In this document: positions 1 through 53,363 of the stretch, piece by piece | How the letters are laid out: the number at the start of each line of letters is the position of its first letter | How positions within the stretch are numbered: position 1 is the stretch's first letter | DNA from: an uncultured Chloroflexus sp. | Lineage (GTDB): Bacteria > Chloroflexota > Chloroflexia > Chloroflexales > Chloroflexaceae | NCBI RefSeq assembly: GCF_937951745.1 | Contig: NZ_CALFBQ010000084.1 | Location: 1-53,363, forward strand | Length of the DNA: 53,363 nt | Direction of reading: 5' to 3' | Translations under genes and position numbers: made by a program | The notes under the pieces: generated by a model | Databases searched by the model: none | What the model saw: the letters and a program-made list of their open reading frames with translations, nothing else | What the model was told of the DNA's origin: nothing

Positions 1-315
1 TTGGCGCAGACGACCGGTGTCGATCACCCAATTGGCGCGGTCTTCGGGCAAGATGAAGTCGAGTTCGACCATCTGCCAATCGGCGATGGCGTCGGTGGTG
101 GCAAAATCGGCCACGAACAGGGGGCCTGAGGCGAGGAAGGCAGGGATCGTCGGATTCGGGCCAACGGTGGGGGCGGGTGGTTCGGGGGGATACTGCAAAA
201 TCGGGCCACCCTCTTCGGCTTGGCTGGGACGGAGGGCAAAAACGAATGCCGTCACCACAGCAATCGCTACGGCGACCAGCGCCAACAGCGGCGTCAGAGT
301 CATTTTGCGAGCCAT
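1..315 (-). CDS. Exported or membrane-anchored protein, C-terminus outside window
   Basis: Only the first 105 codons are in the window. The ATG at 315 is preceded by a strong GAGGAGG ribosome binding site. Residues 2-5 are basic (ARKM) and are followed by a hydrophobic segment of about 20 residues (residues 6-27), which is a signal peptide or single N-terminal membrane anchor. A Pro-rich linker follows (PPEPPAP around residue 41), and then a soluble region reading LFVADFATTDAIADWQ. The phrase 'ADF..TDAIADWQM' resembles the start of an extracellular beta-sandwich (concanavalin-like) domain, but this is a guess. The gene lies 55 bases downstream of the GT4 glycosyltransferase on the same strand, so the two are probably co-transcribed. 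No family can be named from this fragment. Confidence 0.8.
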   Translation of the reverse strand, partial: MARKMTLTPLLALVAVAIAVVTAFVFALRPSQAEEGGPILQYPPEPPAPTVGPNPTIPAFLASGPLFVADFATTDAIADWQMVELDFILPEDRANWVIDTGRLRQ

Positions 316-370
316 TGAAACCTCCTCAGAAACGGGTCGTGCATGTGTCCCAAACGAAGAAGCAACCTTA

Positions 371-1609
371 CTACGCCCCACGCAAAGCTGCCCGATACAG
401 GGCAGCCAAATCGGCAGCAATCTGCTGCGAGGAAAACTGGCGGGCTAAGGCAACCGCGCGCGTGCTGTGGGCTTCCCATGTCGCCCGATCACGCAGCAAC
501 GCCACAATCGCCTCGCCAATGGCCGGGCCAGAACGAGGCTGAACAACCATGCCAGCTTGGGCGGCAGTGACGTAGGCACTAGCGCCGGTGGTAGAGGTCA
601 CAACCGGTGGCGTACCAGCAGCGCAGGCTTCAATTACCACCCGGCTAAACGACTCGGCGACCGACGGCACGACCACCACATCGGCCCCGGCGAGATAGGT
701 CAACGCATCGTGATGCGGAATAGCCCCCGTGAGCAATACGTCGGCTGCCACTCCTAACTCAGCGGCGCGGCGGCGCAGGTAGGCGCCATAATCGCCAAAC
801 TGCGGTGTTGAGCGATTAGGCCCCACAATCAAGACCTGCGGCGCCAAGCCAGCTGCTCGCATCGTTGGCACCGCCTCGACCAGATACGCAATCCCCTTAA
901 ACGGATGCAGACGGTTCAAGCTCACGATAATCGGGCGCTGCGGATCGAGCTGATAACGGGCAACGAGCATCGCCCGGCTACGCGCACGAACATCCGCTAA
1001 CGCCTCACCGGCTGGTGGAAAGCTATCGGCGGTAATGTTATAGGGAATAGCCGTCACCTTTGCCGGCGAAGCACCACGACCAATCGCCAACTCGCGAATC
1101 TGGGGCGAGTCGGCGCGGATCACCAGCGCACGGCGAAAGACATACGGCAAGACAGCACGCACAGCCCGAAAGCGGGCATAGCCATAATCATACTCTGGTT
1201 CGGCCATCACATCGGCGCCGGGCAACGTGACCGCAAGAGGCGGAGTTTGATGACCAGCCAACGCCGCAGCAAAACCAAGCGGAAAAGCCGTTTCGATGTG
1301 ACAGAGGTCAAAAGCAGGAGCAGTTGCAAAAAAGCGGCGCAAGCCAACGATCGCACTGGCTAGGTAGGGGTAGGGAAAAATCGGGGCTAAGGCTCGATTC
1401 GCCACCTTGATAGGGAGCAGACCACTTGATGGCAGACGATGCACCACGATCCCATCTTCGATCACTCGAGTGGGACGACGCTGGTTGGTCGCCAAACTCA
1501 ACACCTCAGCTTCTATTCCAAGCTCGCGCCAAGCCTGAATCACTTCGGTGTGAATTCGGTTCCCCATGGCCGCGCTATCGTAGCGGGGCAAAATGTACAA
1601 GATGCGCAT
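371..1609 (-). CDS. GT4-family glycosyltransferase
   Basis: The 412-residue protein has the GT-B architecture of glycosyltransferase family 4. The N-terminal Rossmann half begins MRILYILPRY and has the usual acceptor-side pattern. The C-terminal nucleotide-sugar half contains VSLNRLHPFKG (about residue 228), VLIVGPNRSTP, LTGAIPHHD and the family signature PSVAESFSRVVIEACAAGTPPV, whose ESF..V.EA glutamates bind the donor nucleotide. Proteins of this type transfer a sugar to cell-envelope lipids, exopolysaccharide or glycans; the acceptor cannot be told from sequence. The chosen start is the internal Met opening the first beta strand; an in-frame ATG at 1633 would add 8 residues, and neither has a good ribosome binding site. 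The next gene downstream encodes an exported protein. Confidence 0.88.
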   Translation of the reverse strand: MRILYILPRYDSAAMGNRIHTEVIQAWRELGIEAEVLSLATNQRRPTRVIEDGIVVHRLPSSGLLPIKVANRALAPIFPYPYLASAIVGLRRFFATAPAFDLCHIETAFPLGFAAALAGHQTPPLAVTLPGADVMAEPEYDYGYARFRAVRAVLPYVFRRALVIRADSPQIRELAIGRGASPAKVTAIPYNITADSFPPAGEALADVRARSRAMLVARYQLDPQRPIIVSLNRLHPFKGIAYLVEAVPTMRAAGLAPQVLIVGPNRSTPQFGDYGAYLRRRAAELGVAADVLLTGAIPHHDALTYLAGADVVVVPSVAESFSRVVIEACAAGTPPVVTSTTGASAYVTAAQAGMVVQPRSGPAIGEAIVALLRDRATWEAHSTRAVALARQFSSQQIAADLAALYRAALRGA

Positions 1610-1633
1610 ATTGGATTCCATAGCCGGGTACAT

Positions 1634-2044
1634 TCTACCATGAGAGTGACGTAAGCGAAGTCAATTTTGTTCCCGCGGTCATACGAACAGATTGCAATAG
1701 ACGAGGCGAGTCGGCGGTGAAGGCAGGATCAACCTCAAGAGGAACAGCATGACCAGCGTAAGGATGCGCGCTTGCAGCACAGATAAAAGCAGCCATCTGC
1801 TCGTGCTCTTGCCAACACAACGATAGCGAGCAGAAGGAACCCGCTTGCCTTCCCCGCATTGGTCAACGAATGACTGCGCGCCCAGTGAGTCGCCGGTATC
1901 ATTGCGAGCGCAGCGCGGATCGCTCGGTCGCTGTACGCTCGCGATCGACCAGCCGGGGCGGTAGTACAAGACCGCTGGCACAATCAATGGGATGACCAGA
2001 CCCTTCGTAAGGGCCATCACCGGCAGCGCACACCACAGTATCTC
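1634..2044. other. Non-coding stretch with an imperfect inverted repeat
   Basis: About 410 bases without a convincing gene. Short minus-strand frames contain leucine-rich runs that look like membrane-segment fragments, but no frame is continuous and none has a ribosome binding site, so this may be decayed coding DNA. At 1901-1945 there is an inverted repeat: ATTGCGAGCGCAGCG on the left pairs with CGCTG-TA-CGCTCGCGAT on the right, allowing a two-base bulge. Confidence 0.4.
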
Positions 2045-2905
2045 CTACCCTTGTTGGGACAGAGGGACAGATGAACGCGGCTTACGCAGCGTAAACATCA
2101 CGTACAGCGGATCAGTACGATCGAAGCGCTCTTCGAGCGGATGGACAATCCACGCGAGGAGCAGGTCTTTCAAGATAAACGTGCGCCAAAAGCGGGTCAA
2201 GCGGGTCTCGTGATAGCGCCAATTAAGGATCGAGCGACCAAACCCGCGCAGCGGGCTGATCTGCAACCCTGCCGGCTGGACATACACGCGCTGAATATCG
2301 GCGTCGTTGTAGAAGCGGAAAAAGGAACCGGGCTTCCCTTCTTGGACAAAGGCGTTGCGCGCCACGCGCTTAAAGCGCCGAATACCCTCGAAGAAACCGG
2401 TGCGTTCACCACTCGTGTAAGGGATGGTAATTACGGCAATGCCATCGGGCGCAAGCACGCGGCCAATCTCACGACCAACCGCTTCATCATCGGGGATGTG
2501 CTCGAGCGTGGAAACGGCGGCAATACGGGCGACTGAGTCTGAACGAAACGGCATTGCCGTTGCACTGGCCACAATCGGGAAAAACCGGCCATCACCGGGG
2601 CGAGCGGTTGCAGCACGTTTGGCTTGCTGCCAACGCACGCGATCGGCGTCGAGTTCGAGCACTACGACATCAAGCCCCTCTTTGGCCAGCATATGGGGAA
2701 ATGACGAGGTACCGGAACCAATATCAACCACGAGATCGCCACGGCGAACATCAAGTGCCTTGGTCGCCCACGGATATTCGATCAAGCGCCAGAGGCTAAA
2801 ATCGTTCACTGTACGACGCAAAATGCGCCATCCGTTGAGCGCCACTTCATACGCAATACATCGAAGGGCGCTTAGTCGAACCGGTTGTTGTTGAGAGCGA
2901 TTCAT
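2045..2905 (-). CDS. Class I SAM-dependent methyltransferase
   Basis: A 286-residue protein with a Methyltransf_11-type Rossmann core. Motif I is VVDIGSGTSSFP (about residue 57), which binds S-adenosylmethionine. The acidic residue ending strand beta2 is in VVLELDADR, and motif IV/post-IV is IAAVSTLEHIPDDE. The C-terminal third (FFRFYNDADIQRVY onward) is basic and probably binds the acceptor. The substrate is unknown; its neighbour is a glycosyltransferase, so modification of a lipid or glycan is plausible but unproven. The start at 2905 (MNRSQQQ) is preceded by GGTGAAG; an upstream in-frame ATG at 2938 would add 11 residues of unconvincing sequence. Confidence 0.85.
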   Translation of the reverse strand: MNRSQQQPVRLSALRCIAYEVALNGWRILRRTVNDFSLWRLIEYPWATKALDVRRGDLVVDIGSGTSSFPHMLAKEGLDVVVLELDADRVRWQQAKRAATARPGDGRFFPIVASATAMPFRSDSVARIAAVSTLEHIPDDEAVGREIGRVLAPDGIAVITIPYTSGERTGFFEGIRRFKRVARNAFVQEGKPGSFFRFYNDADIQRVYVQPAGLQISPLRGFGRSILNWRYHETRLTRFWRTFILKDLLLAWIVHPLEERFDRTDPLYVMFTLRKPRSSVPLSQQG

Positions 2906-3002
2906 GCACTTCACCACATGATGTTCATAGCCGCCCATAACGCGGCACCACAGTATAGCATGAGGTATTGAGGGGGGAACAACGAATGGTCGGGGCGAGA
3001 TA

Positions 3003-3160
3003 GCCCCACCCCCGGCCCCCTCTGCCCCATCTGCCCCGGCCCCGCTGCCCCGCTGCCCCCTTGCCCCCTTGCCCCCTCTCCCACGAGGGGAGAGGGGGGA
3101 TAGCCCAATCTCATCGCATCAGTCGCGAACGAATCCCTCTCCCACGAGGGGAGGGGGGGA
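3003..3160. repeat. C-rich low-complexity block and two CCCTCTCCC palindromes
   Basis: Short GCCCC-based units (CTGCCCC, TTGCCCCC) repeat from about 3003 to 3080. They run into a hairpin at 3072-3099 (CCCCTCTCCC, loop ACGA, GGGGAGAGGG). A second near-copy of the hairpin lies at 3134-3158. Similar palindromes recur elsewhere in the window (see findings). Confidence 0.75.
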
Positions 3161-3381
3161 TGGTCTAGGTAGGGCGGAATGTATTCTGCCCCCGGTCAAC
3201 CGGTTAGACGCGACGAGTACTCTCTCCGCAGTTCTCTGAGATGGGTTGGCAACTCTTGCAGAGAAAAAGTTTCTTACCATGGTTATGCTTTCGCAACGCA
3301 ACTTCATTTCCAAGGAAGCAAATACCTCATTCCCAACAGTCAAAACCGCTTTGAGCATACCTTGTCGGCAAATTGCTCAAA

Positions 3382-3411
3382 CAATCAAATGATTGACTAT
3401 CATGCTACAAT
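3382..3411 (+). promoter_or_regulatory. Probable hemN promoter with palindromic operator
   Basis: An extended -10 element TGCTACAAT lies at 3403-3411, about 100 bases before hemN. No good -35 hexamer is present. The -35 position is instead occupied by the perfect palindrome CAATCA-AA-TGATTG (3382-3395), a reasonable site for a dimeric regulator. Assignment is by sequence only. Confidence 0.45.
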
Positions 3412-3510
3412 CAGAGTCGATCATGCGTCTTTGGGCAAGCTCTGGGTTTAGTTTTCTTGTCCACGTAGTTTGCAAACGGAACTACAGATCAGCCGGCAAG
3501 AGGGGTTGTT

Positions 3511-4884
3511 ATGACTGTTGAGATCACCCGCGCAACGATCGACCGCTACAACCGTCCCGGCCCGCGTTACACCAGCTACCCCACTGTTCCGCACTGGAAT
3601 GCCAATTTTACCGCCGATGACTATCTTGCAGCACTGCGCGATGTCGCCGCTACCCCTGATCCGATCAGTGTGTACGTCCATCTGCCCTTCTGCGCCGAAC
3701 GGTGTGCCTACTGCGGGTGCAATGCGACATCAACCAAACGGGCCGAAGTGGTGGATCACTATCTTGACCGGCTCGAACGTGAGCTGGCGATGGTAACAAC
3801 CACGCTCGGTACGGGGCACCGGGTAGTACAATTGCATTGGGGCGGTGGCACGCCCAATTTCTTGAATGAAGCACAAGCACGCCGTTTGATGGGTCTGCTG
3901 CGCGCCGCCTTTACCATTGACTCTGAGGCGGAAGTAGCGCTAGAGGTTGATCCGCGTATCAGCAGCCGCGAGCAGGTTTTCCTCTTCCGCGAGCTTGGTT
4001 TCAACCGAATCAGTTTCGGAGTGCAAGATATTGCCCACGATGTGCAAGTAGCGATCGGGCGAATCCAGCCGCTCAGCCAGACCGAGACGGTAGTGCTGGC
4101 GGCGCGCGATGCCGGCTTTGCCAGCGTGAATATCGATCTGGTCTACGGCTTGCCCTACCAGACGCCGGCCAGCTTTGCAGCGACGTTGCAGGCGATGATT
4201 GATCTGCGGCCTGACCGGATTGCCTGTTTTAGCTATGCGCACCTGCCGCAGGCGCGGCCAAACCAGAAGTGGGTCGATGCGCGCCAGTTGCCAACCGGCT
4301 ACGACAAGTTCCAGCTCTTCCGGCAAGCTATTGACGCTTTCACTGCGGTAGGATATGAATGGATCGGGATGGATCACTTTGCGCTGGCCGATGACGAATT
4401 GGCGGTAGCAGCGCGCGAGCGGCGGTTGCAGCGCAACTTTATGGGCTACACGGTGCTGCCGGCGCCGCACCAGATCGGCTTCGGCATGAGCGCAATCGGT
4501 GATTTGGCCGGACGCTACGCGCAGAACGACGCTCATCTTGGTCATTATCAGCGGGCAATTGACGCTGGCCATTTGCCAATTACGCGCGGTATGCGGCTCA
4601 GTGACGATGATCTGATGCGGCGGAAGGCGATTATGCATCTAATGTGCAATCTTGAGGTGCCGTTTGATCTGGAATTGCCGCCGCACGGGCAACGGCTCGG
4701 CGAGGCATTGGCCGCCGAGATCGAACGGATCGCGGCCTTCGCTGACGATGGGTTGGTTGAGGTAGAATCGCGCCGCTTGCGCGTCACCGAGCGCGGCAGG
4801 TTCTTTGTGCGGAATCTAGCGATGGAGTTGGATCGCTATCTACAACAGGCGACGGAACGGCCGATCTTTTCGAGCACGGTATGA
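3511..4884 (+). CDS. hemN: Oxygen-independent coproporphyrinogen III oxidase, radical SAM
   Basis: This 457-residue enzyme decarboxylates coproporphyrinogen III to protoporphyrinogen IX without oxygen, a step toward haem and bacteriochlorophyll. The radical-SAM motif is YVHLPFCAERCAYCGCN (about residues 51-67): three cysteines of CxxxCxxC hold the 4Fe-4S cluster, and the fourth (CGC) is the HemN-type extra cysteine. GGGTPN and the FGVQD segment, both typical of HemN, follow. Near the N-terminus RPGPRYTSYPT is the HemN-specific trip-wire region, which argues for true HemN over the haem chaperone HemW. Full length for the family. AGAGGGG before the ATG supports the start. The next gene begins 12 bases after the stop. 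Confidence 0.95.
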   Translation: MTVEITRATIDRYNRPGPRYTSYPTVPHWNANFTADDYLAALRDVAATPDPISVYVHLPFCAERCAYCGCNATSTKRAEVVDHYLDRLERELAMVTTTLGTGHRVVQLHWGGGTPNFLNEAQARRLMGLLRAAFTIDSEAEVALEVDPRISSREQVFLFRELGFNRISFGVQDIAHDVQVAIGRIQPLSQTETVVLAARDAGFASVNIDLVYGLPYQTPASFAATLQAMIDLRPDRIACFSYAHLPQARPNQKWVDARQLPTGYDKFQLFRQAIDAFTAVGYEWIGMDHFALADDELAVAARERRLQRNFMGYTVLPAPHQIGFGMSAIGDLAGRYAQNDAHLGHYQRAIDAGHLPITRGMRLSDDDLMRRKAIMHLMCNLEVPFDLELPPHGQRLGEALAAEIERIAAFADDGLVEVESRRLRVTERGRFFVRNLAMELDRYLQQATERPIFSSTV

Positions 4885-4896
4885 GGAGTAGCGGGT

Positions 4897-6321
4897 ATGA
4901 TGGCAGCATACGACAGTGTCGTGATCGGGGGCGGCATCGGCGGGTTGGCGGCAGCCTACACCCTGTATAAACGAGGGTACCGAGTGCTGGTGATCGAAGC
5001 GGCCAACCGGGTTGGCGGCGTGATCCACAGTGTCACTACTCCAGAAGGGTTTACGCTCGATTGCGGGCCAAACACGCTGGGCACGAAAGATGTGCGGTTG
5101 TGGCAAGAGTTGATCGATCTTGGCTTACACGAGCGCATCACACCGGCAACGCGCTATGGCAAGCGACGGTTCATCTTGATCAACGGCAAGCCGGTTGAAA
5201 TCCCCAGTTCACCAGTCAGTTTGGTGACAACGCCGCTCCTCTCGTGGCAAGGCAAGTTGCGCGTGCTCGCCGAACCATTCGTCAAGAACGCACCGACCAG
5301 CGCCGACGAGAGCGTAGCCGCCTTTTTCAGCCGTCGGATCGGCCAAGAAGCCACTGCACGGCTGATCGATCCATTTGTGGCCGGAGTCTACGCTGGCGAT
5401 CCGAATCAACTGTCAGTAGCGGCCGTCTTCCCCTCGTTATGGGAAGCGGCTCAGCGTGGCGGCAGTATCGTGCGTGGGATGCTCAAGCGCCCGAAGCAGA
5501 AACCGGCGGTGAGTGAACCCAAGATGCGTAGTCGCACCTTCAGCTTCCGGGCCGGTTTGGCCGAGTGGCCACGTGGGTTAGCCCGCGCACTTGGTACTGG
5601 TACCGTGCTCACCGGGCGAAAAGCAGTAGGCCTGCGCGAGCGTGACGGTTTTTGGGAGGTGACAGTTGACGGAACCGGTGCGATCGAAACGATCACTGCC
5701 CGCAGTGTAATCATTGCCACCCCCGCCTACGCCGCCGCCGAGCTAATCGAGTCGCTCGACTCGAACGCTGCTAGCGCGCTGCGCGGTATCCCGTATGCAC
5801 CGGTAGCCGTGGTGCATCTTGGCTTCCGCCGTGAGCAACTCTCACGCGAGCTACACGGGTTTGGCGTACTCGCTCCTTCCAGCGAACGGCGACAGTTCCT
5901 CGGCATTCTATGGGCTTCCAGCCTCTTCCCGCACGTCGCGCCGGCTGATCGGGCGCTGACGATTACGCTGGCCGGAGGTGCGATCCGGCCTGAATTGGCC
6001 GAGCAAAGTGAAGAAGCTCTGATTGAAGCGGCGATCCGTGACAATCAGCAGGTGCTAGGCATCAGTGGCCAACCGCTACTGACCCACGTCACGCGCTGGC
6101 GCTATGCGATCCCACAGTACACCTTCGGCCATCGCGAACGAATGGCGGCGATCGAGCGGCTTGAGCAACGCTGGCCAACCTTGCAGTTGACCGGCAGCTA
6201 CCGCGGTGGCGTCGGCGTACCCAAGACATGGGCCACCGGCGTGCAAGCTGGCGAGCGGGTGGCAGCCGCGCTTGATGCACAAAGCGCCACCCCTACCACC
6301 TTCGAGCAGACGCGCGGGTAA
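4897..6321 (+). CDS. hemY: FAD-dependent protoporphyrinogen oxidase
   Basis: A 474-residue flavoprotein of the HemY/PPOX type, oxidising protoporphyrinogen IX to protoporphyrin IX, the step after HemN. The N-terminal dinucleotide-binding fold is VVIGGGIGGLAAAYTL (residues 7-22), followed by the FAD-contacting acid in VLVIEAANRVGG and GPNTLG. The C-terminal end has GSYRGGVGVPKTWATG, the usual second FAD-contact region. It forms a two-gene unit with hemN; GAGGAG at the end of hemN serves as its ribosome binding site. A second ATG at 4900 is equally possible. A coproporphyrinogen-oxidising CgoX role is an alternative for this family, but the adjacent hemN implies the protoporphyrin-dependent route. 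Confidence 0.9.
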   Translation: MMAAYDSVVIGGGIGGLAAAYTLYKRGYRVLVIEAANRVGGVIHSVTTPEGFTLDCGPNTLGTKDVRLWQELIDLGLHERITPATRYGKRRFILINGKPVEIPSSPVSLVTTPLLSWQGKLRVLAEPFVKNAPTSADESVAAFFSRRIGQEATARLIDPFVAGVYAGDPNQLSVAAVFPSLWEAAQRGGSIVRGMLKRPKQKPAVSEPKMRSRTFSFRAGLAEWPRGLARALGTGTVLTGRKAVGLRERDGFWEVTVDGTGAIETITARSVIIATPAYAAAELIESLDSNAASALRGIPYAPVAVVHLGFRREQLSRELHGFGVLAPSSERRQFLGILWASSLFPHVAPADRALTITLAGGAIRPELAEQSEEALIEAAIRDNQQVLGISGQPLLTHVTRWRYAIPQYTFGHRERMAAIERLEQRWPTLQLTGSYRGGVGVPKTWATGVQAGERVAAALDAQSATPTTFEQTRG

Positions 6322-6343
6322 GGTGCAACCTAAGCATGCGTTA

Positions 6344-6374
6344 TGGAATGCGGCAGGGCAACTGCCGCATTCCA
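6344..6374. repeat. Dispersed palindrome, copy A; possible terminator
   Basis: TGGAATGCGGCAG (6344-6356) pairs perfectly with CTGCCGCATTCCA (6362-6374) around the loop GGCAA. It lies 22 bases after the hemY-type gene with no T-run. The same stem sequence recurs at 38131-38159. Confidence 0.75.
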
Positions 6375-6511
6375 TCGTCGCGGCGGTAGTTACTCTGCTG
6401 TACCCTCTAGTGACGGTTCACGCTACCCCAACGACTGTCCCTCGCTGTCTCACCAATGCAGTACAATACTAACATTCATTGCCAAAAAAGCCGGCTTCTA
6501 GGAGAGGGACA

Positions 6512-7441
6512 ATGGACAGACATGACCGCATCGCGGGCGGGTTGTACGGTCTCTTGATCGGCGATGCGCTAGGGGTACCTTACGAATTCCACCCACCCAC
6601 AGCTCTCCCGCCACCCAAACAAATTGACATGCAACCGCCGGTTGGCTTCCCACGCAGCCACCCCAACGTCCCGCCGGGAACGTGGTCGGATGACGGGGCC
6701 TTAGCCTTGGCCTTGCTTGACTCATTGCTCACGTGTGACCGGCTCGATCTCGAAGACTTTGCGCTCAAACTACGAAAGTGGTATGAACAGGGCGCGTATA
6801 CCCCCGACGGCATCGTCTTCGATGCCGGCATTCAGACCGTCAAAGCAATTCAGGCATTGCAAAGCGGCATTCCGCCATACCGGTCAGGGCCGGCAGGCGA
6901 ACACGACAATGGCAACGGTTCACTTATGCGCGTATTGCCATTGGCGCTCTGGCATACCGGCGATGATCGGGCACTGGTAGCCGATGCACACATGCAATCG
7001 TTGCCAACCCACGGTCACCTACGGGCACAAATCTGTTGCGCATTGTACTGCTTGTGGGCACGGTACGAGCTAGCTGGCGACGAGGCAGCGTGGTCAACGG
7101 CGAGTGATCGATTGCGCGACATCTACGGCAACGGGCAAGCGCGAATCGAGCTTGAGACGTATGTGCGGCCTGATGATCCCTTGCCGGGTGAAGGCAAGGG
7201 ATACGTAGTCGATACACTCCGCTCGGCACGGTGGGCAGTTATGCAAGGTACCAGCTTCGAAGCGGTGGTACGGGCAGCAATCGGGCTTGGCTACGACACT
7301 GACACCACCGCTTGCGTCGCGGGCGGGATTGCCGGTATCCGCTACGGCCTCAGCGGCATCCCTGAAGGCTGGCGACAACAACTGCGCGGGCAGGAATTGG
7401 TGCAAGCATTGCTGGCACGGTTATGGCAACACCATGGGTAA
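6512..7441 (+). CDS. ADP-ribosylglycohydrolase family protein
   Basis: A 309-residue member of the DraG/ADP-ribosylhydrolase family, which removes ADP-ribose from proteins or small molecules using two metal ions. Visible features are the N-terminal DRIAGGLYGLLIGDALGVPYE signature (residues 3-23), the metal-binding PGTWSDDGALAL motif (SDD, about residue 53) and the C-terminal metal-binding DTDTTACVAGGIAGIRYG (about residue 263). The canonical TDDTxM is here SDDGAL, a mild deviation. AGGAGAGGG is correctly placed for the ATG at 6512; an upstream ATG at 6479 is rejected. GTACAAT at 6461-6467 is a possible -10. No cognate ADP-ribosyltransferase is visible nearby, so the substrate is unknown. Confidence 0.88.
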   Translation: MDRHDRIAGGLYGLLIGDALGVPYEFHPPTALPPPKQIDMQPPVGFPRSHPNVPPGTWSDDGALALALLDSLLTCDRLDLEDFALKLRKWYEQGAYTPDGIVFDAGIQTVKAIQALQSGIPPYRSGPAGEHDNGNGSLMRVLPLALWHTGDDRALVADAHMQSLPTHGHLRAQICCALYCLWARYELAGDEAAWSTASDRLRDIYGNGQARIELETYVRPDDPLPGEGKGYVVDTLRSARWAVMQGTSFEAVVRAAIGLGYDTDTTACVAGGIAGIRYGLSGIPEGWRQQLRGQELVQALLARLWQHHG

Positions 7442-7461
7442 AGGGCAGGCATACGCGCCCC

Positions 7462-8634
7462 CTACCCGGGCCGGCTTAGCGTTTTCAGCTGCAAACTCAA
7501 CTGCTGATGGATCACTCGTGCAATCTGCATGGCCCCATCGCGTGGGACAGCGTGTTTGAGACGCTCAACCGTTGCGGCATAACGGGCCGGGTCTTCGAGA
7601 CTGCTGACTGCGGCGATAATCCGCTCGTTGGTAGGACAAAAGAAACCCAGCTCGTAATTTAGCACAAAATCAATATTACCGTGCTCTTGAATCCCAACCG
7701 CTTCGGTCACGATCACCGGCTTACGCATTACCAAGGCTTCCATCAACGTACCGGGACCAGCCTTCGTGACCACCACATCACTCGCCGCCATCAGCTCTTC
7801 CATATTGTTCACAAAACCAAACAGATGGGTATGCGGCAAGCGCGGCCCATGACGCAGCTCTTCGTACAATGCACGATTCTTCCCAGTGACAACGAGCAAC
7901 TGCTTATCAGGCATCTGCTGCTCGAACGTCTGCACCAACTCACCGAGCCGGCCCGACCCCACGCCGCCGGCAGTCAGCAAGACAGTGAAGCGATCGGGAT
8001 CAAACCCCAACGCGCGACGCACCGTAGGCGCATCACGATTCTCGGCGGCAAACTTGGGATGCACTGGAAAGCCGCAACGCTGCAACTGGCTCGGCTTCAT
8101 ACCGCGCTTGTGCATCAGACGGTAGGCCTCATCGGTTGGGGTCAGAGCAAGATCAACGCCGGGATAGCTCCATGCCGCATGGAGCGTAACGAGATCAGTC
8201 ACGACGGTCACGACCCGAAACGCATTCTGCCGGCGCCGACGGGCTGCGCAGACGAGGCGATGCACTAACGGATGGGTGACAACCACCAGCCGTGGGCGAC
8301 GTTCGGCCAGCAGGCGTTCGAGATTCTGGCGGGCAATCAGATAAACCACCCGCGAGAGAAAGCCAACGGTTGAGCGCGAATTGGTCAATTGAAACGAGAA
8401 ATTGTACAGTTTCAGCCAGCGAGTCGAGAGCTGGTCATAAAGACCGGGAGCGCTGCGCACACCGGGCACATTCGTGGCCTGCAACAGATCTTCAATAGCC
8501 CACGTCATACTCCCGCCCGACAACTGTTCAAGCGCCGCGCTAATCGCCACTGCTGCGCTGCGATGGCCGCCGCCGGTATCAGAAATCGCAAATAGCACAT
8601 CAATCGGTTGCCGGTTCATAGGTTTCTCAATCAT
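7462..8634 (-). CDS. MGDG-synthase-like lipid glycosyltransferase (GT28), second of pair
   Basis: A 390-residue GT28/MGDG-synthase family protein, probably making glycosyldiacylglycerol from diacylglycerol and a UDP-sugar at the membrane surface. The N-terminal acceptor-side motif is ISDTGGGHRSAA (about residues 20-31), the hallmark GGGH loop. The C-terminal donor half has VVTGKNRALYEEL, LFGFVNNMEELMAASDVVVTKAGPGT and MRKPVIVTEAVGIQEHGN, the family's UDP-sugar site. It is the downstream partner of a paralogue; its ATG (8634) lies within the last codons of that gene (8-base overlap ATGATTGA), implying translational coupling. An internal Met at 8619 is an alternative start. Whether it transfers galactose or glucose cannot be read from sequence. 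Confidence 0.85.
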   Translation of the reverse strand: MIEKPMNRQPIDVLFAISDTGGGHRSAAVAISAALEQLSGGSMTWAIEDLLQATNVPGVRSAPGLYDQLSTRWLKLYNFSFQLTNSRSTVGFLSRVVYLIARQNLERLLAERRPRLVVVTHPLVHRLVCAARRRRQNAFRVVTVVTDLVTLHAAWSYPGVDLALTPTDEAYRLMHKRGMKPSQLQRCGFPVHPKFAAENRDAPTVRRALGFDPDRFTVLLTAGGVGSGRLGELVQTFEQQMPDKQLLVVTGKNRALYEELRHGPRLPHTHLFGFVNNMEELMAASDVVVTKAGPGTLMEALVMRKPVIVTEAVGIQEHGNIDFVLNYELGFFCPTNERIIAAVSSLEDPARYAATVERLKHAVPRDGAMQIARVIHQQLSLQLKTLSRPG

Positions 8635-9766
8635 GGCGATGTTGATCAAGATCGGCAATCACTTTCTCAGCAATCTCAAGAGCTGCCCGTGGCCGAGCCG
8701 CCGCCTGCGCGCACTGGCGCATTTCCAACAACATGGTTGGATGGTTGAGCAGATTGAGCACGGCCCGCGGCGTCGATTCGCACATCCGCAATTGGATGCC
8801 GCTGCCGGTGCTGACCACATAATCGGCATTCCATTCCTCGTGGCCGGGGATGGGGTCAATAATCACCATCGGCGTCCCCCGCGCCATCACCTCGCTGACA
8901 ATCAAGCCACCCGCTTTGGTAATCACCACATCGCTCGCCGTAATCAGATCATCGACGTAATCGATAAAACCAAGCACACGCAGATCGACATTCGGGGTCG
9001 AAATAAAATCGCTCAGTGACTCAACCAGCGTGGTATTGCGGCCAGCCACCACCACAAGGGTCGCCTTGAGTTCACTTTGCATTAAGCCGCTGACGATTTG
9101 ACGCACGTGATCATCATCAACCCCACCGCCAAACAAAGTTATAACGGTCGTATCAAGCGGCAAATCACGCCGACTGCGCGCCTCGCAGCAGTCGTTTGGC
9201 TGGGCAAATTGGGGATCGATCGGAATCCCGCTCACCACGATCTGTTGCGGACTGATCCCGCGTTCAATCAGTTGCGCACGGGTCTGATCATCACCGACAA
9301 AATACCCATCAATCTCGGTGTACGTCCAGAAGGTATGAGCCGCATAATCGGTAATCACGCAATAGACCGGCTCGGTCAGGCGTGCGCTACGTTTATAGCC
9401 GACAAGCAGCTCCATCGGCAAGAAGTGAGTACAGATAATCACTTCTGGTTGAAACGCGCGCAGCACCTCTTTGAGACCATTGGTGCCGATGCTTTCAACC
9501 AGTTTACGAATATTGTTCGTAATTTCAGATAAATTCGGATCGGCGTTGGTCTGGGTATAAAAATACCCCCATATCAGCGGCGCCCGGTCGGTCAATTCAA
9601 GGTACGAGCGCGCATAAGCGAGACGGAACAGGCGCGAGGTATGATCAAGCACATCCTCAACCCGCACCTCTCCCGGCTGGCGACGGCTAAACGCAGCGGC
9701 CAACGCTTCGGCTGCGCGTTTGTGGCCTGTGCCCACCGATGCGTGCAAAATCAAGACTCGCGGCAT
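8627..9766 (-). CDS. MGDG-synthase-like lipid glycosyltransferase (GT28), first of pair
   Basis: A 379-residue GT28/MGDG-synthase paralogue. It starts MPRVLILHASVGTGHKRAAEALA with the acceptor-side GTGHKRAA motif at about residues 12-19. The linker reads CVITDYAAHTFWTY, which is the usual conserved region. The donor half has VLGFIDYVDDLITASDVVITKAGG (about residues 268-291) and PIPGHEEWNADYV. GGAGA precedes the ATG. In green non-sulfur phototrophs such enzymes supply mono- and diglycosyldiacylglycerols for photosynthetic membranes. The tandem arrangement suggests one enzyme adds the first sugar and the other a second or a different sugar; this is inference. Confidence 0.85.
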   Translation of the reverse strand: MPRVLILHASVGTGHKRAAEALAAAFSRRQPGEVRVEDVLDHTSRLFRLAYARSYLELTDRAPLIWGYFYTQTNADPNLSEITNNIRKLVESIGTNGLKEVLRAFQPEVIICTHFLPMELLVGYKRSARLTEPVYCVITDYAAHTFWTYTEIDGYFVGDDQTRAQLIERGISPQQIVVSGIPIDPQFAQPNDCCEARSRRDLPLDTTVITLFGGGVDDDHVRQIVSGLMQSELKATLVVVAGRNTTLVESLSDFISTPNVDLRVLGFIDYVDDLITASDVVITKAGGLIVSEVMARGTPMVIIDPIPGHEEWNADYVVSTGSGIQLRMCESTPRAVLNLLNHPTMLLEMRQCAQAAARPRAALEIAEKVIADLDQHRHD

Positions 9767-9871
9767 AACAGTATCTCCGGCGAGGCGCCATCTCGGCGCG
9801 CAGGTAGTTGCTCACTTAACGGTATGGTACCATGTTTCGCCGCTATGTGTGGCGAGGAGCCACACCGTTAG

Positions 9872-9900
9872 TTGACACCCCCGTCGGGGTGTGGTACGAT
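9872..9900 (+). promoter_or_regulatory. Promoter of the pyr operon
   Basis: A perfect sigma-70-type -35 TTGACA (9872-9877) is separated by 17 bases from the -10 TACGAT (9895-9900). It is the best housekeeping promoter in the window and sits directly before the PyrR-binding leader. Confidence 0.85.
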
Positions 9901-9916
9901 GCCACTACCTTTAATA

Positions 9917-11529
<1,613 letters not shown>

Positions 11530-11539
11530 GGGGGATACA

Positions 11540-13000
11540 ATGCGGTATCTGATCAAAAATGGCACGATTATCGATCCGGCTAACCGGGTGGCGACGATCG
11601 GCGATATTCTGGTTGCAAACGGCAAAGTGGAGCGTTTGTACGATCTCGCCGACTTACATAGCGAACGCGAGCCGCTCGGGCCTGATGTGGAAGTGATTAA
11701 TGCGCGCGGCTGCGTAGTGGCACCGGGGTTTACCGACCTCCACACCCATCTGCGCCAACCGGGTGAAGAGCACAAAGAGACGATTGCCAGCGCCAGCGCC
11801 GCGGCAGCGGTCGGGGGGTTCACCACTCTCTGCGCGCGCCCAACGACGCGCCCCATACCCGACAATGCCGCCGCGATCCGGCAGTTGCGCGAATTGGCTG
11901 ACAGTTATGGCAGCGTGCGGATCGATCTGATCGGCGCGTTGACGCTGGGCAACGAGGGGCGCGCATTGAGCGAGATGCGTGAACTGGCGGAAGCCGGCTG
12001 CATCGCCTTCAGTGATGGCGGGCGCACGATTACCGATGCGGCGCTGATGCGCAATGCGATGGCTTACGCGGCGGCCTTGGGATTGCCAGTGATGGTGAGC
12101 TGCCAAGATCCGCATCTCGCTGCTGGCGGCGTCGCTCACGAGGGTGCGGTGAGCATCCGGCTGGGGCTGCCCGGCATCCCCGCTGCCGCTGAAGAGGCGA
12201 TTGTCGCCCGCGATATTGCACTGGCTGAAGCAACTGGCGCGCATCTGCACATCAGCCGGGTTAGCACTACCGGCAGCGTGGCGCTCATCCGCACTGCCCG
12301 CGCGCGTGGCGTGCGGGTGACCGCCGAAGTGACGCCACACCACCTGACCCTCACCGACCGCTGGCTGCTCGGCTGGCTGGAAGAGCGCCACGAAATCGAG
12401 ATGGGCCGGCCCGGCGCGCATCCCGATCTCAGCCTGCCGTCGTGGCTCAATCCAGCTTTGCTGCCGCCATACGATAGTTCGACCCGCGTTGACCCGCCGC
12501 TGCGCAATATCGAACACGTCGAGGCGTTGATTGAAGGGTTGCGCGACGGTGTCATTGATGCCATTGCCGTTGACCACGCGCCGCACGCGCTGGTCGATCG
12601 CGACTGCGAATACGGTATTGCGCCACCCGGTATCAGCGGGCTTGAGACGGCGTTGGCGTTGGCGTTAACTCTTGTGCATCGTGGCGAGATGGACATTGTC
12701 AATCTGATTGCCAAATTGACCGAAGGGCCAGCGCAGGTCCTTAATCGATCACCTGCCAATTTACGCCCCGGCGCAACTGCCGATATTGTTATCTTCGATC
12801 CTGAACGTAGTTGGGTTGTCGATCCCGATCACTTTGTTTCGTATGGACGGAACACGCCATTGCGTGGCCAGCGGCTCAAAGGACAAGTGATGTTAACGAT
12901 GGCCGCCGGTAAGATTGTCTTCCGCCGTGACGATTTTGGCCGACAGGCCCAAGCAGCACCACAACCATCACGGTTAGAAGGCATTTTGGAGACGGAGTAA
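11540..13000 (+). CDS. pyrC: Dihydroorotase, amidohydrolase superfamily
   Basis: A 486-residue type I dihydroorotase that cyclises carbamoyl aspartate. The metal-binding DLHTHLRQPGEEHKE signature is at about residues 66-80 and the second signature AIAVDHAPHA near residue 344. In the first-metal region the third histidine is in HLHISRVST. It is somewhat longer than the usual 430-residue enzyme because of an insertion (LLGWLEERHEIEMGRPG, about residues 275-291) before the PPLRN segment. Metal-site histidines all appear present, so it should be active and is not a degenerate PyrC-prime. AAGGGGG sets the start 10 bases after pyrB. A hairpin terminator follows. Confidence 0.93.
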   Translation: MRYLIKNGTIIDPANRVATIGDILVANGKVERLYDLADLHSEREPLGPDVEVINARGCVVAPGFTDLHTHLRQPGEEHKETIASASAAAAVGGFTTLCARPTTRPIPDNAAAIRQLRELADSYGSVRIDLIGALTLGNEGRALSEMRELAEAGCIAFSDGGRTITDAALMRNAMAYAAALGLPVMVSCQDPHLAAGGVAHEGAVSIRLGLPGIPAAAEEAIVARDIALAEATGAHLHISRVSTTGSVALIRTARARGVRVTAEVTPHHLTLTDRWLLGWLEERHEIEMGRPGAHPDLSLPSWLNPALLPPYDSSTRVDPPLRNIEHVEALIEGLRDGVIDAIAVDHAPHALVDRDCEYGIAPPGISGLETALALALTLVHRGEMDIVNLIAKLTEGPAQVLNRSPANLRPGATADIVIFDPERSWVVDPDHFVSYGRNTPLRGQRLKGQVMLTMAAGKIVFRRDDFGRQAQAAPQPSRLEGILETE

Positions 13001-13034
13001 CCAGTAAACCCTGCGATACTACGAGAGCATGAAC

Positions 13035-13068
13035 GACGCCGCTGGTTTGCAGCGGCGTCACGTTTTCT
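13035..13068 (+). terminator. Terminator of the pyr operon
   Basis: GACGCCGCTG (13035-13044) pairs perfectly with CAGCGGCGTC (13050-13059) around GTTTG and is followed by ACGTTTTCT. It lies 34 bases after the pyrC stop. Confidence 0.8.
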
Positions 13069-13184
13069 CGGTCAAAACCACCGTACCTATCGTCTCGTCT
13101 CACGGTGTTGGAAAAATGTTTCATGGTAAGATGCTCGTAGCGAACCTACACGTGACACACCTATAGCTACCAGTTGGAGGGGCT

Positions 13185-13844
13185 ATGAGTAATCCGATCA
13201 CGATTCTAATTGCTGATGATCATACGATGTTCCGGCAAGGGCTGCGCGAAATCCTTGAGCGTAAAGGCGGCTTTCAAGTGGTAGCCGAAGTGCGCGATGG
13301 CGTAGCCGCGGTCGAGGCAGCCAAAACGACCAAACCCGATATTGCCTTGCTCGATGTTTCGATGCCAGTGATGACGGGGATCGAAGCGGCACGCCAGATC
13401 GCACAGGTAAGCCCAAATACCCGCTGTGTCGTCCTGACGATGCACCGCGATGAGCAGACCGTACTCGAAGCGTTGCGCGCCGGAGCCAACGCGTATCTGC
13501 TGAAAGACGCGGATGCCAACGAATTGATCGAAGCCATTCATGTTGTCTACCGCGGAGAAGCAGCCTTGGCCGGCAGCGCCGCCGCGCGCGTGCTTGATCT
13601 GCTGCGGCGCAATGACAACGCGCCGGCGCTCAACGAAGTGTTGACGCCGCGCGAACGCGATATTCTCGCGCTTGTGGCTCAAGGCGACGATAACCGCGCC
13701 ATCGCGCTTAAGTTGAGCTTGGCTGAAAAGACGGTTGGCAATCGCCTGAGCGAAATCTTCCAGAAGTTGGGGGTGAGTAATCGCACCCAAGCGGCGATCG
13801 TGGCGGTGCAACGCGGGCTGGTACCGCCGCCGGAGTTGCGGTAG
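13185..13844 (+). CDS. NarL/FixJ-type response regulator
   Basis: A 219-residue two-domain regulator. The receiver (residues 1-120) has the acidic pair ADDHT, phosphoacceptor Asp in ALLDVSMPVMTG (about residue 56), switch Thr in VVLTMHRDE and the Lys in YLLKDADANE. The C-terminal LuxR-type helix-turn-helix starts LTPRERDILALVAQGDDN and ends GVSNRTQAAIVAVQRG. GGAGGGG precedes the ATG. No histidine kinase is adjacent, so its partner is encoded elsewhere. The ATG follows a 110-base spacer after the pyr terminator. Confidence 0.93.
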   Translation: MSNPITILIADDHTMFRQGLREILERKGGFQVVAEVRDGVAAVEAAKTTKPDIALLDVSMPVMTGIEAARQIAQVSPNTRCVVLTMHRDEQTVLEALRAGANAYLLKDADANELIEAIHVVYRGEAALAGSAAARVLDLLRRNDNAPALNEVLTPRERDILALVAQGDDNRAIALKLSLAEKTVGNRLSEIFQKLGVSNRTQAAIVAVQRGLVPPPELR

Positions 13845-14169
13845 GGTTGCATTCCCCGCCTTCGGCCCTCAGATTGCAGGCGGCACGGCAAAAAGTGACG
13901 CATCAATCGCTAGCCGCGTTGCATTCCCTGCTGCTTCGACCCTCAGATTGCAGGAGCGGAACGCAGCAACGCGCTGCTTTTGCACAAGCGGGAGGGGGTG
14001 AGGGTGCAATCTGCCGTGTCTCCCGACCCTACAGGGCCGGGCTAAGGTTACGAAGCCCGCTGCGCGGGCTGGGGATAGGGGCGAGAATGTACCCGCACTT
14101 CCCAAAGTTATCTATCGGCGAGGATTTCATTTCATAGACTGGTTGGATTTCACACTAGATTGAGGAATC
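13845..14169. repeat. Repeat-filled spacer: direct repeat and dual-hairpin element
   Basis: Two near-identical segments, GTTGCATTCCC...CTTCG.CCCTCAGATTGCAGG, occur at about 13846-13880 and 13917-13951. At 14025-14070 follows a copy of the dispersed element: AGGGCCGGGCT, about ten bases, then AGCCCGC-TGC-GCGGGCT. No gene is visible. Confidence 0.7.
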
Positions 14170-15129
14170 GTGCTGACACTTACCGGCATACACCACGTGA
14201 CTGCCATTTCTGCCGATATCCGGCGCAACTATGACGTTTATACCCGTGTGCTGGGGATGCGGCTGGTGAAGCGCACCGTTAACCAAGATGACACGCGCGC
14301 CTATCATTTGTTCTACGCCGATGGGGCCGGCACACCCGGCAGTGACTTGACCTTCTTCGACTGGCCGCTGCCGCGTGAGCGGCGGGGGACAAACAGTATC
14401 ACCCGCACGATGCTGCGCGTCAACGGCGCAGCGAGTTTGGTATGGTGGACTGAGCGATTGCGCGCCGAAGGGGTGAAAACCGGTGATATTATCGAGCGCA
14501 ATGGCAGATTAACGCTCGATCTGGAAGACCCGGAAGGGCAACGGCTATCGCTCGTCGATGACGGCGGAACGGGTACGTTTGTGCCGTGGGAGCAGAGTTC
14601 GGTGCCGCCTGAATATCAGATTCGCGGGTTAGGGCCGGTGATACTCAGCGTGGCGAGCCTCGACCTCACTGACACTATGCTGCGCATGGTGCTGAGCATG
14701 CAACCGCAGCGCACCTATCCGCATCCCGACTTCCCCGACGACGCGGTGCATGTCTATACAATGGGCAACGGCGGGCCAGCGGCAGAAGTTCACGTCGTCG
14801 CCCAACCTCACTTGCCACCTGCACAAGCAGGAGCCGGCGGCGTTCATCACGTCGCTTTCCGGGTACCGACCTTTGCTGAGCATACGGCGTGGGCGCAGCG
14901 GCTGCGCGAATTGGGCATTCCCAACAGCGGCATCGTCGATCGCTACTACTTCCGCAGCCTGTACGTTCGCGAATCGAACGGCATCCTCTTTGAGCTGGCC
15001 ACCGACGAACCGGGCTTTGCGGTTGATGAACCAGTAGCAGCGCTCGGTGAACGGTTAGCATTGCCGCCATTCCTCGAACCGCACCGGCCAGCGATTGAAG
15101 CTGGATTAAAACCATTGGTCGCAAACTGA
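14170..15129 (+). CDS. Glyoxalase-fold dioxygenase family protein (ring-cleavage type)
   Basis: A 319-residue protein of two vicinal-oxygen-chelate modules. The first begins [27 protein letters not shown] (residues 3-29) with the metal histidine in IHHVT. The second begins near residue 153 ([11 protein letters not shown]) and carries [11 protein letters not shown] with its metal histidine, and [10 protein letters not shown] with the metal glutamate. This layout matches the MhqO/ring-cleaving dioxygenase group, which attacks hydroquinone-type or other aromatic substrates with Fe(II). The actual substrate is unknown. The start codon is GTG at 14170, with GAGGA upstream. A terminator follows. 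Confidence 0.85.
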
Positions 15130-15170
15130 TAAACGCCACAACTGGGAACTTCTCCCCATCACGATGGGAA

Positions 15171-15194
15171 GACGGCCCCTTGGCCGCCTTTTTG
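15171..15194 (+). terminator. Terminator of the dioxygenase gene
   Basis: CGGCC (15173-15177), loop of four, GGCCG (15182-15186), then CCTTTTT. It lies 42 bases after the stop. Confidence 0.75.
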
Positions 15195-15208
15195 CTTATC
15201 GGTATACT
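15180..15208 (+). promoter_or_regulatory. Probable htpX promoter embedded in the preceding terminator
   Basis: TTGGCC (15180-15185), 17 bases, then TATACT (15203-15208). The -35 lies in the 3' arm of the upstream terminator, so the two signals share sequence. Confidence 0.5.
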
Positions 15209-15255
15209 AACGATGCAATCGCAAGCATTTTGCTCATCATTGTGGAGGATGCCAC

Positions 15256-16149
15256 ATGACGATATTTGTAAATAGCTTGAAAACGGTTGGTCTGCTTGGC
15301 CTGCTCACTGGCCTCTTTATTGTGATCGGCGGCGCAGTTGGCGGCCAGCTCGGCATGATCATCGCCTTCGTTTTGGCCATTGTGATGAATATGGGCGCGT
15401 GGTGGTTTTCCGACAAACTTGCGCTGAAGATGAGCGGCGCGCAAGAGGTCTCACCAAGTGAAGCGCCCGAATTGCATGCAATGGTTGAAGAATTGTCGCG
15501 CCGGGCGGGCATTCCCAAGCCGCGGGTATACATCATCGACACTGATGCACCCAACGCTTTTGCTACCGGACGCGACCCTGAGCACGGCGCAGTGGCAGTG
15601 ACCACTGGCATTGCCCGCCTGCTCACTCGCGAAGAGCTTGCCGGCGTGATTGCACACGAGCTGGCGCACATCAAGCATCGCGACACGCTGATCTCATCAA
15701 TTGCGGCGACGATCGCTGGCGCAATTGGCATGTTGGCCGATATGGTGATGTGGGGAATGATTTTTGCCGGTCTTGGCGGTAGTGATGAGGAAGAAGGTGG
15801 TGGCATCGCGGGCTTGGTGGGAGGTGTGCTCACTGCGATGCTAGCCCCAATCATGGCTCTGATTATTCAGATGGCAATCTCGCGCTCGCGTGAGTACATG
15901 GCTGATGCTGGCGGCGCGCAAATCCTTGGCAATCCGTTACCACTAGCAAGCGCGCTTGAGAAGATCGAGTGGGCGGCTAGCCGGATGCCGATGGAGGAAG
16001 CTCGCCCAGCGACTGCACACCTGTACATCGTCAATCCGATACTGGGCGGGCTGGCCGGTCTCTTCCGTACCCACCCAGAGACGCACAAACGGATCTCGCG
16101 TCTGCGCGCGATGGCCAATCGTAGTGGCAACCCTGCGCTTATGGCCTAA
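15256..16149 (+). CDS. htpX: Membrane metalloprotease HtpX (M48B)
   Basis: A 297-residue zinc protease that degrades misfolded membrane proteins. Two hydrophobic N-terminal helices (residues 8-27 and 30-50) are followed by the zinc motif VIAHELAHIKHRD (HExxH about residue 135). Two more hydrophobic segments follow (about 150-180 and 190-215), and then SREYMADAGGA, whose Glu is the third zinc ligand. GGAGG precedes the ATG. The length and order are those of typical HtpX. A perfect hairpin terminator follows at 16200. Confidence 0.95.
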   Translation: MTIFVNSLKTVGLLGLLTGLFIVIGGAVGGQLGMIIAFVLAIVMNMGAWWFSDKLALKMSGAQEVSPSEAPELHAMVEELSRRAGIPKPRVYIIDTDAPNAFATGRDPEHGAVAVTTGIARLLTREELAGVIAHELAHIKHRDTLISSIAATIAGAIGMLADMVMWGMIFAGLGGSDEEEGGGIAGLVGGVLTAMLAPIMALIIQMAISRSREYMADAGGAQILGNPLPLASALEKIEWAASRMPMEEARPATAHLYIVNPILGGLAGLFRTHPETHKRISRLRAMANRSGNPALMA

Positions 16150-16199
16150 TCAGCTCTCACGTAGCGCGTTACTATAGATTTCCTCCTTCCCCCTTTCAG

Positions 16200-16233
16200 C
16201 AGGCGTCGCTCAATGGTGAGCGGCGCCTGTTTT
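16200..16233 (+). terminator. htpX terminator
   Basis: CAGGCGTCGCTCA (16200-16212), loop ATGG, TGAGCGGCGCCTG (16217-16229), then TTTT. The stem has one T-G wobble. TACAAT at 16238-16243, directly after it, is a plausible -10 for the next gene. Confidence 0.85.
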
Positions 16234-16339
16234 GCGGTACAATGCTGGCAATAGGCGTTAGACAGTCGTGTTTCACCAACCAACGATGATCAACATTAGC
16301 ACAGTGCGATTATCTCTAACCAAACATAGCAGACTTCTT

Positions 16340-18355
16340 ATGAAACAACTCCTCCTTATCATCAGCATGTTTGCCGTACTAGTCGGCTGCATGCTGCCGG
16401 TCGAGAAACCGCCAGAGTACGTTTTGCCCACAGCTACGCCACTCGCCAGCTCAGGCTCAACCAATGCCCCACCCCGATCACCAACACCAATCACGACAGA
16501 GATACCCGAATCGAACAGTGAGATTGATGAGATCGCGCTGATTGATGCCGCTGCTCGCCTGCCGCGTGATCAGATCGAACTCGCTCGCCAACTAGGCACA
16601 TGCCGCCCAGCGCCAGACGAATGCCCTGACGTTGCCCGTACTACACCGCTTGAGGTGCAAGTTGGCGAGCAGCAAACCTTCTTTGTGACCGACTTTGGCA
16701 CCAATACACAGTATGAAATCACGGCCGAGCTGCGCTATGCCGGGCCGGTAGTGCTCATGTATGTGGAAACCGGCGTTCCTTACAATCAGCGAGATTTAGA
16801 GCGCGCAGCGCGTATCTTTGAGCAAGAGATTTACCCGCGCACTCGCGAAATTTTTGGCAGTGAAGCGCAACCCGGTGTTGATGGCGATAACCGGATCACA
16901 ATTCTCAATGCTGTCGAGCGCAGCCGCCAAATCCTCGGCTACTACTCGTCGAGCGACTCGCTAACACGCCAAGTCAATCGCTACAGCAATGAGCGCGAGA
17001 TGTTCTTTATGAACATCGAACTCATGCCGTTCGACAGTGATACCTACCTTGACGTGCTGGCTCACGAATTTCAGCACATGATTCACCAGAACGAACAAGC
17101 GAGCAGCGCGCTCTGGCTGAACGAAGGCATGTCGCAATTAGCCGAAGATCTCAACGGCTTTCAGAGTGATGGTTTCATTCCACTGTACCTACGCAATACC
17201 GACATTCAACTGACGGGATGGGGCTTTGCGCCGGGCCAATCAGGAGTGCATTACGGTGCAGCCCATCTTTTTATGCGCTACATCTACGCCCAATACGCCG
17301 GCAAAGACCAACTGCGGCCACTCATCCGCGCAAACGCGGGGAACAACCTCGAAGCATTCGTCGAACTTGCCGCGCGCACCCGACCTGACATTACCCATTT
17401 TCGCCAGATTATGGCCGATTGGGCGGTTGCCAATCTGATCAATAACCCCAAGGTAGGTGATGGACGTTACACCTACGATACCGGCACCGAATTGAGCAAT
17501 TTGTTGCCGCGCACTGTACGCCCAGACGTAATAGACAACCGCCACAGCGACGACATCGTGCAGTTTGGGGTTGATTATCTATCGTTGCCACGCAATACAC
17601 GCACCGTCACCTTCCGCGGCGACACCACCGTGCGGATCGCCGGACAGATGCCACGCGGACGCTATGCATGGTGGAGCAACCGCAGCGACGATAGCATTGC
17701 AACGCTCACGCGCAAGATCGATCTGCGCGGCGTCAGTTCGGCCACACTCATCTTCGACACGTGGTTCGAGATCGAAGACGATTATGACTACGCTTTCGTC
17801 ACCGTCTCAACCGATGGTGGTCGAACATGGGAGACTCTACCCGGCAAATGGACAACCGACTATGACCCACAGGGGGTGAATTACGGCCACGGGTTAACCG
17901 GGGTGTCGGGTAGACCAGAGGCAAACATAGAAGATGGCCTGCGCGGGCGCTGGGTGAGCGAGCAGATGGATCTGACGCCATTTGCCGGGCAAGAGGTATT
18001 GCTGCGCTTTTGGTCGATCAATGATCAAGGGGTGCATGCGCCGGGGATTATGATTGACAACATCGCCATTCCTGAAATCGGCTTCCGCGATGATGTAGAA
18101 AGCGGGACGGGCGATTGGGAAGCTGCTGGCTTTGTGCGGATTGACGGCGATCTGCCGCAGCAGTGGGAATTACGGCTGGTGCGCACGGCGGCCAATGGCC
18201 AGATCACCGTCGAGGCGTTGGAAGTCAATGCTGATGGCGTCGCGACGGCAACGTTGAACAACGGCGAGCGGGGGGTATTGGTCGTGATTGCGGTCACACC
18301 GCATACCGGTGAACGGGCGCGGTACGAGGTGATCTGCAGCGACACCGGGGCATAG
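16340..18355 (+). CDS. Exported lipoprotein with HExxH metallopeptidase domain
   Basis: A 671-residue secreted protein. The N-terminus MKQLLLIISMFAVLVGC is a lipoprotein signal with lipobox LVGC (Cys 17). A Ser/Thr/Pro-rich linker follows to about residue 60. The peptidase core has VLAHEFQHMIHQNE (HExxH about residue 241) and, 17 residues on, LWLNEGMSQLAED, giving the gluzincin-type Glu ligand. This resembles M30/M6-like extracellular peptidases. After about residue 440, a beta-rich region (ATLIFDTWFEIEDDYDYAFV, TVSTDGGRTWE) looks like the carbohydrate- or protein-binding domain of immune-inhibitor-A-type proteases. The start at 16340 is chosen because it opens the signal peptide; an upstream ATG at 16268 would bury it. 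The family name is tentative. Confidence 0.78.
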   Translation: MKQLLLIISMFAVLVGCMLPVEKPPEYVLPTATPLASSGSTNAPPRSPTPITTEIPESNSEIDEIALIDAAARLPRDQIELARQLGTCRPAPDECPDVARTTPLEVQVGEQQTFFVTDFGTNTQYEITAELRYAGPVVLMYVETGVPYNQRDLERAARIFEQEIYPRTREIFGSEAQPGVDGDNRITILNAVERSRQILGYYSSSDSLTRQVNRYSNEREMFFMNIELMPFDSDTYLDVLAHEFQHMIHQNEQASSALWLNEGMSQLAEDLNGFQSDGFIPLYLRNTDIQLTGWGFAPGQSGVHYGAAHLFMRYIYAQYAGKDQLRPLIRANAGNNLEAFVELAARTRPDITHFRQIMADWAVANLINNPKVGDGRYTYDTGTELSNLLPRTVRPDVIDNRHSDDIVQFGVDYLSLPRNTRTVTFRGDTTVRIAGQMPRGRYAWWSNRSDDSIATLTRKIDLRGVSSATLIFDTWFEIEDDYDYAFVTVSTDGGRTWETLPGKWTTDYDPQGVNYGHGLTGVSGRPEANIEDGLRGRWVSEQMDLTPFAGQEVLLRFWSINDQGVHAPGIMIDNIAIPEIGFRDDVESGTGDWEAAGFVRIDGDLPQQWELRLVRTAANGQITVEALEVNADGVATATLNNGERGVLVVIAVTPHTGERARYEVICSDTGA

Positions 18356-18383
18356 CGTGCTATGCCTTTCCGAGAGGCTACAG

Positions 18384-19196
18384 GTGAGATTTCCACTTAG
18401 CATGCGCTGGCTGCTAGCCGCCATCGTCTTGATCGTCGCAGCGGCGGTGATCATTGTTAGCCGTGCCCATCAGCCACGCCGCCTTGCCCCTCTGGTCGCT
18501 GAGTTCAGCGGGGGCGGCGCGACGCTGGCGCTCAGAAGGGCGCTGCTGCCAGCACAGACTGATATGCTGCGGATCAGCGTTGCGCCGCTGGCGCTGCCGG
18601 CCAGCGCCAGCCTCGACGCAATCACTGCCGAGCTATCCACTGCACTCGCCTACGTCAGCGCACGCACTGCCACGACCCTTTCCGAGCCAATAACGATCAC
18701 GATTAACACCGAAGCGAATTGCACGTTGCACGGCGTAGCCTACACGCAGAATCGCGAAGTACAAGTCTTTACCTGTGCCGCCATTCCATCTGACCGCGTC
18801 GTTGCCATTCTAGCGCACGAACTTGTCCACCAATTAGCCCACGACTACTACGGTGATGCGCATCTCAACAGTGACCCGATCGTACTCGAAGGCTGGGCAA
18901 CGTGGGGCGCAGGACACTACTGGCTGAGCCGGCACGCCACCTTCCGCGACTTCCTTGGCGGGGAAGCGCCGCTGCCATTGGCAGCCAACCATCTCGGCCG
19001 GCCCGTCGCCGAAATGAACACCCTCTACTACCAGTGGGCCAGCTTCGTCGAATATCTGCTGGTCACGTATGGCCGCGAGGCCTTCGACCGGCTTTACCGC
19101 AGCGGCAATAGCACACCCGGCAGCGCCGATTATCAAGGCGTCTATGGGGTTGATTTAGCAACCCTTGAAGCCGCTTGGCAGGAGTGGTTACGGTAG
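18384..19196 (+). CDS. Membrane-anchored HExxH peptidase-like protein
   Basis: A 270-residue protein with one N-terminal membrane helix (about residues 7-27, LLAAIVLIVAAAVIIV). The rest is extracytoplasmic. It carries ILAHELVHQLAHDYY (HExxH about residue 143) and, further on, DPIVLEGWATWGAGHYW, whose Glu is a plausible third zinc ligand, as in the peptidase-MA fold. The start is GTG 18384 with GAGAGG six bases upstream; ATG 18402 is an alternative. It lies 28 bases after the larger metallopeptidase lipoprotein, so both are probably co-expressed at the cell surface. Substrate unknown. Confidence 0.75.
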   Translation: MRFPLSMRWLLAAIVLIVAAAVIIVSRAHQPRRLAPLVAEFSGGGATLALRRALLPAQTDMLRISVAPLALPASASLDAITAELSTALAYVSARTATTLSEPITITINTEANCTLHGVAYTQNREVQVFTCAAIPSDRVVAILAHELVHQLAHDYYGDAHLNSDPIVLEGWATWGAGHYWLSRHATFRDFLGGEAPLPLAANHLGRPVAEMNTLYYQWASFVEYLLVTYGREAFDRLYRSGNSTPGSADYQGVYGVDLATLEAAWQEWLR

Positions 19197-19200
19197 CGAC

Positions 19201-19230
19201 AAGCGGGGCACGTCATACCTTGCCCCGCTT
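19201..19230. terminator. Bidirectional terminator between convergent genes
   Basis: AAGCGGGGCA (19201-19210) pairs perfectly with TGCCCCGCTT (19221-19230). It sits between the stops of the peptidase (plus) and malic enzyme (minus) genes and can serve both. No long T-run is present. Confidence 0.65.
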
Positions 19231-19235
19231 CAATG

Positions 19236-20654
19236 TCAATCACCCGGCATGTGGGTGCGGCGAGCAACGCCATCCTCGATTGCGGCCCGCGCCACCGCAG
19301 CAGCGATGGCCGGCACAATCTGGCGATTAAAAACACTCGGCACGATATAGTCTTCGTTCATCTCTTCAGCCGGAATGGCATCGGCCAGCGCATTAGCAGC
19401 GGCGAGCCGCATCGCCGAAGTGATTTTACGGGCATTGACATCGAGCGCGCCGCGGAAGATCCCGGGGAAGCTCAGCACATTATTGATCTGGTTTGGCTGA
19501 TCGCTGCGCCCGGTCGCGACCACCCGAGCATACTGGCGCAGCATATCGGGATCGCCTTCGGGAATGGGGTTGGCCAACGCAAAGACAATCGGATCGGCGC
19601 TCATTGACCGCACATGATCAGGGGTGAGGATATTACCCTTTGACACGCCGATAAACACATCGGCCCCGCGCAGAGCGACAGCTAGATCGCCGCGCCGGCG
19701 CTCGCGGTTGGTCAACGAAGCGATAATGCGTTGCATTGGCGTCTGGCGGGCATGATCCCCTTCAACCAAGATGCCAAACCGATCCACTGCTGTAATCTCA
19801 CCGACACCGGCTTCGAGCAGCGTGCGAATAATCGCAGTACCCGCAGCGCCGATACCATTCACCACCACGCGCACATCGGCCAGCGTCTTGCTCACCAGAC
19901 GCAAGGCGTTGCGGAGGGCGGCCAACACTACCACAGCAGTGCCATGCTGGTCATCGTGCATCACGGGCAGATCGAGGCTTTCTTCGAGCCGGCCCTCGAC
20001 AATAAAGCAATTAGGGGCGGAAATGTCTTCGAGATTGATGCCGCCGAAACTGGGCGCAATCTGCTCAACCGTCTGCACGATCACGTCAGGATCCTGCGAA
20101 CGCAGACAAATCGGCACTGCGTCAATATTGGCCAGCTCTTTAAACAGGATCGCCTTGCCCTCCATCACCGGCATGGCCGCTTCGGGGCCAAGATTGCCCA
20201 AACCGAGAATGGCCGAACCATCGCTGACTACCGCCACACTGTTCCCTTTCCACGTCAACGAATAAACCTTTTCGGGATCGTCGGCGATAGCGCGGCAGAC
20301 GCGGGCCACCCCCGGCGTATAGGCCAGTGAGAGGTTATCACGGGTCTTTAGCGATACGCGGCTCTGGGTAGCAAGCTTGCCGCCGAGGTGGGCCAGAAAG
20401 ACACGGTCACTCACCTGAAGCACTTTAATGTTCGGGAGCGTGTTGATTGCGGCTACCAGTCGCTCGCCGTGCTGTTCATCTTGTACGCGCACGGTGATGT
20501 CGCGCACGAGAATGTTGCGTTCGACGCGGACAATATCGATCGCGCCGATGTCGCCGCCGACCTCGCCAATTAGGGTTGTGAGCCGGCCTAACATACCGGG
20601 CCGATTCTCAATTTGGCAGCGCAAGGTCAGCGTATAAGCCACCCCAACGGACAT
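19236..20654 (-). CDS. Malic enzyme with N-terminal ACT domain
   Basis: A 472-residue malate dehydrogenase (oxaloacetate-decarboxylating), converting malate to pyruvate and CO2 with NAD(P)+. Residues 1-80 form an ACT regulatory domain (LRCQIENRPGMLGRLTTLIGE), probably sensing an amino acid. The catalytic part has SLAYTPGVARVCR (about residue 109), the metal and substrate region VVSDGSAILGLGNLGPEA, then EDISAPNCF and HDDQHGTAVVVLAA. The coenzyme fold is VVNGIGAAGTAIIRTLL (about residue 265). The start at 20654 has GAGGTGAAGG directly upstream; the longer frame from 20684 begins inside the leader. In a phototroph it can feed pyruvate or supply NADPH. A terminator-like hairpin precedes it. Confidence 0.92.
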   Translation of the reverse strand: MSVGVAYTLTLRCQIENRPGMLGRLTTLIGEVGGDIGAIDIVRVERNILVRDITVRVQDEQHGERLVAAINTLPNIKVLQVSDRVFLAHLGGKLATQSRVSLKTRDNLSLAYTPGVARVCRAIADDPEKVYSLTWKGNSVAVVSDGSAILGLGNLGPEAAMPVMEGKAILFKELANIDAVPICLRSQDPDVIVQTVEQIAPSFGGINLEDISAPNCFIVEGRLEESLDLPVMHDDQHGTAVVVLAALRNALRLVSKTLADVRVVVNGIGAAGTAIIRTLLEAGVGEITAVDRFGILVEGDHARQTPMQRIIASLTNRERRRGDLAVALRGADVFIGVSKGNILTPDHVRSMSADPIVFALANPIPEGDPDMLRQYARVVATGRSDQPNQINNVLSFPGIFRGALDVNARKITSAMRLAAANALADAIPAEEMNEDYIVPSVFNRQIVPAIAAAVARAAIEDGVARRTHMPGD

Positions 20655-20686
20655 ACCCTTCACCTCGTTTTCTGGCTGTAACACAC

Positions 20687-20739
20687 AAAAATGCCCGTCA
20701 CGTTGACAGGCATCACTGCCTTATTCTTGTATAGTACCA
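20687..20739 (-). promoter_or_regulatory. Malic enzyme promoter and leader hairpin, possible attenuator
   Basis: On the minus strand an extended -10 TGGTACTAT (20739-20731) is followed about 18 bases later by ATGCCTGTCA (20713-20704), loop ACG, TGACGGGCAT (20700-20691) and TTTT. This is terminator-shaped (one T-G wobble) and lies 33 bases before the start codon, between the promoter and the gene, so it may attenuate transcription. Confidence 0.5.
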
Positions 20740-20800
20740 CAAGTAACAAATGTGGTGAGCAGGTGCTGCAAGCCCGGCAGGGAACGGAGATAGGATTGGG

Positions 20801-20818
20801 AAGCCCGCTGCGCGGGCC
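20801..20818. repeat. Dispersed palindrome AAGCCCGC-TGC-GCGGGC
   Basis: Partial copy of the element also found at 14025, 25985 and 29611: only the second hairpin is present here, 20 bases after an imperfect GCAAGCCCGGCAGGG segment. Confidence 0.7.
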
Positions 20819-20862
20819 GAGTTGGAACAGCCCCCAAGAGACACAAGAAGCACCAGCGGAAT

Positions 20863-20941
20863 AGCTGTAGAGAGCCACAAAAGGCACAACTTGTACTCTC
20901 ATTTTCGCGTCTTTTGTGTCCTTTTGTGGCTATTCACAGCT
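20863..20941 (-). repeat. Long inverted repeat after the AraC gene; possible terminator
   Basis: AGCTGT-agag-AGCCACAAAAGG (20863-20884) pairs with CCTTTTGTGGCT-attc-ACAGCT (20920-20941). The two inner 12-base arms and the outer 6-base arms are perfect. The right arm ends one base from the AraC stop codon. The loop holds ACACAAAAGACGCGAAAA-like direct repeats (minus strand). Confidence 0.75.
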
Positions 20942-20942
20942 T

Positions 20943-21881
20943 TTATCGCCGATACTGACGCGGCGCGACACCGACCTCACGCTTGAACGCCTTGCTAAAC
21001 GCCGCTTCGGAATGATAGCCGACCCGCTCGGCAATCTCGCTCACCCGCATATGGGGATGTTCGGTAAGTAACCGAGCAGCTAGTTGCATGCGCCAGCGGG
21101 TGAGATAAGCGATTGGCCCCTCGCCAGTCAGAGCAGAAAAACGAGCGGCAAAAGCCGATCGCGAACAAGCCACGGCCTGCGCTAGCGCAGTAACAGTCCA
21201 TGGCTGCTGGGGCTGGCTATGGATGAGGCCGAGCGCCTTGCCAATCAGCGGATCGTGCAGCGCGCCAAGCCAACCACAACGCTCGACTCCTTGCAACTCA
21301 ACCCAGCGCTGGATGATCTGAATAAACAGAATATCAGCCAGCCGGCGCAAAACCACCTCTTTGCCGGGGCGGTCGGCTTCGGCTTCGGCAGCCATCAATG
21401 CCAGTACACTGGCAAACGTGCCTGCTTCGCGATGTGGAATATAGACGATCCGGGGCATCTGTTGCAGCAGCGGCAACAGATCGCGTCGCTCAATATCGAA
21501 CGTCCCGCACAGCACGATCGCAGTTGGTTGATCGCTCCAGCGCATCAATGCGCAGCTTCCCCACTGATCCAGTTCAAGATTACGGAAGAGGGGCGCGGTC
21601 GGCGTTTCGCAGAGGGTATGCTCGTCGCCACCGGGTAAGAGCAGCACATCACCCTCACCCACCGGCAGCAAGGTATCATCGCCGGCTAACCGCACATAGC
21701 CGTTACCGCGATGCAGCACATGAAAGACTGCGCATGGGTGCGGCGCAAAGTGCAAGCCCCACGGCGAACCAAGCTCAGAACGGCAGTAGACACTGCTGCT
21801 GAGGCGTAACGTATCGAGGATGTAGGTGAGTGTATCCATGATGGGTGGACGATCGGCAAAAATATACGGATAGATCAACAT
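20943..21881 (-). CDS. AraC-family transcriptional regulator
   Basis: A 312-residue regulator. Residues 35-190 form a cupin effector-binding domain (SPWGLHFAPHPCAVFHVLHRGNGYVRL, GDVLLLPGGDEHTL). The last 90 residues hold two helix-turn-helix motifs (WTVTALAQAVACSRSAFAARF, then MRVSEIAERVGYHSEAAFSKAFKREVGVAPRQYR), the classical AraC signature. The cupin-type N-terminus is the kind seen in regulators of small membrane oxidoreductases. It is divergent from the DUF2269-DUF1772 pair and is probably their regulator. Start uncertain: ATG 21881 or ATG 21839, neither with a clear ribosome binding site. Confidence 0.9.
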   Translation of the reverse strand: MLIYPYIFADRPPIMDTLTYILDTLRLSSSVYCRSELGSPWGLHFAPHPCAVFHVLHRGNGYVRLAGDDTLLPVGEGDVLLLPGGDEHTLCETPTAPLFRNLELDQWGSCALMRWSDQPTAIVLCGTFDIERRDLLPLLQQMPRIVYIPHREAGTFASVLALMAAEAEADRPGKEVVLRRLADILFIQIIQRWVELQGVERCGWLGALHDPLIGKALGLIHSQPQQPWTVTALAQAVACSRSAFAARFSALTGEGPIAYLTRWRMQLAARLLTEHPHMRVSEIAERVGYHSEAAFSKAFKREVGVAPRQYRR

Positions 21882-21939
21882 AGATCATCCAGTATTGTTC
21901 CATTATAGTCTCGGTATAAGCCGTCTGCTAAGGGGAGAA

Positions 21940-22408
21940 ATGCCGATGCATCCACCACCGAAAGGGGCGCAGCCCTTCATCTACACCCTGCTGGTTTTAC
22001 TACACATCTTGGCCGCGATGACAGCGGTTGGCTTAAACGCCAGTTATGCCATTTGGATTGCCCGCGGTACGCGCAATCCTGCTAGCTTGCCATTTGCGCC
22101 GCACGGCGTCAAGTTTATTGATGACTACGTGGCTAATCCCTGCTACCTCATTGGGGCCGTCACCAGCACACTCATGATTGCAGGGGCAAGAGCGTCGTAC
22201 CATTGTTGTGGATAGCGATCGCACTCTCCCTTGTGGCGAGGACAATGGCGTATGGCCTCTACACCCCCTTGCTCAGCCGGCAAATCAAGATGCTCGAGGC
22301 AACGAGTATCAGACACTAGCGCGCCGTTCCAATCAGGTCGGCGTCGCAATGGGCATACTGGTGATCATTATTCCGGCGCTCAAAATCTTTGAACCGCCGT
22401 TCTGGTAA
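21940..22408 (+). pseudogene. DUF2269-like membrane protein gene with two frameshifts
   Basis: The gene opens at ATG 21940 after AGGGGAG and reads MPMHPPPKGAQPFIYTLLVL with a first membrane helix, as expected of a DUF2269-type protein of about 155 residues. The reading continues in three frames. A single missing G in the GGGG run near 22188 restores MIAGGKSVVPLLWIAIAL. A second missing base near 22301 restores LEATEYQTLARRSNQVG through to the stop at 22408. Together the frames cover four membrane helices. Either the gene has decayed or the assembly has two one-base errors. It is followed 21 bases later by a DUF1772 gene. Confidence 0.75.
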
Positions 22409-22429
22409 GCACACCACAGGAGCAATTGT

Positions 22430-22924
22430 ATGGTAAGCATCCGGATCGTCCATCTCATTTATACCTTCGCGGTTGGACTTTTTGCCGGCCTGCTCTACAC
22501 CTTCGAGCAAGGCGTGATCCCAACGCTAGCTACGCTGAACGCCACCGAGTACGCACATGTCGAACAGGGTCTGATTCGGGCGCTCGACGCCTTTCCAACA
22601 GGTGTTATCGTCGTGGCGAATCTAGCGATGTGGCTACCATTGTACCCGCTCATCCGGCTATGGTCGCAGCGTCACACGACCTATTGGCGACTCACAGCAT
22701 TGGGATGGGCGCTGTTCTTTTTTGGGGTTGGCGTCTTTACGATCGTGTTAAACGTGCCGATCAACAATGCTGTCTTGGCGTGGGATCAAGCAGCGCCGCC
22801 GGCAGATTGGGCACAAGTGCGAGAAGCATGGAATCAATTGAATGCGATCCGGACGCCGATCAACTACGTGAGTTTTGGCTTGTTGATCTGGGCGGCGTTT
22901 GGAGAGGGAGAGGCGAGCGGATAA
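22430..22924 (+). CDS. DUF1772 membrane protein
   Basis: A 164-residue protein with four predicted membrane helices (about residues 7-27, 54-77, 86-110, 143-160). The VPINNAVLAWDQAAPP region followed by W.Q.R..WN.LN..RT is the DUF1772 family hallmark; members include anthrone-oxygenase-like proteins. The reaction catalysed here is unknown. AGGAG precedes the ATG. It is the intact second gene of a unit controlled, by position, by the divergent AraC regulator. Confidence 0.8.
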   Translation: MVSIRIVHLIYTFAVGLFAGLLYTFEQGVIPTLATLNATEYAHVEQGLIRALDAFPTGVIVVANLAMWLPLYPLIRLWSQRHTTYWRLTALGWALFFFGVGVFTIVLNVPINNAVLAWDQAAPPADWAQVREAWNQLNAIRTPINYVSFGLLIWAAFGEGEASG

Positions 22925-23080
22925 ATGAATTCTTCCGTTCGCTAGCTTTTTCAGCAACAGCGCATCCTGATTCTATGTGATTGCTGCGGGTGTTCCATTC
23001 GCAGCCACCACTCGCAGAATAGTCATTCACTATGCGCATCCCCCCTCGCCAACCACAGCGCAACTTACGCCAGCAGACCG

Positions 23081-23089
23081 TGGTACAAT
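23081..23089 (+). promoter_or_regulatory. Extended -10 promoter element
   Basis: TGGTACAAT, 32 bases before the start of the small membrane protein gene that heads the proA operon. No clear -35. Confidence 0.45.
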
Positions 23090-23121
23090 GCCGCCAAGAC
23101 ACATACCACAGGAATACGATC

Positions 23122-23457
23122 ATGAATCCTGACATCATCCGTATCATTGTAGCGCTGATCATTGCGGTGTTGCTCCTAGCACAATTTCAGCGCAGCGCTG
23201 CCGGTTCGCGGCGGCGGCTCGCGTTTGGGTTAGGAGCAGCAGCGATGGTGGTGATTGCCACGTCAAATATGGTTACGACAGCGCTCTTACCGCTCATGGT
23301 AGTGGGTGGCGGATTGGCACTAGCGGCGGTATGGTTGCTCTGGCAGGCATACCAGCGCGGCGAGTTAGAGGATCGCTTTGATCGCGCCCGGCGCTACTTG
23401 GAATCGGAACGGCGCCGCTATGATGAACACAAGCGGGGAGGTTCGCGCGATGATTGA
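23122..23457 (+). CDS. Small membrane protein of unknown function
   Basis: A 111-residue protein with three hydrophobic segments (about residues 5-22, 33-50 and 55-77), followed by a charged, Arg/Glu-rich cytoplasmic tail ([25 protein letters not shown]) that is probably helical. The ATG at 23122 is chosen because it opens the first helix; longer frames are basic and unconvincing. The proA start overlaps its stop by 8 bases, so it is the first gene of the proA-gatD unit. I do not recognise a family. Confidence 0.7.
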
Positions 23458-24718
23458 TCTAGAGATGATTGGCCGGCGAGCGAAGAAGGCGGCGCGTGCG
23501 CTGGCAAATCTGGCGACCGAGCAAAAGAATGCTGCGCTCCATGCGCTTGCCGATGGCCTGCTGGCGCGGCAAAACGAGATATTGGCCGCGAATGCGGCTG
23601 ATGTGGCTGATGCCGAACGGGCTGGCACGCCGCCGGCGATTGTCGATCGGATGCTGTTGACCGAAGCGCGGCTGAAAGCGATTGCTGACGATTGCCGGAA
23701 GGTAGCGGAGTTACCCGATCCAGTAGGTGAAATCTTCGATCAGCGCGAGTTGCCGTCGGGGTTGCGCTTGTATAAGCGGCGGGTACCGATCGGTGTGATT
23801 GGCGCGATTTACGAGGCGCGCCCGAATGTAACGGTTGACATTGCTGCGTTGTGCCTCAAAGCCGGTAATGCGGTAATCTTACGCGGTGGCAGCGATATTG
23901 GGCGTAGCGTCGCCGCGACCACCACTGTTATTGCCGGCGCCTTGAAGGAGGCCGGTCTGCCAGTGTTTGCAGTCCAGAGCATTACCGATCCCGACCGCGA
24001 GTTAGTGCGGCAGTTACTGCGGCTGGATCGCTATGTGGATATGATAATCCCGCGCGGTGGCGCTAGCCTGCACCGCTTCTGCGTTGAAAATGCGACGGTG
24101 CCGGTGATTGTCGGCGGGATGGGCGTAAGCCATATTTATGTCGAGCCGAGTGCTGACTTTGCCCGTTCGGTGCCGGTGATTGTGAATGCCAAGGTGCAGC
24201 GACCGGGAGCATGCAATGCACTCGACACGCTGCTAGTGCATCGTGACGCGGCGACGGCCTTCTTGCCGATGGTCGCTGCGGCATTGGCCCAGCATGGCGT
24301 CGAGATGCGTTGTGATCTTGAGGCGCTGGCAATCCTGTCGGATGCGCCCGGTCATGAAGCATGGAACATCAAACCGGCTGAGCCAGCCGATTTTGGGCGC
24401 GAGTTTCTTGCTCTGATTGTGGCGATTAAGGTGGTGGGTGATATTGACGAGGCGCTCGATCATATCGCCCAGTACGGTGGTCATTCTGAAGCTATCCTAA
24501 CCGGCGATCCGATCAGCGCAGCTCGATTTACGCGCGAAGTCGATGCGACCGCAGTGTTTGTTAATGCGAGTACCCGCTTCAACGATGGCGGTCAGTTCGG
24601 CTTGGGGGCTGAAGTGGCGATCTCAACCAACCGGCTGCACGCACGCGGGCCGATGGGATTGCGGGAATTGACGACGTATACGTGGATCGGCGAGGGAGAT
24701 TATTTGGTGCGAGCATGA
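23450..24718 (+). CDS. proA: Gamma-glutamyl phosphate reductase
   Basis: A 422-residue NADPH-dependent enzyme reducing gamma-glutamyl phosphate to glutamate semialdehyde, the second step of proline synthesis. Typical segments are [20 protein letters not shown] (about residue 107), [27 protein letters not shown] and [19 protein letters not shown], the last holding the catalytic cysteine (PGACNA). The C-terminus [22 protein letters not shown] is also diagnostic. The start at 23450 has GGGGAGG upstream and overlaps the previous stop. No proB is adjacent in the window. The gatD-like gene overlaps its stop by 4 bases (ATGA). Confidence 0.96.
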
Positions 24719-25458
24719 TCAGATTGCGCTTGGCCCACCTCTACCCGGATCACATGAATGTCTATGGCGATCGCGGCAACGTGATCGCCCTGCGCCAACG
24801 TTGCCTGCGACGCGGCATTGAGCTAGAGGTTATTCCTGTAAATCCCGGTGATATGATTGACTGGGGATCGGTCGATCTGGCGTTTTTCGGCGGCGGTCAA
24901 GATAGCGGGCAGACGCTGATCACAACCGATCTGATCGAGCGGCAGGGGCCGGGATTGCGGGCCGCGATGGAGAACGATCTGGTTATGCTGGCAATCTGTG
25001 GCGGCTACCAATTGCTCGGTCACTACTTCCTTACCCACACCGGCGAGCGGCTGCCCGGTTTAGGGGTGCTGGATGTGCATACCATCGCCGGCAAACAGCG
25101 GATGATCGGCAACATTGTGATCGAGGTTGATCTAGGACGGGGGCCGTGGCGATTGGTGGGGTTTGAGAACCACAGCGGGCGCACCTTCCACGGGGCAAGT
25201 GTCAAACCACTAGGCAAGGTACTAGCCGGCTATGGCGACAACGGCCAAGACGGCTGGGGCGGTGCAATCTACCGCAATACGTTTGGGTGTTATCTGCACG
25301 GTGCGTTGTTGCCGAAAAATCCGCAACTGACCGATCACTTGATCAGGCTGGCGCTGCGCCGGCGCTACGGGGCGCAGGTCGAACTAGCGCCGTTGCCTGC
25401 CGAACGCGAATTAGCAGCACAGCGCGTGATGGTACAGCGGTTAATAGGGCAGACTTAG
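24715..25458 (+). CDS. gatD: GatD-like glutamine amidotransferase
   Basis: A 247-residue class I-type glutaminase of the CobB/CobQ-like group. The catalytic Cys is C95 in [11 protein letters not shown] and the catalytic His is in [13 protein letters not shown] near residue 200. [18 protein letters not shown] at residues 6-23 is typical of GatD, the glutaminase that with MurT amidates lipid II glutamate to isoglutamine. GatD is normally encoded next to murT, but no murT is visible here; the gene instead overlaps proA. MurT may be elsewhere on the chromosome. Function by family; partner unproven. Confidence 0.8.
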
Positions 25459-25676
25459 TGAAATGGGAGACGGATATACACGGATCAGGCGTAGCATGCC
25501 GCTCGCTGGTGTTATTGTGAGAGGGGGTAGCGCCGAAACAAGTTCCCGTTTTCGGCACGTGCTATGCAGGGCGGCAGACGGAATGGGCACGGATTAACGC
25601 AGGTGCGACGGATGGAAACGGATTGTCGTTAAGCTACACCGAAGAACGATAAGGTTTCTTTGGAGGAGACGGCATC

Positions 25677-25931
25677 ATGCTCATCACGACCACTGGCACG
25701 CCAACCGAAGAAGAAGCTGCGGCGGCGGTTGCAGCGATTACCCTGTTACTGGCTGAAGAGGCGGCGCAGACCGTAGCAATGCCATCTGAACCACCGGCGC
25801 GCTGGCGCGATTCGATGCGTTTGATGGTGCAGGGGTTGCAACCAACGCGCGTTCCTGAGACGCCGCGCTGGTCAACCATCGAGCGGCTGCGCCGGGCCGG
25901 AAGGGGTGGAATGGGGATTGTGGGACTGTAA
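25677..25931 (+). CDS. Small protein resembling acyl-CoA carboxylase epsilon chains
   Basis: An 84-residue soluble protein after a strong GGAGGAG. It begins MLITTTGTPTEEEAAAAVAAI; an alanine-rich acidic helix (about 10-35) is followed by a Pro/Arg/Trp-rich tail with two WR/RW motifs (PPARWRDS, ETPRWSTIERLRRAGR). The pattern 'PTEEE.AA.VAA' then W resembles the small epsilon subunits of acyl-CoA carboxylases, but the similarity is short and no carboxylase gene is near. The function is unassigned. Confidence 0.6.
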   Translation: MLITTTGTPTEEEAAAAVAAITLLLAEEAAQTVAMPSEPPARWRDSMRLMVQGLQPTRVPETPRWSTIERLRRAGRGGMGIVGL

Positions 25932-26249
25932 CCCCCTTCTCCTGCTGGTTCAAGGGCAGACAGAACATCTGCATTCACCAGACAACCCGGCTCTAAAGGG
26001 CCGGGCTACCATTACGAAGCCCGCTGCGCGGGCTGATGGCCCTCACCCCCATCCCCTCTCCCACTCTGCAAGCGAGGAGCGATCATTCCTTGCGGTCGAG
26101 TGCATAGCTGAGCCAGTGACACGGTACGCCCCCTCTCCCACCGTGAGGTGAGAGAGGGAGCGAGGGGTGAGAGCAAACCATATACACGTATGCGTTCTGT
26201 CCACCCCTTTCTCCCACTAGGAGGAGAAGGGAGCTAAGTGAGGCAGGAA
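25932..26249. repeat. Repeat-rich spacer with dual-hairpin element
   Basis: Contains the dispersed element at 25985-26034 (CCCGGCTCTAAAGGGCCGGG hairpin, then AGCCCGC-TGC-GCGGGCT), followed by three loosely palindromic CCCTCTCCCAC...GAGAGGG segments (about 26050-26090, 26128-26168, 26204-26236). No gene. Confidence 0.7.
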
Positions 26250-27290
26250 CTAACTCACCACTGGCAGATCAACAATCTCAATATTCTCCAGACCGCCGTA
26301 GATCGTCCACCACGGTTTCGCACCCTTGGCCAGCGTCTCATTCAGCGCGGTAATATTGGCCACGCCGCGATCTTCAAGCCATGCTTCTAGTGCCGCCAAC
26401 CCCTGCTGGGCATAGACCGGAATACCATCTTGCCATGTTGCACGGCCGCACAACACACCAGCGAAGGGCGTTCCAGCTTCGGCAGCCAACTCGAGCGTCT
26501 CGCGGAACACCTCATCAGAGACGCCAGCGCTGAGATAGATGAAGGGTTTGCACGCAGCAGCAGCAGCCTGCCGGAAGTATTCCTTCGCCTCTTCACGGCT
26601 ATAGGCTTTTTGGCCGCTAAACACGCGCATCCCCTCAACAAACTTCACATTCACGGGCACTTCGACCTTGAGCACATCAACACCATACTGCGGCTTCGAG
26701 AACTCGGCCATATAGGCGGTGACATACTTGGGCTTCACCAGCGCAAATTCAAAGCTCTTCTCATCGCCAACCGTGTCATCGTAGGCGATCGGCTCAAGGA
26801 AGAAAGGAATATCGTTGGCCGCGCACTCGGCGCCGATCCGCTCGATAAAGGCATGCTTGATCTCGTTAATTGCCGGATCATCGAAAGGATTGTAGTAGAG
26901 CAGAATCTTGATCGCATCGGCACCAGCTTCTTTCAGCCGACGCACACTCCAGACATCGAGCAGATCGGGCAAGCGACCACGAACCGAAGCGTCATAGCCG
27001 GTCTTCTCGTAGGCCAGCAAAACACCGGTACCGGGAGCGCGCTGGGCAATCGCCGGCAAGCCGTACTCCGGATCCATCAAAATGGCGCTCGCGTAGCGAG
27101 TGAGAATGCGCGTGACAGCGGTCTTGAACATTGTCAGATCTTCGTTCGATGCATCTGCACCACGCGCTTTTGCAATCGCCTTTTTTAGCGAACCGCGCTG
27201 ATCCATCGCCGCCGCTGCAATAATGCCATTGGCGTCAGCACAGGCTTGAATCCCATTAAACTTGCCCCGCGTCATTTTCACTTTAGCCAT
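26250..27290 (-). CDS. lacD: Tagatose-1,6-bisphosphate aldolase, LacD type
   Basis: A 346-residue class I TIM-barrel aldolase of the LacD family, cleaving tagatose- (or fructose-type) 1,6-bisphosphate into dihydroxyacetone phosphate and glyceraldehyde 3-phosphate. Typical segments are AAAMDQRGSLKKAI (about residue 26), AILMDPEYGLPA, ADAIKILLYYNPFD, FFLEPIAYD and DVLKVEVPVNVKFV; the Schiff-base lysine is probably in the KVEVP segment. LSAGVSDEVF and GVLCGRATWQDGI close the barrel. AAGGAG precedes ATG 27290. No other lac/tag genes are near, so it may act as a general sugar-bisphosphate aldolase. Confidence 0.88.
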   Translation of the reverse strand: MAKVKMTRGKFNGIQACADANGIIAAAAMDQRGSLKKAIAKARGADASNEDLTMFKTAVTRILTRYASAILMDPEYGLPAIAQRAPGTGVLLAYEKTGYDASVRGRLPDLLDVWSVRRLKEAGADAIKILLYYNPFDDPAINEIKHAFIERIGAECAANDIPFFLEPIAYDDTVGDEKSFEFALVKPKYVTAYMAEFSKPQYGVDVLKVEVPVNVKFVEGMRVFSGQKAYSREEAKEYFRQAAAAACKPFIYLSAGVSDEVFRETLELAAEAGTPFAGVLCGRATWQDGIPVYAQQGLAALEAWLEDRGVANITALNETLAKGAKPWWTIYGGLENIEIVDLPVVS

Positions 27291-27414
27291 TGGACAACTC
27301 CTTGTTTCCATCATCGGGCAACAACCAGCGTGATCGTCTAGCAGAAGGGAAATAGCTTGCGTACACAGACTGGGAAGGAGCAGAGTGGCAACACCTTTAT
27401 TATACTCGATTCAC

Positions 27415-27442
27415 TTCCAACGCCGGTAAAATATGGTACAAT
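27415..27442 (+). promoter_or_regulatory. Promoter of the small membrane protein gene
   Basis: TTCCAA (27415-27420), 16 bases, extended -10 TGG-TACAAT (27434-27442). Fits the recurring TGNTACAAT pattern in this window. Confidence 0.5.
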
Positions 27443-27490
27443 CGAAGTGTATTTCCCCAATGTGCATGGGAAGAGACACGGGGAGGTTGT

Positions 27491-27661
27491 ATGAAACAGG
27501 TGATCGGTGTCTTCACCTTTCTGCTTGGTCTGATTATTGGCTTGATCGGCGGCGCGGCACTGTTAGCATACGCCTATCAAGCAGCCGGACTGTACCCGCC
27601 CGACGATGCAACGATCAAGTTCATCGCCCGCGAGCGGGGCTGGCTCCGCGACGATGTGTAG
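27491..27661 (+). CDS. 56-residue single-pass membrane protein
   Basis: A short gene with GGGGAGG seven bases before the ATG. It encodes MKQVIGVFTFLLGLIIGLIG, a hydrophobic N-terminal helix (about residues 4-30), then YPPDDATIKFIARERGW and an acidic end. It may be a membrane anchor or an uncleaved signal-like peptide. Promoter, ribosome binding site and reading frame are all present, so I consider it real. No family recognised. A 26-bp palindrome lies 16 bases after the stop. Confidence 0.65.
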   Translation: MKQVIGVFTFLLGLIIGLIGGAALLAYAYQAAGLYPPDDATIKFIARERGWLRDDV

Positions 27662-27676
27662 GCAATGGCCGGCGGC

Positions 27677-27702
27677 GCGGTGAAGGCGATCGCCTTCACC
27701 GC
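27677..27702. repeat. 26-bp perfect palindrome
   Basis: Perfectly symmetric about 27689/27690, with centre GGTGAAGGCGAT / ATCGCCTTCACC. It contains GGCGATCGCC at its heart and has no T-run. It lies between the small membrane protein and the acyl-CoA ligase genes and could act as a transcript 3' stem. Confidence 0.85.
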
Positions 27703-27764
27703 TGAGCGGTAAGCAATGTATTGTATTCCCCTTCATCACGTTAGGTCGCACAAGGAGGTGCAAT

Positions 27765-29498
<1,734 letters not shown>

Positions 29499-29508
29499 AG
29501 TGGGTTAT

Positions 29509-29547
29509 CCCAACCCCCTCTCCCGCGTGGCAGAAGAGGGGGTTGGG
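29509..29547 (+). terminator. Stem-loop after the acyl-CoA ligase gene
   Basis: CCCAACCCCCTCT (29509-29521) pairs perfectly with AGAGGGGGTTGGG (29535-29547). It lacks a T-run, so it may be a 3' stabiliser or a dispersed repeat used as a terminator. Confidence 0.55.
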
Positions 29548-30007
29548 TTGGATAGCCACGAACACTCTCAAAAACAAACTATTGTTGTGCATTTTGCGTC
29601 TTTTTACGGCACCCGGCCCTCAAGGGCCGGGCTATCCGTACTAAGCCCGCTGCGCGGGCTGATGGCCCTTTCCCCCTTGCCCCCTCTCGCTGGGAGAAGA
29701 TGCCTCCACCCCCGGCCCCTTCCCCCGCTAGAGGAGGGGAGATCAGGAGAAGGGTGTGAGGAATAGGAAAAGGGCCTCGCTCCCGCCTCCTCATTCCCAA
29801 CCCTTTGCGCTCTTTACGCCTTGGTGTTTCACGCCTGTGCGAAACTAGACGGCTGTCCGGCTCTACTGCGCCTTTGCCGCCTCTGCAGCTATGTCATTGG
29901 CCTTCACCTTCGGCCCTTCCCCAGCTCTCGGCAGGCAAGGAATGATGTTTAGCGCGGCTCGTCCGTTTCCCTGCTACAATGAGCAGTGATGGCAGGCCTA
30001 CAGCGGC
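29548..30007. repeat. Repeat-filled spacer upstream of P5C dehydrogenase
   Basis: Holds the clearest copy of the dual-hairpin element at 29611-29660 (CCCGGCCCT-CA-AGGGCCGGG, then AGCCCGC-TGC-GCGGGCT). Further C-rich palindromic segments follow, and a TTTGCGCTCTTTACGCC stretch. An extended -10 TGCTACAAT is at 29972-29980, 40 bases before the next gene. No gene is visible. Confidence 0.65.
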
Positions 30008-30019
30008 AAGGAGAAGAAT

Positions 30020-31585
30020 ATGCTGACCCCTTTTCAAAACGAACCGTTTGGCAATTTTGACAGCGGCGACCGGCGCGCGGCGATGCAGCGGGCGATCCGG
30101 CACGTCGCTGGACAACAGGGCGCGACATATCCGCTGGTGATCGGCGGCGAACACATCGTGACCGAGCGCAAGCTTGCTTCGATCAACCCGGCTGAGCCGA
30201 AGAAGGTGGTCGGCTACGCCAGCAGCGCCTCGCAAGAGCAGGCCCATCAGGCAGTACTCGCGGCTGACGCCGCCTTCCGCACTTGGTCGCGCACACCGGT
30301 GAGCGCGCGGGCGCAGGTCTTGTTACGCGCAGCGGCGATTATGCGCCGACGGAAAGAGGAACTGGCGGCGTGGATGATGTACGAGGTGAGCAAGAATTGG
30401 GTCGAAGCCGATGCTGATGTAGCCGAGGCGATCGATTTTTGCGAGTGGTACGCGCGGCAGGCGTTGATACTCCAAGGTGAACGACAACCGCTCGTGCCCT
30501 ACCCCGGCGAATTTAACGAGTTGCGCTATATTCCGCTGGGGCCGGGGTTAGCGATTCCGCCGTGGAATTTCCCCCTCGCGATTGCAACAACGCTGACGGT
30601 GGCGCCGATTGTGGTTGGGAATACGGTGGTGCTCAAGCCGTCGCCGCGTGCGCCGGTAATGGCGAACTTGCTGGTGCAGATTTTGGAAGAGGCTGGCTTG
30701 CCGCCGGGAGTCGTCAATCTCGTCACCGGCGAAGATGCGGTGATCGGTGATTTTCTGGTCGACCACCCGCTAGTGCGCTTCATCGGCTTCACCGGCTCAA
30801 AGAATGTCGGCCTGCGCATCCAGCAGCGCGCCGCCATACGCCAACCCGGCCAACATTGGCTTAAGCGTCCGATCCTTGAGATGGGCGGGAAAGATGCCAT
30901 TATCGTCGATGAGACAGCCGATCTTGAGGCGGCGGCAACCGGGATTGTTGTGAGCGCCTTTGGGTTCCAAGGCCAAAAATGCAGCGCCTGTTCGCGGGCA
31001 ATTGTGATTGATCAGGTCTACGATCAGGTGTTGCAGCGGGTGATTGAGAAAGCCAAAGCGTTACGGCTAGGCAATCCGACCAAGCCAGAGACAGATATGG
31101 GTGCGGTGATCGATCAGCGCGCCTTCGATTCGATCAGCCAGTATATCGCGATTGGACAAGAAGAGGGGCGGTTGGTGGCCGGCGGTGAGGTGATCGACCA
31201 CGAATTGGTGAAAGACGGTGGTTTCTTTATCAATCCTACCGTGTTTGCCGATGTGCCTCCCCACGCTCGTATCGCGCAAGAAGAGATTTTTGGGCCGGTG
31301 CTGGCCTTCATCCGCGCCGCTAACTTCGACGAGGCGTTGGCCATCGCGAACGATACTGAATACGGTCTGACCGGCGGCCTCTATAGCCGCAAGCTCGAAC
31401 GGCTCGAACGGGCGCGTGAGGAGTTCCATGTCGGTAATCTCTATTTCAACCGCAAGTGTACCGGCGCGCTGGTGGGGGTGCAACCGTTCGGCGGCTTCAA
31501 TATGTCGGGCACCGACAGTAAGGCCGGCGGGAGCGATTATCTGCGGTTGTTTACCCAACCTAAGGTAATCAGTGAGCGGTTCTAG
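30020..31585 (+). CDS. rocA: 1-pyrroline-5-carboxylate dehydrogenase
   Basis: A 521-residue NAD+-dependent aldehyde dehydrogenase that oxidises glutamate semialdehyde/P5C to glutamate, the last step of proline (and arginine) catabolism. The nucleotide-binding region is RYIPLGPGLAIPPWNFPLAI (about residue 171), followed by GNTVVLKPSPRAPV and GFTGSKNVG. The catalytic Glu is in LEMGGKDAIIVD, and the nucleophile is in FGFQGQKCSACSRA (about residue 320). GVQPFGGFNMSGTDSKAGG is characteristic of the RocA/PutA group. AAGGAGAAG precedes the ATG. proA, on the opposite arm of the same pathway, is about 5 kb upstream. Confidence 0.92.
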   Translation: MLTPFQNEPFGNFDSGDRRAAMQRAIRHVAGQQGATYPLVIGGEHIVTERKLASINPAEPKKVVGYASSASQEQAHQAVLAADAAFRTWSRTPVSARAQVLLRAAAIMRRRKEELAAWMMYEVSKNWVEADADVAEAIDFCEWYARQALILQGERQPLVPYPGEFNELRYIPLGPGLAIPPWNFPLAIATTLTVAPIVVGNTVVLKPSPRAPVMANLLVQILEEAGLPPGVVNLVTGEDAVIGDFLVDHPLVRFIGFTGSKNVGLRIQQRAAIRQPGQHWLKRPILEMGGKDAIIVDETADLEAAATGIVVSAFGFQGQKCSACSRAIVIDQVYDQVLQRVIEKAKALRLGNPTKPETDMGAVIDQRAFDSISQYIAIGQEEGRLVAGGEVIDHELVKDGGFFINPTVFADVPPHARIAQEEIFGPVLAFIRAANFDEALAIANDTEYGLTGGLYSRKLERLERAREEFHVGNLYFNRKCTGALVGVQPFGGFNMSGTDSKAGGSDYLRLFTQPKVISERF

Positions 31586-31758
31586 GACGAAGCAAAGGTG
31601 TGGTAAAGCCGGACGGCTGTCTGGTGCCGCAAAGGGGCAGGGGTGGGGGTGATTTGAGAAGGTAAGAGCTAACCTCGAAGGGCTATGCACACGTGTGGCA
31701 GAAAGATTCTCAAAACAGCTTTGCGTCTTTGCGTTTACAAACATATTAAGGCACAACC

Positions 31759-32616
31759 ATGATCAGAATCGGTTGCGCGGTGTGGGCCTACCCCGGCTGG
31801 ATAGGCGACTTATTCCCGCCGGGAACGCGCAGCAGCGAGTTTCTCAAGCTGTATAGCCGGCAGTTGACGACCGTGGAAGGTAACACCACCTTCTACGCGA
31901 CGCCGTCGCCGGCAACCGTAGCGCGGTGGGTCGCCGAGACGCCGGCCAGCTTTCGCTTTTGCTGCAAATTGCCGCGCGAGGTGAGCCATGCCGGGCCGCT
32001 GGCCGAGAAGTTGTCGCAGGCGCACGCCTTTGTCGAACGGATGCAAGGGTTGGGGGAACGGTGCGGCCCGTTCTTTCTGCAATTGCCGCCGGGGTACGGC
32101 CCGGCTCGCCGCGCCGATCTCGAGCGGTTTGTGGCCGGTTGGCCGCGCGAAGTGGAACTGGCAATCGAGGTGCGCCACCCCGACTGGTATTTACCAGTGG
32201 CGGAAGCGCCGCTAATGGAGTTGCTGGAGCGATACCGGATCGGGCGAGTAATCATGGACGTGCGCCCGATCCGGAACCCGAACGATCCCGGCGGAGTATT
32301 ACTAAATGATGCCCGTGAGCGCAAGCCTGACGTGCCGTTACGCCCGCTGCGCAGCCGCGGGCCAACACTGGTGCGCTACATTGGCCATCCCGATCTGGCG
32401 CGCAATGCGCCCTTTTTAGATGAATGGGCAGCGCGGATCGCCGAATGGGTCGTGACCGACTCCAACATCTACCTGTTTATGCACTGCCCTGACGAAACGC
32501 AGTCGCCGCATCTGTGCCGCCAGATCGCGGCCCGGCTACGTGGGTTGGGAGCGCCAGTGACCGCAGCGGGGGATCGTTCACCTGAAGCACCAGAGCAGTT
32601 GGGGTTGTTTGGGTAA
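31759..32616 (+). CDS. DUF72 (YecE-like) TIM-barrel protein
   Basis: A 285-residue DUF72 protein. Diagnostic are the N-terminal GCAVWAYPGWIGDLFPPGTRSSEFLKLYSRQLTTVEGNTTFY (residues 5-46), FRFCCKLPREVSH, GPFFLQLPPGY and ELAIEVRHPDWY. The fold is a TIM barrel; the function is unknown in the family, although links to DNA/RNA metabolism have been proposed. The last residues are LGLFG. The gene has no obvious operon partner; a 115-base spacer separates it from the ProRS-like gene. Confidence 0.88.
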   Translation: MIRIGCAVWAYPGWIGDLFPPGTRSSEFLKLYSRQLTTVEGNTTFYATPSPATVARWVAETPASFRFCCKLPREVSHAGPLAEKLSQAHAFVERMQGLGERCGPFFLQLPPGYGPARRADLERFVAGWPREVELAIEVRHPDWYLPVAEAPLMELLERYRIGRVIMDVRPIRNPNDPGGVLLNDARERKPDVPLRPLRSRGPTLVRYIGHPDLARNAPFLDEWAARIAEWVVTDSNIYLFMHCPDETQSPHLCRQIAARLRGLGAPVTAAGDRSPEAPEQLGLFG

Positions 32617-32732
32617 GTTGACGCATTCCAAGGCGACGCAGTAATAACATCGGGACGACGTATGCGTCGACTTCCCCCGGCGAGCGCTGCGCGGGCAATA
32701 CCTGCACTGACTGAATGGATGGAGCGACACTG

Positions 32733-34307
32733 ATGCATCTTACCAGCTTGTTTGGGCGCACGTTGCGCCAAGCGCCCGCCGAAGCCACTTCAGTAGCAGA
32801 ACAATTGTTATGGCGAGCCGGCATCCTGCGCACACTGAACGCCGGCGCGCCGGCGTTGTTGCCGTTGGGCAGCGCGGCGCTGCGGCGTTTGGCAACGCAT
32901 CTGACCGCAGCAATGCACGCTGGCGGCGCGCAAGAGGTGACGCTGCCAACCACCACCGTCGAACCATGGCTAAAGACGATTATTGCGCTGGCCCGGCGTG
33001 ACATCGACTCGTACCGGCAATTGCCGCAGACGATCTGGAGTTGGCGGCGGCGGAAGCGACCAACCCGCAGCCGGTCCACCTTGCTGGATTTGCCGGTGTC
33101 GGCTACACTGAGCTGGGCGGCGCTGGCGCTTGATGCAGCGCAGACGCAGAGCTTGCTCACTGCTGCCCGCGCGCAGCTTGGCGAAGCGTTGCACCAGTGC
33201 GGGCTTGGCAACATTGCTGACGCCTTGCTTGCCACCGGCGCAACCACGCTTATCGTTGACAGCCAAGCCGCACCGCAAGCCACCCTCGATTGCCCGACAT
33301 GCGGCTGGCGTGCGCCGCTCGAACTGGCCCCATTGGCGCCACCGCCACCCTACACCGGCCCAACGCCAGCGATGAGTCTGGTCGAGACGCCCGGCACGAA
33401 TACGATCGCGGCGCTGGCCGAATATCTCGGCATCCCGACAGCTGCCACGGCCAAGGCCCTCTTCTTTTACGACCAGCGCAGGCAACGGCTGGTGTTCGCC
33501 GTAGTGCGCGGCGACCGCGAAGCGAGTTTGACCAAGCTAGCTGCGGCGATCGATGCCGGCGACCTTGTGCCGGCCAGCGCTGAGCAGATTCAAGCCTGCG
33601 GCGCGACGCCCGGTTACGCTTCGCCAGTAGGGTTGCGCGAGGTGCTGGTGGTGGCCGATCTGAGCGTTTGCAACGGCGCGCCACTGGTCGCCGGCGCGAA
33701 CCGGCCCGGCTACCATCTGCGCGACGTGGTTTACGGGCGCGACTGGCAAGCGACGATTGTCGCTGACATCGCTCAAGCCGCCGCCGGCGACGCTTGTCCA
33801 CGCTGCGGCGCGACGCGCAGCGAAGGGCGCGGCGCAGTCATCGGCGCGATCAGCGAACCGCAACCTACAGATCTACTAGTGCAAGACGCTGATGGTCAAA
33901 ACCGGTCATTGCACCTTGCTGGAATCGAACTCGACCTCGAACCGCTGCTGCACCTCGCCGTCGAGCAGCACCACGACGAACGCGGCATCGTTTGGCCAGC
34001 GGCCATCGCGCCGGTGGATGCGCATCTGGTCACGTTAGGCCGGGGTGAAGCAGTGGCAGCCGCAGGGCAAGAACTAGCCGGCGAATTGCGCGCCGCCGGG
34101 TTGGCAGTGCTGCTCGACGACCGCGACGAGCGGGCGGGGGTGAAGTTAAACGACGCCGATCTGATCGGTGCGCCGTGGCGGGTGGTGGTGAGCGAAAAAC
34201 TGCTGGCCGCCGGGCAGGTCGAAGTGCGCCGACGCACCGAGGCTCAAGCGACGGTGATCGCACGGGCAAAGGTGGTAGCGTGGTTGCAGGGCAGAGATTC
34301 TGCGTAA
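32733..34307 (+). CDS. Prolyl-tRNA-synthetase paralogue: intact editing and anticodon domains, catalytic core degraded
   Basis: A 524-residue protein with bacterial ProRS order. The N-terminal region (MHLTSLFGRTLRQAPAEA) and motif-1-like segment (LLPLGSAALRRLA, 42-54; GGAQEVTLP, 64-72) are recognisable. The TXE loop after motif 1 is absent (about 35 residues shorter), and motif 2 (usually FRDE..PR.G..R.REF.MKDAYSF) is replaced by SWRRRKRPTRSRSTLLDLP (103-121). Motif 3, normally GCYGIGVSR, is here LHLAGIELDLEPLL (393-406), without its Arg. In contrast, the inserted YbaK-like editing domain (about 210-345) keeps K241, GxxxP (294-298) and H328, and the zinc ligands CPTC (187-190) and CPRC (355-358) flank it. 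The anticodon-binding domain (418-515, GIVWPAAIAP, LLDDRDERAGVK) looks normal. GGAG precedes the ATG at 32733; ATG 32715 is an alternative. It is unlikely to charge tRNA; a trans-editing role is an inference. Confidence 0.85.
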   Translation: MHLTSLFGRTLRQAPAEATSVAEQLLWRAGILRTLNAGAPALLPLGSAALRRLATHLTAAMHAGGAQEVTLPTTTVEPWLKTIIALARRDIDSYRQLPQTIWSWRRRKRPTRSRSTLLDLPVSATLSWAALALDAAQTQSLLTAARAQLGEALHQCGLGNIADALLATGATTLIVDSQAAPQATLDCPTCGWRAPLELAPLAPPPPYTGPTPAMSLVETPGTNTIAALAEYLGIPTAATAKALFFYDQRRQRLVFAVVRGDREASLTKLAAAIDAGDLVPASAEQIQACGATPGYASPVGLREVLVVADLSVCNGAPLVAGANRPGYHLRDVVYGRDWQATIVADIAQAAAGDACPRCGATRSEGRGAVIGAISEPQPTDLLVQDADGQNRSLHLAGIELDLEPLLHLAVEQHHDERGIVWPAAIAPVDAHLVTLGRGEAVAAAGQELAGELRAAGLAVLLDDRDERAGVKLNDADLIGAPWRVVVSEKLLAAGQVEVRRRTEAQATVIARAKVVAWLQGRDSA

Positions 34308-34829
34308 ACTGATGATCATCTCGACATCAGGTACGAGCATCGGCAGACGGGCGCGAAGCCTGACAGCTTATGCCAGACCAGCCCAAGCTGCTGGCAATGC
34401 TACAAGTTGCTCAATACCGCCAACAAGCCTCGTTCTGCTAGTGATAAGCAGTGTCAAGCTTGCGCAGAGGGGCATTTCTGCGCTGACGTGACGAACTCCT
34501 GCATTTTGGCGCTATCCTGCTCCCAATAGGAGCAGCCCGATTTGATTCTGCCCGGCAATGGTGCTGAGCGAATCGACAAAGGTGTCATTCAAAATGCGCG
34601 CCAGCCAGCCGACCTCGGGACTGATGATCAAGCGCTCTCATGAGCTGGCGGGGTGAACGGAGCGCGCGTTGGCGGTCTATAACGATTGAGGTCGCTGATC
34701 CAACCGTTTAATTCCCAAACACCCCCACATTGCAACGGCAGCGAGCGAGTATGGGTATGACATGCCGAACCACGTCGCTCATCAAGAACGAGCAGAGTTT
34801 GGTGCATAGAGATTAGAGGGTATGTCCTC
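34308..34829. other. Non-coding stretch; possible gene fragment
   Basis: No gene. A short minus-strand frame near 34512-34650 reads LIISPEVGWLARILNDTF and ends ...GLLLLGAG-stop, which looks protein-like but is only about 40 residues with no start. A CTGCTCC-CAAT-AGGAGCAG hairpin at about 34517-34535 overlaps it. The rest shows nothing I can interpret. Confidence 0.4.
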
Positions 34830-36835
34830 ATGAACTCTTCAACCGCCATCCAACCGTTGCCTGAACCCGCTTCGTGGCTGGAACGGCCACGCCAGCACGG
34901 GCTGACCTTCAACCGCGCCGTGCTGCTGGCGCTGATGGCGCTCTCCGCCAGCTTGCACTTCGCCAATATCCAAGCAATTGGCGACGCCAATGCGTACTAT
35001 ACGGCGGCGGTCAAGTCGATGCTGCAATCGTGGCATAACTTCTTCTTTGTCGCTGCCGAACCGGGTAGTTCGGTGACGGTTGATAAGCCGCCGCTTGGCT
35101 TGTGGATTGAGGCTACTTTTGCGCTGGCGTTGGGTGTGAACGGGTTTGCAGTCAGCTTGCCCAACATCCTCGCCGGTATCTTTGGCATTCCGCTGCTGTA
35201 TACACTGGTCAAGCGCCACACGGGGACGCTAGCCGGTCTCGTCGCCGCCACCGTTCTTGCGATCACGCCAGTGGTGATCGGTACCGATCGCAATAACACG
35301 ATGGATGGGAGCTGGTTTTTACGCTGCTGTTGGCAACGTGGTCATTCATCACGGCCACCGAGAACGGTAAGCTGCGCTGGCTGTTGCTTGGCGGCGGGCT
35401 GATGGGATTGGGGTTTAATATCAAGATGCTGCAAGTGTTTTTACCGCTGCCTGCACTCTACGCCCTCTATTTCTTTGGCACAAGTAAACCATAGCGGCAG
35501 AAGATCTTCCAGCTTGGCGTCACGACCGTCTTGCTGCTAACGGCGTCGCTATTGTGGGCCATCATTGTCGATCTAACGCCGGCCAGCGCCCGTCCTTACG
35601 TCGGCGGCAGCCAGCGCAATAGCGTGGTCGAGTTGATGATCGGCTACAACGGGATCAACCGTCTGCTGGGGATGCAGCGCAATGCGTCGGGCGCACCACC
35701 GGCAGGCATCACCGATTCCAGTAGCTACCACCCAAACCAATCGCCGGATAATCCTCCGTATCCTCCTTTTGCCCAACCGCCGCCGGGTGTAGGCGGTGGG
35801 CCACCCTTCCCACCAGCAAGTCGCCCAAGCGATGACATATTCGCGCAAGAGATCGGCACGCCGTCAGCCATCCGCTTGTTCGTGCCGCCGTTAGCCAAAG
35901 AGCTAAGCTGGCTATTGCCCTTTGGGTTAGTCTGCTTGATCGGACTAACCATTACCGCGCACCCGTCACGGCCATTAGCTGCCGAGCATCAGGCAGTCAT
36001 ACTCTGGGGCGGCTGGCTCTTAATTGGACTGGTCTTCTTCAGCGTCGCCAACTTCTTCCACGATTACTACCTGATCATGTTAGCTGCGCCGCTAGCAGCG
36101 GTGATCGGCAGCGGGGTAGCAGTCTGGTGGCGCAAACGGGAACAGGGTTGGGTGCAATGGACACTGGCGTTAGCGGCTGCCGGCACGCTCGCCTTCCAAT
36201 GGTGGCTGGCGAGGCAATACGGACAAGATGCGTGGTGGCTGCGGCTCGCGGCCATCGGGCTGGCCAGCGGTTTGATCGCTCTGCTAATGGGGCACCGGTG
36301 GCTGCGGCAGATGGCGTTCGTGGCAGCATATGCCTTTCTGGTTGTCGCCATGCTCATCACCCCACTAGCATGGTCAGTGCTCACCGTGGCCGAGCAAAAT
36401 CCGGATGTGGCACTGCCGGGTGCGTATGTCGGATCACAGTTCGGCACAGGTCTCTTGGCACCGGCTGAGGCACCGGCCTTCCCCAACCAACACCCGCCCG
36501 ATCAGGCCGCCGATCCCAGCACATTGCTGGCCTTCTTGCAAGCCCACACCCAAGGCATTGACTATCTCGTCGCCGTGCCTAGCGCGCAAATTGGTGCGCC
36601 ACTGGTGCTGGCGACCGGCAGGCCGGTATTGTACATAGGAGGGTTTAGCGGCAGTGATCCGGTGATTGACGCCGAAGGGCTTGCGGAACTAGTCGCAGCA
36701 GGTCGGTTGCGTTATGTGCTCTTCGGCGGGCGCGCACAGAGCAATCAGATCAGTGCGTGGCTGCAAACCCGTTGCGCGCCGGTCGCAGGATTCCGCGAAG
36801 GGACGCAGGTGTTGTATGAATGTGTGAGGAAATGA
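34830..36835 (+). pseudogene. Broken GT39/ArnT-like glycosyltransferase gene
   Basis: A dolichyl-phosphate-mannose- or ArnT-type membrane glycosyltransferase gene split by two lesions. The N-terminal part (34830 on) has the catalytic-loop signature SVTVDKPPLGLW and several membrane helices. Near 35310 a one-base deletion shifts the frame; restoring it gives NNTMDGSLVFTLLLATWSF. In that second frame a TAG at 35492-35494 falls where the sense reading continues ...GTSKP-RQKIFQLGV, probably a TGG to TAG change. The same frame then stays open to 36835, with LLWAIIVDLTPASARPYVGG, a Pro/Gly-rich loop (about 35750-35830) and further helices. The family transfers sugars from a polyprenyl-phosphate donor; the protein here is not made full length unless these are sequencing errors. 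Confidence 0.85.
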
Positions 36836-37115
36836 GCTGCCTCACCCCCGCTGTGAGGAAAACGCTAAGGCGTAACGATAGTTGGGATGGTGGTCTTCCC
36901 CGCGATCGCACTATCGGGGTACGCGATCGAGCGGCCCTCCGGCCCCTCCGCTGGGGAAGGGGGAGATAGGAATAAGGAAGGCTACGCCCACTCTCTATCG
37001 CCCCATTCCCACCCCTGCGCGATCTTCGCGACCTTTGCAGCTTTACGTCAACCTCCCTCACCCCAGCGAGCAGGAGGCCCGCGCAATGATCCAATGCTGC
37101 GCCACTGCGCCACGC
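36836..37115. other. Spacer with C-rich palindromes
   Basis: No gene. It contains CCTCACCCCCGCTGTGAGG near 36840, a CGATCGCACTATCGGGGTACGCGATCG stretch, and CCTCCGGCCCCTCCGCTGGGGAAGG near 36938, then CTTCGCGACCTTTGCAGC. These belong to the dispersed repeat families. Confidence 0.5.
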
Positions 37116-37499
37116 TCAATGCCGGCGATGCACCCGCTCAGGATGGTGGATCAGGGTACCGTTGATATACGCCTGTACCGCATCATCAATCGTGCGTAAA
37201 GGCGTACAGATCGCCTGAATGCCGGCAGCTTGCACCCCCTGAAAGGCCGGTTCGCCCATACCGCGGGCCACCACCATCTGGCAATCAGGCACGGCTTCCA
37301 TCAACCAGTGGTGCGAGCCGTGGTGACAATGGCGGTGATGCTCGTGCACTTCGCCTTCCTGATGATAGTGCCGGCCTTTCGGGCGCGCCTCCCGGCTCAC
37401 CACCTGCCCTTGCTCAATCGTCACCACCTCATACCATTGGGCTCGGCCAAGATGCGGGCTAATTGTCTGATGGTCATCGGTGGCAAAGGCGATTTTCAC
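37116..37499 (-). CDS. NifX/NifB-type dinitrogenase iron-molybdenum cofactor domain protein
   Basis: A 127-residue protein of the PF02579-type fold. It starts VKIAFATDDHQTISPHLGRAQWYEVVTIEQGQ, the typical NifX-like beginning, and has the VPDCQMVVARGMGEPAFQGVQAAGIQ segment. A central His-rich loop (EVHEHHRHCHHGSHHW, about residues 49-64) could bind metal. The start codon is GTG 37499, preceded by GGGGAGG; the GTGA overlaps the thioredoxin stop. No nitrogenase genes are visible, so the usual nif context is missing and a metal-handling or redox role is more likely. Confidence 0.85.
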   Translation of the reverse strand: MKIAFATDDHQTISPHLGRAQWYEVVTIEQGQVVSREARPKGRHYHQEGEVHEHHRHCHHGSHHWLMEAVPDCQMVVARGMGEPAFQGVQAAGIQAICTPLRTIDDAVQAYINGTLIHHPERVHRRH

Positions 37500-38026
37500 G
37501 AAGCCCTCCCCGAGTTCTGCTTGCTGGCGATATCTTGCACCCACCCGGTAATCGCTTTCCACACCGGACAACGATCATAGACGGCGCTAAAGAAGACGAG
37601 ACCGGCCAGCACATACAACGGCCAACCGCCACCCGTCGCAAAAGCCAGCGCCACCAGTACTAACGCGATCGCAATCCGCAGCAGGCGCTCAACCGGCTTC
37701 AGGCGCGGCGGCGTCTTGCCTTCCGAGAGCAGGCGAAACATCTCGTTCAGATCGCGCTCTGGCTTAGCGCCAATATGGCGCGAAATCTCTTGGCCATCGC
37801 GAAACGCAATCAGGGTCGGGATGCCAAAAATCTTCAACTCGCGCAACAGGTCAGGATGATCTTCGGCGTTAATCTCCCAGAGTGCCACCTTCCCCTGATA
37901 TTCCTGCGCCAGCCGCTTCAAAATGGGCCGCGTCACCCGGCACGGCATACACCACGGCGCCCAAAAATCCACCACCACCGGCTGGGTATACGCGCGCAAT
38001 TGGGTTTGAAATTCGGCAAGATTCAT
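37496..38026 (-). CDS. Thioredoxin with C-terminal DUF2892 membrane domain
   Basis: A 176-residue two-part protein. Residues 1-105 are a thioredoxin fold with active site WCMPC (W25, C26, C29), the cis-Pro in FGIPTLIAF and the family end of about 105 residues. After the linker GKTPPRLKPVERLLR (about 107-121) come two membrane helices (about 122-136 and 140-156), which match the DUF2892 domain often fused to or paired with redox proteins. The thioredoxin part is probably cytoplasmic. AAGGAG precedes ATG 38026. The NifX-like gene follows with a 4-base overlap. Confidence 0.9.
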   Translation of the reverse strand: MNLAEFQTQLRAYTQPVVVDFWAPWCMPCRVTRPILKRLAQEYQGKVALWEINAEDHPDLLRELKIFGIPTLIAFRDGQEISRHIGAKPERDLNEMFRLLSEGKTPPRLKPVERLLRIAIALVLVALAFATGGGWPLYVLAGLVFFSAVYDRCPVWKAITGWVQDIASKQNSGRAS

Positions 38027-38130
38027 CACAGGCTCCTTCATCGTTACCGGCAGAACATGTACCGGTCAACCCTCTGCCAAGGAAGATGCGCAATGCCGCT
38101 CTGATGTTACACTGCCTTCATCCTTAATAG

Positions 38131-38159
38131 GGAATGCGGCAGTTAAACTGCCGCATTCC
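38131..38159. repeat. Dispersed palindrome, copy B
   Basis: GGAATGCGGCAGTT (38131-38144), A, AACTGCCGCATTCC (38146-38159). The same stem occurs at 6344-6374. It lies between the thioredoxin promoter region and the GH114 gene end. Confidence 0.8.
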
Positions 38160-38213
38160 ACATCAACTATGCGTATGTCGCAAGACAAAACCAGCACGAG
38201 AGCTGCGCAAACG

Positions 38214-39017
38214 TTACGACCTTACCGGCCACTCACGGCAATCAACCCGGTAGGCATCGAGTTGCCAATGCTTATGTAACGCATTGACATTCATAGCCAG
38301 CGCCTGCGGGCAAAACACTGCCGGTTCCAGCTCATACTCAATCACAAACACCGGCTTGCCAGCGTGCAAGAAGGGCAACAGCAAGTCACACTCGTGGTAC
38401 GAAAAGCACTCTTCATTGAGCGCCCAATCAAAATAGGAAACTAAGACAGGAATTTGATCGAGATCGTTCTTCAAACCGATCAACAAGCCACGTTGATGGG
38501 CTGCTTCGGCGAGAAAGATGTTGTAGTGTTCCTGATCGGCGGCGGTCAACGGGAAGCCGGTATCGTTGGCATACCCATTCACATTATCGGGATCGACGCC
38601 ATCACACCCCTTACTGACCGCAAGCTCAAGCCGGGCCTGCATGATCGGTGCCAACACATCGATCTGTCGGATATCTAACCACTTCTCGCCGGGCCAGCCA
38701 GCCATCTCGTTACCCAACACTGCTGGCGGAAAGAGCGCGGCGTCAGGCCGCCAATCTTCATACGAGCCGGCGCTGAAATAACACATCACAAACACGCCGC
38801 GCCGGCGCAGCAGGGCGATGGTCTCGGACGGCGTGTCAAAGAGATCGACGTTGAACACGTCTACATTCACATCGATCTGCAACGTACCGGTGTATTGAAT
38901 TTGCCAACGTGCTTGCCGCGACAACCGCGCCGGCGGCGTAGAGGTGGGTGCAGTTACCGGTAACGGCGCGCAACCGGCAACGAGCAGCAGGAGCAAGATA
39001 ATAACTCTCACAACCAC
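38214..39017 (-). CDS. GH114-like lipoprotein glycosidase
   Basis: A 267-residue exported lipoprotein. The signal VVRVIILLLLLVAGC ends in lipobox VAGC (Cys 16). The mature part (WQIQYTGTLQIDVNVDVFNVDLFDT, CYFSAGSYEDWRPD, ISRY-like GCDGVDPDNVNGY, GLKND, WALNEECF) is the TM1410/GH114 pattern. Family members include endo-alpha-1,4-polygalactosaminidase, which cleaves galactosaminoglycan chains. The conserved acids lie in the DPDNVN and NEECF segments. The start codon is GTG at 39017. It may degrade an extracellular or biofilm polysaccharide; this is inferred from the family. Confidence 0.85.
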   Translation of the reverse strand: MVVRVIILLLLLVAGCAPLPVTAPTSTPPARLSRQARWQIQYTGTLQIDVNVDVFNVDLFDTPSETIALLRRRGVFVMCYFSAGSYEDWRPDAALFPPAVLGNEMAGWPGEKWLDIRQIDVLAPIMQARLELAVSKGCDGVDPDNVNGYANDTGFPLTAADQEHYNIFLAEAAHQRGLLIGLKNDLDQIPVLVSYFDWALNEECFSYHECDLLLPFLHAGKPVFVIEYELEPAVFCPQALAMNVNALHKHWQLDAYRVDCREWPVRS

Positions 39018-39024
39018 CGCCGCC

Positions 39025-39399
39025 TCACCAGCCCAGCACCAACGCTACCATTCCCAACCCGAACAGAATGGCGCCCACCACTCCAAAGACGATCAGAAAT
39101 AGGTTGCCTTCGCCCTTGATACTCGCTTGGTCGGGGCGGTTAGGTGAGTAGCGGACAGTGACGATTTGACCAACGGTATGGGCGGGAGGGTTGGAAGCCG
39201 TCTTCCCGGTGAAGATCACTTCCTGACCGTTCTGCGTAATAAGGCGCACCACTGGCGCCGCCGCGCCTTCTTCGTCGACCTTTAGATCTATCACGGTGCC
39301 TTGAGTTTCAATATAATGCCCCAAGTGATTGCCTTGGTAAAAGACAAAACCAGCGAACAAGAGCATGAAAAACCCCACCACAAGCAGAAACAACGCCAT
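39025..39399 (-). CDS. DUF3592 membrane protein
   Basis: A 124-residue protein with two membrane helices (residues 3-22 and about 102-122) flanking a beta-rich extracytoplasmic segment (GTVIDLKVDEEGAAAPVV, VGQIVTVRYSPNRPDQASI) of the DUF3592 type. GAGGTG precedes the ATG. It is seven bases upstream of the GH114 gene, so both are probably co-transcribed. The function of the family is unknown. Confidence 0.8.
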   Translation of the reverse strand: MALFLLVVGFFMLLFAGFVFYQGNHLGHYIETQGTVIDLKVDEEGAAAPVVRLITQNGQEVIFTGKTASNPPAHTVGQIVTVRYSPNRPDQASIKGEGNLFLIVFGVVGAILFGLGMVALVLGW

Positions 39400-39559
39400 A
39401 GATCACCTCGTAGTAGTTGAGCGATTGCCTAGCGCTGGCTATCGTAGCAAACGAAGATTAAGACGAGGTTATGCAGCGCTCTGAATATGTTAGTCACGCG
39501 CTACCCGGTAGAGGTTCACGCAATTGCTCAGCATCGATGGTGCAACATCCCGTATGTTA

Positions 39560-40288
39560 CCTTTCTTATACGTATAAATCCTCGGCAATGCGTAGCCGTC
39601 TCTCGTTTCGAGCCGGCAAACGCTGATCCAAGCATCTCAAGACCTTGCACGAGCCAGCCGATGTGGGTTAAGCCGAGCCACGCTAAGGCCATGGACAGAA
39701 CCATGCCATTTGATTAAGCAGCGCAGGAAGGCTTTGTTACGCAGACTTCACTTTCTGAATGCAGCGTGGCGACCACGTATTCGCATTGCCCAATCACTTG
39801 CTAAGCCTGATCAAGGCTGCCGCGAAGAGCGGTGATGTCGCCAGCAATCTTATCAGTTGCATCACCAGTGGTGGTCAACTGAAGACGCAAGTAAGGACTC
39901 CTCCATCACGGCCAGTGAGGTGGCAATCGGATCAAGACTACGAAAAAAATCGGCTAGTGACCGGCTACGGGATCGTGAACGATCGTATCTGCGTAGCTTG
40001 ATGAGTGGCAGCGAGATCAAGGCCACCAAAGTGGCATCAATGATGTGAACTGGCCTGCGCCGAACGAAGCGCTGGCTGGGAAGAGGTGATGGTGCGCGAT
40101 TCGCGCGTAGTAACATTGGCCTGCGTGTCGATCAAGGGACGTGTCTCATCAACCGAGTCGTCGACGGCTTGGATGGCCGTTGTCAGCGCAACAAGCGTGC
40201 TGTCGGTTTGGACGAGCAAGTGCTGCCACTGCCCACCCTGCGCTCGTCGTTTACCTCGTGGTATCCAGTAATAGAAAGGATTCGCCAA
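39560..40288 (-). pseudogene. Decayed gene for a membrane/coiled-coil protein
   Basis: About 730 bases on the minus strand retain protein-like pieces in different frames. In order they are: QTDSTLVALTTAIQAVDDSV (about 40210), LVALISLPLIKLRR and LDPIATSLAVMEESLL (about 39960-40060), then after a frameshift LTTTGDATDKIAGDITALRGS (about 39810-39870), and LSMALAWLGLTHIGWLVQGL (about 39650-39710). Several stops and shifts break the frame. The heptad-like middle and hydrophobic end suggest an alpha-helical, perhaps sensor-like, protein. No family can be assigned. Confidence 0.5.
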
Positions 40289-40811
40289 CGCTAACTTCCA
40301 TAGTGCGTTGCTAGTTGGATCTCGATAGCATCCGGCGTCAACATCCCGCTGATCCCATCTCTATACACGTTCATAATATGCAGGTATTGTTTGCCGCACC
40401 GATACATTGCTGCTGGATGCGGCACTACCACTAGCAGATTCATCAAAACACTCTGCCGGTTAAGCTCAAAAGCGGGGAAAAGAGTTCGCCAGCTTTTTGC
40501 TGAACCAGCAACTGGTTTGCGTTCGATAAGGTCAACCTAGAGCACGCGCCGAAACATCGCAATGCATACCAATATAGGTTTAGCCAGCATAGAGCACCAA
40601 GCTTCTACCCATTGTAAAGGAATATCCTCTCGACACCAAATCGGTAACGTTGACAGCAGTCCAAGCCGATTCTGCAACATACCGCGCAGGAGACTATGGT
40701 CATTGTAACGTTAGCCAATCTGCCCACCATGGTAGCACACACCATACACAGAATTATCCCACCTGCGGGTTGTCTCCGCTATACTCTAGCGTAGGCAACC
40801 CGCAGATCAAT
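40289..40811. other. Non-coding stretch ending in a hairpin for the GH31 gene
   Basis: No gene. The DNA here is more AT-rich than its surroundings. CTGCGGGTTG (40763-40772) pairs with CAACCCGCAG (40796-40805), a perfect 10-bp stem seven bases after the GH31 stop on the minus strand, and it may be its terminator. Confidence 0.5.
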
Positions 40812-43256
40812 TTAGATCGCGCACACCGCCACAAACCCCTGCCCACGATTGGCAAACGTTACCCGGCCATTGGTCAGCGGGTGGGCCACACCATCAATCG
40901 TGACCGTTGCCGGCTGCGCACCATGAATCACCAGCGTGAACGTCTCGCGGGTAAAGGCGGCAAAACCATGACCGTCCACAGCAGCGCGCAGCAAGAGCTG
41001 CTGTCCGCGCCGTTCGACCCAGAAGGTGGTGCGGTAGTACGCGCCATGCCGGAAATCGAAGGTGAGGCCATCGTCTTCATGCAGCTCTGACGTGTAGACG
41101 CCATCGCGCTGCGGCACAAAGAGGTGCAGTTCGATAGTCGGCGGATAATACCCCATCGTCGAGACCGGCGCTTCCGGCCAGAGCGGAATCACCGCGCCGG
41201 CGCGGGCAAACAGCGGGATGCGGTCGAGCGGGGCTGCGGTAACAATAAATTGCTCGCCGGCATGCCATGTGTCGCTCTGCCAATCGTACCACTCCCCCGC
41301 CGGCAAATAGAGCTGGCGCGCGGTTGCCTGTGGCGCGTAGACCGGCGCGACCAGCAGATCGCGCCCCACAAGAAATTGGTCGTCAATCTCGCGGGTCAGC
41401 CGGTCAGTCTGGTAGGCAAACACGAGTGGCTGCTGCACTGGTTCGCCGATTTCAACGGCGCGCATAAAGGCGGTAGCGAGGTAGGGCAGCAAGCGATAGC
41501 GCAAGACGATCGCGTCGCGGGCAATCCGCTCGATCGCCGGGCCAAACGACCAAGCGTATTGGTCAATATGGCCGTAGGCGCTGTGATTACGGCAGAAAGC
41601 GGTCAGCGCCGCGCACTGCATCCAACGGGCAAACAGTTCGGGTTGGGTATCACCGGCAAAACCGCCAATGTCGGCGCCGACAAATGCCTGCCCCGATAGC
41701 CCCATCCCCATCGCCATCGGCATACTCAGCCAGAGATGATCCCAGCGCGCGCAGTTGTCACCCATCCAGTTAGCGGCATAGCGCTGGATACCGGCGAAGC
41801 CGGCCCGCGATAACACGAATGTGCGCTGATTAGGAAACGCTTCCGCCAGCCCCTCAACCGTCGCCATTGCCATCAACAGCGCGTATTGGTTATGATAACG
41901 CTCGTGTGGCTCGCGCCCGCCGTTGAAGCGCATCGCGTAGGGCGGAATATCACCGGTAGCCGGCTCGTTCATGTCGTTCCAGATACCGGCAATACCCAAA
42001 CGCGCATGCTCGGCGGTGAGCTTCCCCCACCACGCCCGCGTCTCTGGCTTGACGAAATCGGGGAAGGCGGTACGGCCCGGCCATACCTGCCCGATGTAGC
42101 GATCACCGCTGGCCGTGCGGCAAAAGAGATCGTTGGCCCGCCCTTCTTCGTAGAGCGCAAACTGCGGATCGACCTTCACCCCCGGATCGACGATAGTGAT
42201 CAAGCGAAACCCCTGCTCGCCCAACTGAGCCGCCAGCGCCGCCGGATCCGGAAACAGCTCCCGGTTCCACGTAAAGACGCGGTAGCCGTCCATGTGTTCA
42301 ATATCGAGCCAGAGCGCGTCGCAGGGAATGCCGCGCTCGCGATAGCGCGCAGCCAAGGCAAGCACCTCCGCTTGGCTGTAGCGATGCCAGCGACACTGGT
42401 GATAGCCCAAAGCCCAGATCGGCGGCGGCGCCAGCCGCCCGGTCAACCACGTAAACCCTTCCAGAATCTCGGCCATCTGCGGCCCGGCGAAGACGTATTC
42501 GGTGTATTGGCCACCCAACGCGCAGATACCGTAGGTTTCGGCAGGAGAAAAATCAACGTGCAGGCGATAGCTGTTGTCAAGGAAAAAGCCAGCCGCGTTG
42601 CCCTGCTCGTCAAGATGGTAGAAGAAGGGGATCGAGACGTAATAGGGGTCGAACTCGGTGCTGGTATTTTTTGTGCGCGGATCGGATGGATCGCGCCCGG
42701 CAGCGAATTCGGCCTCCCCTTGCGGACTGAGCACGTCGTTGTTCCACAGAATAAAATCGCGTCCCTTGCGATTCAGCCGGCCCGTCTTTTCACCCAACCC
42801 CAAGAAGGCATCTTCGCGCGCGCAGACACGGTGAAAGGCGAAGGCATCATTCAGCGTGGCATACGCCCACGGCAACCCATCGTGACCGAGCGCAGTCGCC
42901 AACACCAGACTGCCATCGCTACGACGAACCGTCAGCGTCAACGGATTGCGCCCAATCACCACCTCAAGGCGCGCATGTCGAAGCACGACAGTGGCATCGG
43001 TTTCCGTCACCGTAAAAGACGGCACCGGCGCTGCGTTCAAATCAGCGCAGACCGCGTAGGTTGGATGTTCGTCAAAACTGCCGCCGCGACTGATCTTGAA
43101 CCGCACAATATCATCACGGATAAACTCAACCCGCAACCACTCGTGGTCGAGCGCCGCGAGCACACCGCGCTCAATGAGCTGCACTGCTCCGAGGCGAGAC
43201 AGCGGCATAAAATAGCGGGTGTCAGTCAACCCCACCCGCGCCGGGGCTTGCGTCAT
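40812..43256 (-). CDS. GH31-family alpha-glucosidase
   Basis: An 814-residue family 31 glycoside hydrolase. N-terminal beta-sandwich: residues 1-270, with FLGLGEKTGRLNRKGRDFILWNND at about 170. The barrel contains WALGYHQCRW, the nucleophile Asp in GIWNDMNEPA (about residue 424), the acid/base Asp in NWMGDNCARWDHL and GADIGGF. The C-terminal beta domains run to the end. Members cleave alpha-glucosides (maltose-type or related). GAGGAG precedes ATG 43256; longer starts would add about 65 residues of unrelated sequence. No signal peptide is apparent, so it is probably cytoplasmic and mobilises maltooligosaccharides or glycogen fragments. Confidence 0.93.
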   Translation of the reverse strand: MTQAPARVGLTDTRYFMPLSRLGAVQLIERGVLAALDHEWLRVEFIRDDIVRFKISRGGSFDEHPTYAVCADLNAAPVPSFTVTETDATVVLRHARLEVVIGRNPLTLTVRRSDGSLVLATALGHDGLPWAYATLNDAFAFHRVCAREDAFLGLGEKTGRLNRKGRDFILWNNDVLSPQGEAEFAAGRDPSDPRTKNTSTEFDPYYVSIPFFYHLDEQGNAAGFFLDNSYRLHVDFSPAETYGICALGGQYTEYVFAGPQMAEILEGFTWLTGRLAPPPIWALGYHQCRWHRYSQAEVLALAARYRERGIPCDALWLDIEHMDGYRVFTWNRELFPDPAALAAQLGEQGFRLITIVDPGVKVDPQFALYEEGRANDLFCRTASGDRYIGQVWPGRTAFPDFVKPETRAWWGKLTAEHARLGIAGIWNDMNEPATGDIPPYAMRFNGGREPHERYHNQYALLMAMATVEGLAEAFPNQRTFVLSRAGFAGIQRYAANWMGDNCARWDHLWLSMPMAMGMGLSGQAFVGADIGGFAGDTQPELFARWMQCAALTAFCRNHSAYGHIDQYAWSFGPAIERIARDAIVLRYRLLPYLATAFMRAVEIGEPVQQPLVFAYQTDRLTREIDDQFLVGRDLLVAPVYAPQATARQLYLPAGEWYDWQSDTWHAGEQFIVTAAPLDRIPLFARAGAVIPLWPEAPVSTMGYYPPTIELHLFVPQRDGVYTSELHEDDGLTFDFRHGAYYRTTFWVERRGQQLLLRAAVDGHGFAAFTRETFTLVIHGAQPATVTIDGVAHPLTNGRVTFANRGQGFVAVCAI

Positions 43257-43463
43257 GGCAGACTCCTCACAGTTCACAACAACGGCATCAACATCCGATT
43301 GTAGCATAGCGGCGCAAGGCAGGTATTGGGAACATACCGGCCCAATGAATACAAGGGGGGTATAATATTGGCAAACAGAGCTATCGCGCCGCCACCAACG
43401 CTGGCTAAGCGCTAAATATGTGACAGTGATCGACAGACCAGCCTGCGCCAAAAAAGGCTAACC

Positions 43464-43904
43464 ATGGCCATTAACACCGAACATCTCGACAACACGCTAC
43501 GCGCTCTCGAATCGGCGCTAGCTCACTATCAACAGGCAGTAGCTGAACGAGATGCAGTTGAGGAAGAGATTTTCCGGCTCGCCATCATCAAAGGCTGCGA
43601 GCTAGCGCAAGAGGTCTCGTTCAAGCTGCTCCGGCGGTGATTGCGCGACTTTGGTCATAGCAGCCGCAAACTCGACGCAACACCAGTGAAAGAGCTGTCG
43701 CGCTTCGCCGCTCAACACAGCCTGCTCTCAATCGCGGAAGTCGAGCGTTGGTTTGCCTATCGCGCCAACCGCAACCACACCGCCCATAACCACGGCGAAG
43801 ATTTCGTCCAAGCAACACTCGCGATCTTGCCGGATTTCATTCGTGACGCGCGGGCCTTGGCCAAGCGATTGCGCACCGGCACAATGCTTGAAGAGGAAGA
43901 ATGA
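43464..43904 (+). pseudogene. HEPN/nucleotidyltransferase-substrate-binding protein interrupted by TGA
   Basis: The frame starts at ATG 43464, reads NTLRALESALAHYQQAVAE and EEEIFRLAIIKGCELAQE, and stops at TGA 43638-43640 (CGG-CGG-TGA-TTG-CGC). It then continues without a shift to 43904 (LRDFGHSSRKLDATPVKELSRF, AEVERWFAYRANRNHTAHNHGE). Joined, it is a 146-residue HI0074-type protein of the HEPN group; RNHTAH is the R-x4-H motif of HEPN proteins. The TGA occupies the position of a single residue (family proteins continue here). Its end overlaps the MNT gene (ATGA). It is either a nonsense mutation or a base error. Confidence 0.75.
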
Positions 43905-44257
43905 TACGTGTGCAATATCATCTTGATTTGCCGGAGCGTTATTTGACCAAAGTGTGCGCCATTCTTCACCAATATGTGCCCGATTACGACGTATGGGCAT
44001 ATGGCAGCCGAGTGACCGGCGGCGCGTATGCTGCGAGCGATCTCGATCTCGTGGTGCGAAACCCGCGCGACCTTCTGCAACCGTGCGAGCGGATATCTGA
44101 TCTGATCGAGGCATTTATCGAGAGCGATCTTCCTATTCGGGTAGACGTAATGGATTGGGCGCGCATTCCAGACTCGTTCCGGCGCGAGATCGAGCACGCA
44201 TACGTCGTCGTGCAGGAACGTTCGCAAATCAGTCTTAAGGCGGATACCCAACCGTAA
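43901..44257 (+). CDS. MNT-type nucleotidyltransferase, partner of HEPN
   Basis: A 118-residue protein with the minimal polymerase-beta-like nucleotidyltransferase motif VWAYGSRVTGGAYAASDLDLVV (about residues 31-52): GSxxxG then SDxDL, supplying the two metal-binding aspartates, with the third in IRVDVMDW (about residue 86). HEPN-MNT pairs act as toxin-antitoxin modules in many prokaryotes: the MNT protein inactivates its HEPN partner by nucleotidylation. Here the HEPN gene directly upstream has an in-frame stop, so the pair may be non-functional. The ATG overlaps the HEPN stop by four bases. Confidence 0.85.
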   Translation: MIRVQYHLDLPERYLTKVCAILHQYVPDYDVWAYGSRVTGGAYAASDLDLVVRNPRDLLQPCERISDLIEAFIESDLPIRVDVMDWARIPDSFRREIEHAYVVVQERSQISLKADTQP

Positions 44258-44600
44258 CCTTGCTTGCTATACTTTTCACAGGTCGAGCGATGGAGCAACA
44301 GACATCGCTCGACATGTATCCTCCCAATCCTCACTGTTGCTCCCCATAATCCCCCTACGGCCACCGGCAAGTGGCCGTTGCCACATGTGTATGAAGGGTC
44401 GCGGCGGCAAGGCCCCGCGACCCTTACCGCGTTTTTGGGGGACATATCGCGATGAACCTGCGCAATGACAACAATCCGGCCCTAGCAAAAGTTATCGATT
44501 GGTTTATGCAGTATAATAGTTACATCGACGCTGCCCTAGCGCAATTGCAAATTGCGCTATACTAGAGACAGAGAAGTCAAACAGGTATGAGGAGTCGGGC
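44258..44600. other. Spacer with hairpins and a palindromic promoter region
   Basis: No gene. Hairpins: CGGCCAC-CGGCAA-GTGGCCG (44358-44377) and GGGTCGCGG/CCGCGACCC (44396-44423), the latter followed by TTACCGCGTTTTT and a candidate terminator for the MNT gene. Near the end AGCGCAATT-GCA-AATTGCGCT (44538-44558) touches a -10-like TATACT (44558-44563), 38 bases before the next gene. Confidence 0.6.
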
Positions 44601-45047
44601 GTGTTAACCTCGGATGAGTTGACACCAACCAGCAACGGCTGCACCCAACGCGAGCTAGAACGCTTGCGCCGCGAATTAGCTGAAGCGCAAGCGTTGATCC
44701 GTTCGCTGCGCCGCCAACTAGAAAAGACTATGGCCGCCGCGCAAGAAGCGCAGCGCGCCCATGCCAAGATGGTCGAAACGCTCACCGAGACGATGCGCGA
44801 AAATACGCTCCTCTGCCACGAGCGCGATATGTGGCGCGCCCGCGCCCAACGGCTCGAAGCCTCGCTCCACGAAGAACCACGCCCCAGTGCGACGATTGAT
44901 ATTAGTTCGTTGGCTGGTCACATTAGCGAAGACGAAGTGAACGCGATCCGCAAAGCGATGGCCCGGCTCCATCACCCCGACGTTGGTGGCGACCCGGAAC
45001 GGATGAAGGCGTGGAACGCTGCACTCGACCGGCTTTTCCGCCAGTAG
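44601..45047 (+). CDS. Coiled-coil protein with C-terminal J-domain-like segment
   Basis: A 148-residue protein starting at GTG 44601 with GAGGAG upstream. Residues 17-95 form a long charged coiled coil (RELERLRRELAEAQALIRSLRRQLEK and on). Residues 108-148 (ISEDEVNAIRKAMARLHHPDVGGDPERMKAWNAALDRLF) resemble the helix II - HPD - helix III core of a DnaJ domain, with HPD at about residue 125. The missing N-terminal helix I means a full J-domain is not present, and DnaK stimulation is uncertain. No other chaperone gene is nearby. Confidence 0.65.
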   Translation: MLTSDELTPTSNGCTQRELERLRRELAEAQALIRSLRRQLEKTMAAAQEAQRAHAKMVETLTETMRENTLLCHERDMWRARAQRLEASLHEEPRPSATIDISSLAGHISEDEVNAIRKAMARLHHPDVGGDPERMKAWNAALDRLFRQ

Positions 45048-45201
45048 CACAAAAGACTGTGGCCATCTTTTTACTGCAGAGGACACAGAGGTTTATGATC
45101 CAACCCTTGCGCTACTTGGCGTCCTTTGTCCCTTGGCATTTATCATCCTCTGCGCCTTTACCACCTCTTCGTCTTGATGCTACCCACTCAACCGACCGCT
45201 T

Positions 45202-46695
45202 ATGACACCTCTCTCTGAATCGGTCTGGATTCTCGGCGATCAGCTCAGCCCAAATCACCCCGCTTTAGCTACAGGCCGCCGGGTCGTACTGATCGAGTCG
45301 TTAGCCCGCCTTAACCAACGCCCTTACCACCGCCGCAAACTCGTGCTGATTATCAGCGCCATGCGCCACTATGCCGCCGAATTGCGCGCCGCCGGCTACG
45401 AGGTCGATCTGCGCACCGCATCGGATTTTCTCAGTGGTCTACGCGAGCACGTCGCCACGTTTGGCATTCGCCACCTCATCTGCGTTGCTGCTGCTGAATA
45501 CACCACTCGCCAGTTCCAACAGAGTCTGGCAGCCGAACTCGGCATTGCCGTCACCATCTTGCCCAACACCCTCTTTTTGGTCGAACGCTATCCACCCGCT
45601 CGCCCACCGGGGCTGATGGAGCCGTTTTACCGGGCAATGCGCCGGCAGACCGGCTTATTGATCGAACCGGACGGCGAACCAACCGGCGGCGTATGGAACC
45701 TCGACCATGAAAACCGCCGCCGCTACGACGGTCGGCCAGTGCCACCAGCAGCGCGCTTCGCTCCCGATGCAATCACGCGCCAAACCATCGCTGATCTCGC
45801 GATTGCTTGCCCGAACGCAATTGGCTCGGCTGACGAGTTTGATCTACCGGTAACGCGGGCACAGGCATTAGCCGCGCTCGACGATTTCATAACCCATCGG
45901 TTACCAGACTTCGGCCCGTTTGAAGATGCGATGAGTAGCGAGCACGAGCTGCTCTTCCATTCCCACCTCTCGCCCTTGCTCAACATTGGCCTGCTTGATC
46001 CGCTAGAAACGGCGCAAGCAGCGGTTGACGCCTATCAACGCGGCCACGCACCGCTTGCTTCCGTTGAAGGCTTTGTACGCCAAATTATTGGCTGGCGCGA
46101 ATATATCTACTACCGTTATTGGGAACTGATGCCCGACCTATTGCAGGCCAATGCGTGGGAGGCAGAGCGACCATTGCCGGAATGGTACTGGACGGGCCAA
46201 ACCCGCATGCGTTGCCTGAACTGCGTGATCGGTCGCGTATTGCGCAGCGGGTACTGCCATCATATCGAACGATTAATGGTACTCTGCAATTTTGCGCTGC
46301 TAGCCGGTATTCGCCCGCAAGCGGTCAACAACTGGTTTCTCGAATGTTATGTTGACGCTTATGAGTGGGTCGTAACCCCGAATGTGATTGGGATGGGGTT
46401 GAACGCCGACGGCGGACGCACGGCGACGAAGCCGTATATTGCCAGCGCCACTTACATCGACAAGATGAGCGACTACTGCAAGGGATGTTTCTACGACCGC
46501 AAAGCGCGGGTCGGGCCGCGCGCCTGCCCGTTCAACACGCTCTACTGGAACTTTCTCATCACGCACGAAGCGCGCCTGCGCGCTAATCCACGGCTTGGCC
46601 CGGCAGTGTTGGGTCTCAGCCGGCTCAGCGTTACCGAGCGCGAGGCGATTGTGGCGCAGGCACACGAGCTATTGGAACGGATGGCGGAGTTGTAG
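45202..46695 (+). CDS. Iron-sulfur cryptochrome/photolyase (FeS-BCP class)
   Basis: A 497-residue cryptochrome/photolyase-related protein of the bacterial (6-4)-photolyase, FeS-BCP class. The N-terminal Rossmann-like part (VWILGDQLSPNHPAL) is typical of this class. Four cysteines sit at C338, C426, C429 and C442 (RCLNC, DYCKGC, RACPFN). These spacings (88, 3 and 13) match the 4Fe-4S ligands of characterised class members. FAD-contact segments include IGWREYIYYRYW and NNWFLECYVDAYEWV. It likely repairs (6-4) photoproducts in DNA under light. A light-exposed phototroph would need this. No ribosome binding site is obvious before ATG 45202. Confidence 0.9.
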   Translation: MTPLSESVWILGDQLSPNHPALATGRRVVLIESLARLNQRPYHRRKLVLIISAMRHYAAELRAAGYEVDLRTASDFLSGLREHVATFGIRHLICVAAAEYTTRQFQQSLAAELGIAVTILPNTLFLVERYPPARPPGLMEPFYRAMRRQTGLLIEPDGEPTGGVWNLDHENRRRYDGRPVPPAARFAPDAITRQTIADLAIACPNAIGSADEFDLPVTRAQALAALDDFITHRLPDFGPFEDAMSSEHELLFHSHLSPLLNIGLLDPLETAQAAVDAYQRGHAPLASVEGFVRQIIGWREYIYYRYWELMPDLLQANAWEAERPLPEWYWTGQTRMRCLNCVIGRVLRSGYCHHIERLMVLCNFALLAGIRPQAVNNWFLECYVDAYEWVVTPNVIGMGLNADGGRTATKPYIASATYIDKMSDYCKGCFYDRKARVGPRACPFNTLYWNFLITHEARLRANPRLGPAVLGLSRLSVTEREAIVAQAHELLERMAEL

Positions 46696-46892
46696 TCGGG
46701 AAATTCGGCAGCAACATCCATACCTAGCGTGCGGAAGTCAAACTGCCTCAATCGCTAGTTAAGCACGTTCACACGCCTTACCTTAGCAACCCATCCTACT
46801 GGTGAACAGAGACTGGGAAGCGATAATGCTGCTTAGTGTGCAGTTGTTTAACCGCCGCAGTCCGTCATACACCCGATAGCACACAATGGAGA

Positions 46893-47120
46893 CTAGGGCG
46901 ACAGATTTGCCGCCTGCGGTTCGTAGCGTTGCTGCGTGACCGAAGCGGCGGCCACTTGCCGTGCGGTCGCCAGATCGGGCAGATAGCCCATCGCAATCGC
47001 TTGCACCAGAATATTGCCCAATGCCGTACCTTCGGTAGGGCCGGCCACCACCGGACGCCGGCAAGCATTGGCGGTTAATTGGCAGAGCAGCGCGTTTTGG
47101 CTGCCGCCCGGCTGAGACAT
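46893..47120 (-). pseudogene. C-terminal remnant of rhamnulokinase (FGGY kinase)
   Basis: About 75 codons on the minus strand read GGSQNALLCQLTANACRRPVVAGPTEGTALGNILVQAIAMG, which is the C-terminal ATP-binding end of rhamnulokinase (RhaB: GGGSQNALLCQLTA.A..RPV.AGP.EATALGN). The upstream 400 residues are missing. The fragment begins immediately after the tRNA-Ala gene, whose 3' end is only 80 bases away. It lacks any start, so it is a remnant. Confidence 0.75.
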
Positions 47121-47199
47121 ACCATCACTTCGCCCAAAAACACAAGCGGGCCGCAGCTTTGCTACGGCCCGCCCGCACAGCAGGAGGGGAGGAGGTGAT

Positions 47200-47275
47200 T
47201 GGTGGAGCGAAGGGGATTCGAACCCCTGACCTTCTGCGTGCAAAGCAGATGCTCTACCAACTGAGCTATCGCCCC
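47200..47275 (-). tRNA. tRNA-Ala (anticodon TGC)
   Basis: On the minus strand the acceptor arm GGGGCGA/TCGCTCC (one G-T pair), D-arm GCTCAGTTGGTAGAGC, anticodon stem TCTGC/GCAGA with loop TTTGCAC (anticodon TGC), variable AGGTC, T-arm AGGGG-TTCGAAT-CCCCT and an encoded CCA fold as a complete cloverleaf. Confidence 0.96.
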
Positions 47276-47282
47276 AAAACAA

Positions 47283-47320
47283 GAGAGAATAGAGAATGGT
47301 CGCTCATTCTCTATTCTCTC
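47283..47320. repeat. 16-bp perfect inverted repeat between two tRNA genes
   Basis: GAGAGAATAGAGAATG (47283-47298), loop GTCGCT, CATTCTCTATTCTCTC (47305-47320). It occupies the spacer between tRNA-Ala and tRNA-Ile, is AT-rich and has no T-run, so it could serve processing or recombination and not termination. Confidence 0.85.
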
Positions 47321-47325
47321 GGTGT

Positions 47326-47402
<77 letters not shown>

Positions 47403-47535
47403 TCGCAACGCGAAGAAGTATAGCACAGGCGAGAAGGTATGTCAAGTTTGGCGAAGCGAATGGAGTAAACGCCCTGCCCCGCTCTCCGCTAGGGAGCGGG
47501 CCGGGATGCGGGGTGGTAGTTTTCAAAGTTTAAGG

Positions 47536-47566
47536 TTGACAAAATGATTGAATTAGTATATTCTAA
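47536..47566 (+). promoter_or_regulatory. Haem-operon promoter with DtxR-like operator
   Basis: TTGACA (47536-47541), 17 bases, -10 TATTCT (47559-47564); TATATT (47557-47562) with a 15-base spacer is an alternative -10. Over it lies the near-palindrome TTAG-TATATT-CTAA (47553-47566), which has TTAG and CTAA half sites like DtxR/IdeR boxes. A binder here would block RNA polymerase; the regulator gene is the last of the operon. Confidence 0.6.
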
Positions 47567-47605
47567 CCACGTCGCTTAGTACACTTCAGGAGAGATACAA
47601 CTCCT

Positions 47606-48421
47606 ATGGAACTGCTGGTCGCTCATGAGATTGGTTATCGCACCGACGGTCGATGGTTGGTGCAGTCGGTTTCCCTCTCGCTCTCTGCTGGCGAGGTAGT
47701 GATACTCGTTGGACCTAACGGCGCTGGCAAGAGCACGCTCCTAAGCTTGCTAGCCGGCGACTTATCGCCGACCACTGGTGAGATTTGGCTTGAACGCCAT
47801 AACCTCAATCGGATGTCGGCATTGGCACAGGCCCAACGACGCGCTGTATTACGCCAGCAAATTATCGTAACCTTTCCCTTTACCGCATTAGAAGTAGCGC
47901 TTATGGGCCGTGCACCACACCTACGCGGGCAAGCGGAAAGTAAACGTGATCTTGCGATTGTAGAGGAGGCATTGGCACAAACTGAAACCACATCATTCGC
48001 TACCCGGCCCCTGCCAACACTTTCCGGAGGTGAACAGGCTCGGGTGCAGATGGCGCGAGTCTTGGCTCAGACGACACCTATCCTGTTGCTCGATGAACCG
48101 ACAGCGGCACTTGATCTGCGTCATCAGCATCGCATCTTGCAACTAGCTCGTCGCGCAGCCGATCAGGGTGGTGCCGCCTTGATCGTCCTGCACGATGTCA
48201 ATCTGGCAGCACTCTACGCTGACCGGATTGGGGTAATGCATCAAGGCCGTCTGCACGCGATTGGATCGCCGTGGGACGTGTTACGAGCTGATTTGCTAAG
48301 CGACGTGTACGGTGTACCAATCACAGTACAACCACACCCACGTGCGGCTACGCCACTTGTGCTTAGTTTACCGGAAGATCACACAAGGAGTGCATCGACC
48401 CATGTTGCCAAAGTTCGCTAA
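47606..48421 (+). CDS. hmuV: Haem/iron-complex ABC transporter ATP-binding protein
   Basis: A 271-residue ATPase of the HmuV/FecE type. Walker A VGPNGAGKSTLL (about residue 35), signature LSGGEQARVQMARVLA, Walker B LLLDEPTAALD and switch His in VLHDVNLAALYADRI. The length fits. It energises import through the HmuU permease from the HmuT binding protein. AGGAGAGA precedes the ATG. Its C-terminus overlaps the hmuT start by 20 bases. Confidence 0.93.
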   Translation: MELLVAHEIGYRTDGRWLVQSVSLSLSAGEVVILVGPNGAGKSTLLSLLAGDLSPTTGEIWLERHNLNRMSALAQAQRRAVLRQQIIVTFPFTALEVALMGRAPHLRGQAESKRDLAIVEEALAQTETTSFATRPLPTLSGGEQARVQMARVLAQTTPILLLDEPTAALDLRHQHRILQLARRAADQGGAALIVLHDVNLAALYADRIGVMHQGRLHAIGSPWDVLRADLLSDVYGVPITVQPHPRAATPLVLSLPEDHTRSASTHVAKVR

Positions 48422-49466
48422 ACTGCTCGTTTTTCTGACCTCGCTAGCGTTGCTCGCCGCCTGCGGCACGAATTCCACTGCAACGGGCCCGACAGCGGCT
48501 CCAGCACCAACAAACGTTCCAGAACCGGCTGCTACAACGGCTCCCACGGCAGTTCCAGCGCCAACAAACGTTCCAGAACCGGCTGCCGCATCAACCACTG
48601 TAACACCCATCCTACCCGCAACCGTAACTGATTATCAGGGTGAGACAGTAGTCATCGAGTCGATTGATCGGATTGTGAGTCTATCCGGTGATATAACAGA
48701 AATCATTTTCACACTCGGTATGGGCGATTCTGTAGTTGGCGTCGATATAAGCGCCACATATCCCGCCGAGAAGACGAAGGCCTTGCCAAGTGTTGGCTAT
48801 CAGCGCCGGCTCAATGCGGAAGGTATTCTGTCACTGGATCCGACTCTGGTTATTGGTAATGAATTTGCCGGGCCGCCAGAAGCGTTAGCCCAAGTACGCG
48901 CAGCCGGTGTACCGATTGCACTCACTGCTAGTCCGCCTACACTCGAATCACCCGCCCAAAAGATCATTTTTGTTGCCCGTGCCCTTGGCATTCCACAACG
49001 GGGCTACGAATTGGCCGGTCAGGTTGAGGCTGAGATTGCACGAGCACGCGCCGAAGCTAGTACTCTACCGCGCCAACCACGTGTCCTCTTCCTCTATTTG
49101 CGCGGCACCGATGTACAACAGGTAGCCGGTGCGAACACTGCTATTGATGCGATGATTACCGCCGCTGGGGGTATCAACGCTGCCACCGAGGTTGGCATCG
49201 TCAACTATGCACCGCTCAGTGCAGAAGTTGTGATTGCTGCTCAGCCTGACATTATCTTGGTTCTCACTAAAGGCCTTGAGTCGGTGGGTGGAATCGATGG
49301 TCTCTTAAGTATTCCGGGTCTTGCCGATACCCCCGCCGGTCAGCAGCGGCGTGTGGTCGATTTTGATGATCTCTACCTGAACGGCATGGGTCCGCGCACT
49401 GGGCAAGCATTGGCCGATTTAGTTACCGCTTTCCGCAATGCTGTTGTGCAGACGGAGGGATCATGA
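48402..49466 (+). CDS. hmuT: Haem/iron-complex substrate-binding lipoprotein
   Basis: A 354-residue solute-binding lipoprotein of the HmuT/BtuF type. Signal LPKFAKLLVFLTSLALLAAC with lipobox LAAC (Cys 21). A Pro/Ala/Thr-rich linker (about 22-65) contains a two-unit tandem repeat (PAPTNVPEPAA twice). The periplasmic binding fold begins VTDYQGETVVIES and carries RIVSLSGDITEIIFTLGMGDSVVGVD (about residues 84-109), LSLDPTLVIG and PDIILVLTKGLESVGG. It delivers haem, or another iron complex, to HmuU. Start at 48402 (AAGGAG upstream); the longer frame overlaps hmuV too far. Confidence 0.92.
   Translation: MLPKFAKLLVFLTSLALLAACGTNSTATGPTAAPAPTNVPEPAATTAPTAVPAPTNVPEPAAASTTVTPILPATVTDYQGETVVIESIDRIVSLSGDITEIIFTLGMGDSVVGVDISATYPAEKTKALPSVGYQRRLNAEGILSLDPTLVIGNEFAGPPEALAQVRAAGVPIALTASPPTLESPAQKIIFVARALGIPQRGYELAGQVEAEIARARAEASTLPRQPRVLFLYLRGTDVQQVAGANTAIDAMITAAGGINAATEVGIVNYAPLSAEVVIAAQPDIILVLTKGLESVGGIDGLLSIPGLADTPAGQQRRVVDFDDLYLNGMGPRTGQALADLVTAFRNAVVQTEGS
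48501..48586 (+). repeat. Two-unit tandem repeat in the hmuT linker
   Basis: A 32-base block (48501-48532) recurs at 48555-48586 with one mismatch, giving a 54-base period. It codes PAPTNVPEPAA twice in the lipoprotein linker and can vary in copy number. Confidence 0.8.
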
Positions 49467-50536
49467 TAGAGACGCATAGCCGGGTCAGCACAACTGTCAT
49501 CGCTCCAAAATTCGTCGGACGAAGCTGGCTGATCATAACCCTAGCAGTAGTTCTGTTCGGTGCGCTCTTGCTCGGTGTCGGCATTGGAGCCGTCGCCATT
49601 CCTCCAGAAGTAGCGTTAGCTATTATCTTAAGCAAGGTCGGCATCAACTTGGATGTAACGTTCACCCCACAACAAATGGCTGTGCTTTGGCATATTCGCT
49701 TGCCACGGGTTGTGTTAGGTGGATTGGCTGGTGCAGCATTGGCAGTGAGTGGCGCACTTTTACAGGGGATTTTTCGAAATCCACTCGCCGATCCCGGCCT
49801 CATTGGTATTAGCAGCGGGGCGGCGCTCGGTGCGGTCTTTACCATTGTGAGCGGGGTGGCAGTAATCGGCATCTATACCTTGCCAATAGCCGCCTTCCTT
49901 GCTGGTACGGCAACCACCTTGCTCGTCTATCAGTTATCGCGCCGCCACGGACGAACTGATGTCGCAATGTTGTTGCTGGTGGGATTGGCCTTGAATGCAT
50001 TAGCTGGCGCAACTACTGGTTTGCTAACGTATCTTGCCGACGATGCCCAGCTACGTTCAATCGTCTTCTGGACACTGGGCGGGTTAGGTGGCGCGTTGTG
50101 GGAAACAGTACTAGCCGCAGCACCGCTGATCTTGTTCGTATTGGCTCTTGCCCCACGCTTGGGTTTCTACCTCAATTTGTTTGCCTTGGGAGAGACTGAG
50201 GCCCGTCATCTAGGAGTCAATATCGAATGGATCAAACGCGCCGCCGTCTTGATGGCTGCACTAGCGACCGGCACCACGGTCGCTCTTGTCGGCCCGATTG
50301 GGTTCATTGGGCTGATTGTACCGCATATGGTTCGGCTCGCTATTGGTCCTGACCATCGCTGGTTGATTCCGGCCTGTGCGCTCGGCGGGGCGATGCTATT
50401 AGTATTGGCCGATTTGCTAGCGCGTACCTTGGCTGCTCCCGCCGAAATTCCGGTCGGACTATTCACCGCCTTTGCCGGTGGTCCCTTCTTTCTAGTTCTG
50501 ATACTACGCACGCGGCGACAGTACGGATTAAGTTGA
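49463..50536 (+). CDS. hmuU: Haem/iron-complex ABC transporter permease
   Basis: A 357-residue FecCD-family permease with about ten membrane helices. Typical parts are the periplasmic loop before IRLPRVVLGGLAGAALAVSGALLQGIFRNPLADPGLIGISSGA (about residues 77-117), the ATPase-coupling GIFRNPLADP, and TVALVGPIGFIGLIVPHMVRL. ATG at 49463 overlaps the hmuT stop (ATGA), which indicates translational coupling with equal expression. Confidence 0.93.
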   Translation: MIETHSRVSTTVIAPKFVGRSWLIITLAVVLFGALLLGVGIGAVAIPPEVALAIILSKVGINLDVTFTPQQMAVLWHIRLPRVVLGGLAGAALAVSGALLQGIFRNPLADPGLIGISSGAALGAVFTIVSGVAVIGIYTLPIAAFLAGTATTLLVYQLSRRHGRTDVAMLLLVGLALNALAGATTGLLTYLADDAQLRSIVFWTLGGLGGALWETVLAAAPLILFVLALAPRLGFYLNLFALGETEARHLGVNIEWIKRAAVLMAALATGTTVALVGPIGFIGLIVPHMVRLAIGPDHRWLIPACALGGAMLLVLADLLARTLAAPAEIPVGLFTAFAGGPFFLVLILRTRRQYGLS

Positions 50537-50548
50537 TAAGGAGGAGTT

Positions 50549-50911
50549 ATGATTACGACCGCTAATCGCATTTATGTCCATCCTGATTACGCTGACCTGT
50601 TCGAGGAGACCTTCCGCAATCGCGCTCGCCTCGTTGATCGAATGCCCGGTTTTATCAGTAACCAACTACTTCGCCCGGTCAATCCCGGCGATCCGTACAT
50701 AGTGTTAACCGTATGGGAGAGTCGTGCCCATTTCGAGGCTTGGGTGCGATCTGATGAGTTCCGGCAGGGACACGCTCGTTCAGGTACGTTGCCCAAAGAG
50801 GCGTTTACCGCACCCAATAAGCTTGAACTGCACGAGATCATCATGGATACTACCCGGCCTGATGTACCGGTTGAGCCACGTGGCAAGCCATTTAACGTCC
50901 ATCACGGATAA
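50549..50911 (+). CDS. Antibiotic-biosynthesis-monooxygenase-fold protein, probable haem monooxygenase
   Basis: A 120-residue single-domain ferredoxin-like (ABM) protein. Segments NRIYVHPDYADLFEETFRNRARLVDRMPGF, NPGDPYIVLTVWESRAHFEAWVRSDEF and the Asn/Trp/His region match IsdG/HmoB-type haem-degrading monooxygenases (His in EFRQGHARS could be the axial ligand). It follows hmuU by 12 bases with AAGGAGGAG. With the haem transporter this suggests that imported haem is opened to release iron. The assignment rests on family and location. Confidence 0.85.
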   Translation: MITTANRIYVHPDYADLFEETFRNRARLVDRMPGFISNQLLRPVNPGDPYIVLTVWESRAHFEAWVRSDEFRQGHARSGTLPKEAFTAPNKLELHEIIMDTTRPDVPVEPRGKPFNVHHG

Positions 50912-50968
50912 GCACGAGTGAATTCAAAGGATCGCTCCATCAAGAGAAGAGGAGTATACCGATAGGAT

Positions 50969-50992
50969 AAGGGCGCACAACGGTGCGCCCTT
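50969..50992 (+). terminator. Hairpin between the monooxygenase and dtxR-like genes
   Basis: AAGGGCGCAC (50969-50978), AACG, GTGCGCCCTT (50983-50992). A perfect 10-bp stem without a T-run; it may terminate most transcripts and leave the regulator at a low level. Confidence 0.6.
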
Positions 50993-51010
50993 ACGCGAGA
51001 AGTTGATGAT

Positions 51011-51688
51011 ATGGTGACGCAATATACATCATTTTTGCCACCAAACGTTGCCTTGCAATGCACACCAACTGAACTAGCTTGTCTATTGACGTTAGCCGAC
51101 TTGGCTGAAGATCAAGCTGTTCTTCGGGCTGATCAGGTGGCCTCCGCACACGAGTTGCAAGGATTGCAACGTCTGTATAAGCGCAATCTAGTCACTATAA
51201 CCGGTGATGGAACATTATCATTAACGACCAATGGTTGCTTGCTGGCTCACCATCTGCAAATCCGACATCGCCTGCTTGAACGGTTTCTCTGCGATGCACT
51301 TGGTGTACCGTGGATATTCGTGCATCGTGAAGCAATGTGTTTAGCCTCAAGTGCCTCACCACATTTTTTTGAGAGGGTGGTCGAATTGACACGGCACGCA
51401 ACAGTGTGCCCGCATGGCAACCCGATCCCCGGACGCAGCGCACCACTCGTCAACGAACAACGGCTAGCTACCGCGCCGTTTGGTCAGCGCTGTCGACTCG
51501 TTCGTATTGCCGAATGGGTCAGCCACGCACCGCACCGCCTCCAACGCCTCTGGAGTCACGAAGTGTTGCCGGGATGCACACTGATCCGCGTGCCCGATCC
51601 GCTGCACCGATACGTCGTTCGACTCAATCAACGATCGCTCGTTCTAGGGCAACGAATGGCTGAAGCATTATTTGTAGTGGTGGAATAG
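51011..51688 (+). CDS. DtxR-family regulator with altered metal site
   Basis: A 225-residue protein with the DtxR layout. N-terminal winged helix (TPTELACLLTLADLAEDQAVLRADQVASAH...LQRLYKRNLVTI), dimerisation and metal domain (RHRLLERFLCDALGVPWIFVHREA), CPHGNPIPG (about residues 133-141), and a C-terminal FeoA-like part. Compared with DtxR, ancillary-site ligands H79, E83 and H98 correspond to H86, E90 and H105. The primary-site C102, E105 and H106 correspond to M109, A112 and S113. A normal Fe/Mn response would therefore be impaired. It closes the haem operon and probably regulates it. Confidence 0.85.
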   Translation: MVTQYTSFLPPNVALQCTPTELACLLTLADLAEDQAVLRADQVASAHELQGLQRLYKRNLVTITGDGTLSLTTNGCLLAHHLQIRHRLLERFLCDALGVPWIFVHREAMCLASSASPHFFERVVELTRHATVCPHGNPIPGRSAPLVNEQRLATAPFGQRCRLVRIAEWVSHAPHRLQRLWSHEVLPGCTLIRVPDPLHRYVVRLNQRSLVLGQRMAEALFVVVE

Positions 51689-52807
51689 TGGTACGGTAAA
51701 GAAGAATGCTGCGCCCTGCCCCAACCCGGCGCTTTCGCCCCAAATCTGCCCACCGTGCAGCTCGACCAACGCTTTGCAGATGGTCAGGCCAATACCAGCA
51801 CCACCGGTTGCACGCATCCGCGCCTTATCCACGCGGTAGAAGCGCTCGAAGAGATGGGGCAGATGCTCGGCAGCAATACCGATGCCGGTATCGCGCACAC
51901 ACCATTGCACAGCATCACCGACCCGCACTGCCTGTACTGTCACCTCACCACCGACCGGTGTGTAGTGCAAAGCGTTGCCGAGCAGGTTGATCAATACTTG
52001 CAGCACTCGGTCAGGATCGGCGCTCACCAATGGTAAATCGGCTGCGACCTGCGTGCGTAGCGTCACCCCTTTTTCAGCAAATTGCGCTTCCAAACGAGCC
52101 ACCGCTGCTGCACTCAACGCTGCCGGTGTAACCGCAGTGAGGTTCAACGCCACCTGCCCCGACTCTACCCGCGATAGCTCTTGCAGATCGCCGACTAATC
52201 GGCGCAGCCGATTGACCTCATCAAGCACCAACACCCACGTCCCTTCATCAGATTCGACGACGCCATCGAGCATCCCTTCAACGTAACCGGCAATCGTAGC
52301 CAGCGGTGTGCGCAACTCGTGGGCCACATCGCCGATCAAGGCTACTCGGCGCTGCTCTGCGTTTTCAAGGGTGGCGGCCATCGTATTGAATTGCGCTGCT
52401 AGCTGGGCCAACTCGTAATCGCCTTGTATTGGCACGCGCTCGCGGTAGTGGCCGGCGGCAATCCGCCGCGCTGCGATGACGAGCCGTTCGAGCGGTTGGG
52501 CGACTCGCCGTGAAGCCGCGAAGCTCACCACCACCGCCACTACCATCGCTGCGCCACTGCTGATCGTCAACGCCTGCACCATCGCCTGCGTGAAGATGGC
52601 GTTCGTCGCCCGTTCCATCTCGATCATACTGTCATCAGCCGTGGCAGCCCAATGCGGACCCAGCCACGCAACCATCAGACGGTCATGCAGTCCCGGTGCC
52701 AAAAGCAGCATCACGCCAAGCAGTGTGATCGCGCCAGCGGCAATCGTCAGTAGATGAGCAATGAACAATCGCCGCCGCAAACCGCCCCGCGCTACCCCTC
52801 CTTTCAT
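51668..52807 (-). CDS. Membrane sensor histidine kinase
   Basis: A 379-residue kinase. It has two membrane segments (about residues 12-33 and 83-103) around a short periplasmic loop, a HAMP domain (SRRVAQPLERLVIAARRIAAGHYRERV, about 103-130), and a dimerisation helix with H-box DVAHELRTPLATIAG (phosphoacceptor about residue 163). N-box: NLLGNALHYTP. G-boxes: DTGIGIA, HLFERFYRVD, GGAGIGLTICKALVELHGG. Its 3' end overlaps the dtxR-like gene tail to tail by 21 bases. Its ATG overlaps the stop of the upstream regulator by 4 bases. Confidence 0.94.
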   Translation of the reverse strand: MKGGVARGGLRRRLFIAHLLTIAAGAITLLGVMLLLAPGLHDRLMVAWLGPHWAATADDSMIEMERATNAIFTQAMVQALTISSGAAMVVAVVVSFAASRRVAQPLERLVIAARRIAAGHYRERVPIQGDYELAQLAAQFNTMAATLENAEQRRVALIGDVAHELRTPLATIAGYVEGMLDGVVESDEGTWVLVLDEVNRLRRLVGDLQELSRVESGQVALNLTAVTPAALSAAAVARLEAQFAEKGVTLRTQVAADLPLVSADPDRVLQVLINLLGNALHYTPVGGEVTVQAVRVGDAVQWCVRDTGIGIAAEHLPHLFERFYRVDKARMRATGGAGIGLTICKALVELHGGQIWGESAGLGQGAAFFFTVPLFHHYK

Positions 52808-53363
52808 CGCCGCTCTCCAAACCGATAACCAACACTGCGCACCGTAAAAATAAAGCGGGGCTGGGCCGGATCATCACCCAACTTCTTGCGCAAATTGGCG
52901 ATATGTACTTCCACCACGTGATCATCACCAAAGAAGTCGCCGCCCCACACCCGGTCGAGGAGTTGAGCGCGCGAAAAGACCCGCCCGGGCGCTGCGGCTA
53001 AGACGCGCAATAGCGAGTATTCGAGATGGGTCAATGAGATGAGGTTGCCATCAAGCCAGACCATACGCGCGACTGGATCAATCACGAGCGAGCCATACCT
53101 GATCGACTGCTCATCGTCACAACTGAGATGGCGGGGACGGCGAAGCAAGGCCCGCACTCGTGCAACCAATTCGCGCGGCGAAAAAGGCTTCACGAGATAA
53201 TCGTCAGCGCCAGCCTCTAGCCCGACTACCCGATCAATCTCTTCCGCCTTCGCAGTTAGCATCAAGATGTAGGAATGTGAAAACGAGCGCACCTGCCGGC
53301 ACACCTCTAACCCATCAAGCTCTGGCAGCATGAGATCGAGAATGATCAGGTCGGGTTGCAGAT
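52804..53363 (-). CDS. OmpR-type response regulator, N-terminus outside window
   Basis: The visible 186 codons begin LQPDLIILDLMLPELDG (phosphoacceptor Asp in LDLMLP), then ILMLTAKAEE and the switch LVKPFSPRELVARVRALLRR. The C-terminal winged helix reads VWLDGNLISLTHLEYSLLRVLAAAPGRVFSRAQLLDRVWGG, VEVHIANLRKKLGDD and FTVRSVGYRFG. It is the partner of the kinase encoded immediately downstream (ATGA overlap). The first about 50 residues lie beyond the window. The real start cannot be seen. Confidence 0.94.
   Translation of the reverse strand, partial: LQPDLIILDLMLPELDGLEVCRQVRSFSHSYILMLTAKAEEIDRVVGLEAGADDYLVKPFSPRELVARVRALLRRPRHLSCDDEQSIRYGSLVIDPVARMVWLDGNLISLTHLEYSLLRVLAAAPGRVFSRAQLLDRVWGGDFFGDDHVVEVHIANLRKKLGDDPAQPRFIFTVRSVGYRFGERR

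Follow-up and report, generated by a model that had tools for sequence, protein, structure and literature searches.

The window analysed here, a 53,363-nucleotide stretch of DNA from an uncultured Chloroflexus sp., carries a gene whose product has the domain order of a bacterial-type (type II) prolyl-tRNA synthetase (ProRS), and which was originally predicted to have lost its aminoacylation motifs while keeping its editing domain. This raises the question of whether such a protein still charges tRNA and, if it does not, what the domains that it has kept are for.

A ProRS paralogue without recognizable charging motifs

An ORF scan placed the gene in an open frame at 32715-34307, and in our alignment the start of the relatives corresponds to the ATG at 32733; the likely coding sequence therefore starts at this codon and specifies 524 residues, as originally proposed (Table 1). 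The protein matched the Pfam families tRNA_edit (5.8e-23) and HGTP_anticodon (3.6e-18), the latter in keeping with an anticodon-binding domain that had been described as normal-looking, and no Pfam match to the class II synthetase core was obtained at E<=1. The type II ProRS profiles TIGR00409 and NF006625 scored 178.4 versus 306.7 bits and 271 versus 558 bits, respectively, both below cut-off.

Table 1. Features of the ProRS paralogue and of its upstream neighbours in the window.
Feature	Coordinates	Strand	Basis
P5C (L-glutamate gamma-semialdehyde) dehydrogenase, upstream	30020..31585	+	syntenic in 8/8 Chloroflexus genomes
DUF72 gene between P5C dehydrogenase and paralogue	31759..32616	+	same strand, syntenic in 8/8 Chloroflexus genomes
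CDS, predicted non-charging type II ProRS paralogue, 524 aa (longest ORF from 32715)	32733..34307	+	ORF, conserved start, family matches
N-terminal part that still aligns with ProRS, including the motif 1 region	32733..32951	+	alignment
Junction where ~30 residues including the TXE (PTHEE) loop are gone	32976..32981	+	alignment
Former motif 2, now SWRRRKRPTRSRSTLLDLPV-type sequence	33039..33107	+	alignment
First Cys pair CPTC (C187)	33291..33302	+	alignment / sequence reading
INS / tRNA_edit domain	33387..33722	+	PF04073
Editing lysine K241	33453..33455	+	alignment
GxxxP loop GYASP (294-298)	33612..33626	+	alignment
Editing-domain histidine H328	33714..33716	+	alignment
Second Cys pair CPRC (C355)	33795..33806	+	alignment / sequence reading
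Former motif 3, now AGIELDLEP, catalytic Arg gone	33918..33944	+	alignment
Anticodon-binding domain (HGTP_anticodon), with DDRDERAGVK.NDADLIG	34011..34289	+	PF03129, alignment

In ProRS, proline and ATP are bound by the TXE loop together with motifs 2 and 3. Alignment of the paralogue with intact type II ProRSs from the same order showed a gap of about 30 residues where relatives have the TXE segment (LLFAPTHEEAVAEL); motif 2 (YRDELR..GGL.R.REF in intact enzymes) was replaced by RRRKRPTRSRSTLLDLP, which lacks the R-x-E, and motif 3 (MGSYGIG.ER) by LAGIELDLEP, with proline at the position of the arginine. The paralogue therefore carries neither the TXE, the motif 2 R-x-E nor the motif 3 arginine of a functional type II enzyme; the alignment bears out the deletion and replacements noted originally, and recovered neither motif. 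The editing residues of the insertion (INS) domain, also part of the original prediction, were found in all eight Chloroflexus sequences (K241, G294-P298 and H328), and in a 39-sequence alignment H328 was invariant and K241 almost invariant. The GxxxP loop and the histidine are presumably important for editing. K241 was assigned by alignment to K279 of Escherichia coli ProRS, the alanine mutant of which (K279A) is described as defective in editing in the excerpted text of PMC3973320. The paralogue thus has the lysine, GxxxP and histidine that characterize the INS superfamily, and both cysteine pairs, CPTC and CPRC, were located, these being common to its nearer type II relatives.

An AlphaFold2 model built with the 39 sequences had a mean pLDDT of 90 and a pTM of 0.83. 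Its best structural matches were bacterial ProRSs (8w8j_B, Z 35.1, 513 residues, 6.6 A; 2j3l_B, Z 35.0, 516 residues, 4.9 A), type II ProRS structures were also the best matches of the INS domain, and 1h4q_A, a type I ProRS, matched over the core and anticodon-binding domain (Z 29.1, 323 residues, 2.8 A). Judging from the model, the dead core therefore appears to have largely kept its catalytic fold, with the caveat that the alignment includes intact ProRSs and may bias the model towards that fold. Sequence and fold, including the INS and anticodon-binding domains, point to descent from type II ProRS, and as read from its sequence the paralogue is a type II ProRS without charging motifs that keeps the editing and anticodon parts.

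The 9.4 kb preceding the paralogue contain a GatD-like gene (24682) as well as proA (glutamate-5-semialdehyde dehydrogenase, 23378) and the P5C dehydrogenase gene (30020). Elsewhere in the window, a mannosyltransferase-like gene is split into two ORFs, a PMT_2 part at 34830-35402 and a YkcB_C part at 35531-36835, possibly by a frameshift.

The paralogue is under purifying selection

Conservation in related genomes was evaluated in eight Chloroflexus genomes, all of which share the same motif losses and an open frame; since the losses are common to all eight, assembly error or chance can be discounted. The copies of C. islandicus and of a Chloroflexus sp. MAG are 87% and 82% identical to the paralogue, respectively. 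Pairwise dN/dS had a median of 0.126 (range 0.099-0.192; 28 pairs), and by part the median was 0.087 for the editing domain, 0.127 for the anticodon-binding domain and 0.190 for the TXE/motif 2 remnant, after exclusion, for each part, of between 1 and 8 pairs with saturated synonymous sites. Third codon positions were the most variable in the three pairs counted. The paralogue is thus under purifying selection, which is strongest in the INS domain. The extent of motif loss relative to its relatives might have suggested a decaying pseudogene or an assembly artefact, including a frameshift; the open frames in 8/8 genomes, dN/dS values within 0.099-0.192 in 28/28 pairs and the excess of third-position variation led us to reject this reading, the probability of which we regard as close to negligible.

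A type I ProRS is encoded in the same genome

A search for a second, complete proS identified a type I (archaeal-type) ProRS elsewhere in the genome (TIGR00408, 553 bits), in which TSE, motif 2-like and motif 3-like sequences could be recognized by eye. The possibility that the paralogue is the only proS was therefore rejected. No editing insertion was seen in the type I ProRS, and PF04073 had no match there. A pattern search found three tRNA-Pro genes, with anticodons GGG, CGG and TGG, and all three carry G35/G36 in the anticodon, C1:G72 and A73.

Two further editing-domain proteins are encoded in the genome: a YbaK homologue (C49) and a standalone protein (locus L001, G000:C9) nearest to 3op6, a known structure without a stated function. 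The KNLF motif, which we take to be a mark of ProXp-ala, was present in none of the 29 usable standalone editing-domain loci of the order (30 read, a part of the standalone hits). The ProXp-ala structure 5vxb (PMC11295145, as excerpted) was absent from the matches of both proteins at E<=0.01. The protein nearest to 3op6 belongs to a second conserved standalone family in the order (YTA...PPFGNLY; L001, L247, L248, L259 and L260). Among the 60 genomes of the order with at least 90% completeness, 14 encode no tRNA_edit protein, and all 14 have a type I ProRS; editing by such proteins is therefore dispensable in some relatives.

Charging-site decay appears to have recurred in Chloroflexota

We surveyed 82 genomes of the order with profile matches at E<=1e-30 and at the family cut-off. 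Type I ProRS was found in 73 (72 over cut-off) and type II ProRS in 44 (28 over cut-off). Beyond Chloroflexus, charging residues were lost in G008, in G020, the congener of which (G030) is intact, and in genus g23 (G042, G048, G054, G056, G060 with two copies, and G072). A type I ProRS accompanies the decayed copy in 15 of these 16 decayed-copy genomes of the order, the exception being G072 (82% complete), which had no type I match beyond its decayed copy. When 80 loci were compared, three were those of Chloroflexus and three others (L086, L110 and L115) were fragments; in one quick alignment, the other full-length copies kept the charging residues checked, except L064, in which motif 2 reads RDQ, and L072, which is missing the TXE stretch.

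In a sample of 201 genomes from the phylum, type II ProRS was present in 117 (excluding seven hits confined to the anticodon stretch of frames of 403-496 aa), type I in 121, both in 39 and neither in 2. This sample added decayed copies in G115, G160 and G256 and a partly decayed one in G218, all four with a type I ProRS. Type I ProRS was present in 9/9 genomes with decayed copies (five lineages), compared with 30 of the 108 other type II genomes (Fisher p 2.6e-5, the genomes being non-independent and the motifs having been inspected in 31 of the 108).

The lysine, the glycine and proline of GxxxP and the histidine of the editing domain were kept in all 20 decayed copies aligned. The charging site is less uniform, and the class "decayed" is accordingly a loose one. 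Under a strict rule, by which the TXE, the motif 2 Arg-x-Glu and the motif 3 Arg must all be lost, four lineages qualify (Chloroflexus, G008, G115 and G256), for two of which, Chloroflexus and G008, a single shared event is conceivable. G020, G160 and the six g23 copies that extend to motif 3 retain its Arg, G042 keeps a TXE-like TDE and G060a keeps an R-x-E (R-S-E) in motif 2; some of these copies may therefore retain activity.

A first tree required at least four changes within the order. A wider tree of 68 rows, computed from 321 columns between the first Cys pair and the C-terminus with motif 3 omitted, required seven changes, all of which are forced by the well-supported branches when the partly decayed G011, G026, G033, G066, G067, G218 and G146 are scored as intact. 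Dropped from this tree were the fragments G048, G069, G071, G044b and the second G044 ORF, the second type II copy G053b, the long-branch rows L061, L067, L081 and L083, and G041, G047, G050 and G055, for which near rows were kept. A single clade of all decayed copies in the order was rejected by the AU test (p 0.0039). Among pairs picked after inspection of the tree, Chloroflexus with g23 (p 0.0098) and G008 with g23 (p 0.012) were also rejected, while Chloroflexus with G008 (p 0.093) and Chloroflexus with G020 (p 0.056) were left standing. Charging-site decay thus appears to have arisen several separate times in Chloroflexota.

Other ProRS arrangements were encountered in these searches. Six g20 genomes without a type I ProRS have two type II matches each; in G053b (L199), one of the second copies, the charging residues are kept and Asn and Tyr occupy the positions of the editing Lys and His, which would amount to the reverse division of labour. 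The editing domains of all six second copies scored weakly (40.8-46.2 bits), and those of the g20 genomes other than G053 lay outside the alignments. Type I and type II matches are same-strand neighbours separated by 118 to 874 bp in G037, G102, G146, G185 and G193, possibly as a charging-plus-editing pair; in G037 and G102 the type II copy retains its charging motifs, and in G146 it has AYQE for THEE. Finally, a quick alignment of ProRSs from Peribacteria (L090) and Peregrinibacteria (L102) MAGs reads STTMTLLF at the position of the editing lysine, so editing may be lost or changed in these proteins.

A predicted trans-editing role for the paralogue

In E. coli ProRS, editing of Ala-tRNAPro by the INS domain depends on recognition of G35/G36 by the anticodon-binding domain and is independent of the acceptor stem, whereas ProXp-ala does the opposite and reads the acceptor stem rather than the anticodon; the INS domain of most bacterial ProRSs is specific for alanine (PMC3973320, in the excerpts available). 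As the two parts that act together in that system are the two parts kept in the paralogue, we infer trans-editing of Ala-tRNAPro. We put at roughly three in four the probability that the paralogue is an enzyme that hydrolyses Ala-tRNAPro formed by the type I ProRS, having arisen by decay of its charging site. The original prediction had left the choice between a trans-editing factor that selects tRNAPro and a regulator; both the purifying selection and the intact editing residues in 20/20 copies, together with the E. coli data, favour the former.

Under this model, the bacterial-type ProRS would have been made redundant for charging by the complete type I ProRS, which has no editing domain, and its aminoacylation site would have decayed while selection kept the INS editing and anticodon-binding domains. 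The type I ProRS would occasionally produce Ala-tRNAPro, which the paralogue would bind through its anticodon-binding domain by reading G35/G36. The CCA end would then enter the INS pocket formed by K241, the GYASP loop and H328, where the alanyl ester would be hydrolysed, and the tRNA would be let go, ready to be charged again. What is left of the catalytic core may serve as a scaffold and probably also as a dimer interface.

The main rival reading is a regulatory role. By analogy with HisZ-like synthetase paralogues, the paralogue could sense uncharged or charged tRNAPro through its anticodon-binding domain and control proline metabolism, with the editing domain left as a remnant or a ligand pocket. 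The P5C dehydrogenase gene, the DUF72 gene and the paralogue keep their order and strand in 8/8 Chloroflexus genomes, so a part in regulation has some claim, and proA also lies in the window (23378). The coexistence of the paralogue with a type I ProRS does not separate editing from regulation, since a charging ProRS is needed for viability under any reading. Against regulation, the parts that bind proline and ATP (TXE and motifs 2 and 3) are the ones lost, and constraint is strongest in the INS domain. In addition, 12 neighbours from the window used as queries were unmatched in nine neighbourhoods from other genera (two of them on short contigs), a set that includes four decayed copies (G008, G020, G042 and G054) and leaves G115, G160 and G256 outside it. 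We therefore consider a regulator unlikely, though worth keeping in mind.

The paralogue could also edit a different error in trans, such as Cys- or Ser-tRNAPro or another mischarged tRNA. A YbaK homologue, of the family that clears Cys-tRNAPro, is already encoded in the genome, and the best matches of the INS domain are to type II ProRS structures, most bacterial members being Ala-specific (PMC3973320, as excerpted); the relaxed and varied amino acid specificities of the INS superfamily, described in the accessible part of PMC11295145, leave this alternative a slim chance. That the paralogue still charges tRNA with a rebuilt active site is very improbable: the catalytic-domain fold is mostly retained in the model, but the TXE, the motif 2 R-x-E and the motif 3 Arg are absent and a complete type I ProRS is present.

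Trans-editing of Ala-tRNAPro accordingly stays our preferred reading, and we think it reasonably probable that Chloroflexota repeatedly turned a redundant bacterial ProRS into a tRNAPro-selective trans-editor consisting of an INS and an anticodon-binding domain on a dead core, given seven lineages with decayed copies, four of which have lost all three motifs. If so, a synthetase that has been replaced could, as a general evolutionary route, persist by proofreading for its successor, and tRNAPro trans-editing would have an anticodon-reading mode in addition to ProXp-ala, ProXp-x and YbaK. How anticodon recognition reaches the distant editing site of ProRS is left open in the excerpt of PMC3973320; a natural protein that has both parts and no synthetic site would allow editing to be examined in isolation from charging, and could reveal whether binding in trans suffices. 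The recurrence offers replicate natural experiments on what a replaced synthetase keeps, and genes annotated as proline--tRNA ligase in these bacteria may not encode ligases.

Comparison with known systems

No report of an editing-only ProRS was found among titles and abstract openings in the open-licence literature, nor did we find papers there on ProRS editing in Chloroflexus or ProRS duplication in Chloroflexi. Trans-editing factors as such are already known; what would be new is the unusual and repeated origin of this one. Relative to type II ProRS, the paralogue has the same domain order, fold (2j3l_B, Z 35.0), INS editing residues and anticodon-binding domain, and differs in the deleted TXE loop, the replaced motifs 2 and 3 and the full type I ProRS alongside. 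ProRSx of Streptomyces is likewise a duplicated bacterial ProRS with an altered role, but it remains a charging enzyme, attaching proline to a tRNA that has an Ala anticodon (PMC9437257, in the excerpt available).

ProXp-ala and YbaK share a homologous editing domain with the paralogue and act in trans on errors on tRNAPro. They are described as single-domain proteins, the exceptions being fused or extended forms of ProXp-ala in some eukaryotes and plants (PMC11295145, in part), and the YbaK-like proteins of Leishmania are described without a ProRS body in the excerpt of PMC3532385. ProXp-ala reads the acceptor stem and YbaK has no tRNA specificity according to the excerpt of PMC3973320, whereas the paralogue keeps an anticodon-binding domain. 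The original statement that no anticodon domain accompanies stand-alone editing domains holds for the INS superfamily as reviewed in the part of PMC11295145 available, and fails for archaeal ThrRS-ed, which has one. The paralogue is not a single-domain protein.

Archaeal ThrRS-ed works beside a separate charging ThrRS. The paralogue resembles it in having kept editing and anticodon-binding domains and lost the charging motifs, and in the presence of a complete charging synthetase without an editing domain in the same genome. The two differ in that ThrRS-ed belongs to the threonine system and has a DTD-like editing domain (PMC11295145, as excerpted), while the paralogue has a ProRS-type domain (PF04073), which places it outside the ThrRS-ed family, descends from bacterial ProRS and, in the model, keeps a remodelled catalytic core as a fold. 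The Ser-tRNA(Thr) hydrolase profile NF011500 matched the paralogue over residues 405-511 only (14.6 versus 362 bits). In logic, its closest analogue would nonetheless be the ThrRS-ed of archaea, of which the paralogue may be the bacterial proline counterpart.
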